This document shows, one piece after another, positions 1 to 33,730 of a DNA stretch of 33,730 bases (the stretch's first letter is position 1; every line of letters starts with the position of its first letter). The stretch spans positions 1 to 33,730 of the forward strand of contig PCUD01000058.1 of the NCBI GenBank assembly GCA_002786785.1, in the 5' to 3' direction. Source of the stretch: Ignavibacteriales bacterium CG18_big_fil_WC_8_21_14_2_50_31_20. Lineage in GTDB: Bacteria > Bacteroidota > Ignavibacteria > Ignavibacteriales > Melioribacteraceae. The position numbers and the translations under genes were made by a program. The notes under the pieces are model-generated. The model saw only the letters and a program-made list of their open reading frames with translations. It was not told the DNA's origin and did not search any database.

Positions 1-119
1 TACAGCTTTCCTCATCCGGAAATGACGCGACAAAGTCTAATAAATTGATTTTGGCTCTTTTTTTATTTAAAATATTCTCTTAGGTAAATATACGGATATT
101 CATAAAAGGTAATTAGCTA

Positions 120-2747
120 TTGAAACTACACTTTGACCCAAATCAGAAATTCCAGCAAGATGCAATAAATTCTATTGTAGATTTATTTGAAGGACAACCA
201 CTTGCAGAGGGTGATTTTAGTTTTTCTATGGATTCAGCTAATGAATTTTTTAGTGAAGGTGGAATTGGAAACAGACTTAAAATTAGTGAAGATAAGATTT
301 TAGAAAATATAAAAGCTGTTCAATTAAGAAATGAGTTAGAAGTTTCAAGCGAATTAGATGGTATGAATTTTACGGTTGAAATGGAGACAGGCACTGGGAA
401 AACCTATGTTTACTTGCGTACAATTTATGAATTGAACGAAAAATATGGATTTAAGAAATTTGTAATTGTAGTTCCATCCATTGCAATAAGGGAAGGTGTA
501 TTAAAAAATCTTGGAATAACATTTGAGCATTTCCAAAATCTATACGATAAAACGCCAGTAAACTACGACGTATATGATTCGAAGCGTGTTTCAAACCTCA
601 GAAATTTTGCAGTAAGCAATAATATTCAAATACTTGTAATTAATATTGACTCATTTGCAAAAGATGAAAACATAATAAACAAACCAAATGATAAATTGTT
701 AGGAAAAAAGCCGATAGAGTTTATTCAAACTACATTGCCATTTGTTATAGTTGATGAACCTCAGAACATGGAAACGGATATACGAAAGAGAGTAATTAAA
801 AATTTAAACCCACTTTGCACTTTACGATATTCTGCAACACATACAAATCGTTATAATATGGTTTACAACCTAGACCCTGTAAAAGCTTATGACCTTGGAT
901 TAGTAAAACAAATTGAAGTTGATTCAATTACAACAGAAAATGATTTTAACGGGGCATTTATTAGCTTAGAGAAAGTTATTTCGAAAAAAGGAAGTAAACC
1001 CTCAGCCACAATTAAAATAGATGTTAATGATGTGAATGGTGTAAAAAGAAAATCGGTTATAGCAAAGGTTGGCGACGATTTATATGATTTATCAAAAAAG
1101 AGAGAAATATATAAATCTGGTTATATAGTTAATAACATTGATGCATATGAAAATTGTGTTGAATTATCTAATGGTGAAATATTATTTGTTGGCGATACTT
1201 TAGGTGGTTTAATAGATGAAATTATGAAAGTCCAGATTCGTAAAACTATTGAAGAGCATTTTTTTAAGGAAAGGAAATTGAAAGAGAAAGGAATAAAAGT
1301 CCTATCTCTTTTCTTTATTGATAGAGTTGCAAATTATAGAGATTATGATTCTGATGGATTGGTTGCCAAAGGAAAATTTGCTAAATGGTTTGAGGAGATT
1401 TATAAAGAAATATCCTCAAAGAGTGCATTTAAAGATTTGATTCCATTTGAAGCAAAAGAAGTACATAATGGCTATTTCTCATCAGATAAAAGGGGAAAAT
1501 GGCGAGATACAAAAGGGAATACAATTGCAGATGACGATACTTTTAAGCTAATTATGCAAAAAAAAGAAGAATTGTTAGATTCAAATATTCCATTAAGATT
1601 TATTTTTAGTCATTCAGCTTTAAGAGAAGGATGGGATAATCCAAATGTTTTTCAAATATGCACATTAAACGAAACAAAATCAGAACTTAAAAAACGACAA
1701 GAAATTGGAAGAGGTTTACGGTTATCCGTAAATGCAGATGGGCTTAGAATACATGATAAAAACATCAATAGATTAACAGTTATTGCAAATGAATCGTATG
1801 AAGATTTTGCAAAAAAATTACAAACTGAAATAGAAGTTGATTGTGGAGTTTCGTTTGAAGGAAGAATTAAAAACAAAGCTGATAGAGAAACTGTAAAATA
1901 CCGTAAGGGTCTTGAACTTGATGATAAATTCAAAGAGATATGGGATAAAATAAAATATAGAACTACTTATAGAGTTGATTATCAAACTTCTGAATTAGTT
2001 TTGTTAGCAACAAAAGCTGTAAAAGAAATGCCTCAGATTAAAGCAAGTCTGATTAAAGAGACAAAAAATGCTATAAAATTTGATGAAACCGGAATTGTTT
2101 CAGACACAAAAGCATCATACGTAACAGTGTTAAAAGACAACTTTATGATTCCAGATGTTTTAACCTATATTCAAGAAAGGACTGAGCTTACACGCTCAAC
2201 AGTTTTTGAAATATTAGAAAAATCCGGAAGATTGGCAGACGTTTTAATAAACCCTCAATTATTTCTTGATAATACAATTCTTGCTATTAAAACTGTACTT
2301 ACAAATTTGATGATTGATGGAATTAAATACGAAAGAATAGGTAGTCTTAAATATGAGATGAGACTATTTGAGGATTTTCCTATTCATATAAATAATTTAA
2401 CATTTACAATTAATAACGAAGAAAAAACTATATACAGTAACTTTGTACCACTCGATTCACAAGTTGAATATAGATTTGCAGAAGAATGTGAAAGTAGGGA
2501 TGATATTGAGTTTTATTTCAAATTGCCATTTTGGTTTAAAATTGAAACTCCGATTGGTCCATATAATCATGATTGGGCGTTAATTAAGAAAAATGAAAAA
2601 ACTTTGTATTTTGTAGCTGAAACAAAGTCTGAAAATCAAGAACTACGCATCAGTGAAAAGCAAAAAATAAAATGTGGTGAAGCACATTTTAATGAATTTG
2701 AAGATGTCAATTATAAACAAATCACAAAAATAAGTGACCTCGATTAG
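120..2747 (+). CDS. res: Type III restriction enzyme, Res (helicase/endonuclease) subunit
   Basis: An 875-residue protein of the usual length for Res, the ATP-dependent translocase and nuclease of type III restriction-modification. Visible superfamily 2 helicase motifs are Walker A METGTGKT (residues 88-95), motif Ia IVVPSIAIREG (about 116-125), motif II DEPQ (212-215), motif III RYSATH (about 235) and the late motifs SALREGWDNPNVFQ and EIGRGLRLS. The C-terminus carries a PD-(D/E)xK nuclease signature: D818 in HDWALI, then E834 and K836 in VAETK. The start is TTG at 120; no in-frame ATG lies nearby, and the protein opens KLHFDPNQKFQ as this family does. The methylase partner Mod, needed for target recognition, is not downstream, where trpA converges 37 nt away, so it must lie upstream of the window or be missing. 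The gene looks intact. Confidence 0.93.
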   Translation: MKLHFDPNQKFQQDAINSIVDLFEGQPLAEGDFSFSMDSANEFFSEGGIGNRLKISEDKILENIKAVQLRNELEVSSELDGMNFTVEMETGTGKTYVYLRTIYELNEKYGFKKFVIVVPSIAIREGVLKNLGITFEHFQNLYDKTPVNYDVYDSKRVSNLRNFAVSNNIQILVINIDSFAKDENIINKPNDKLLGKKPIEFIQTTLPFVIVDEPQNMETDIRKRVIKNLNPLCTLRYSATHTNRYNMVYNLDPVKAYDLGLVKQIEVDSITTENDFNGAFISLEKVISKKGSKPSATIKIDVNDVNGVKRKSVIAKVGDDLYDLSKKREIYKSGYIVNNIDAYENCVELSNGEILFVGDTLGGLIDEIMKVQIRKTIEEHFFKERKLKEKGIKVLSLFFIDRVANYRDYDSDGLVAKGKFAKWFEEIYKEISSKSAFKDLIPFEAKEVHNGYFSSDKRGKWRDTKGNTIADDDTFKLIMQKKEELLDSNIPLRFIFSHSALREGWDNPNVFQICTLNETKSELKKRQEIGRGLRLSVNADGLRIHDKNINRLTVIANESYEDFAKKLQTEIEVDCGVSFEGRIKNKADRETVKYRKGLELDDKFKEIWDKIKYRTTYRVDYQTSELVLLATKAVKEMPQIKASLIKETKNAIKFDETGIVSDTKASYVTVLKDNFMIPDVLTYIQERTELTRSTVFEILEKSGRLADVLINPQLFLDNTILAIKTVLTNLMIDGIKYERIGSLKYEMRLFEDFPIHINNLTFTINNEEKTIYSNFVPLDSQVEYRFAEECESRDDIEFYFKLPFWFKIETPIGPYNHDWALIKKNEKTLYFVAETKSENQELRISEKQKIKCGEAHFNEFEDVNYKQITKISDLD

Positions 2748-2784
2748 AAAATTGTAATTCAGTATTTAACATGAAATTATTAAA

Positions 2785-3567
2785 TTACACTTCACACGCG
2801 TGTTTTAGTGATTTAATAAGATTTATTGTTTCATCAATACTTTCGTTTTGCAGCGATTTAATAATTGCGCTTCCAACAATAAAGCCATCGGCAAAAGGGG
2901 AAAGTTGTTTAATGTTTTCTGGTTTGGATATACCAAATCCAACAAGCATTTTGTTATTGTTTACAATTTGATAAGTGGATTTTAGATTTTCTATTATCTT
3001 ATCATCAAATCCAGAACGCACACCAGTAGTGCCAGAAACCGAGACGCAGTATAGGAAGCCAGTGCTTTTGTTATCGAGTGTAATAATGCGATCGTTATCA
3101 CTTGTTGGAGTGGTTAAAAGAACTTTATCCAGCTTATCAGAAAATGAAGAGAAGAAATCGTCAAATTCTTCAAGAGGAACGTCGGGGATAATAAGTCCAT
3201 CAACGCCAGCGTTTATAGCATCCTGCTCAAATTGTTCTTTTCCGTATTGCATAATTGTGTTTGCGTAGCCCATTAAAATTAGTGGAGTATTGTTGCACTT
3301 TCTAATCTGCTCAGCAAATTGAAAAGTCTGTTTTTGTGTAATTCCATTTTGCAATGCAATTTGAGACGATTGCTGAATTACTCCGCCATCGGCAAGCGGA
3401 TCGCTAAAAGGCATTCCCAATTCTATTAAATCTGCGCCTGCTTCAATAATTCTGTTTGTGTTATACAAAAATTTATCAATTGTCGGAAATCCCGATGTAA
3501 GAAAAACTGATAATGCTTTTTTACCATCGTTGTTTATTTGTTCAATCGTGTTCTTAATCTTACTCAT
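2785..3567 (-). CDS. trpA: Tryptophan synthase alpha subunit
   Basis: TrpA (260 residues, normal length) cleaves indole-3-glycerol phosphate to indole and glyceraldehyde 3-phosphate and passes indole to TrpB. The catalytic segment IELGMPFSDPLADG holds the conserved Glu and Asp; LLTTPTSD and the loop YCVSVSGTTGVR are also present. It is the last gene of the trp cluster and is separated from trpB by a flavoprotein gene and by a 278-nt spacer (3568-3845) that contains an inserted palindromic element. Adjacent trpB-trpA is the usual arrangement, so this separation is unusual. The gene converges with res. Confidence 0.97.
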   Translation of the reverse strand: MSKIKNTIEQINNDGKKALSVFLTSGFPTIDKFLYNTNRIIEAGADLIELGMPFSDPLADGGVIQQSSQIALQNGITQKQTFQFAEQIRKCNNTPLILMGYANTIMQYGKEQFEQDAINAGVDGLIIPDVPLEEFDDFFSSFSDKLDKVLLTTPTSDNDRIITLDNKSTGFLYCVSVSGTTGVRSGFDDKIIENLKSTYQIVNNNKMLVGFGISKPENIKQLSPFADGFIVGSAIIKSLQNESIDETINLIKSLKHACEV

Positions 3568-3664
3568 AGTTTTATCTCTTAATTTTACTTCTATAATTCG
3601 TTATTATTTCTAAATTCTTTCATAAATCAAAAGGGCACACACCCCTTGATACTTCGCATCTTCC

Positions 3665-3813
3665 CCACTCAAGCAATGATGTCAACTTAAGCTTTGGTCA
3701 TTCCGCGATGTTCTTACGCGGAATCTAATTTATGGCTAAGATTCCCAACAAGAGCATTTGGGAATGACATAACTTAAAAGTATTTTCTTAAGTTGACAAC
3801 ATTGCCTCTCAAG
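3665..3813. mobile_element. 131-bp MITE-like palindromic element with 9-bp flanking direct repeats
   Basis: The element body is 3674-3804. It begins CAATGATGTCAACTTAAG (3674-3691) and ends with the inverted copy CTTAAGTTGACAACATTG (3787-3804), matching at 17 of 18 positions. Directly outside lie CCACTCAAG (3665-3673) and CCTCTCAAG (3805-3813), 8 of 9 identical and in direct orientation, as expected of a target duplication. Inside is a second palindrome, GTCATTCC...GGAATGAC (3697-3768), of the kind seen in other spacers here. No coding capacity is visible. The size, terminal repeats and duplication suggest a non-autonomous transposable element, but only one copy is in the window. It makes up about half of the spacer upstream of trpA, which otherwise shows only a short AAGGG/CCCTT hairpin near 3631-3647. 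Confidence 0.6.
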
Positions 3814-3845
3814 AGGGTATTTTAATGGAAATTTTAAAATTATAT

Positions 3846-4298
3846 TTATTTACGTGCTTTGCCAGTCATATTTTTAATTGTTAATTTCAGAACCTTTGTT
3901 TCATCTTTAGCTTTATTAATATATTTTAGACCTTCGGTAATAAAATTGGGTGAATACTTTTTGACTAAGCCTTCCAATCCAATTTGTTTTTCAGCTTCTG
4001 TTGCTTCTTCAATAATTCCAGAAACAATAACGCTTTCGTATTTTGTACTAAATTTACTCTGTAATATTTCGGTTTTTCCAACAACACAAAAGGAAACGGT
4101 GCTGTTAGACAAAAAATTATCCAGCTTTTTACCTTCCAATGCTGAATGAAAATAAATTGCATCATCAACTAAATAATAGCTTAGCGGTACTCCATAAGGT
4201 TCACCGCTTTCTGATACAGAGGATAAAACTCCATATTCGCAATTATTTAATAATTGCATTGTTTCTTCTTTTGATATTGCTCTGTCTGATCTTCGCAT
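3846..4298 (-). CDS. Pyridoxamine 5'-phosphate oxidase-like flavoprotein (NimA type)
   Basis: A 150-residue split-barrel FMN-binding protein. It opens MRRSDRAISKEE and carries the YFHSALEGKKLDNF segment typical of the NimA/PNPOx-like family, whose members bind FMN or heme and include 5-nitroimidazole reductases; the physiological substrate is usually unknown. No membrane segment or signal peptide is seen. It sits between trpB and trpA in the same orientation, flanked by spacers of 151 and 278 nt that each contain a palindromic repeat. That position suggests insertion into the trp cluster rather than a defined role in tryptophan synthesis. Family assignment is firm; function is not. Confidence 0.85.
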   Translation of the reverse strand: MRRSDRAISKEETMQLLNNCEYGVLSSVSESGEPYGVPLSYYLVDDAIYFHSALEGKKLDNFLSNSTVSFCVVGKTEILQSKFSTKYESVIVSGIIEEATEAEKQIGLEGLVKKYSPNFITEGLKYINKAKDETKVLKLTIKNMTGKARK

Positions 4299-4340
4299 GT
4301 TATTTATATAACCCGTTAATTTGATTCAAAATAATAAATC

Positions 4341-4421
4341 TGTCATTCTGAGGAGCGAAGCGACATGAGAATCTTTTTTAGTAATCAGAAAATAAGATTT
4401 CTCTCTTCGTTCGAAATGACA
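4341..4421. repeat. Palindromic intergenic repeat (TGTCATT...AATGACA type)
   Basis: The outer arms TGTCATTC and GAAATGACA bracket inner arms GAGAATCTT and AAGATTTCTC. The left half includes GGAGCGAAGCGACATGAGAA and the right half CTCTTCGTTCG. This is a GTCATT-bounded repeat of the style found in several spacers here. It fills most of the gap between trpB and the NimA-like gene and would form a large hairpin in the cluster transcript. Confidence 0.7.
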
Positions 4422-4449
4422 TTTTAACTTTTGAGACAAACTCTTTAAA

Positions 4450-5652
4450 TTAAAATTTAATTTTATTAATAAATGTATTCAAATCCTTATCGCCACGTCC
4501 GCTAAGGTTTATTACAACTATATCATCTTTATTTGTATTTGGCATTAAATATTTCAAATGAGCAAGTGCGTGCGATGATTCCAAAGCTGGAAGAATTCCT
4601 TCAAGTCTGGAAAGTTGTAACGCGGCATCAAGTGCTTCATCATCAGTTATTGAAGAATATTGGACGCGATTTAAATCCTTCAATAAACTATGTTCTGGAC
4701 CTACACCAGGGTAATCCAAACCAGCGGAGATTGAATGTACCTCACTAATTTGTCCATCCTTATCCTGCAAAAGATATGTATTCATCCCTTGAAAAACTCC
4801 AGGTCTGCCAAGTGTTAACGTTGCGCAATGCTTATCAGTATCAATACCATAACCACCGGCTTCAATTCCAATAAGTTTAACTTCTGGATTATTGATAAAC
4901 GGATAAAAAATTCCAATTGCATTTGAACCACCTCCAACGCAGGCTATAATATAATCAGGATTTCTTCCTTCAAAATTATTAATTTGAGTTTTAGTTTCTT
5001 CACCAATAATTGATTGAAAATCACGCACAATCATTGGGTATGGATGAGGACCAACAACAGAGCCGATAATATAATGTGTGTTTTCAACATTTGTAACCCA
5101 ATCGCGAATTGCTTCATTTGTAGCATCTTTAAGAGTCTTACTTCCAGAAGTAACTGGGACAACTTTAGCCCCGAGCATTTTCATTCTGAACACATTCATT
5201 TCTTGACGCTCAATATCCACTTCGCCCATATAAACTGTGCATTCCAGACCAAATTTTGCGCAAACGGTTGCTGTAGCTACGCCATGTTGACCAGCGCCAG
5301 TTTCGGCAATAATGCGAGTTTTTCCCAGTCGTTTGGCAAGCAGAATTTGTCCGAGAGTGTTATTCATTTTGTGAGCACCAGTGTGGTTTAAGTCCTCTCG
5401 CTTTAGATATATTTTACCTTTGCCATAATGGTCAGTTAACCTATTTGCAAAAGTTAGCGGAGTTTCTCTTCCATTATAATTCTTTTGCAAGTCGTTTAAT
5501 TCTGCCAAAAAATCTGGGTCTGATTTTACAGAATTATATGTTTCTTCTAATTCATGAAGAGCCGACATTAAAGTTTCTGGTACAAATCTGCCTCCGAACT
5601 CTCCGAATTTACCTGCTGTTGAAGGCTGATTGTACATTGTTTGTTGTTCCAT
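4450..5652 (-). CDS. trpB: Tryptophan synthase beta subunit
   Basis: TrpB (400 residues, usual length of the TrpB1 class) is the PLP enzyme that condenses indole with serine to give tryptophan. HTGAHKMNN contains the Schiff-base lysine, ETGAGQHG follows, [10 protein letters not shown] is the phosphate-binding loop, and the C-terminal NLSGRGDKD is intact. The ATG at 5652 follows the aroF stop with one base between, so the two are probably translationally coupled. The protein looks complete and active. Its partner trpA is present but displaced downstream by one gene and two repeat-bearing spacers. Confidence 0.98.
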
Positions 5653-5653
5653 T

Positions 5654-6670
5654 TTAATTTAGCTCCCTATCTACAATTGGCGCTATTGCTTTAATTTTAT
5701 TAATTAATATTGACATTTGTTCTGGAGTAATCGTTTGCACGCCATCTGATAATGCGTTATCTGGATCGTTATGAACTTCAATAATAATTCCATCGGAACC
5801 TGCTGCAATTCCAGCCAAAGCCATTGGAGGCACTTTATCTCTTATCCCAATTCCATGCGAAGGGTCAACCAGTATTGGAAGATGTGAATTTTTTTTGATT
5901 ACTGGAATTGCGTTTAAATCAAGAGTGTTGCGTGTTGAAGTTTCAAAAGTTCTAATTCCACGTTCGCAAAGAATTACGTTAAAATTTCCCTGAGCTAAAA
6001 TATATTCGGCACTTAAAAGTAAATCCTCAACAGTTGCAGCTAAACCTCGTTTTAATAAAATTGGAGTGTTTATTTTTCCAACTTCATCAAGAAGAATAAA
6101 ATTTTGCATATTTCTTGCACCAATTTGAATAATATCAGCAACTTCTGCAACTAATGGAATAGTATCTGCGCTAAGCACTTCAGTTACAATGCCCATTCCA
6201 AATTCTTTTTTAACATCATCCAGCAATCTTAATCCTTCTTCGCCTAATCCACGGAATGCATATGGACTGCTTCGTGGTTTATAAGCGCCACCGCGCAGAA
6301 ATTTTACTCCAAGCTGCGATAAGCTTTCAGCAATTCTAAATAGTTGGTCTCTGCTTTCCACTGAACAGGGTCCAGCAATAATTGTGAGTTCCTTTCCGCC
6401 AATGTCTCCAAATTTAGTTTTAACAACAGTATCATTCTTTTTCATTTGGCGGCTAACAAGTTTATATTTTTTACTAACGCGAACAACTTCAATTACCGAA
6501 TTCATAAAGCGATATTCATCCTCAACCAGTTTATGAGTTGGACCGGTAATTCCAATCGCCAAGTTTGATTCGCCTGGAATTTCGTGTGGCTGACAGTTGT
6601 AACCAATTACTTTGCGTTTTATAGCTTCTATATCTTGTCTAGGCGCATCAAGATTTAACAGTATTAACAT
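5654..6670 (-). CDS. aroF: 3-deoxy-7-phosphoheptulonate synthase, type I-beta with N-terminal ferredoxin-like domain
   Basis: This DAHP synthase (338 residues) condenses phosphoenolpyruvate and erythrose 4-phosphate, the first step of the shikimate pathway. Residues 1 to about 75 form the ferredoxin-like regulatory domain known from Thermotoga-type enzymes, where Tyr or Phe bind; the barrel follows with [44 protein letters not shown] and VDPSHGIG, which carry the substrate and metal ligands. The start is ATG with AAGGAAA upstream. Its place between trpF and trpB ties precursor supply to the trp transcript. The effector cannot be read from the sequence; control by Tyr or Phe is inferred from domain type. 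Confidence 0.95.
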
Positions 6671-6723
6671 TATATTTTCCTTAATTTTTTAAAGTTTCTG
6701 TAAAATAAATACTTACTTATCAC

Positions 6724-6825
6724 TTTGTCATTTCGATTCCGATGTTTTTTATCGGGTGAGAAATCTCTCATAATCAGATAGATTTCTCACTCCCGACAAA
6801 CTTCGTCGGGGTTCGAAATGACAAA
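6724..6825. repeat. Palindromic intergenic repeat (TTTGTCATTTCGA...TCGAAATGACAAA)
   Basis: The outer arms are a perfect 13-bp inverted repeat, TTTGTCATTTCGA (6724-6736) and its complement (6813-6825). Nested arms GTGAGAAATCT/AGATTTCTCAC lie inside, along with two small hairpins, CCGAT/ATCGG and CCCGAC/GTCGGG. The repeat occupies nearly all of the trpF-aroF spacer, so the cluster transcript would carry a large cruciform-like RNA structure here. It shares its GTCATT/AATGAC ends with the repeats near 3.7, 4.4, 11.5 and 18.4 kb. Confidence 0.75.
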
Positions 6826-6829
6826 TTCG

Positions 6830-7444
6830 TTATTTTGCAACAACTTTATTATATTTTTCAAAAAGTTTTTCAAGTTTATCTTTATCCTTAATACCAGGCT
6901 CAACTTCAACGGAAGATGAAATATCAATTCCATACGGATTTATATTAGTGTGAATTTCCTCAATGTTGTTTATGCCAACTCCACCAGCTATTATTATTTT
7001 GTTTCGAATATTTTTTGGAATTAAATTCCAATCGAATTGTTTTCCGGTACCGCCAAAATTTATTGTGTCTTTTACATCCAAGATAATTCCACAATTGTTA
7101 AACTCTGCTAAAACGGAGAAATCAAAATCTCCATCAATTCCAAAACTTTTTATAACGGGATAATTGATTTGTGAAATATATTCAAGTGATTCGTTGCCAT
7201 GTAATTGAACAGCAGTGAGTTTTACTAAACCTGCAATTCTGTTTACTTCCTCAATTTCCTCATTTACAAATACTCCAATTTTGTGAACAAAAGGAGGAAG
7301 CGAAAGGGAAATACTTTTTGCATTTTCTGGTGCAATATAACGTTTACTTTTTGGATAAAAGATGAATCCAATTGCATCAGCTCCAAGATTAGCGCATAGT
7401 TGAGCGTCTTTTAATTTTGTTATTCCACAAATTTTGATTTTCAT
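6830..7444 (-). CDS. trpF: Phosphoribosylanthranilate isomerase
   Basis: TrpF (204 residues) carries out the Amadori rearrangement of phosphoribosylanthranilate to CdRP. The N-terminal KIKICGITKLKDA holds the catalytic cysteine; DAIGFIFYPKSKRY, VQLHGNE, an ILDVKD segment supplying the catalytic Asp, FGGTGKQFDW and the phosphate-binding IIAGGVGINNI follow. The length is standard and the start is ATG at 7444. Spacers on both sides (134 nt to trpC, 159 nt to aroF) contain palindromes, unlike the overlapping trpE-G-D-C genes upstream. Confidence 0.96.
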   Translation of the reverse strand: MKIKICGITKLKDAQLCANLGADAIGFIFYPKSKRYIAPENAKSISLSLPPFVHKIGVFVNEEIEEVNRIAGLVKLTAVQLHGNESLEYISQINYPVIKSFGIDGDFDFSVLAEFNNCGIILDVKDTINFGGTGKQFDWNLIPKNIRNKIIIAGGVGINNIEEIHTNINPYGIDISSSVEVEPGIKDKDKLEKLFEKYNKVVAK

Positions 7445-7475
7445 TTAGATCTCAAAAAGTTTCAAAATTTAACAG

Positions 7476-7569
7476 ATTGCTTCGTAGTTCAAAAAGACGA
7501 ACTTCTCGCAATGACTGTTTTTTCAATTATTCCAAACCTCCGAGGTTTTCAAAACCTTGGAGGTTTATT
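7476..7569. repeat. Two palindromes in the trpC-trpF spacer
   Basis: The first unit (about 7476-7515) has nested arms ATTGC/GCAAT and GTTC/GAAC. The second (about 7536-7569) pairs CCTCCGAGGTTTT with AAAACCTTGGAGG at 12 of 13 positions around a one-base loop. The second has no run of T on the transcribed strand long enough to make a convincing intrinsic terminator. Both resemble dispersed intergenic repeats more than promoter elements. Confidence 0.55.
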
Positions 7570-7578
7570 TTAAATTTT

Positions 7579-8370
7579 TTAATAGTAACAATATTCTTGT
7601 ATTTTTTTTACTGAATCGGCAATGCTTTCTGCTTTCATAAAATGTTCGCCAATAAGTACAGCATTTGTTTTAGTGTCTTTCAAAAAGTCAAAATTCCTTT
7701 GTTCACTTATTCCAGATTCTGAGACGAAAATGACATTTGCCGAAATTTGTTCGCTGATTTTTAAAGTCGTGTTCAAATCTGTTACAAAGTTCTTCAAATC
7801 GCGGTTATTTATTCCAATAATTTTGTTGAGTGAAAAATCAATTTTTGGAAGTTGATTTTCATTATGCAATTCCAAAAGGACTTTCATGCCAAGCTCAAAT
7901 GCTGCTTTGCTTAATTCTTCAATCTGGCTTTCGGATAAAATTTCTGTAATAAGAAGAATTGCATCGGCTCCGTTTGCTTTGGCTTCAAAAACTTGATATT
8001 CGTTTATGATAAAATCTTTCCGTAAAAGAGGAACGGATTTATATTTTGCAATCTCATTCAAATATAAAATGTTGCCTTGAAAAAACTGTTCGTCAGTGAG
8101 AACAGAAATTGCGTCAACGTTATTTTCCATATAAATATCAGCAATTATGAGTGGATTAAAATCCTTACGAATAATTCCTTTTGATGGAGAAGCTTTTTTT
8201 ACTTCTGCAATTATTGAAATAGCTTCTTTTTTTCGCAAAGCTTTTTCAAAGTTTAAGCATTCATTTGAGTAATATTCAGAATCTGAAAATCTAGAAATTG
8301 TAAAATCGCGTTTAAGCTTTTTCACTTCCTCAATTTTCACTTCTATTATTTGAGATAGAATATCAATCAT
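7579..8370 (-). CDS. trpC: Indole-3-glycerol phosphate synthase
   Basis: TrpC (263 residues from the ATG at 8370) closes the indole ring of CdRP. Conserved pieces are IIAEVKKASPSKGII with the catalytic lysine, the segment SVLTDEQFFQG, LLRKDFIINEYQ with a second catalytic lysine, GADAILLITEIL, LLELHNE, IGINNRDLKNF, and FVSESGI. A longer reading frame would need a TTG codon at 8382; the ATG is preferred because it gives MIDILSQII, typical of the family, and overlaps the trpD stop by 8 nt. TrpC and TrpF are separate here rather than fused. Confidence 0.96.
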   Translation of the reverse strand: MIDILSQIIEVKIEEVKKLKRDFTISRFSDSEYYSNECLNFEKALRKKEAISIIAEVKKASPSKGIIRKDFNPLIIADIYMENNVDAISVLTDEQFFQGNILYLNEIAKYKSVPLLRKDFIINEYQVFEAKANGADAILLITEILSESQIEELSKAAFELGMKVLLELHNENQLPKIDFSLNKIIGINNRDLKNFVTDLNTTLKISEQISANVIFVSESGISEQRNFDFLKDTKTNAVLIGEHFMKAESIADSVKKIQEYCYY

Positions 8371-9385
8371 TATTATTTCCAAAATCTATTAATGTATTTA
8401 ATTTTTCCAAAGCTTTTCCAGATTTAATAGAATCTTCGGCAGCTTGCTGTGCTTCTGATATTGTAGAATACTTACCAGTAGTATAAAGAGCCAGCGCAGC
8501 ATTTGCAATTACAACATTAAATTGAGAAACAGAACTTTGGTTATTAAAAATGTCCAATATAATTTTACCATTTTCAAGCGGTGTTCCACCTTTAATATCA
8601 TCCAAAACAATTTTTGGGAAGTTAAATGTCTCTGCATTTATTTCTCGAACTGTAATTGCTTTATCACCGTTAACTTCAACAATTTGTGAACTGTCTGTAA
8701 GTGTTATTTCATCATATTGATTATTTGTACAAACAAATGCTACTCTTTCCATCTTTAAAATCTTTGCAGCTTCTGCCATTTTAAAAGCAATATCGTAATT
8801 GAATGTACCAATCATTTGCTTTGTTGTACTTGCTGGATTTGTAAGCGGTCCAAGTACATTAAATATTGTTTTAAATCCCAATTCCAAACGGATTGGAGCA
8901 ACGTTCTTCATTGCTGGATGATAAATTGGTGCAAACAAAAAAGTAATTCCAATTTCTTCTAAAGCTTTTTTAGATTGTTCAGGAGTAAGTTCAATATTAA
9001 CTCCAAGCTCATTTAGAACGTCGGAGCTGCCACTTATACTAGTTATTGAACGATTACCATGCTTTGCTACATTTACACCAGCTCCGGCAACCACAAAAGC
9101 CGCAGCGGTAGAAATATTGAATGAACCCGAATTATCACCGCCTGTGCCGCAAACATCAATTAGGTTTTTGGAATTATGGAGTATTTTCACTCCATTATTT
9201 CTCATTGCATTCGCAAATCCCGCAATTTCGTGCGAAGTTTCACCTTTAATTCGCAATGCAGTCAATAAAGATGCAGTCTGCGAACCGTTAACTTGGCCAT
9301 TCATCAACAAATTAGCAACTTCTTCGGCTTCCCAAAACGTTAAATCTTTTTTATCGAACAGTTTATTTAATGTTGTTTTTATCAT
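8363..9385 (-). CDS. trpD: Anthranilate phosphoribosyltransferase
   Basis: TrpD (340 residues from ATG at 9385) transfers phosphoribose from PRPP to anthranilate. The PRPP-binding CGTGGDNSGSFNIST and the KHGNRSITSISGSSDVL, HPAMKNVAPIRLELGF and NVLGPLTNPA motifs are intact. The start shares the ATGA overlap with the trpG stop (9382-9385), and the open frame upstream of it begins only at a TTG. The glutamine amidotransferase is a separate gene, not fused as in enteric TrpGD. Confidence 0.97.
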   Translation of the reverse strand: MIKTTLNKLFDKKDLTFWEAEEVANLLMNGQVNGSQTASLLTALRIKGETSHEIAGFANAMRNNGVKILHNSKNLIDVCGTGGDNSGSFNISTAAAFVVAGAGVNVAKHGNRSITSISGSSDVLNELGVNIELTPEQSKKALEEIGITFLFAPIYHPAMKNVAPIRLELGFKTIFNVLGPLTNPASTTKQMIGTFNYDIAFKMAEAAKILKMERVAFVCTNNQYDEITLTDSSQIVEVNGDKAITVREINAETFNFPKIVLDDIKGGTPLENGKIILDIFNNQSSVSQFNVVIANAALALYTTGKYSTISEAQQAAEDSIKSGKALEKLNTLIDFGNNND

Positions 9386-9975
9386 TGTTCTAACCAATTT
9401 CTAATTATTGTTTCACCTTCGGGAGTTAATATTGATTCTGGATGAAATTGAATTCCTTCAATTGGATACTTTTTATGTTTAATTCCCATAATTATTTTAT
9501 CTTTTGTCATGGATGTTATTTCTAAATCATCTGGAATGGAATCTGCACTTACAACCAACGAATGATACCTTCCAGCACTGAAATTAGGGTTTACATCCTT
9601 GAAAATTCCAGTTCCATTATGTTCAACTTCGGATGATTTTCCGTGCATTAAAACATGAGTATTTACAACTTTAGCTCCAAAAACTTCACCAATTGCTTGA
9701 TGACCAAGGCACACGCCCAATACTGGAGTATGTTTGCCAATTGTTTTAAGAATATCAATTGAAATTCCAGAATCCGAAGGTCTTCCAGGTCCAGGTGAAA
9801 TTACAATTTTATCTGGATTTAGCTCTAAAATCTCATCAATTGTAATTTTATCATTTCGTTTTACAATAATATTTTGTGTAAACTTTCCAATAAGCTGCAC
9901 AAGATTAAACGTAAATGAATCGTAATTATCAATTACTAAAATTTTTAATTCACTCAAATTATCTGTTTGGTTCAT
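9382..9975 (-). CDS. trpG: Anthranilate synthase component II, glutamine amidotransferase
   Basis: TrpG (197 residues) releases ammonia from glutamine for TrpE. The class I triad is visible: the nucleophile in GVCLGHQAIGE, and the His and Glu in IQFHPESILTP. LVIDNYDSFTFNLVQ and VISPGPGRPSDSG are also characteristic. The ATG at 9975 has a GGAG about 8 nt upstream inside the end of trpE and overlaps trpE by 17 nt, implying coupled translation and a 1:1 complex. The protein could also serve PabB, since no second amidotransferase is in view. Confidence 0.96.
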   Translation of the reverse strand: MNQTDNLSELKILVIDNYDSFTFNLVQLIGKFTQNIIVKRNDKITIDEILELNPDKIVISPGPGRPSDSGISIDILKTIGKHTPVLGVCLGHQAIGEVFGAKVVNTHVLMHGKSSEVEHNGTGIFKDVNPNFSAGRYHSLVVSADSIPDDLEITSMTKDKIIMGIKHKKYPIEGIQFHPESILTPEGETIIRNWLEQ

Positions 9976-11434
9976 CAATTTCTCCTGCGTACTCTAAAGC
10001 TTTTAAAAGTACTGCGGCTTTATTATTTATTTCCTTCAACTCTAATTCTGGTTTACTATCAGCTACAATTCCAGCACCAGCTTGCCAATGGATTTTATTT
10101 TTAATTGCAAAAAGAGTACGGATTGCGATGCACATATCAAGATTTCCGCGAAAATCGATATAACCAACTGCGCCGGCGTAAATATTTCGCAAACTATTTT
10201 CGTATTCGTTAATTAATTCCATTGCTCTAATTTTAGGCGCACCTGAAACTGTTCCAGCAGGAAATGCAGCTTTGAAGGCATCAATTGAATCTTTATCATC
10301 TTCCAATTCACCTTCAACTCTTGAAACAATATGCATCACATGTGAAAAACGATGTATGTTCATGTAATCTTTTATGTTAATAGTTTTAAATTTGCAAACT
10401 CTTCCTAAATCGTTTCGGGCTAAATCGACAAGCATAATATGTTCTGCAAGTTCTTTTGGATCTGCCAATAATTCTTTTTCGAGTAATAAATCTTTGTCGT
10501 TAGTTTTACCACGCTTGCGTGTTCCGGCAATTGGAAGTATGCTTGCTTTTCTATTTTGCACTTTTATCAAATCTTCGGGCGACGTTCCAATTACAGTAAT
10601 TTCTTCGGGCAATTCCATAAAGTACATATATGGCGAGGGATTTATAATTCTTAATGCACGATAAAGATTTAGCAAATCACCTTTATAATCGGCAGTAAAT
10701 CGTTTGGAAAGAACAAGTTGAAAAACATCACCGTTGTAAATATTTTGTTTTGCTTTTTCGACAACATCAAAAAATTTGGATGAATTAAAATCATTATCTT
10801 CTTCAAGCTCAAAACTAAAATCTGATTTATAACTTATTGGAGTTGTTAATTCTGCTTTTACTTTAGCAATTTTTTGTTTTGCTTTTTCAAACTCCACATC
10901 CAAATCATAATCACTATTTAAATGCACATTTGAAATAATTAGTAATTGATGTTTAAAATGGTCAAACGCTATTATTGTATTAAAAATTCCAAGAATTGAA
11001 TCTGGAGTTTCGGAGTTTTCGTGGTTATCAAATTTGAGTTTGTCTTCAATTAAAGAAATGTTTTCGTAACCGATGTAGCCAACAATTCCGCCAGTAAAAT
11101 CGGGTAAATCTTCTATAGTCGGGAATTTATATGAAGCAATTTCTGTTTTTAGATAATCAAAAAGATTTTCATCCAAAACTTCATCATTATTGTTTGAATA
11201 GATTTTCAGCTTTCTATTTCGGTTGGAAATTATTTTATGCGGATCTTTTCCAATAAACGAATATCTCGCAAGTCTGCCAATTCCTTCAACCGATTCTAGC
11301 AAAAAGCAGAATTTTTCTTTTTCTCTTAATTTTAGAAACGCAAGAACTGGAGTTAGCATATCGCCAGTAACTCTTTCGTAAACTGGAATTACGTTAAATT
11401 CATTTGCAAGTATTTTAAATTTTTCTTTATTCAT
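9959..11434 (-). CDS. trpE: Anthranilate synthase component I
   Basis: TrpE (491 residues) converts chorismate plus ammonia to anthranilate. The feedback-binding LLES motif is at residues 45-48, followed by RYSFIGKDP. The catalytic domain shows VIGTSPEDLI, LPIAGTRKRG, LVDLARNDLGRVC, HIVSRVEGEL, FPAGTVSGAPKIRAMELI and the C-terminal QAGAGIVADSKPE, all as in family members. The LLES motif suggests the enzyme is itself inhibited by tryptophan. It is the first structural gene after the leader peptide and terminator at 11577-11721, and it overlaps trpG. Confidence 0.97.
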   Translation of the reverse strand: MNKEKFKILANEFNVIPVYERVTGDMLTPVLAFLKLREKEKFCFLLESVEGIGRLARYSFIGKDPHKIISNRNRKLKIYSNNNDEVLDENLFDYLKTEIASYKFPTIEDLPDFTGGIVGYIGYENISLIEDKLKFDNHENSETPDSILGIFNTIIAFDHFKHQLLIISNVHLNSDYDLDVEFEKAKQKIAKVKAELTTPISYKSDFSFELEEDNDFNSSKFFDVVEKAKQNIYNGDVFQLVLSKRFTADYKGDLLNLYRALRIINPSPYMYFMELPEEITVIGTSPEDLIKVQNRKASILPIAGTRKRGKTNDKDLLLEKELLADPKELAEHIMLVDLARNDLGRVCKFKTINIKDYMNIHRFSHVMHIVSRVEGELEDDKDSIDAFKAAFPAGTVSGAPKIRAMELINEYENSLRNIYAGAVGYIDFRGNLDMCIAIRTLFAIKNKIHWQAGAGIVADSKPELELKEINNKAAVLLKALEYAGEIDEPNR

Positions 11435-11457
11435 ATTTCTTTTCCAAAAGTATTTAC

Positions 11458-11554
11458 GTCATTTCCGCCTGTTCCAAGCATTTTTTCGGGACAATCTTTA
11501 AGCGGGAATCTCTACCACTTGCTGAGATTCCGTGTTGAAGCATCACGGAATGGC
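11458..11554. repeat. Palindromic intergenic repeat between trp attenuator and trpE
   Basis: The unit is bounded by GTCATTTCC and GGAATGGC, with inner arms such as GGGAATCTC/GAGATTCCG and CCGTG/CACGG. It is a less perfect relative of the GTCATT-type palindromes elsewhere in the window. It sits in the leader transcript after the attenuator terminator, so it would be transcribed only on read-through into trpE. Confidence 0.6.
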
Positions 11555-11576
11555 ATTCATTATTTTCAATCTGTAT

Positions 11577-11613
11577 ATAAAAAAAACCCTTCTCAGCGAT
11601 AGGAAGGGTTTTT
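11577..11613 (-). terminator. Intrinsic terminator of the trp leader (attenuator)
   Basis: On the minus strand an 11-bp stem, AAAAACCCTTC (11603-11613) with GAAGGGTTTTT (11582-11592), encloses a 10-nt loop and runs straight into further U residues (opposite 11577-11581). It lies between the trpL stop codon and trpE. An alternative pairing of CUCAGUG (opposite 11635-11641) with CGCUGAG (opposite 11592-11598), extended by AUAG/CUAU across the rest of the loop, would sequester the loop. CUGGGC in the Trp-codon region (opposite 11672-11677) can instead pair with GCUCAG (opposite 11637-11642). These three mutually competing pairings are what ribosome-mediated attenuation requires. Confidence 0.8.
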
Positions 11614-11649
11614 AAATCTATTATTTCTATTTTTCACTGAGCGATATAA

Positions 11650-11721
11650 TTATAGGATGAACTGCCACCAAGCCCAGTTGTTGTTTTTGTTTAAAGTTGA
11701 TATGTTTAATAAGTTTTTCAT
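11650..11721 (-). CDS. trpL: trp operon leader peptide
   Basis: This is a 23-codon ORF with an ATG start and TAA stop. Codons 16-19 read Trp-Ala-Trp-Trp (UGG GCU UGG UGG); three Trp in 23 residues in an AT-rich genome is far from random expectation. It precedes an intrinsic terminator 36 nt after its stop codon, upstream of trpE. By analogy with enteric trpL, ribosome stalling at these codons when charged tRNA-Trp is scarce would favour the antiterminator and let transcription enter trpE. No good Shine-Dalgarno sequence is seen before the ATG, and the promoter candidate would leave only a few bases of 5' leader. The peptide itself need have no function. Confidence 0.85.
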   Translation of the reverse strand: MKNLLNISTLNKNNNWAWWQFIL

Positions 11722-11731
11722 AATGGGATGC

Positions 11732-11761
11732 AATATATTGATAATTAATAATGGATGTCAA
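11732..11761 (-). promoter_or_regulatory. Candidate housekeeping promoter for trpL-trpE
   Basis: On the minus strand TTGACA (opposite 11756-11761), an 18-nt spacer and TATATT (opposite 11732-11737) match the -35/-10 consensus well. The start site would fall near 11725, only about 4 nt before the trpL ATG, so the leader might be nearly leaderless; a promoter further upstream is possible. No operator palindrome is obvious, in keeping with control by attenuation. Confidence 0.5.
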
Positions 11762-11929
11762 ATACTATTTTCATTCGATGAAATATTTTTAGATAAATAT
11801 TCAAGTATTTTTATGTTCTTAAAATAATGTTTCTAAATATTCATTAAATTTGGATTGTAAAATTGATTTAGTTTTTAAATGAAAAATCTAAAAAGATATT
11901 TAATATCACAACAAATGGAGCAGTTTTAT

Positions 11930-12727
11930 ATGCACAAAATAAAATTATACAACTATTTTTTAATCGGTATTTTGCTTTTATCTCATTTTGGTTGTAAGGA
12001 AAAAGCTGTTTCTGAGCCTGAAGTTAAAAATTCTTCAATTTCTGGATCAGTTTTATTTTTAGATGGAACCAAAGGAGTTTCTGCTAATCTTGAATTACAG
12101 AATGTTTCCAATGATTCAAGAACCTACACAATTGCTGACCAAAATGGTAATTATGAATTTACAAATTTAATCTCTGGCGATTATTTCATAAGATTTAAGA
12201 GCGACAGCTATAATATTTCTGGATTTGAAAAAGGAATAACCCTTTTGGAAAATGACAATTTTAATCAAGATGTTTTTATTTTATACAATATGGTTGACGA
12301 ATTAAAAGCGATTGAAAAAAATAAAGATGTTGTTCTTATTAAATTCCAACAAGATGGGGCAAAAATAGGGACAAACTACAATTCAATTGATTATTTAAGC
12401 GGCATTTACTCAAAGGATATTTCCAACTCTTACACACTTTCTTGCGATATTTATATTTGTCCAGATACTCTTAACTGGTTGGCTGATGATTCTTATTTTA
12501 ACATTGATTACATAAAACAAAATTTTGAATTTGTTACATCGGTTGATGAATCTTTAATAAATGGTAAGCACGAAATTCGGTTTTATGAAAATGATATTGC
12601 AAGCATTTTGTCAAATCCAACTAATGGATTTATTTTTGTAAAAAAAACTATTGATGATACTAAGCTAAAAGTTCCATGTGTGGATTTTAACAATAATGAT
12701 TTTGGATTAAAAATAAGATATAAATGA
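11930..12727 (+). CDS. Predicted lipoprotein with carboxypeptidase regulatory-like domain
   Basis: A 265-residue exported protein. The N-terminus HKIKLYNYFLIGILLLSHFGC is a signal peptide ending at a cysteine that probably carries lipid, although HFGC is a loose lipobox. Residues about 35-110 (SISGSVLFLDGTKGVSANLE through YEFTNLISGDYFIRF) look like a carboxypeptidase regulatory-like beta-sandwich, common in Bacteroidota surface proteins. The rest is unrecognised. The ATG at 11930 is chosen over 11879 because GGAG lies about 8 nt upstream and the signal peptide then starts properly. It overlaps manA by ATGA, so the two are co-translated, but no functional link is evident. Confidence 0.75.
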   Translation: MHKIKLYNYFLIGILLLSHFGCKEKAVSEPEVKNSSISGSVLFLDGTKGVSANLELQNVSNDSRTYTIADQNGNYEFTNLISGDYFIRFKSDSYNISGFEKGITLLENDNFNQDVFILYNMVDELKAIEKNKDVVLIKFQQDGAKIGTNYNSIDYLSGIYSKDISNSYTLSCDIYICPDTLNWLADDSYFNIDYIKQNFEFVTSVDESLINGKHEIRFYENDIASILSNPTNGFIFVKKTIDDTKLKVPCVDFNNNDFGLKIRYK

Positions 12728-13908
12728 TAAAACAAAAACCATATAAACTAGTTAATTACATTCAAAATTATGAGTGGGGAACAAAAGGGAAAGATGCTTT
12801 TATTCCAAAATTGTTAGGATTTGAAGCAGAGGAAAAGCCTTATGCCGAAGTTTGGATTGGAAGTCACCCAAAACTTAGTTCTGAAATTTTGATTGATGGA
12901 AAAGCGTCAAATTTAGAAACCATAATAGAAAAATGTCCAAAAGAGATTTTGGGCGAAAAAGTTGCTAAGAAATTTGGAAATAAATTGCCGTTTCTTTTAA
13001 AAATACTATCTGCAAATCAAGCACTTTCAATTCAAACACATCCAAATAAAACGCAAGCTATTGATTTGTATAAAAATGACCCAAATAATTATCCCGATTA
13101 TAATCACAAACCAGAAATTGCAATTGCACTCGATTTTCTAAAAGCACTTGTTGGATTTCGTCCGTTAAACGAAATTGAAGCTAATTTTCTGCTTTATCAA
13201 CAATTAATAAATTTTGTTGGAAGTGAAAAATTTAGTGAATTTACAAAAGATAAATCACAGAATGGATTAAAAAAATTGTTCACAGCTTTGATGAAAAAAT
13301 CGTTGGAAGTTAACGAATTGCGAAATGCGATTTTATCAATAAAAGACCAAATTGAGCAAAAAAGCAAACAATCCGAAGATGAAGAATTATTTATTATCCT
13401 TTTCCAACAATATGGAATTGATATTGGATTGTTCGTTTTATTTTTCCTAAATGTTGTAAACCTTAAATCTGGCGAAGCAATTTATACTCCAGCGGGAATT
13501 CCGCACGCATATCTAAAGGGAAATATTGTTGAATGTATGGCAAATTCCGATAACGTTGTTCGTGCCGGTTTAACTCCAAAATTTAAAGATATTGACCAAC
13601 TTGCAAACATTTTAACTTATCAATTTGGCAAACCCGAGCTAATTGGAAAAATTTACGACAGCAACATAACCGAATATAAAGTCTCGGCAGAAGAATTTTG
13701 CGTTGAAAAAATAGTTTTGGACAACACCGATTTGGATTTTTCAACAAACAACAAAGTTGAAATAATATTTGTAACAGAAGGCGAAATTACTTGCGATAAA
13801 TTACAAATTAAAAAAGGTGAAAGTGTTTTAATTCCAGCCCTTTTGACCCATTATTCAATCATTTCCATAACTAACTCAACATTGTTTAGAGTAACCGTTT
13901 CCGATTAA
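12724..13908 (+). CDS. manA: Mannose-6-phosphate isomerase, class I
   Basis: The cupin-fold zinc enzyme (394 residues) interconverts mannose 6-phosphate and fructose 6-phosphate, linking glycolysis to GDP-mannose and mannose use. NYEWGTKGKDAFI near the start, EVWIGSHPK, the zinc-ligand segments SIQTHPNK and HKPEIAIAL, and YTPAGIPHAYLKGNIVECMANSDNVVRAGLTPK are all diagnostic. Length is normal. It starts within the stop of the lipoprotein gene and ends one base before the AEC transporter, forming a compact three-gene unit. Confidence 0.95.
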   Translation: MIKQKPYKLVNYIQNYEWGTKGKDAFIPKLLGFEAEEKPYAEVWIGSHPKLSSEILIDGKASNLETIIEKCPKEILGEKVAKKFGNKLPFLLKILSANQALSIQTHPNKTQAIDLYKNDPNNYPDYNHKPEIAIALDFLKALVGFRPLNEIEANFLLYQQLINFVGSEKFSEFTKDKSQNGLKKLFTALMKKSLEVNELRNAILSIKDQIEQKSKQSEDEELFIILFQQYGIDIGLFVLFFLNVVNLKSGEAIYTPAGIPHAYLKGNIVECMANSDNVVRAGLTPKFKDIDQLANILTYQFGKPELIGKIYDSNITEYKVSAEEFCVEKIVLDNTDLDFSTNNKVEIIFVTEGEITCDKLQIKKGESVLIPALLTHYSIISITNSTLFRVTVSD

Positions 13909-13909
13909 T

Positions 13910-14848
13910 ATGGAAAATATAATCTTTCTATTCAACATAGTTTTGCCAATTTTCCTGCTAATTTTATTGGGATTATTTTTAAAACGAACGAAAGTTGTCT
14001 CTGATAGCTTTGTAAAACAGTTATCAAATTTTGTTTTCAAAGTCTCACTTCCAGCGTTAATTTTTCAAGAATTATCAGTCGTGGAAATTGGTACTGCTTT
14101 TGACTCGTCTTTAATTGGCATTTCGGTTGCCCTAATTCTTTTTATTTATGGAATTAGCTGGATAAGCGCAAACTACCTGACAAAAACTCCACAAGATAAA
14201 GGCGCGTTTATTCAAGGAAGCTATCGCAGCAACTTTGCAATTGTCGGTTTAGCAATGCTTTCTGGAATTGTTGATAGTGCGCACCTTGGAAAAGCAGTTA
14301 TGTTATTAGCATTTGTAATGCCAATTTTTAACGTTTTGGCAGTAATTGCACTTACAGTTCCAATGCAACAAGCAAGCAATGATAAATTATTAAGCACATT
14401 TAAAGAAATTGGAAAAAATCCTTTAATTATTGCTGCGTATTTTTCAGTTCCGTTCTCCGTTTTTAAAATAACCGTTCCCGAATCACTTTCAATAACTTTA
14501 GAATATTTAAGCGATATTGCGCTTCCGTTGGCTTTAATTGGAATTGGAGCTTCAATCGATTTGAAAAAACTAATAACCGCATCACCGCTTGCATTTATTG
14601 CTTCGGCTTATAAAATTATACTTTTTCCAATTATTTCCGTTATTATTGGATATTTCCTTGGATTAACTGACCAAGACCTTTTAATTTTATTCATTTTAAT
14701 GGGAACTCCAACAGCAGTCGCATCTTTTGTAATGGCAGAAGCAATGGGAAGTAACTCAAAAATGAGTGGAAATATAATCACAATTTCAACTTTTGGCTCA
14801 ATTTTTACAATATCTCTTGGAGTAATTGTTTTGAGAATGTTTTTTTGA
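13910..14848 (+). CDS. AEC family transporter (auxin efflux carrier superfamily)
   Basis: A 312-residue inner-membrane protein with about ten hydrophobic segments in two halves. The first half opens FLFNIVLPIFLLILLGLFLKR with the LSNFVFKVSLPALIFQ helix; the second contains LPLALIGIGASIDLKKL and LFILMGTPTAVASFVMAEAMG, all family hallmarks. AEC proteins move organic acids or similar anions across the membrane; the substrate here cannot be deduced. The ATG lies one base after the manA stop. Confidence 0.9.
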   Translation: MENIIFLFNIVLPIFLLILLGLFLKRTKVVSDSFVKQLSNFVFKVSLPALIFQELSVVEIGTAFDSSLIGISVALILFIYGISWISANYLTKTPQDKGAFIQGSYRSNFAIVGLAMLSGIVDSAHLGKAVMLLAFVMPIFNVLAVIALTVPMQQASNDKLLSTFKEIGKNPLIIAAYFSVPFSVFKITVPESLSITLEYLSDIALPLALIGIGASIDLKKLITASPLAFIASAYKIILFPIISVIIGYFLGLTDQDLLILFILMGTPTAVASFVMAEAMGSNSKMSGNIITISTFGSIFTISLGVIVLRMFF

Positions 14849-14911
14849 GAGAAAGTGAAAAATGAAAAATCGGGAGGCAGAAGTCCAAAAAATGGTAAAA
14901 TTTTTCTGTCA

Positions 14912-15030
14912 ATCAATCCCGCTATGGATTAAATTATAATAGAAAAACAAATTAGGTTTTTAAATCAATCCCTTAGGGATTGCATTTTGGTTTATTTTGA
15001 TAAGAAAAAATTGAACCCGAAGACGGGTTC
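14912..15030. repeat. Short hairpins downstream of the AEC transporter
   Basis: Three small palindromes lie in a row: AATCC/GGATT (14915-14930), CAATCCC-TTA-GGGATTG (14966-14982) and GAACCCG-AAGA-CGGGTTC (15013-15030). The third is preceded by a run of A and followed by TTGTTTT, so it could serve as an intrinsic terminator for the lipoprotein-manA-AEC unit. The others look like members of the CC-loop-GG hairpin family that continues to about 15730. Confidence 0.6.
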
Positions 15031-15065
15031 TTGTTTTGCATTGTAAAAAAAAGCTAATAAAATTA

Positions 15066-15469
15066 AACTCCTAACGGAGTTATTTGGTGGATATTGGGAA
15101 TTTTTTGAGGAGACTTTTTTTATTTCATTTATTCCGGCAATATTTTTTGATAAAACAAAGACTAAAGTAAAAACATAGTGTCGTCCCTTTGGGGCTTTTT
15201 GATTTCATTTGCGAGTTGCAAATTACCATAATATCGTGCCTCTGGCACTTTTGGGGTTGTTTAAACGGTTTTTGACTATAATATTCTGTTCGCCAAATTC
15301 CCGCAATCTTGACACAAAGCGCAATTCAATTTTGGTAATATTGCTTTAATTGGTGGAGGTTGCGGGAATTTATTTTAGCAAAAACTTGTAAATGCATTTT
15401 TCGCAACCCCAGCGGGGTGAAATTATGGTAAAATGAAAGAATAAAAAATAATTAAAGCCCCAGAGGGGC
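15066..15469. repeat. Cluster of CC-loop-GG hairpins with a larger palindrome
   Basis: Within a gene-free region these palindromes differ in stem sequence but share a short stem closed over 3-4 nt: AACTCC/GGAGTT (15066-15081), GTCCC/GGGGC (15183-15195), GTGCC/GGCAC (15236-15248), ACCCC/GGGGT (15406-15418) and GCCCC/GGGGC (15457-15469). A perfect 12-bp inverted repeat AAATTCCCGCAA (15295-15306 with 15360-15371) encloses weaker nested arms. The stretch 14849-15803 has no credible ORF. The pattern resembles REP-type repeats, but no associated transposase is in the window. Confidence 0.65.
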
Positions 15470-15502
15470 GACATTATATCCGGAAGTCGAAAGTCACTCT
15501 GC

Positions 15503-15684
15503 AAAAGCCCAACTTTTTCAAAATATAATTATTGCAAAAACTCAACTTTTGAAAGGTAGAAAAGCCCAACTTTTAGCAATTGACAAATTAGAACCAACTC
15601 TTTCAAAAAGTTGGTTTTTTTTTTGCCTTAAAGTATCAAAAAAGTTGGGCTTTTTTTATAAACAGACTTTCCCAAAAGTTGGGA
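15503..15684. repeat. Array of AAAAGCCCAACTTTT direct and inverted repeats
   Basis: AAAAGCCCAACTTTT occurs at 15503-15517 and 15560-15574 and in inverted orientation at 15640-15654. A diverged copy (AAAACTCAACTTTTG) lies at about 15537-15551. Between them AACCAACT (15592-15599) pairs with AGTTGGTT (15609-15616) and is followed by a T run. CCCAA-AAG-TTGGG occupies 15671-15683. The 15560 and 15640 copies can fold into an outer stem around the inner hairpin. A further TGCCA-C-TGGCA hairpin at 15716-15726 belongs to the preceding family. The array abuts the toxin-antitoxin promoter. Confidence 0.65.
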
Positions 15685-15779
15685 TATTTTGGTTTAAAAT
15701 TAACATAATATTTTTTGCCACTGGCACTTAAATTCTACTTTCAAAGGCAATGTTTAAACTAAGCTTATTTGTATAAAAG

Positions 15780-15793
15780 TAACATATATGTTA
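15780..15793. promoter_or_regulatory. Palindromic operator candidate of the toxin-antitoxin operon
   Basis: TAACATATATGTTA is a perfect 14-bp palindrome ending 10 nt before the toxin start codon. XRE-type HigA antitoxins commonly repress their own operon by binding such palindromes over the promoter. Assignment is by position and symmetry only. Confidence 0.5.
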
Positions 15794-15803
15794 TATTTCA
15801 GTT

Positions 15804-16136
15804 ATGAATTGGACGATAGAATATTATAGTAGTGCTGTTGAAAAAGAAATCCTTTCTTTGCCAAGCGGACTTTTGGCTCGCTATTTAAGACTAACTGACT
15901 TGATGATTGAATTTGGCTCAAATTTAGGAATGCCACACACTCGATTTCTTGATGATGGCTTAATCGAACTTAGGATTAAAAGCAAAGAAGGAATTGCGAG
16001 AGTTTTTTATTGCACTCTTGTTGGTAAGCGAATAGTAATGCTAAGTTCATTCATAAAAAAAACAAATAAAACTCCGAAAAAGGAATTGTTAATCGCAAAA
16101 AAGAGAATGAATAAGGTATTAGAAAATGACACATAA
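15804..16136 (+). CDS. HigB/RelE-type toxin (phage Gp49-like family)
   Basis: A 110-residue protein with the fold signature of Gp49-like RelE-superfamily toxins, which are ribosome-associated or free mRNA interferases: FGSNLGMPHTRFLDDGLIELRIKSKEGIARVFY and VMLSSFIKKTNKTPKKELLIAKKRM. It is followed by an overlapping (11 nt) XRE-domain gene, the toxin-first order typical of higBA. No truncation is evident. It sits next to a repeat-rich, gene-free stretch, which suits a mobile accessory module. Confidence 0.9.
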   Translation: MNWTIEYYSSAVEKEILSLPSGLLARYLRLTDLMIEFGSNLGMPHTRFLDDGLIELRIKSKEGIARVFYCTLVGKRIVMLSSFIKKTNKTPKKELLIAKKRMNKVLENDT

Positions 16137-16422
16137 TGAATTAAAAGAAGAAGCATTAAAAAAATTATTAGTTAAAGAAGAATATAATTCTTTAGAAACT
16201 GAGTTTATGTTACTAAAAGAAATGCTTAAAGCAAGAAAGAAAGCCGGGCTTAGTCAGGCACAAATTGCTGAAAAAATGGGAACAAAATCACCAGCAATTA
16301 CGAGATTGGAAGCATCGCTAAGTAGCGGTAAACATTCTCCCTCAATAGCAACAATAAAAAAATATGCGGAAGCTTTAGGCTGTCACATAGAAATAAAAGT
16401 TGTACATAATCAAATTGTATAA
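16126..16422 (+). CDS. HigA-type antitoxin, XRE family helix-turn-helix
   Basis: A 98-residue protein with an XRE/Cro helix-turn-helix at residues about 34-88 (KARKKAGLSQAQIAEKMGTKSPAITRLE, then SIATIKKYAEALGC). The N-terminal charged helix probably binds the toxin. It overlaps the toxin gene by 11 nt. Binding to the palindrome at 15780 for self-repression is inferred from family behaviour. Confidence 0.9.
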   Translation: MTHNELKEEALKKLLVKEEYNSLETEFMLLKEMLKARKKAGLSQAQIAEKMGTKSPAITRLEASLSSGKHSPSIATIKKYAEALGCHIEIKVVHNQIV

Positions 16423-16462
16423 TTTTTTTCTGCTGTCGAGGACCATTCCCAGCAGAAAAAAA
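16423..16462. repeat. 12-bp inverted repeat between convergent genes
   Basis: TTTTTTTCTGCT (16423-16434) pairs with AGCAGAAAAAAA (16451-16462). It lies between the convergent antitoxin and histidine kinase genes, but on either strand the U-rich arm comes first and the A-rich arm last, the reverse of an intrinsic terminator. Its role is unclear. Confidence 0.5.
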
Positions 16463-16476
16463 ATCGAATTGGCAGG

Positions 16477-17946
16477 TTAGTTTCTAAAAATTGGAAATTT
16501 TACAATAAATTTTGTCCCAATACCATATTCACTTTCAAAATGTATTTTACCGTGGTAACTTTCAACAATTCTTTTTACAATTGTTAATCCAAGTCCAGTT
16601 CCGCTAACATTACGTGTTTGCTTATTAAGTGCTCTAAAAAATTCTTGAAATACTTTTGGCTTGTCGACTTCCTTTATTCCAATTCCGCTATCTGAAATTG
16701 TAAAGTTTAGGTAATTATCCTTGCTGAATAATGAAATGATAATTTCACCATCATGTTTGTTATATTTTATTGCATTACTAAATAAGTTACTTATTACTCG
16801 TGAAATCTCTAAACGTTCAGCTTTAATTATGGGTAAATTGGGTTCATCTTCAATTTTAACTAAAATATTTTTCTTTTTGTACTCTAATTCAAATAAATTA
16901 ACAGTAGATTGAACTACTTCCAAAAAATTAATCTCTTCTAATTCGCGATATTTTTCCTTTTTATCCATTCTGGAAATATCTAATAAATCATTTACTAATT
17001 GAAATAAGCTTTTAACTCGTTCGTAACTTCGTTTTAAGAAATCCTCTTTTTTTTCATCACTTAGCTTTATTTCAGAGTTTTGTAAAATTTGCAAAAATCC
17101 TTCCACGGCAACTAATGGCGATTTTAGCTCGTGAGCAACCATTGAAACAAATTGCGATTTAACTTGCTCAAGTTCCCGTTTCTTTGTTATGTTTCTAATA
17201 ACAAGCACAACTCCAGAAAACCCTAATGAATTACGTGGAATATGTGAGCAAACAGATTGCACATACAATTTATTTTTTGGAATTATTTCAAGTTCAATTT
17301 CACTTATTTTTGAAGTATATTTTTCTGCTAAAATATATTCTGTTGCTTGTTTAGCTATTTGTGGTGGAAGTCTTTTTAGAATTTGTTCGCCAGGTTCAAG
17401 ATTCTCCAAGTTTAGATTAACCAAAGAAGCGTTGTTAAAATAAACCAATGCACCATCAGAATTTATTACCAAAACTCCACCATTTATGGAATTAAGTACA
17501 GTTCTGAACATGCTTTTTTCACGCGATAATTCAACAAGATTGTTATATCGTTCTCGTCTAAGATCGCGAGCCTCAATAAAAAGTTGTCGGTGTTTTGTAC
17601 CTTTTGCAAGATGAAAGCTTAACCCTTCGTAAGAAAGTGGTTTTGGAACATAGCTGCATGCTCCTAAATTTGCAGCTTCAACAGCCACTTCGTAACAAGG
17701 ATTGCTTGCAATAATAAAACAAACCGTTTCAGGTTTAACTTTTTTGATTGATTTCAAAACTTTTAAACCATCATGATCGGATAGTTCTTGCTCAATCATC
17801 ACAAATTCAAAATCATTTGAAATAGCTAACTGAATTCCTTCGGCTCCATTTAATGTAGTCCTAATGTCATATCCATCGCGAGTAAGAAAGGTATAAATAT
17901 CTTTTCTAATTGGATATTCGTTATCAATAATTAGAATTGAGGCCAT
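16477..17946 (-). CDS. Histidine kinase with N-terminal pseudo-receiver and PAS domain
   Basis: A 489-residue soluble sensor kinase. Residues 1 to about 120 form a receiver-like domain, about 140-255 a PAS domain, 262-328 a HisKA domain with H272 in VAHELKSPL, and 375-489 an ATPase domain with N-box SNLFSNAIKYN, G1 DSGIG and G2 GTGLGL. The receiver aligns as VMIEQELSDHDG, so the usual phosphoacceptor Asp is Glu52, and the acidic pair is D8-N9; Lys102 is kept. Asp-to-Glu often mimics the phosphorylated state, so this domain may be locked or may sense without phosphate. No membrane segment is seen. It lies 11 nt after the receiver-only regulator downstream of hydA, suggesting that it responds to redox, hydrogen or energy state. 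Confidence 0.9.
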   Translation of the reverse strand: MASILIIDNEYPIRKDIYTFLTRDGYDIRTTLNGAEGIQLAISNDFEFVMIEQELSDHDGLKVLKSIKKVKPETVCFIIASNPCYEVAVEAANLGACSYVPKPLSYEGLSFHLAKGTKHRQLFIEARDLRRERYNNLVELSREKSMFRTVLNSINGGVLVINSDGALVYFNNASLVNLNLENLEPGEQILKRLPPQIAKQATEYILAEKYTSKISEIELEIIPKNKLYVQSVCSHIPRNSLGFSGVVLVIRNITKKRELEQVKSQFVSMVAHELKSPLVAVEGFLQILQNSEIKLSDEKKEDFLKRSYERVKSLFQLVNDLLDISRMDKKEKYRELEEINFLEVVQSTVNLFELEYKKKNILVKIEDEPNLPIIKAERLEISRVISNLFSNAIKYNKHDGEIIISLFSKDNYLNFTISDSGIGIKEVDKPKVFQEFFRALNKQTRNVSGTGLGLTIVKRIVESYHGKIHFESEYGIGTKFIVKFPIFRN

Positions 17947-17957
17947 CTTGAGTCCTT

Positions 17958-18359
17958 TTATTGCTCTCGGTTATAAAAACTTTCAAATTTTGAAATTAAT
18001 TCTTCAACAACAATTGGTTTGTTAAGAATCCCATCGCTTTTAATCCAACTTTTTTCTTCGTTTGTGGATGCGCTAAATTTGAAACCAGTTTCATAAGTTG
18101 CTGATGTTAAAATAATAACTGGAATTTTCTTTCCGTGTTCTGTTTTTTTTATTTTATAGCAAAGTATAAATCCAGAATCGTGATGTTCCATAATTAAATC
18201 AACTACACAAGCATCTGGAAGTTCTTTTTCAAATAATCTAAAGCCTTTTTCAGCAGATTCGGCAGTAATTACTTCAAATCCTTTTGATTCAAGAATTAAC
18301 TTATTTTGCTCAATCAAGTCAAAATCATCATCGACTAATAGTATTTTTTTAATATTCAT
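17958..18359 (-). CDS. Single-domain response regulator associated with hydrogenase genes
   Basis: A 133-residue receiver with all phosphorylation residues: D10-D12 in LLVDDDFD, phosphoacceptor D54 in CVVDLIMEHHDSGF, T85/S86 and K114. It has no output domain. The segment around residues 60-115 (HDSGFILCYKIKK, TYETGFKF, SWIKSDGILNKP) resembles small receivers I recall from hydrogenase clusters in other anaerobes; this is memory, not a search. It follows hydA after a 140-nt spacer with a palindrome and directly precedes the kinase, its likely partner. Confidence 0.87.
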   Translation of the reverse strand: MNIKKILLVDDDFDLIEQNKLILESKGFEVITAESAEKGFRLFEKELPDACVVDLIMEHHDSGFILCYKIKKTEHGKKIPVIILTSATYETGFKFSASTNEEKSWIKSDGILNKPIVVEELISKFESFYNREQ

Positions 18360-18413
18360 TTGTGTTTCTCCTAGTTTCAGATGTTACTGAATCTAAATTT
18401 CTTAAAATTCTAA

Positions 18414-18487
18414 GTTTCATTCCTGCATGTTTTAAGCGGGAATCTTTTATAATTTGTAGATTCCCGATAAGATAATTCGGGAATGAC
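18414..18487. repeat. Palindromic intergenic repeat (TCATTCC...GGGAATGAC)
   Basis: Between hydA and the receiver gene, CGGGAATCT pairs with AGATTCCCG, and CCCGA pairs with TCGGG. The ends are TCATTCC and GGAATGA. It belongs with the repeats at 3.7 and 11.5 kb. As a transcribed hairpin it could lower expression of the regulator genes relative to hydCBA, but no U-run marks it as a terminator. Confidence 0.65.
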
Positions 18488-18499
18488 AAAAGTTTAAAA

Positions 18500-20245
18500 T
18501 TATTTTAATGGTTGAACATTTGCCCGCAAAATTTCTTTTCTATTAACATACTTTGTATGCAAAATTTCGTGAGCTAAATGACTGTTTGGCTCAATAAAAA
18601 AATCAGAATATATTTTTTTGATTGATTCATTTTCGTGTGAAAGTCTATTATTTGCATTTTCATCAATTTTGTAAAGTGCTTTTACACGTTCAATTACTTT
18701 ATCTGTCTTTTGATGAATTGGCTGACCACCACCATTAATACAACCATTTGGACACGCCATTACTTCAATAAAATGATATGGTGAGTTGCCTGCGCTAATT
18801 TCATCTAAAATGTTTCCGATGTTTCCTATTCCGTTTACAACTGCAATTTTAACTTCCAAGCCATTTATATTAACCGTGCTTTCTTTAATACCAGCATTTC
18901 CACGTAATTCTTCAAAGTTTAGTACTTTCAAATTTTGACCCGTTAATGTAAAATAAGCAGTTCTAAGCGCTGCTTGCATAACTCCACCAGAAGTTCCAAA
19001 AATAGCCGCTGCACCGCTTGATTCGCCAAGTGGATTATCAAAATTATCGTCATTTAAACCTTCGAATTCAATTCCGTGCATTTTAAACATTCTTACCAAT
19101 TCGCGAGTTGTTAGCACAGCATCCACATCAGCTAAATATTTTTCATTAAGTTCAGGACGTTGTGCTTCATATTTTTTTACGGTACACGGCATTACTGAAA
19201 CAACAAAAATATCTTCTGGCGCAATATTCATTTTTTTTGCATAAAAGGTTTTAAGTACAGCTCCTTCCATTTCGTGAGGTGATTTACATGAGGATACATG
19301 TTTTAATAATTCTGGTCTATTTTGCTCAATATATTTTACCCATCCTGGGCAGCAACTTGTAAACATTGGAAGAGTTCCAGAATTTTTAACTCTGCCTATT
19401 AATTCAGCACTTTCTTCCATAATTGTTAAATCGGCAGCAAAATTAGTGTCAAAAACTTTATCAAAACCTAATCGACGTAAACCACTTACAATTTTGCCAG
19501 TTACATTAGTGCCTAATGGTAAATTATATTCTTCCCCAAGTGATGCTCTTACTGCTGGAGCAACTTGAACCACAACATGTTTTTTTACATTTTGAATTGC
19601 ATATTCAATTTCTTTAGTACTACTTTTTTCACGCAAAGCTGCTGTAGGACAAACCAAAATACACTGCCCACATAAAATGCAATCGCTTACGTTAAGTCCT
19701 TTGTTATAGGGAGTTGTAACATTGCTGATAAATCCTCTATTTGTAAAATCTATAGCTCCAATTTTTTGAACTTCGGCACAAGTTCTAACGCATCTTCCAC
19801 AAAGAATACATTTAGCTGGGTCGCGCTCCATTGAAGCGCTTGAAATATCAATTGCATGATTTTTCTTTGCACCGCAAAATCTATGTTCTCTCAAATTATA
19901 AGTGCTGGCAAGATCTTGAAGTTCACAATTTTTATTCCTAACACAAATAAGGCAATCTTGCGGATGGTTTTCGACTAATAATTCCACAATTGTTTTTCGA
20001 GCTACAATAACTCGGCTTGTGTTTGTTTTAACAATCATTCCATTTTGAACTGGATAAGCACAAGAAGGAGTTAATCCACGCATACCTTCAACTTCAACAA
20101 CACACATTCTACATGCCCCAGTAGGGAAGTGGTCTTTCATGTGGCAAAGTGTAGGAATTTTTAACCCAATTGATTTTGCTGCATCAAGTATTGTATCGCC
20201 TTCGTTAGCTTCAACTTTTATATTATTTATTGTTAATTCTACCAT
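18500..20245 (-). CDS. hydA: [FeFe] hydrogenase catalytic subunit HydA of the trimeric NAD-linked enzyme
   Basis: This 581-residue protein carries the H-cluster that makes or oxidises H2. In order: a [2Fe-2S] domain (C34, C45, C48, C62), a His-ligated [4Fe-4S] site (H94, C98, C101, C107), two [4Fe-4S] ferredoxin sites (C146/149/152/156 and C189/192/195/199), then the H-domain with TSCCPGW (296-302), MPCTVKKYE (352-360) and EVMACPNGCINGGGQP (494-509). A small-subunit-like tail (IYSDFF...HLAHEILHTKY) closes it. All ligands are intact. With HydB and HydC it resembles group A3 enzymes, many of which couple H2 to NADH and ferredoxin together. GGAG lies about 6 nt before the ATG, 17 nt after hydB. 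The HydE, HydF and HydG maturases are not in this cluster. Confidence 0.95.
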   Translation of the reverse strand: MVELTINNIKVEANEGDTILDAAKSIGLKIPTLCHMKDHFPTGACRMCVVEVEGMRGLTPSCAYPVQNGMIVKTNTSRVIVARKTIVELLVENHPQDCLICVRNKNCELQDLASTYNLREHRFCGAKKNHAIDISSASMERDPAKCILCGRCVRTCAEVQKIGAIDFTNRGFISNVTTPYNKGLNVSDCILCGQCILVCPTAALREKSSTKEIEYAIQNVKKHVVVQVAPAVRASLGEEYNLPLGTNVTGKIVSGLRRLGFDKVFDTNFAADLTIMEESAELIGRVKNSGTLPMFTSCCPGWVKYIEQNRPELLKHVSSCKSPHEMEGAVLKTFYAKKMNIAPEDIFVVSVMPCTVKKYEAQRPELNEKYLADVDAVLTTRELVRMFKMHGIEFEGLNDDNFDNPLGESSGAAAIFGTSGGVMQAALRTAYFTLTGQNLKVLNFEELRGNAGIKESTVNINGLEVKIAVVNGIGNIGNILDEISAGNSPYHFIEVMACPNGCINGGGQPIHQKTDKVIERVKALYKIDENANNRLSHENESIKKIYSDFFIEPNSHLAHEILHTKYVNRKEILRANVQPLK

Positions 20246-20262
20246 TTTTTCTCCAAATAAAA

Positions 20263-22245
20263 TCAGTTAACAGAAATAGCTTCAAATCTGCATGTTTCAA
20301 GACAAACACCGCACTTTATGCACTGTGATTGGATTATTGTATGAGGTTCTTTCTTTAATCCAATAATTGCATCAGTTGCACATTTACGCAAACAAGCGCC
20401 ACAACCATTACAAATTTTAGGGTCAATTGTGTATGTTAAAATTTCTTTACAAACTTTAGCTGTGCATTTTCGTTCAAATAAATGCTCTTCATACTCTTCA
20501 CGGAAATATCTTAAGCCGGATAATACTGGATTTGGAGCTGATTGTCCTAATCCACAAAGTGAAGTATCTTGAATGACTCCAGCTAATCTTTCGAGATGAA
20601 TAATTCCTTTGAAACGCAATAATTCATTGAGAGGATCACCATCACCATATTTTGTAGAAATGCGTTCAATAATTTCGAGCATTCTGGTTGTTCCTTCACG
20701 ACAAGGAACGCACTTTCCGCATGATTCATTTTTAATAAATTGTAAAAAGAATTTTGCAAGATCAACAATACAAGTGTCTTCATCCATCACTACGAAACCA
20801 CCTGAGCCCATCATTGCACCAACTCCTTTTAACGATTCATAATCAACTGGTGTATCCATAACTTCTACTGGAAGACAGCCGCCAGAAGGACCGCCAATTT
20901 GAACAGCTTTAAAATTTTTATTATTTGGAACTCCACCGCCAATATTGAAAACTATTTCGCCAAGTGTTGTTCCCATTGGAACTTCTGCTAATCCTGAGTA
21001 TTTTATTTTTCCACTCATGGCAAACACTTTTGTACCTTTGCTATTTTCAGTTCCAATTGATGAATACCAATAGGCTCCTTTATTAATAATGCTGGTTATA
21101 TTTGATAACGTTTCAACATTGTTAATAATGGTTGGCTTTCCCCAAAGACCAGAGACTGCTGGAAAAGGGGGACGAGGTTTAGGCATTCCTCGTTTCCCCT
21201 CAATTGAAGCAATAAGTGCTGTTTCTTCACCACAAACAAATGCACCAGCTCCTTTTTTGATTTTAATTTCTAAATTAAAATCACTTCCTAGTATAGATTC
21301 ACCAATTAATCCATATTTTTCACATTTCTCAATTGCATTTTCAAGTCTTTCAATCGCAAGCGGATATTCTGCACGGCAATAAATATATCCATGACTTGCA
21401 CCAATTGCATAGGCTGCTATTATCATTCCTTCAATCAATTTAAACGGGTCACTTTCCAAAACGGACCTATCCATAAATGCACCGGGATCGCCTTCGTCGG
21501 CGTTACAAATAATATACTTTGTTTCCGATTTTTGAGTTAATGCAAAATCCCATTTTTTACCAGTAGGAAATCCACCTCCGCCTCTTCCACGCAAGCCAGA
21601 TTTAATCACTTCATCAACCACAGCTTTTGGGGTCATATTATTAAGAATATTTTCTAGAGCAGTAAATCCACCACTTGCAATATATTCATCAATAGAAGTA
21701 GGATTTATAATTCCACAATTTTTGAGAACTACTTTATGTTGTTTAGCAAAGAATGGAATTTCATCAATGTTTTTTACATAATCATCGGTTTTGCCAAAGG
21801 TTGCAAGTAATTTCTCAGTATATATTTGCTTATCAACAAGTGTTTTGATTAATAATAAATGGACATCGTTTGGAGTTATTTCGCAATAAGATATTCTATC
21901 TTTATTCGGCAATTTTATATCAACAATAACTTCTTTAGCACAAAATCCAATACATCCAGTTGGAACAATTTGAGCATCAATATTTAGTTTTAGCAATTCT
22001 TCCTCAATTGCTTTTTTTACTTTATTTGCGCCAGATGCCAACCCACAAGTTCCCATTCCGATAAAAATAATTGGAATGTTGTGCTCTTTATAAGTCAATA
22101 TGTTATTTAAAGTTTTAATTTCTTCATTTATTTGAGAATTATGGTTGCATGATAAACCATTTCTACAATCGGAGATAAAAGTAGAGTGTTTAGCATGAGT
22201 CTTTCCACATTTTTCACAATAAACTATATCTATAAATGATTTCAT
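20263..22245 (-). CDS. hydB: Hydrogenase subunit HydB (NuoF-like diaphorase)
   Basis: A 660-residue flavoprotein that exchanges electrons with NAD(H). An N-terminal stretch of about 50 residues has C10, C13, C27 and C33. A thioredoxin-like [2Fe-2S] domain follows with C67, C98 and C102; the expected first Cys is Ile62. The NuoF core shows SGLRGRGGGGFPTGKKW, CNADEGDPGAFMDR, GAGAFVCGEETALIASIEG and the [4Fe-4S] motif ESCGKCVPCREGT. Two C-terminal ferredoxin motifs (CNGCGACLRKC, CIKCGVCLETC) complete it. It overlaps hydC by 4 nt (ATGA). Whether the enzyme is truly electron-bifurcating cannot be decided by reading. Confidence 0.95.
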   Translation of the reverse strand: MKSFIDIVYCEKCGKTHAKHSTFISDCRNGLSCNHNSQINEEIKTLNNILTYKEHNIPIIFIGMGTCGLASGANKVKKAIEEELLKLNIDAQIVPTGCIGFCAKEVIVDIKLPNKDRISYCEITPNDVHLLLIKTLVDKQIYTEKLLATFGKTDDYVKNIDEIPFFAKQHKVVLKNCGIINPTSIDEYIASGGFTALENILNNMTPKAVVDEVIKSGLRGRGGGGFPTGKKWDFALTQKSETKYIICNADEGDPGAFMDRSVLESDPFKLIEGMIIAAYAIGASHGYIYCRAEYPLAIERLENAIEKCEKYGLIGESILGSDFNLEIKIKKGAGAFVCGEETALIASIEGKRGMPKPRPPFPAVSGLWGKPTIINNVETLSNITSIINKGAYWYSSIGTENSKGTKVFAMSGKIKYSGLAEVPMGTTLGEIVFNIGGGVPNNKNFKAVQIGGPSGGCLPVEVMDTPVDYESLKGVGAMMGSGGFVVMDEDTCIVDLAKFFLQFIKNESCGKCVPCREGTTRMLEIIERISTKYGDGDPLNELLRFKGIIHLERLAGVIQDTSLCGLGQSAPNPVLSGLRYFREEYEEHLFERKCTAKVCKEILTYTIDPKICNGCGACLRKCATDAIIGLKKEPHTIIQSQCIKCGVCLETCRFEAISVN

Positions 22246-22727
22246 TCTGTACCTTCATTTTTTACAATTTCTTCCTCTTTATTCTTCTTAAATTCTGCTA
22301 TTAGTTTTGGTATATCTTTTGTTTTTAATCGTCCAAAATATTCTCCATTTATACTAATTACTGGAGCAATGCTGCACGCACCAATGCATGCAACCTGTTC
22401 AATAGTAAATTCCTTATCGCGAGTTGTCATTCCAACTTTAATTCCAAGTTCGTTTTCAAGAGCAAAAAGTATATTAGCAGAATCTTTTACGTGACAAGCT
22501 GTTCCTCTGCAAACATTTATTACATTTTTGCCAAGTGGGGTTAATCTGAATTGATTATAAAAGGTTGCAACGCCAAACACAGAACTTGTTGGAAGCCCTA
22601 AAAATTCTGCAATATCAATAATTGCTATTTCTGGAATATATCCATAAACATCTTGAACATCTTGAAGCAGTCCAATTAAGTGACTTCTATTGCCACGTTC
22701 ATATTTTTCAAAAAGTTTATTATGCAT
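22242..22727 (-). CDS. hydC: Hydrogenase subunit HydC (NuoE-like [2Fe-2S] protein)
   Basis: A 161-residue thioredoxin-fold ferredoxin with all four ligands: C73 and C78 in NVCRGTACHV, C114 and C118 in VACIGACSIAP. The N-terminal helical part with YGYIP and SSVFGVATFYNQF is typical of NuoE/HydC. It passes electrons between HydB and HydA. It is the first gene of the set; AAGGAAC lies 6-8 nt before the ATG and a sigma-54-like element about 40 nt upstream. Confidence 0.95.
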   Translation of the reverse strand: MHNKLFEKYERGNRSHLIGLLQDVQDVYGYIPEIAIIDIAEFLGLPTSSVFGVATFYNQFRLTPLGKNVINVCRGTACHVKDSANILFALENELGIKVGMTTRDKEFTIEQVACIGACSIAPVISINGEYFGRLKTKDIPKLIAEFKKNKEEEIVKNEGTE

Positions 22728-22764
22728 TTGTTGTTCCTTAAATTTTTCTGTTTACTTTTGAAAG

Positions 22765-22780
22765 ACAATTCGTGTGCCAA
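22765..22780 (-). promoter_or_regulatory. Candidate sigma-54 (-24/-12) promoter of the hyd operon
   Basis: On the minus strand TTGGCACACGAATTGT lines up with the consensus TTGGCACG-N4-TTGC, with correct spacing of the -24 GG and -12 G. It departs at two positions, including T for the C of the -12 GC. It would start transcription about 25 nt before hydC. The NtrC-type activator at 29422-30774 shows that the organism uses sigma-54. This is a reading by eye. Confidence 0.4.
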
Positions 22781-22984
22781 TTATTAAATAGAGTTAAACT
22801 AAAAAGAAATGGTAAAAATTTGTTGATTGTTGTAACATTTATTGGGTTGAATTTAATTGAAATTATACAAAAAATGTTAAAACAAACTTATTTGTCACAT
22901 TTTGCTAGGTTAAAAGGGCAGAATATTAGTAATTGGAAAAACAAAATTTATATATTTTAAAATTACCATAAAAAGACGAAAAAC

Positions 22985-23014
22985 TTACAAATTCTTATAA
23001 TTAAGAATTTGTAA
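22985..23014 (-). terminator. 13-bp inverted repeat after the LytTR regulator gene
   Basis: TTACAAATTCTTA (22985-22997) and its exact complement (23002-23014) enclose a 4-nt loop. On the minus strand the stem is followed by GTTTTTCGTCTTTTT, so it may terminate the kinase-regulator transcript, although the stem is AT-rich. It could also be an operator for the hyd genes 258 nt away. The rest of the 22728-23068 spacer shows only the sigma-54-like site. Confidence 0.45.
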
Positions 23015-23068
23015 ATGGTATGTTTAGTTGTTGAGAATTGTTAAATTTAAAAAATTTACAACAATTTA

Positions 23069-23818
23069 TTACAAATTATTGAAAAGTTTAAACAATGATT
23101 CTCGTTTTCTGGTGGCAACGGGAACACGACTTTTGTCATTCATAATTAACAAACCACCATGAGGTTTTTCAAAACTATCAATATAGTTTATATTTACGAG
23201 ATGAGATTGGTGCGGACGAAAGAATCCATATTCAGTTAATAAATTTTCAAATTCTTTTAATGTTGTTGAAACAAGAATTTTTCTATTTTCTTTTAGGTAA
23301 AATGTGGTATAACTTTTATCAGATTCGCATCTAATAATTTCGTTTATTGGAACAACATTTATGCTTTCGGTTGATTTTAGCACAATCTTTTTATTGTTAT
23401 TGGATTCTGTCTTTAAATTTGAAAATAATGTTTTCAATTTTATATTTAGCTGATTTACTTCTTTGTGCAATTGACACTTTTCAATGGCTTTTACGAGTTC
23501 TAATAAATCAATTGGTTTTAGCAGATAATCTATTGCACTAATTTTAAATGCCTTTACTGCATATTCAGTATAAGCTGTTATAAAAACAACCATATAATCT
23601 ATGTCCTGTGTTCTTTCTAGAATTTCAAAACCATTTCCATCCTTAAGATTTATATCAAGCAAAACTATATCGGGCTTATGTTTAATTATTTCGGAGACAC
23701 CGTTTGCAACCGAATCTACTTGCCCAACAATTAAAGCATCAGGAAAGGAGCTAGAAACCATTTGGGCAATCATCTCACTTGTCATTTTTTCATCTTCTAC
23801 AATTAAAATTTTTAGCAT
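23069..23818 (-). CDS. LytTR-family response regulator
   Basis: A 249-residue regulator with a receiver domain (phosphoacceptor D55 in IVLLDINLKDGNG, Thr in FITAYTEYAVKAF, Lys in YLLKPID) and a C-terminal LytTR DNA-binding domain from about residue 145 (IVLKSTESINVVPINEIIRCESDKSYTTFYL, FFRPHQSHLVNINYI). It follows the TPR histidine kinase by 14 nt and is surely its partner. Targets are unknown. Confidence 0.95.
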   Translation of the reverse strand: MLKILIVEDEKMTSEMIAQMVSSSFPDALIVGQVDSVANGVSEIIKHKPDIVLLDINLKDGNGFEILERTQDIDYMVVFITAYTEYAVKAFKISAIDYLLKPIDLLELVKAIEKCQLHKEVNQLNIKLKTLFSNLKTESNNNKKIVLKSTESINVVPINEIIRCESDKSYTTFYLKENRKILVSTTLKEFENLLTEYGFFRPHQSHLVNINYIDSFEKPHGGLLIMNDKSRVPVATRKRESLFKLFNNL

Positions 23819-23832
23819 AATATATTTCCTAA

Positions 23833-25743
23833 TTAAAATTCTTCCAAGTATGGTAAATCCAGTTCAATTCTTGTCCCCGATTTATTTGTATTTCCTGTAC
23901 TTAAATCTATTAAAAGTAAATTAAATTTTCCTTTTTTTCGTTTACTCAACAATTGCAAGCGGCTTTGCGTAATTGTTATTGCCAAAGATTGATGCTTATT
24001 AAGTGAAGACTTATTATTATCAATTTTGTTAATTCCAATTCCATCATCTTCAATTACTAATTTCATTTTATCATCTTTTTTGGTGTACTTTATTAGAATA
24101 TTAAATTTGTTTTCTTCATTCATTCCATGTTTAATTGAGTTTTCAATAAATGGTTGAGCAAACATTGGTGGAACACGAACAGAATCCATTCCCAAATTTT
24201 CATCTATTTCAATTGTGTAGTTGATTATGCCATCGTGTCTTAAATTCTGAAGCTTGAGATAATGTTCTAATGTTTCAATTTCTTTTTCGAGTAAAACAAA
24301 TTCTTCACGTGAATTTTCTAAAATATTACGCATTAATTTCCCAAAATTTGACAGATAAGTAACAGCTTCATTTGCAGATCCTTTAAAAATATATCCTTGA
24401 ATAACCGAAAGGGAATTGAAAATAAAATGTGGATTCATTTGCAAGCGGAGTAATTTTTGCTCTAATTCCATTGATTTTTGCTTTGTTTTTAATTGGTATC
24501 GAGTTATTCCTAAGTAACCAAGTCCCGCAATTAAAATTAATGAGCCAATTAACAGCAAAATTATCATTTGTTTCCGATTAAGTGATTCCTCTTGAATGCT
24601 GGTTAAATTTTTTAGATTATTAATCTCAGAAATGTGCTGCTCTGTTTCAAATTCAACTTTAAGTTCTTCAATTTGTTTGTTCTTTTCTATGTTGAAATAC
24701 TTATCTTTTAATTCAGTACATTTAAGTAGGGTTTCATACGCCTTGTCATATTCACCAATGGAAGCATAATTTTTATTCAGATTTGTTAAAAGCATTATAA
24801 TTGCGTCACTATCATTTTCTGGGTCTGTCTCAGCAAGCAGATTTTCATATATTTCAATAGCTTTCTTCGGTTTTCCTTTTAGATTTGTTATGTAAGCTAT
24901 ATTATTCATCGAATAAAAATAAGCGTTCATGTTGCTAATTTCTTTTCGAATTTTTGCAGCTTTTTGAAAATAAACTATTGCCTCATCATAATTTTTTAAA
25001 TAATAGTCAATTAACCCTAAATGATTAATTGTCATTGCCATGCCGTCTTTTTTATTAAGTTTTGTATTAATGCTTAAAGCAATTTTAAAATAGGGTATTG
25101 CCTCGGTATACTTTTTTTGACCCACCAAAGTTCTACCAATGTTATTATTTGTAGTAGATACACCAATTTGATAATTCAATTTTGTAAAGATTGGTAAAAC
25201 TTTTTGAAAATAAGGTAGGGCATCGTCATAATCCTTCATTGATAAGTATGTGTATCCAATATTACTTATTGTAGTGGCTTTATCTTTATCATCTTCTCGA
25301 CTATCATAATAAACCATAGCTTTATATAAATATGATAATGAAAGTGAGTATTCTTGTAAGTCAGTATAAGCAGTACCTATATCATTATTACACAATGCTA
25401 TTTGGGCACTATCTTTATTTGCTTCATATTTTTTTAATAATAAGAATAAATTATTTATCGCTTTTTGATATTTCCCAAGGGCATAAAATGATTGTACTGA
25501 TTTTTTTAAACATAAATTCTTAAATTTTTCAACATTTAGTTCATTCGCAATTATTGATGCACTATCCACTAAGGTTTTAGCAAGTTTAGGATTATTTACC
25601 ATAATTGAATCCGCATCTTCAATAAGGCTATTAATAATTAAAGTATCACTTAAAGTATGTTGAGCTTTTACATGCTGCGTAGTAAAAACTTGAATTATGA
25701 AAAGCGTAAAAAAAATCTGGAGAGTTGTATTTATAATGTTCAT
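23833..25743 (-). CDS. TPR-containing LytS-type sensor histidine kinase
   Basis: A 636-residue protein. It has an N-terminal hydrophobic export segment (LQIFFTLFIIQVF, then HVKAQ), and a periplasmic stretch of tetratricopeptide repeats from about 80 to 345 (ISNIGYTYLSMKDYDDALPYFQKVL and similar units). A coiled-coil leads to one transmembrane helix at 393-412. The cytoplasmic kinase follows with LQMNPHFIFNSLSVIQGYI (phosphoacceptor H439 by homology) and an ATPase N-box QPFIENSIKHG. This TPR-TM-LytS layout is frequent in Bacteroidota. The ligand is not evident. The 647-nt region upstream is shared with the divergent gene at 26391. Confidence 0.93.
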   Translation of the reverse strand: MNIINTTLQIFFTLFIIQVFTTQHVKAQHTLSDTLIINSLIEDADSIMVNNPKLAKTLVDSASIIANELNVEKFKNLCLKKSVQSFYALGKYQKAINNLFLLLKKYEANKDSAQIALCNNDIGTAYTDLQEYSLSLSYLYKAMVYYDSREDDKDKATTISNIGYTYLSMKDYDDALPYFQKVLPIFTKLNYQIGVSTTNNNIGRTLVGQKKYTEAIPYFKIALSINTKLNKKDGMAMTINHLGLIDYYLKNYDEAIVYFQKAAKIRKEISNMNAYFYSMNNIAYITNLKGKPKKAIEIYENLLAETDPENDSDAIIMLLTNLNKNYASIGEYDKAYETLLKCTELKDKYFNIEKNKQIEELKVEFETEQHISEINNLKNLTSIQEESLNRKQMIILLLIGSLILIAGLGYLGITRYQLKTKQKSMELEQKLLRLQMNPHFIFNSLSVIQGYIFKGSANEAVTYLSNFGKLMRNILENSREEFVLLEKEIETLEHYLKLQNLRHDGIINYTIEIDENLGMDSVRVPPMFAQPFIENSIKHGMNEENKFNILIKYTKKDDKMKLVIEDDGIGINKIDNNKSSLNKHQSLAITITQSRLQLLSKRKKGKFNLLLIDLSTGNTNKSGTRIELDLPYLEEF

Positions 25744-26390
25744 CTACAATTATTTTAATTTAATAAAATGTTAAATAATTTTTTAACTAATCAAACCAAT
25801 TATTTTAATAGCAATAATAAAAATATAAATGTACAAATTCTTCTTATTCTTAAGCACTTGTTAAAAAAATGCTAGCGAATATTGTTTTTTTAGGTTTTGT
25901 GAAACAATTTTTAATAAGTTAAATAAACAGGTTTAAATAAATTTAGCATTTGCAGTGTGTTGCCTGTTAGGTCATCAATGTTGATAATTAGAAATACATT
26001 TATAGTGATTTGTATCAAATGCTAGTTGTTTCTGTACCAGATTCTTATTCATTTATTTGGTACAATCTTTGTTGAATAGATTTTAGTATCTTATTATATA
26101 AGACTAAATATCCAATTAAAATTAGTTTTGTTAAATATTGATTTTGTTTCATTTGAAATATCTGATAAATAAATAGATTTTAAACACAAAACGGTTAAAT
26201 AAATGCTCAGATTTACAAAATATTTATATTTCTTACAAAACTTAATATGGTTTTGCCCTATTCAAAAATCAAAAAATCTATCTAATAGTATTTCAACCAC
26301 AAATATGTGTTATTTGTCAAAACTAAGACAAAAAATTTCAGCTAATAAAGGCATCAATAATTAAAAAATTCCTAATAAAATGGAGTTAAA
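25744..26390. other. Long divergent intergenic region without a recognisable gene
   Basis: These 647 nt separate divergent genes and are very AT-rich. TGTACCA (26033-26039) and TGGTACA (26058-26064) form a small inverted repeat. TTGGTACAATCTTTGT (26057-26072, plus strand) loosely fits a sigma-54 -24/-12 pattern with the same GT ending as the hydC candidate, but lies over 300 nt from the downstream start. No RNA gene is recognised. Confidence 0.5.
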
Positions 26391-28541
26391 ATGAAAATAA
26401 GTATTAAATATTTTACAATCGTCCTAATTGTGATTTCAGTGCAAATAATATTTGCCCAAAAGAATATTCACAATATTCATTCCTTGAACCACGAATTTAT
26501 GAAGTTTGTAAGCGATAAAGATGGCTGGTTAGTTAATAAAGACTATATCAAAAAAACTTATGATGGCGGAAGAACTTGGGAAGTGAAACTTACTTTAGAC
26601 ACAGAAACCTATTATACTGAGTATATTAAAAATTGTGGAATATCATTTCTTGATGCAAATACTGGTTTTTTTGTTTTATTTACAAGAACAGGAAATAACT
26701 ACTTCCTCTTTAAAACTACTGATGGAGGTGATTCTTGGCAACAACGAAGCATTTCTGGCGAAAATATCACAAATAATGATGTTAGTCATTTAACATTCTT
26801 AAATATAAATATTGGCTGGGCGAGAAATAATTGGGACAATATTATTAGAACTACTGATGGCGGCATTACTTGGGAACTTATGAACGAAGATTTGGGAAAT
26901 ATTTATAAAATTAAATTCGTAAATGAATCTCTTGGTTATTATTACACTACTTCTGGACTTTTTAAAACAGTTGATGGTGGTTATAATTGGGTACAATTAA
27001 ATACTGGAGTAACATATCATTGGGATTTTGATGTTGTTGGTGACGAGCTTTGGGTTGGTTCTGATGGAATTTATTATTCACCCAATGCTGGCGAAACTTG
27101 GTCAAAAATTTCGTCTGATGTAACTTTAGGAAATGTTAGTAAGTTATATATGATTGATAAAAATTATGGAATCGTATCTAATAATAGCGGTTATGCCTAT
27201 TTTACTGAAAATGGTGGTTTAAATTGGAGTTTAAAATCTACAAAATTTGGCTTATCCAGTTTCTTCGATTCAAATAATGGTTGGTTTTATTCAGATGGAT
27301 ATCTCACAAAAGCTGAAAATAAATTTGATACAACTTATACTGTTTTTCCCAAAATGGATTTTTCTGATGTTGTAATTGTTAATGATTTAGTAATTGTTGC
27401 TTCTTCAACTAATGGAGCGATAATTCGTTCGAACGATGGTGGAAAAACTTGGACTTTTATTAACGATTTATATGGAAAGTATTATATCTATGATCTTTGT
27501 TTTGGTGAAGCAGGCAATGGTGTTGCTGTTGGATACTATTTACCATCTAATTCGGCATATAATATGGCATTTATTGCTAAAACTAACGATGTTGGTGCGA
27601 CTTGGCAAATAGTTATGGAAGATACTGGTGAACCATACGGAAGTGCAATTTATTCTGCAGACTATTCCAGTGGTAAATATTATGTTAAAAGTGTTGGAAG
27701 GATGCTTAGTTCTATAGATTTAGGACAAAATTGGTCAATTGATTCTACCGATTGGGGCGGAGCTGCATTTTCTCAAACAGATTTTATTGGAAATACAGGC
27801 TTTGGTATTTCTTTATATGGAACACAACCTTTAGTGAAAAGCATTAATGGCGGAACTGGCTGGGTGAAAGCTTTAAACGAGGATTATGTGCAATCGGTTT
27901 ATTATTTAGCAGAAAATCTGATTTGGGCTAATTTTGGACCTGGTAAAAATTTAAAAAGCCTCAATGGTGGCGATAACTGGATTGATGCCGAACTTGATTT
28001 CCAAAATATTTATTTTAAAAATCAATTACTTGGTATTGCATATGGTTATCTGAACAACAATGATATTTTCTCAGATGGAACATACTTAACTCTTGATGGC
28101 GGAAATACTTGGGAATTGTTGAATTATCCTCAAATTAATTTCACAAGACACGCTATAGATTTTACTTCAAAACAACAAGGATTTTTAGCTTCACAATTTG
28201 ATTTATATTCAATGCAAGTTTATGGCGATGTTGATAGCATCGTTTCGGTCGAAAAAAGTGATTTTACAGAAATTCCAAAAGAGTTTTCGCTAAGCCAAAA
28301 TTATCCAAATCCATTTAACCCAACAACAAATATTGAGTTTTCGTTGCCAAAAAGTGGAAATGTGAGTTTAAAAGTCTTTAATTTTATTGGTGAAGAAGTA
28401 GCAGAACTTGTAAATAACGAAATGATTGCTGGTTATCATTCCGTTAATTTTAATGCAACAAATTTATCCAGCGGAATTTATTTTTACAGAATTACATCGG
28501 GTAATTTTACTCAAACTAATAAAATGCTTTTAATCAAATAA
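26391..28541 (+). CDS. Secreted YCF48-like beta-propeller protein with type IX secretion sorting domain
   Basis: A 716-residue exported protein with signal peptide KISIKYFTIVLIVISVQIIFA. It has roughly a dozen repeats of a G-G-x-x-W unit (DGGDSWQQRS, DGGITWELMN, DGGYNWVQLN, NGGLNWSLKS, DGGKTWTFIN, DGGNTWELLN and others) typical of YCF48/BNR-like propellers. The last 80 residues are a sorting domain: SLSQNYPNPFNPTTNIEF, then VFNFIGEEVAELVN and LSSGIYFYRITSGNFTQTNKMLL. Such domains direct proteins across the outer membrane by type IX secretion and are abundant in Ignavibacteria. Ligand and function are unknown. TGGAGTTAAAATG provides the ribosome site; the next gene has the same TGGAGTTAAA leader. 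Confidence 0.9.
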   Translation: MKISIKYFTIVLIVISVQIIFAQKNIHNIHSLNHEFMKFVSDKDGWLVNKDYIKKTYDGGRTWEVKLTLDTETYYTEYIKNCGISFLDANTGFFVLFTRTGNNYFLFKTTDGGDSWQQRSISGENITNNDVSHLTFLNINIGWARNNWDNIIRTTDGGITWELMNEDLGNIYKIKFVNESLGYYYTTSGLFKTVDGGYNWVQLNTGVTYHWDFDVVGDELWVGSDGIYYSPNAGETWSKISSDVTLGNVSKLYMIDKNYGIVSNNSGYAYFTENGGLNWSLKSTKFGLSSFFDSNNGWFYSDGYLTKAENKFDTTYTVFPKMDFSDVVIVNDLVIVASSTNGAIIRSNDGGKTWTFINDLYGKYYIYDLCFGEAGNGVAVGYYLPSNSAYNMAFIAKTNDVGATWQIVMEDTGEPYGSAIYSADYSSGKYYVKSVGRMLSSIDLGQNWSIDSTDWGGAAFSQTDFIGNTGFGISLYGTQPLVKSINGGTGWVKALNEDYVQSVYYLAENLIWANFGPGKNLKSLNGGDNWIDAELDFQNIYFKNQLLGIAYGYLNNNDIFSDGTYLTLDGGNTWELLNYPQINFTRHAIDFTSKQQGFLASQFDLYSMQVYGDVDSIVSVEKSDFTEIPKEFSLSQNYPNPFNPTTNIEFSLPKSGNVSLKVFNFIGEEVAELVNNEMIAGYHSVNFNATNLSSGIYFYRITSGNFTQTNKMLLIK

Positions 28542-28567
28542 TAATTATTCACAACATGGAGTTAAAA

Positions 28568-29371
28568 ATGAAAAAACTTGGACTAATTTTCTTATTGGTT
28601 TTATTAGCTAGTGGAACTGCCTATTCACAATCAATTGGGGCTTTTGTTGGTTATGGACAGTCCGCTTTTGGAGATGATGTTGAGGAACAAGCTAATTATA
28701 TTCCAGTTGGTGCCCAACTTTTATTTGGCACTGGCGGTAATTTTGAAATTGGTGCCGAAGTTAGTTATGCTGTTGTTCCTTTCGCTTTTTCAATGGGTGA
28801 GGATGTTGGTGATATGAAAGTTGGACAGCTTTATTATGGTGCCATGGCAAAATTTAAATTTGGAACTGGTGGTGGAGTTTGGCCTTATGTTAGGGCTGGT
28901 GCTGGATTATATACTGGTTCCCTTGAATATGATTTTACAGACGAAATTAATGAATTTGGATTTGAGGATGTAGAAATGGATTTCAAAAGTGCATTTGGAT
29001 TTAATGTTGGCGCTGGTGCTGAAATAAATTTAACCCCAAATATGCATTAGAAAAGCATTAATGCATATTCGACTAACTCGCTCTAAGCGTTTGTACTATT
29101 GTTCACTTAACCTTTTGGGTACAAACGCTAAGACCGAGTAAGTCGGGGCAAGTTCGCTTCTATATTGATTGTTCTTTTTCTAAAATTGTTTATTTTAATC
29201 CTATTGCATTATCCATGTTTAAGCGGAAATAACGGGTTATTTGCAGAATTAGTTTATCATATTGTTGATAGAGAACTTGATATTGCTGAAAAAGATTTAG
29301 CTGATAGTGAATCAGCAAAAATGACTGGGAATAACTTCGCAATTCAAGTTGGATTTAAATTTGGATTGTAA
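28568..29371 (+). pseudogene. Outer-membrane beta-barrel protein gene interrupted by a 184-bp mobile element
   Basis: The gene opens with a signal peptide (KKLGLIFLLVLLASGTAYSQ) and alternating barrel strands rich in Gly and aromatic residues (IGAFVGYGQSAFG, YYGAMAKFKFG, YVRAGAGLYTGSLEY). The frame meets TAG at 29048-29050 inside the inserted element and would yield a truncated protein. Removing the element plus one copy of the TTTAA duplication (189 nt, 63 codons) restores one 204-residue frame reading INL-SGNNGLFAELVYHIVDRELD and ending at a C-terminal strand FAIQVGFKFGL. The terminal Leu is a poor match to the usual C-terminal Phe. The ATG at 28568 is chosen because GGAG precedes it. The intact downstream half suggests recent inactivation. 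Confidence 0.88.
29029..29222. mobile_element. 184-bp MITE, copy 1, with TTTAA target duplication
   Basis: The element body is 29034-29217, flanked by TTTAA (29029-29033 and 29218-29222). It matches the copy at 32497-32680 at all but one position. Its ends are imperfect inverted repeats: CCCCAAATATGCATTAG against CATGGATAATGCAATAG read from the other end (10 of 17). Inside are a perfect 11-bp hairpin AATATGCATTA (29039-29049 with 29059-29069) and a long imperfect stem, 29070-29096 with 29119-29145, pairing at 24 of 27 positions around a 22-nt loop. It has no ORF. CC ends and a 5-bp AT-rich duplication fit IS1380-family behaviour, which is only a suggestion. Confidence 0.88.
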
Positions 29372-29387
29372 TTAAATCTCTTTTCGT

Positions 29388-29423
29388 AAAAAAGGCTGTC
29401 GGTTTAAGACAGTCTTTTTTTTT
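29388..29423. terminator. Bidirectional intrinsic terminator
   Basis: AAAAAAGGCTGTC (29388-29400) pairs with GACAGTCTTTTTT (29408-29420), with one G-T wobble, a 7-nt loop and further T residues. The A-rich and U-rich arms flank a 7-bp core on both strands, so it can end both the barrel-protein transcript and the convergent NtrC-type transcript. Confidence 0.85.
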
Positions 29424-30774
29424 ATACTTTTTCAATATTATACTTTTTCATTTTGTTGTAAAGATGGCTTCTTTGAATATCCAATATCTCTGCAGTTTTA
29501 CTAATATTCCAGTCGTTTAATTCCAATTGTTTTAATATAAATGCACGCTCGGTAACCTCTTTAAACTCTTGAAATGAATTTGAAATATTTAACAAATCAT
29601 CATTTTTAGTTTTAGAATTAGGAAGAAGATGAACAATGTCATTTGCTGAAATTTTATCTTTTGGAACCATTATAATGATACGCTCAACTATATTCTTTAG
29701 TTCTCTAATATTACCGCTCCAGTTATTTGCTTTCAGCAATTCAAGAGCATTTTTTTCAAATTTAACTTCTTGGAATTTATTTTTTTCGCAAATGATTTTG
29801 GAAAAATGATTTGTTAATTCAACAATATCTTCCTTTCTTTCGCGAAGTGGAGGAATTATAATTGGAATTACATTTAATCTGTGATATAAATCCTCTCTAA
29901 AATTTCCTTCTTCAATTTCTTTTTCAAGATTTTTATTAGTCGCTGAAATTATTCTCACATCAACATCAATTTTTTTATTCCCACCAACTCGCTCTATTTT
30001 TCCATCCTCAATTGCTCTTAAAACTTTTGCTTGAGCCTGAAGGGACATATCACCAATCTCATCCAAAAAAATTGTACCCTTATTAGCAGCTTCAAACTTT
30101 CCAATTCGTTGCTGATTTGCACCAGTAAATGAACCTTTTTCGTGCCCAAATAGTTCCGATTCAATCAACTCATTTGGAATTGCGGCACAATTAACTTCAA
30201 CAAATGGTTTATCATTTCTATTGCTTTTGTTGTGAATTTCACGAGCTGCAAGTTCTTTTCCAGTACCATTTTCACCAGTTATTAAAACTCGTGCATCAGA
30301 AGGAGCAACGCGGGAAATAGTATTTTGAACAAGAACTAATGCTGCGCTATTGCCAACCATTGAATATTCAACATCCAATTCTTTTCGTAATTTTTGGTTT
30401 TCTGAAAGAAGTTTTGCTCTTTCACCAGCATTACGAACGCTTATAAGAAGTTTGTCCCTATCAATTGGTTTTTCTATAAAATCAAACGCACCCAGTTTTG
30501 TTGCTTTAATCGCATTTTCAAGACTTCCGTGAGCTGAAATCATTATTACATTTGGTTTGAATTGAAAATGACTTATTGTATTAAGCACTTCAAATCCAGT
30601 CATCTGTGGCATTTGAATATCAAGGAGTAAAACGGAATAATTATTTTCTCTTAAATGCTCAACACCTTTTTTTGCATCTGTAAAAAATTCAACCTCATAA
30701 TCCTCATATTCGAGAATCATTTTTATGCTTTCACATATTTCAATTTCGTCATCAATTATTAAAACTTTGCTCAT
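29422..30774 (-). CDS. Sigma-54-dependent response regulator (NtrC family)
   Basis: A 450-residue activator with an N-terminal receiver (D52 in VLLLDIQMPQMTG, K102 in FIEKPID), a central AAA+ domain with Walker A GENGTGKE (167-174), the sigma-54 contact loop GSFTGA (214-219), Walker B GTIFLDEIGD (233-242) and arginine-finger region FREDLYHRLNV, and a C-terminal Fis-type helix-turn-helix (WNISKTAEILDIQRSHLYNKMKKY). The GSFTGA loop is a known variant of GAFTGA. The ATG at 30774 starts a normal receiver; the longer frame would begin at TTG. It overlaps the upstream secreted-protein gene by 23 nt. No cognate kinase is adjacent. Confidence 0.95.
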   Translation of the reverse strand: MSKVLIIDDEIEICESIKMILEYEDYEVEFFTDAKKGVEHLRENNYSVLLLDIQMPQMTGFEVLNTISHFQFKPNVIMISAHGSLENAIKATKLGAFDFIEKPIDRDKLLISVRNAGERAKLLSENQKLRKELDVEYSMVGNSAALVLVQNTISRVAPSDARVLITGENGTGKELAAREIHNKSNRNDKPFVEVNCAAIPNELIESELFGHEKGSFTGANQQRIGKFEAANKGTIFLDEIGDMSLQAQAKVLRAIEDGKIERVGGNKKIDVDVRIISATNKNLEKEIEEGNFREDLYHRLNVIPIIIPPLRERKEDIVELTNHFSKIICEKNKFQEVKFEKNALELLKANNWSGNIRELKNIVERIIIMVPKDKISANDIVHLLPNSKTKNDDLLNISNSFQEFKEVTERAFILKQLELNDWNISKTAEILDIQRSHLYNKMKKYNIEKV

Positions 30775-31432
30775 TTTCTTCTTCAAAATATTTTTTAAAT
30801 AATGGATATTTCTTAAGTATTTCTGAGGGTAGTATTTTGGAATTACCAATTAAGTCTTTGCCAAATTGATAGCCAAGATTATTTGCAATAAAATCGCGGT
30901 TATCAATACTACCTTCAATTTTAAATGCATCCTCAAATAACTCCACAAAAATACTCAGAAATTTAGAAAGATTAAATAATGTTACCGAATAGGAAAAATA
31001 TGCATTCCCAAAAAAGTGAGCTGTTTTATCCTTATCACCAAAATTTGAATTTGGTGAATCTTCAAAAATATTTTTCGGTAAATTTTTAATTTTATTTTTA
31101 ACCAAATTTGGGGCACCCGAAGGCAATTTTACATTTAAAACAATTCCAATATAAGGAATTTTTAATGGCATTACATTAAATGGTAGAGTTGCAAAAGTTA
31201 AGGTCAAAAGGGTTTCTTCAATATTGTCATTTTGAAATTTCTTTGCACGCAAATAAATTGAATCAATAAGTGTCAAATCGTTTTCTACGGATTTCAATTT
31301 AAGAAATTCTTCAGAATTAATAAATTCAACAACATAATTTATTCCATCTTCCAAGTTGTTTTCCATAAAAACTTGAGCAAAAGTGAATTCCGCGAAAACT
31401 AAAATAAAAATGATTGAATAAACAGATTTCAT
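30752..31432 (-). CDS. Secreted protein of unknown function
   Basis: A 226-residue protein with signal peptide MKSVYSIIFILVFAEFTFAQ. A central block, DKDKTAHFFGNAYFSYSVT followed by FVELFEDAFKIEGSIDNRDF and IANNLGYQFGKDL, looks conserved in character (His and acidic residues near hydrophobic helices, recalling YfiM/VanZ-like membrane-edge proteins), but I cannot assign a family. Its 3' end overlaps the NtrC-type regulator gene, so the two are co-transcribed; the protein may be a target or input of that regulator. Confidence 0.7.
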   Translation of the reverse strand: MKSVYSIIFILVFAEFTFAQVFMENNLEDGINYVVEFINSEEFLKLKSVENDLTLIDSIYLRAKKFQNDNIEETLLTLTFATLPFNVMPLKIPYIGIVLNVKLPSGAPNLVKNKIKNLPKNIFEDSPNSNFGDKDKTAHFFGNAYFSYSVTLFNLSKFLSIFVELFEDAFKIEGSIDNRDFIANNLGYQFGKDLIGNSKILPSEILKKYPLFKKYFEEENEQSFNN

Positions 31433-31446
31433 AATGTTTGTTAAAA

Positions 31447-31475
31447 TTGCAAGTATTATATTTACTATATATAAT
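31447..31475 (+). promoter_or_regulatory. Candidate housekeeping promoter
   Basis: TTGCAA (31447-31452), a 17-nt spacer and TATAAT (31470-31475) give a near-consensus promoter. The start site would be near 31482, with AAGAGGA as ribosome site before the ATG at 31501. The gene on the other strand diverges from the same 68-nt gap. Confidence 0.6.
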
Positions 31476-31500
31476 ATAAACTTTTATAAGAGGAAAATCG

Positions 31501-32268
31501 ATGATACAGAGAGCAATAATTTTAGTGTTTCTTGTTCTTTTAACTACTAATGCACAAGATTACAATTTTAAAACTAATGCTTCAACTCTAAAAGGTGAAT
31601 TAACAAAAGAAGATGTATTTGAATCGGATTTTGGAAGATTTGATGCTTACGAGCTCCAAATGGAAGAAGGTGATTTGCTTGTAATAAAATTAAAATCTTC
31701 TTTTTTCCCTCTTTTAACAGTTGTGGCTCCTTCAAATGAGTATAAAGTAGCATTCCCTAGCGAATCTAAACCAGAAGTTATTTTAAAACAGGAAATTGAT
31801 GAATCGGGATTATGGCAAATTTATATTGCTGGTGATAGTACTGATGTAGGAACCCATTCTTTGCAGCTTTTTTATGTTTCACACGATAGTAGGGTTTTAC
31901 CAAAAAAATCTAACTATTGTTCACTTGCACAATTCTTTTTATCACATGCAACAACAGGTTTTGATTATTTTAAGGACAATTATTTTGACAAAATAGATGG
32001 TAATTGGCAAATAAAATTAGGATCCCAAAATTTACTTATTAAGGGAACAGTTTCAACAAAAAGTGATATTTCAAAATTGACACTTTTGTTGGAAAATGAT
32101 GATGAATTATTTCAAAAGGTTTCTTTGCAACTTAAAAACTGTTTTCAAAAAAGATGGAATATTAGGGAAAGTGAAAATAAATTAGAAATTTCTGAAATTG
32201 AAGGATTACGTAAAATATTTTTAGTTAAAGAAAAATCATCGCTTAAACTTGAAATTCATACCAAATAA
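31501..32268 (+). CDS. Secreted protein, possible PPC-like beta-sandwich N-terminal domain
   Basis: A 255-residue exported protein with signal peptide IQRAIILVFLVLLTTNAQ. Residues about 20-130 (LKGELTKEDVFESDFGRFDAYELQMEEGDLLVIKLKS, SGLWQIYIAGDSTDVGTHSLQLFYVS) have the rhythm of a pre-peptidase C-terminal type beta-sandwich. The C-terminal half (CSLAQFFLSHATTGFDYFKDNYFDKIDG and on) is not recognised. It is transcribed alone from the promoter at 31447. Confidence 0.7.
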   Translation: MIQRAIILVFLVLLTTNAQDYNFKTNASTLKGELTKEDVFESDFGRFDAYELQMEEGDLLVIKLKSSFFPLLTVVAPSNEYKVAFPSESKPEVILKQEIDESGLWQIYIAGDSTDVGTHSLQLFYVSHDSRVLPKKSNYCSLAQFFLSHATTGFDYFKDNYFDKIDGNWQIKLGSQNLLIKGTVSTKSDISKLTLLLENDDELFQKVSLQLKNCFQKRWNIRESENKLEISEIEGLRKIFLVKEKSSLKLEIHTK

Positions 32269-32464
32269 AGAAAACTATAAGGCTTGATTAGGTAATATAA
32301 AATAAATATTTAATTCGTAATATCAGTTATGCATTGCATGTAATTGATGTAACCAGCAATAGTTTGAGTTTGGAATATTAAACATTTAGGTTTATCATCG
32401 CATAACTCTATCACGAGTGTTTATAATTTGTTCTCTTTTATGCACAAAGGAGGTAAAAACCAAA

Positions 32465-32821
32465 ATGTTGAATTGTAGAAAGTATTTACAATTCAACCCC
32501 AAATATGCATTAGAAAAGCATTAATGCATATTCGACTAACTCGCTCTAAGCGTTTGTACTATTGTTCACTTAACCTTTTGGGTACAAACGCTAAGACCGA
32601 GTAAGTCGGGGCAAGTTCGCTTCTATATTGATTGTTCTTTTTCTAAAATTGTTTATTTTAATCCTATTGCATTATCCAGGTTCAAAGAATTAAACCCATC
32701 AATAAGTAACATTTCACAAACTCGTTATATTAGTAAGAATAAAAATCATTTCTCGAAAATAAGAAATATTTTGCCCTCTAAAATATTTTTATCGAATTTC
32801 AGCAATTATAAGAGCATTTAA
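32465..32821 (+). pseudogene. Short ORF split by the second 184-bp element
   Basis: A strong ribosome site, AAAGGAGGT (ending 32454), lies 10 nt before an ATG at 32465. The present frame reads 19 codons and stops at 32522-32524 inside the element. Removing the element and one TTCAA repeat (189 nt) restores a 55-codon frame ending at TAA 32819-32821, 32 nt before the HydE-like gene. The predicted peptide is basic and rich in Ser, Asn and Ile, with no recognised domain. A chance ORF is possible, but the ribosome site is the best in the window. Confidence 0.4.
32492..32685. mobile_element. 184-bp MITE, copy 2, with TTCAA target duplication
   Basis: The element body is 32497-32680, flanked by TTCAA (32492-32496 and 32681-32685). 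It matches copy 1 at every position except the next-to-last base (G at 32679, T at 29216). The different duplicated pentamer shows independent insertion rather than segmental duplication, and both fit TTYAA. Copies have the same orientation. The target edge carries its own 10-bp palindrome TTGAATTGTA/TACAATTCAA (32468-32496). The rest of the 32269-32853 spacer shows nothing else except the short ORF. Confidence 0.88.
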
Positions 32822-32853
32822 ATTTGGTATGTTTATTGTTAATCAAAATAAAT

Positions 32854-33660
32854 ATGAAAAAATTATTGGAAATATCACAAAAATTAAATTTCACAAAAGA
32901 AGATATCATTTATCTTTTAAGTGAAAATAATACCGAAAAAAGGGTAATTATTCAAAATATTTCTCAGAAAATTGCTTCAAAATTAAAAAAAGACTTCCAT
33001 AGTTTTGAGCATAAGATTGATATTTCAAATTATTGCAAAGCTGATTGCATGTTTTGTAATTCGCGAAACAGCAATAATAAAATAAATCGTTTTAGATTAA
33101 ATAGAGAAGAAATTATTAGAAGAGCTCTTGAGCTTCATGCAAATGGTTGTAATTCAATTTTGCTACATTCGGGTTATGACGATTTTTATAATACCGACCG
33201 AATTGCATATATCATTTATTCAATAAAACAACAAGCAAAAATTAAAATTACCCTCAGCTTTGGTATTCGTGAACTTCCAGAATATAAGGAATGGAAAATT
33301 GCCGGTGCGGATTCTTATTATTTGAATATGATTACTAATAATAGCAATCTTTACTCAATTACAAACTCTTGGAATTCATTTGAAAAACGAATTAAACATA
33401 TTGCTGAATTGAAAAAACTTGGATATAATGTTGGCTCGGGAAGTATATTTGGACTGCCTAACCAGACTATTGATGACGCAGCGTCGGATATTATTTTCTT
33501 GAATAATCTTGATTTAAGCTATATTGATTTTTGTCATTTCAATTCTATTAAATCCATACACGATAATATTAATAGTGAAGAGTTTATAAGAAGGGGAGTT
33601 GAAGTGGCTCAAATTGTTGCTGCTGATAAAAGCGTAAGGCTCAATGATTTAATTAATTGA
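32854..33660 (+). CDS. Short, diverged HydE-like radical SAM protein
   Basis: A 268-residue radical SAM protein. The cluster motif CKADCMFC gives C61, C65 and C68. The N-terminus (MKKLLEISQKLNFTKEDIIYLL), IDISNYC, EEIIRRALELHANGCNSILLHSG, SFEKRIKHIAELKKLGYNVGSGSIFGLPNQTIDD and spacing follow HydE, the maturase for the [FeFe]-hydrogenase site. By eye it ends about 80 residues before a normal HydE (about 350), the SGED motif reads SGYD, and the RHET segment reads NMIT. The following bases do not encode the missing part in any frame seen. ATG at 32854 is preferred to the TTG at 32824. It may be a decaying paralogue or a protein with another substrate; a true hydE may lie elsewhere. Confidence 0.75.
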   Translation: MKKLLEISQKLNFTKEDIIYLLSENNTEKRVIIQNISQKIASKLKKDFHSFEHKIDISNYCKADCMFCNSRNSNNKINRFRLNREEIIRRALELHANGCNSILLHSGYDDFYNTDRIAYIIYSIKQQAKIKITLSFGIRELPEYKEWKIAGADSYYLNMITNNSNLYSITNSWNSFEKRIKHIAELKKLGYNVGSGSIFGLPNQTIDDAASDIIFLNNLDLSYIDFCHFNSIKSIHDNINSEEFIRRGVEVAQIVAADKSVRLNDLIN

Positions 33661-33730
33661 AAATTTTATATAAAGCTAAAGCTATCAAATTTGATTTTTT
33701 TGCAATCCCATAAAGATTAATTAGTTTTAA

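What the first reader, a model, noticed from the sequence alone, without database searches (positions are those of the whole stretch)
11577..11761. A trp attenuator with a W-A-W-W leader peptide in an Ignavibacteria-like genome
A 23-codon leader ORF (11650-11721, minus) with three Trp codons in four positions is followed 36 nt later by an 11-bp intrinsic terminator with a U tract, all upstream of trpE. Competing pairings 1:2 (CUGGGC with GCUCAG) and 2:3 (CUCAGUG with CGCUGAG) can be drawn. Unlike the enteric layout, the antiterminator captures mainly the terminator loop and only one base of its stem. The promoter candidate leaves about 4 nt before the leader ATG. Attenuation is textbook in enterics; I do not know of a description for this lineage.
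Basis: partly seen in the sequence, partly recalled or inferred. Interest (0 to 1): 0.75.

Follow-up and report, generated by a model that had tools for sequence, protein, structure and literature searches.

The report
Trp attenuator with loop-capturing antiterminator
Upstream of the tryptophan genes, this uncultured Ignavibacteria-type bacterium carries an RNA switch that reads tryptophan supply through a tiny Trp-rich peptide, and across its whole order the "keep going" RNA helix grips the stop hairpin by its loop and far arm instead of the near arm used in E. coli.

Summary
All 65 trpE loci first retrieved from the order Ignavibacteriales carry a short upstream ORF with at least two Trp codons (clustered in 64), nearly always followed by an intrinsic terminator. 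Shuffled sequence gives the full combination in 0 of 720 trials.

An element A lies 21 nt after the last Trp codon (IQR 20-22), overlapping or flanking a stop codon whose position floats. A pairs with the terminator loop plus the top of its 3' arm. This pairing covaries: 45 double-change cells against 17 in shuffles (0/500); swapping partners costs about 2.8 kcal/mol (0/10,000 permutations).

This is ribosome-mediated trp attenuation with an unusual antiterminator register. Outside the order, trp leaders of the same phylum capture the terminator's 5' arm as in E. coli (26 of 29). So do his leaders of the same order (13 of 14).

Promoters place the leader ATG about 2-4 nt after the predicted start (near-leaderless). 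A conserved A[CA]ATAT, usually 18 nt after the ATG, is unexplained. I found no published description for this lineage in an open-access library. The regulation itself and the kinetic step are inferred, not shown.

The parts
11756..11761 (-). -35 element TTGACA
   Evidence: TTGAC[AT] with 16-18 nt spacing to the -10 in nearly all relatives with a strong promoter match
11732..11737 (-). -10 element TATATT (family consensus TATnTTTG); predicted start about 11724, giving about 3 nt of 5' UTR
   Evidence: start site inferred, not mapped
11650..11721 (-). Leader ORF MKNLLNISTLNKNNNWAWWQFIL*
11700..11705 (-). ACATAT element, 16 nt after the leader ATG; function unknown
11665..11676 (-). Regulatory codons TGG GCT TGG TGG (W-A-W-W)
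11672..11678 (-). Segment 1 (ACUGGGC), can pair with segment A; supported in the genus, not order-wide
11634..11641 (-). Segment A (antiterminator 5' strand CUCAGUGA)
11603..11613 (-). Terminator 5' arm AAAAACCCTTC
11592..11599 (-). Segment C (terminator loop and top of 3' arm, UCGCUGAG), partner of A
11582..11592 (-). Terminator 3' arm GAAGGGTTTTT
11579..11586 (-). U tract
9959..11434 (-). trpE, first gene of the controlled operon
2785..9978 (-). trpG, trpD, trpC, trpF, DAHP synthase, trpB, PNPOx-like ORF, trpA
   Evidence: co-transcription inferred

Best explanation
This is a ribosome-mediated transcription attenuator of the trp operon. RNA polymerase starts about 3 nt before the leader ATG and a ribosome follows it. 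If charged tRNA-Trp is scarce, the ribosome stalls on the W-A-W-W codons. Segment A, starting about 21 nt further on, stays exposed and pairs with segment C, the terminator's loop and the top of its 3' arm, as C leaves the polymerase. This blocks nucleation of the terminator hairpin just as polymerase is on the U tract, and transcription runs into trpE. If Trp is plentiful, the ribosome reaches the stop codon and covers A, so the terminator forms. In this genus an untranslated RNA can also hide A by pairing it with the Trp codons. Shown by computation: conservation, covariation, spacing, mutually exclusive pairings. Inferred: the start site, Trp response, termination, and the kinetic rather than equilibrium nature of antitermination.
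For: A short ORF with at least two Trp codons lies upstream of trpE in 65 of 65 relatives, usually with a terminator. On a MAFFT alignment made without structure information, the core A:C helix is 91% paired; its variable pairs switch between U-A, C-G and A-U; double-change cells are 45 against 17.3 +/- 3.8 in shuffles (0/500), and sliding the partner drops pairing from 85% to 31-45%. Swapping C among 53 representatives raises mean energy from -10.5 to -7.7 (0/10,000), and swapping only loops gives -8.1 (0/10,000), so pairing with the loop is itself selected. Last Trp to A is 21 nt (IQR 20-22, sd 1.9) while the stop floats (sd 7.5), and A starts within reach of a terminating ribosome in 71/72. 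Folding the RNA between ribosome and polymerase gives A:C in 99% of loci with a stalled ribosome and 12% with a ribosome at the stop. The distance from the end of C to the end of the U run has a median of 12 nt. The attenuator also sits before trpB in a genome with no close trpE, and an aromatic-rich copy precedes a DAHP synthase gene.
Against: At equilibrium the full terminator wins in both ribosome states once 8 more nt are exposed. Because A:C leaves the outer terminator arms free, a pseudoknot with both helices is topologically possible and could weaken antitermination. A few loci do not fit: L104, L054 and L064 pair A better with the 5' arm, and 13 of 72 are not better than shuffles at p 0.05. 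In the window's own genome, the model with the ribosome at the stop still allowed A:C until 4 more nt emerged. There are no expression data.
Confidence: 0.82

Rival explanations
1. Classical enteric-type attenuator: the antiterminator captures the terminator 5' arm and the A:C complementarity is secondary, because A merely resembles the inner 5' arm that C must also pair with.
For: True of trp leaders elsewhere in the phylum (26 of 29) and of his leaders in the order (13 of 14); the E. coli control scores the same way. Three loci of the order look like this (L104, L054, L064).
Against: In the order A prefers loop plus 3' arm in 66 of 72 (mean -10.9 against -5.2 kcal/mol). Complementarity extends into the loop, which the terminator itself does not constrain, and loop swaps are rejected 0/10,000.
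Confidence: 0.08
2. A:C and the outer terminator stem form together as a pseudoknot that is itself the functional state, for example a slowed or protein-bound terminator, rather than A:C simply preventing the hairpin.
For: Spacing permits it: a median 24.5-nt linker between A and the 5' arm, and C continuous with the outer 3' arm.
Against: A state that terminates when ribosomes stall would invert the regulatory logic. No structure probing is available.
Confidence: 0.2
3. The Trp-rich ORF is not translated and the terminator is a constitutive or protein-controlled attenuator.
For: No Shine-Dalgarno sequence; Trp-specific binding proteins control trp in other phyla (Bacillus TRAP, general knowledge).
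Against: Clustered Trp codons in every trp locus, His runs in front of hisG and an aromatic-rich leader in front of DAHP synthase: codon identity tracks the pathway. The stop codon floats but almost always places a terminating ribosome on A.
Confidence: 0.04

Closest known systems
E. coli trpL/trp attenuator (Rfam Trp_leader RF00513)
   Same: Tandem Trp codons in a short leader ORF, intrinsic terminator before trpE, mutually exclusive antiterminator exposed by a stalled ribosome.
   Different: The E. coli antiterminator captures the terminator 5' arm (-10.9 against -4.5 for loop plus 3' arm); here it captures loop plus 3' arm. No Rfam match.
Sinorhizobium meliloti trpL/rnTrpL (PMC7298713)
   Same: Transcript starts at the leader ATG, so the leader mRNA is leaderless.
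   Different: Different sequence and phylum; here 2-4 nt of 5' UTR are predicted and there is a conserved A[CA]ATAT about 18 nt after the ATG.
Actinobacterial trp attenuators (Corynebacterium, Streptomyces; PMC1262725)
   Same: Ribosome-mediated trp attenuation outside Proteobacteria; two or three UGG codons.
   Different: Conserved complementary triples gGCC-rGCy-GGCC, described there as analogous to proteobacteria; no loop capture described in the passages read.
trp leaders of other classes in the same phylum (found here, L076-L147)
   Same: WWW(P) leaders and terminators upstream of trpE; probably homologous.
   Different: 5'-arm antiterminator in 26 of 29.

Membership tests
Ribosome-mediated (leader-peptide) transcription attenuator | Short translated ORF with clustered regulatory codons for the pathway's amino acid | tested here: met
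   65/65 trpE loci; translation itself not shown
Ribosome-mediated (leader-peptide) transcription attenuator | Intrinsic terminator between leader ORF and first gene | tested here: met
   96% of cells paired, covarying
Ribosome-mediated (leader-peptide) transcription attenuator | Conserved antiterminator mutually exclusive with the terminator | tested here: met
   A:C covaries and shares C with the terminator
Ribosome-mediated (leader-peptide) transcription attenuator | Geometry: stalled ribosome leaves the antiterminator strand free, ribosome at the stop covers it | tested here: met
Ribosome-mediated (leader-peptide) transcription attenuator | Termination responds to charged tRNA-Trp | not testable with these tools
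   needs reporter or RNA-seq
Enteric-type trp attenuator (Trp_leader RF00513) | Antiterminator captures the terminator 5' arm | tested here: not met
   loop plus 3' arm preferred in 66/72; E. coli control behaves as expected
Enteric-type trp attenuator (Trp_leader RF00513) | 1:2 helix between Trp-codon region and antiterminator strand | tested here: inconclusive
   present in the window genus (-11.3) but order-wide permutation 927/10,000
Enteric-type trp attenuator (Trp_leader RF00513) | Match to the Rfam model | tested here: not met

The most novel reading that the evidence does not exclude
In Ignavibacteriales the trp antiterminator moved from the terminator's 5' arm to its loop and 3' arm, so the switch blocks hairpin nucleation at the last moment, with polymerase already on the U tract. 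A near-leaderless start plus the A[CA]ATAT element about 18 nt after the ATG forms a shared front end for the order's trp and many his attenuators that loads a ribosome or pauses polymerase.
Probability: 0.4. Interest if true: 0.7.

Novelty: new variant of a known kind. Interest (0 to 1): 0.55.

Why it matters
It extends leader-peptide attenuation of trp (and his) to a phylum-level group for which I found no description. It also shows that the antiterminator register, usually treated as fixed, can switch within what look like homologous attenuators. Because his leaders of the same genomes keep the classical register, the two designs can be compared in one cell. The element 18 nt after the leader ATG makes a testable question out of how near-leaderless leader RNAs capture a ribosome quickly enough to control polymerase.

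Tried and rejected
Rfam at gathering and relaxed thresholds: no credible match; the best relaxed hit, FdoG1_thermometer, scored 25.5 bits against a cut-off of 50. A classical 5'-arm antiterminator in the order: rejected by energy and swap tests. 1:2 helix as a general feature: not supported. A looser pattern for promoter plus A[CA]ATAT plus TGG returned mostly what look like chance hits. Covariance-model hits beyond the trp, trpB and DAHP loci that I inspected looked like ordinary terminators. Literature searches for Bacteroidetes, Chlorobi, Ignavibacteria or Cytophaga trp attenuation found nothing direct.

Full report
Observation. On the minus strand the window has TTGACA (11761-11756), an 18-nt spacer, TATATT (11737-11732), and a leader ORF 11721-11650 reading MKNLLNISTLNKNNNWAWWQFIL*. 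Thirty-six nt after the stop begins a terminator of 11 bp with an eight-T tract ending at 11579. Downstream lie trpE, trpG, trpD, trpC, trpF, a DAHP synthase, trpB, a PNPOx-like ORF and trpA.

Relatives. A TrpE search of 97 related genomes found a full-length orthologue in most. Named matches place the family as Melioribacteraceae, order Ignavibacteriales. Of the first 65 trpE upstream regions, all had a short ORF with two to five Trp codons, and nearly all had a terminator of the form AACCCTTCTnAG..CTnAGAAGGGTTTTTT just before trpE. In 72 distinct loci with both parts, the strict scan found the clustered-Trp ORF in 72 and ORF plus terminator in 58, against 24 and 0 of 720 dinucleotide shuffles. 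The 72 were selected for having both; the 65 were not.

Antiterminator. In each locus the stretch between the last Trp codon and the terminator was tested for pairing with the terminator's 5' arm, its loop plus top of 3' arm, and its outer 3' arm. Mean energies over 74 loci were -4.8, -10.8 and -5.0 kcal/mol. For 72 loci the loop-plus-3'-arm pairing had a median z of -3.7 against shuffled partners. Exchanging partners between 53 representatives raised the mean from -10.5 to -7.7 (sd 0.28; 0 of 10,000 permutations). Exchanging only the loops, leaving the arm in place, raised it to -8.1 (0 of 10,000). The loop is free as far as the terminator is concerned, so this is evidence for the A:C helix itself.

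Covariation. MAFFT placed A in register in nearly all 68 sequences without structural information. The core helix (columns 31-37 with 99-105) is 91% paired; the 9-pair structure counted with it is 84.7%. Column pair 32:104 is U-A in 32, C-G in 19, U-G in 5 and A-U in 1. Pair 33:103 is C-G in 53, U-A in 6 and A-U in 2. Pair 34:102 is A-U in 46, G-U in 9 and G-C in 8. Double-change cells number 45 against 17.3 in shuffles. Sliding the partner by one to three columns drops pairing to 31-45%. The terminator is 96% paired and also covaries. At 91:103 its own 5' arm often offers only U-G, where A offers C-G, so A tends to out-pair the terminator's inner arm for C. The shuffle control does not remove relatedness; the slide control keeps it and still drops.

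Geometry. The gap from the last Trp codon to A is 21 nt (IQR 20-22, sd 1.9). The stop codon instead moves over some 28 nt, yet A starts between 18 nt before and 10 nt after the end of the stop (71 of 72 within -20 to +9). A ribosome stalled on Trp therefore leaves A free, and one at the stop covers all or part of it. Folding only the RNA between ribosome edge and polymerase gave A:C in 99% of loci for the stalled case and 12% for the stop case when C is just exposed. After 8 more nt the terminator is favoured at equilibrium in both, so antitermination must be kinetic. The end of C is 12 nt (IQR 11-13) from the last U. If polymerase buries about that many nucleotides (general knowledge), C emerges as the enzyme reaches the end of the U tract. 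I infer that A:C works by blocking nucleation of the hairpin. A pseudoknot with the outer arms paired is not excluded.

A switch of register. The same measurement on three comparison sets gives the 5' arm: trp leaders outside the order but in the phylum (26 of 29, mean -15.4 against -6.7), his leaders in the order (13 of 14, -11.5 against -5.8), and E. coli trp (-10.9 against -4.5). In the order, trp prefers loop plus 3' arm in 66 of 72 (-10.9 against -5.2). L104, L054 and L064 are exceptions in the 5'-arm direction. The trp leaders outside the order were found upstream of trpE in several other families.

Specificity. A covariance model of the attenuator found, besides trpE, an attenuator in front of trpB in a genome with no close trpE match (L157), and a second copy in G063 in front of a DAHP synthase whose leader reads MKTMNSTYYFNFTWSFYGFSRFYICPWILVN (L158). 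His-rich leaders precede hisG in the window's own genome and most relatives examined. Codon identity thus follows the pathway.

Front end. 61 of 72 loci score 12 or more of 14 for TTGACA-(16-20)-TATnTTTG, against 40 of 1440 mononucleotide shuffles, and the ATG typically follows the -10 motif by 5-12 nt. With a usual start distance this leaves about 2-4 nt of 5' UTR. In 65 of 72, A[CA]ATAT occurs before the Trp codons, 48 times exactly 18 nt from the ATG and 64 times within 15-20; 2 of 120 ordinary ORFs have it at 14-20. Where it encodes Thr-Tyr it is ACA TAT in 42 of 42, although those codons make up 43% and 60% of Thr and Tyr codons. Eight of the 14 his leaders measured have it at offsets 16-18; the others lack it. 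Its function is unknown.

1:2 helix. In the window's genus the Trp codons pair well with A (ACUGGGC:GCUCAGU, -11.3), and also in L032 and L041, but across 58 representatives own pairs are not clearly better than swapped ones (927 of 10,000).

Literature. A 2010 genome-wide study knew of no leader-peptide system outside Proteobacteria and Actinobacteria, apart from the atypical ermC leader, until its own hisS case in Firmicutes (PMC2965389). A later study counts short leader genes in Bacteroidetes but does not describe trp attenuators there in the passages I read (PMC4833913). Subscription literature, including earlier modelling of classic attenuation by the Lyubetsky group, could not be checked.

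Noticed in passing
window 11700-11705; L001-L103 leaders; L167, L168, L170, L172, L173, L185: A[CA]ATAT conserved at the nucleotide level, usually 18 nt after the leader ATG, in trp leaders of the order and in 8 of 14 his leaders; strict promoter-plus-motif hits in 39 genomes were seven trp leaders and one his leader. Function unknown.
   Followed up: partly
L170 (G000 contig 122), L167-L182, L185: His-rich leader ORFs with terminators upstream of hisG in the window's own genome and relatives, with a classical 5'-arm antiterminator.
   Followed up: yes
L158 (G063 contig 46): Paralogous attenuator with an aromatic-rich (Phe/Tyr/Trp) leader upstream of a DAHP synthase gene.
   Followed up: partly
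L157 (G008 contig 73): The trp attenuator sits in front of trpB in a genome without a close trpE match.
   Followed up: partly
window 11440-11565: The long spacer between terminator and trpE, shared with the closest relative (L002), resembles a dispersed repeat: two partial similar stretches elsewhere in the genome.
   Followed up: partly
L076-L081, L119-L147: Trp attenuators with WWW(P) leaders upstream of trpE in many other families of the phylum; I found no description of them.
   Followed up: partly
window 3846-4298: A PNPOx-like (flavin-binding fold) ORF sits between trpB and trpA.
   Followed up: no

Follow-up and report, generated by a model that had tools for sequence, protein, structure and literature searches.

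The window, by which we mean the whole analyzed stretch of 33,730 nt, is contig PCUD01000058.1 of assembly GCA_002786785.1 (G000, referred to as the own genome). It contains a gene for an outer-membrane beta-barrel protein that is split by a 184-bp element and, further downstream, a second, intergenic copy of the same element (Table 1). The sequence-only reading of this DNA had described two near-identical copies, each with its own pentamer repeat, and this description was reproduced: a single base differs between them (29216, T in copy 1 and G in copy 2). The CATG end of copy 1 was also found in other copies, so a mutation after insertion is not required to explain it. The long stem with 24 pairs in 27 positions and three symmetric 1x1 mismatches (hairpin 2) was present as first described, and the left end proved to be a hairpin too (hairpin 1), which was absent from that reading's list. 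The terminal inverted repeats are imperfect (CCCCAAATATGCATTAG / CCTGGATAATGCAATAG). With a length of 184 bp and no ORF of at least 90 aa inside, the element falls within the size class of MITEs (~30-300 bp, without a transposase gene), and it is called the MITE below.

Table 1. The interrupted barrel gene and the two MITE copies, in window positions
Feature	Positions	Strand	Description
Barrel gene 5' part	28556..29050	+	outer-membrane beta-barrel, PF13505; runs into element, TAG at 29048-29050; 164 aa
Copy 1 left 5-bp target-site duplication	29029..29033	none	TTTAA
MITE copy 1	29034..29217	+	184 bp, within barrel gene
Left terminal repeat, copy 1	29034..29054	+	CCCCAAATATGCATTAGAAAA; matches end of own-genome IS1380-family element
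Hairpin 1	29039..29069	+	terminus followed by its own inverted copy; 12 pairs, 29039-29050 with 29058-29069
Hairpin 2	29071..29144	+	long imperfect stem; 24 pairs, 29071-29097 with 29118-29144, three 1x1 mismatches
Right terminal repeat, copy 1	29200..29217	-	inward CATGGATAATGCAATAGG; most copies CCTGGATAATGCAATAGG
Copy 1 right 5-bp target-site duplication	29218..29222	none	TTTAA
Barrel gene 3' part	29223..29371	+	open in original frame; last ~50 residues of intact orthologues
Copy 2 left target-site duplication	32492..32496	none	TTCAA
MITE copy 2	32497..32680	+	184 bp, intergenic
Copy 2 right target-site duplication	32681..32685	none	TTCAA

Removal of the element together with one repeat (189 bp, 63 codons) joined the two parts of the barrel gene into one open frame, which has the previously noted 204 residues when read from the ATG at 28568 and 208 residues when read from the ATG at 28556. 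In this form, the product belongs to the OMP_b-brl barrels (PF13505). As it stands, the 164-aa ORF stops 17 bases inside the element and ~50 C-terminal residues are lost; the truncated protein would probably not work. The proposed disruption of the gene was borne out by G004, a species of the same genus, in which an intact 208-aa orthologue (78% identity) without the insert occupies the syntenic place. Its neighbors are the same as in the window, i.e., a gene for a T9SS-type C-terminal-domain protein and a convergent gene for an NtrC-type regulator, and the DNA of the window and of G004 aligned without gaps at the insertion point. A further intact orthologue (64% identity) was detected in G003. 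These insert-free genes show that the ancestral state is an empty site, and the empty site sought in relatives was thus found at the level of a sister species, not of strains.

Copy 1 was the only one of 42 intact copies from all genomes to lie inside a gene (a site was counted as such if the rejoined flanks gave an ORF of at least 70 aa across it), and the others were intergenic. This fits a young insertion that selection has yet to remove, or the barrel may simply be dispensable. Several intergenic copies were observed 0-20 bases from a stop codon. TTTAA targets supply TAA, so an inserted copy often re-creates, or directly adjoins, the stop codon of the gene upstream.

Copies, target duplications and subfamilies

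Copies of the element were counted by BLAST and pattern searches. The own genome (3.81 Mb in 182 contigs) yielded 41 matches, nine of which were 100% identical over 182-184 nt. For the 16 nt of the right end, 40 exact matches were obtained, rising to 56 when up to two mismatches were allowed (reversed control, 3). For the 20 nt of the left end, the corresponding numbers were 28 and, allowing up to three mismatches, 55 (control, 2); three of the latter 55 are the insertion sequence's own ends and a few are chance matches. Many copies are seen in half only, with a contig end or scaffold gap in the hairpin, and ~50 or more copies in this fragmented MAG is therefore a fair estimate rather than a count. 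No exact match to the element was found in viral contigs.

Perfect 5-bp target duplications (e.g., TTTAA, TTCAA and ATAAG) flanked 25 of 41 intact copies from all genomes, compared with a mean of 7.1 and a maximum of 15 when flanks were re-paired at random (2000 trials); this high random expectation is due to the strong preference for TTTAA-like targets. Both the match counts and the duplications are well above what chance would give. Some identical copies had unequal flanks (e.g., L002, L005 and L007), which could be assembly chimeras or results of recombination between copies. Many copies in one genome and duplications of constant length (5 bp) are both characteristic of MITEs and, together with the lack of an ORF, they show that the element is non-autonomous, as in the earlier view. 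Recent activity, which had also been proposed, is supported by the nine identical copies and less so by the single-base difference alone.

The MITE hairpin lies at the end of many own-genome contigs (C18, C68, C70, C76, C77, C88, C90 and C99, and further C111, C122, C126 and C148). Such ends account for the frequent breaks in assemblies of these genomes, and the MITE is a main cause of the fragmentation of G000.

Matches to the element were present in 7 of 57 relatives searched, the best being in G004 of the same genus and in G029 of another genus. A terminal pattern search revealed a diverged subfamily with ~23 right ends in G002 (same genus), whose full sequence, CCCAAATTCAGCATTAG...GCATAATCGGGG, is flanked by TTTAA pentamers. 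The motif GGCAAGTTCGCTTCTATATTG was not found outside these elements. In G004, we detected two derivatives of ~75-90 bp (C19 near 6029, L117, and C36 near 57026, L116) in which CCC(C)AAG is joined straight to the right half and neither hairpin is present. Each has its own duplication (TTTAT/TTTAT and TTTAA/TTTAA, respectively). Since an identical junction recurs at both places but the duplications differ, the deleted form itself has most likely moved; it is also possible that independent deletions occurred at the same short repeat.

Two other short repeats were observed in these genomes. L205 (contig C130 of the own genome, ~2634-2794, minus strand) contains a second short element of ~160 bp, CCCTAATTATGCAATAGAAAAT...GATTCTCCAATGCATAATCTGGG, with TTAAA repeats on both sides; its ends are similar to those of the MITE and its interior is different, and it is perhaps another MITE subfamily of the same transposase. 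In G002, a repeat with GTGTAAACGGCAATTTT(C/T)AGATTTTATAAAAGTC and GTTTACACAAAACTTTTTACACTCCC (L114, ~1830-1960; L167, ~3560-3720) disrupts two different IS1380-type transposase genes and may be another small mobile element.

IS1380-family elements with matching ends

Insertion sequences of the IS1380 family have ends starting with CC and generate A+T-rich duplications of 4-5 bp. For one member, ISEcp1, 5-bp A+T-rich duplications have been described (PMC7527135). In G002 (C155), a fragment resembling the C-terminus of an IS1380 transposase adjoins a MITE-like terminal repeat. With this fragment as a query, the same C-terminus was found at two contig edges of the own genome (start of C105 and end of C2), where the terminal repeats read inward CCCAATTATGCATTAGAAAACC (beside TTTAA) and CCCAATCTATGCATTAGAAAACC (beside TTCAA), respectively, and that of the MITE reads CCCCAAATATGCATTAGAAAAGC. 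The terminal repeat of this own-genome IS1380 end, CCCAAT-TATGCATTAGAAAA, is almost the same as the MITE's. A third, truncated copy of the end is located on C30, and the pattern of C2, C105 and C30 looks like a multicopy insertion sequence lost in assembly. The MITE thus has ends in common with an autonomous element of the same genome (C2 and C105), the transposase of which is partly assembled: the own assembly contained no complete IS1380-family transposase gene but two contig-edge 3' ends and the truncated 3' end on C30, and the 5' end of the insertion sequence was not found in it. A search of the own genome with NF033539 gave no match because the insertion sequence is lost at contig ends. 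The related 109-aa C-terminal fragment of G002 scored 23.3 bits against the same models (NF033539 and PF13701), which is below threshold.

An intact homologue was identified in G071 (C27:2213-3698). It is 1,486 bp long, has ATAAT on both sides and encodes a DDE transposase of 441 aa of the IS1380 type (NF033539, 265.8 bits with a cut-off of 180; PF13701, DDE_Tnp_1_4, 160.3 bits). Its ends (CCCAAAATTGTCAWTAG; also CCCAAAATTGTCA...) start with CC and its duplication is A+T-rich, as in the IS1380 family. Among the elements found here, it has the only complete transposase of this group, although its ends are not identical to those of the MITE. At its left end, an inverted copy of the terminus lies a few bases inside (GTCAATAG...CTAATGAC), a layout like that of MITE hairpin 1.

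These data confirm the earlier suggestion of an IS1380-family parent: IS1380 transposase genes of the own genome and of relatives carry nearly identical terminal repeats. The search for a full-length insertion sequence with matching ends succeeded in part, with an intact homologue in G071 but only fragments in the own genome. Like IS1380 insertion sequences (NF033539, PF13701; e.g., ISEcp1), the MITE has CC-start ends and 5-bp A+T-rich duplications, and its left terminal repeat is nearly identical to those of IS1380-type elements of the same genome and genus; its right end resembles the end of the insertion sequence less well than the left end does. Unlike these insertion sequences, it has no transposase gene and measures 184 bp instead of ~1.5 kb, and, as far as the two could be compared, its interior has no relation to the insertion sequence.

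Other candidate parents were rejected. The ends of the IS1380 elements of G001 and G019 (CCTAAATTGAGCGAT... and CCTGAATAATTCATAA..., respectively) do not match the left MITE end. Places in the own genome with a right end only had no transposase gene upstream, and several contained runs of N or other sequence. We also observed that the interior of the G002 MITE (L162 and L171), AATCGCTCAAGTTGG, resembles AATCGCTCAAGTTAGG, the end of a second IS1380 lineage of the genus (L100, G001); this likeness may be accidental or may reflect the way in which the interior was acquired.

Hairpins and paired changes

In an alignment of 20 elements from four genomes, 89.5% of cells pair, a percentage that is inflated because the structure was derived from one of the aligned sequences. 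Changes on both sides that keep the pair were found at 18 of 36 pairs; many of these double changes come from two G002 rows, so that there are fewer independent events than the cell counts imply. The covariation score was 0.234, compared with 0.096 for shuffles and at most 0.045 for slid versions. The default RNAalifold structure recovered only part of hairpin 2, and the hand-given structure was therefore counted separately. For hairpin 1, distinct double changes occurred in G002, G029, G004 and one own-genome copy. In both hairpins, pairing is kept by compensatory changes between subfamilies, and the G002 stem still pairs although its sequence is almost completely different.

The changes in hairpin 1 can be read simply as those of two inverted transposase sites that co-evolve, and for hairpin 2 both selection on structure and template-switch correction of palindromes are possible. 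It was guessed earlier that the long stem is recognized by a transposase or host factor. The derivative without hairpins, found at two G004 places with its own duplications, speaks against this: the long hairpin is probably not what the transposase needs, and neither hairpin appears to be necessary for transposition. As a second transposase site, the inverted terminus copy beside the left end is a stronger candidate than the long stem. We consider it possible, though rather doubtful, that selection maintains both hairpins as a functional structure of a mobile non-coding element, either in a transcript or as a DNA signal, with compensatory changes preserving them between subfamilies of at least two genera despite near-complete replacement of the stem sequence.

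The same paired changes and covariation, and the G002 stem in which nearly all of the sequence was replaced, would also fit an element whose main role is that of a structured RNA or of a regulatory repeat of the host, spread by IS1380 machinery, with the hairpins kept for that role. However, template-switch correction of palindromes or, for hairpin 1, co-evolving transposase sites also yield paired changes, and hairpin-less derivatives exist. In addition, strand and distance to neighboring genes were inconsistent at first look, and no Rfam family matched in the window, by which a known RNA family was rejected. A primary role of this kind thus seems unlikely. An integron attC site was also rejected, since copies occur singly and at scattered, mostly intergenic places with 5-bp duplications on both sides.

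Origin, movement and related systems

Target duplications of 5 bp are not specific to the IS1380 family. They are also made by Tn3-derived TIMEs (PMC4133298), and the IS1380 and IS1634 families are related, with the G071 transposase scoring 49 bits against the IS1634 model. The element might then be a MITE of another such transposon family (a Tn3-type TIME, or IS1634), its likeness to IS1380 ends being due to chance. However, the scores of its left 20 nt against the IS1380 ends were reached by 1-2 of 20,000 random window positions, presumably the MITE copies themselves, and the MITE and IS1380 elements have both target duplications and the inverted copy of the terminus in common. Tn3-derived TIMEs have terminal repeats of 38 bp, but the MITE ends are shorter, imperfect and match IS1380 elements. 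A different family is thus very improbable. An assembly artefact of the metagenome bin as the source of the repeats, which the many contig ends and scaffold N runs in the hairpin could indicate, is hardly credible, since complete copies occur inside contigs with unique flanks and matching duplications, and it is refuted for the family as a whole by subfamilies in separate assemblies of sister species.

The sequence data point strongly to a MITE that has only the two ends of an insertion sequence, was moved by an IS1380-family transposase and inserted in the barrel gene; we regard this as very probable. Given the terminal repeats common with IS1380 elements, the G071 homologue and the duplications known from ISEcp1, the element is a type I MITE with an IS1380-family partner. 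In the proposed order of events, which we infer, two ends of the insertion sequence would have been retained, with ~140 bp of hairpin-forming, non-coding DNA between them. A DDE transposase of the IS1380 family, encoded at another place in the genome, would act in trans, binding the ends CCcc-----TGCAtTAg / CCTGGATAATGCAATAG, and would then excise or copy the element. Insertion would occur into 5-bp A+T-rich targets (mostly TTTAA), which are duplicated in the process. Copy 1 would have entered the barrel gene in this way, with the reading frame ending at the TAG 17 bases in.

Known type I MITEs (MITEPye1 with IS1182, TIMEs with Tn3, and MITEAba12) are likewise short, non-coding, multicopy and mostly intergenic, with terminal repeats common with an autonomous element, target duplications and strong predicted hairpins; the difference is that the partner here belongs to the IS1380 family. 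We found no description of an IS1380-derived MITE in the literature examined, which was mainly the open literature; this is not proof that none is known. In Anabaena sp. 90, MITE insertions interrupt ORFs and create pseudogenes, and they were found from a broken ORF (PMC3542288). Those MITEs are type II and have no IS partner with the same ends, whereas such a partner was found here.

The element is a new MITE family of a known type, and the insertion event is well supported but ordinary. What it adds is the pairing of the IS1380 family with a MITE, which seems to be little described, in an uncultured Bacteroidota lineage. Because a sister species has the gene intact and several subfamilies exist, it can be used to study why bacterial MITEs retain strong hairpins that are seemingly not needed for movement.
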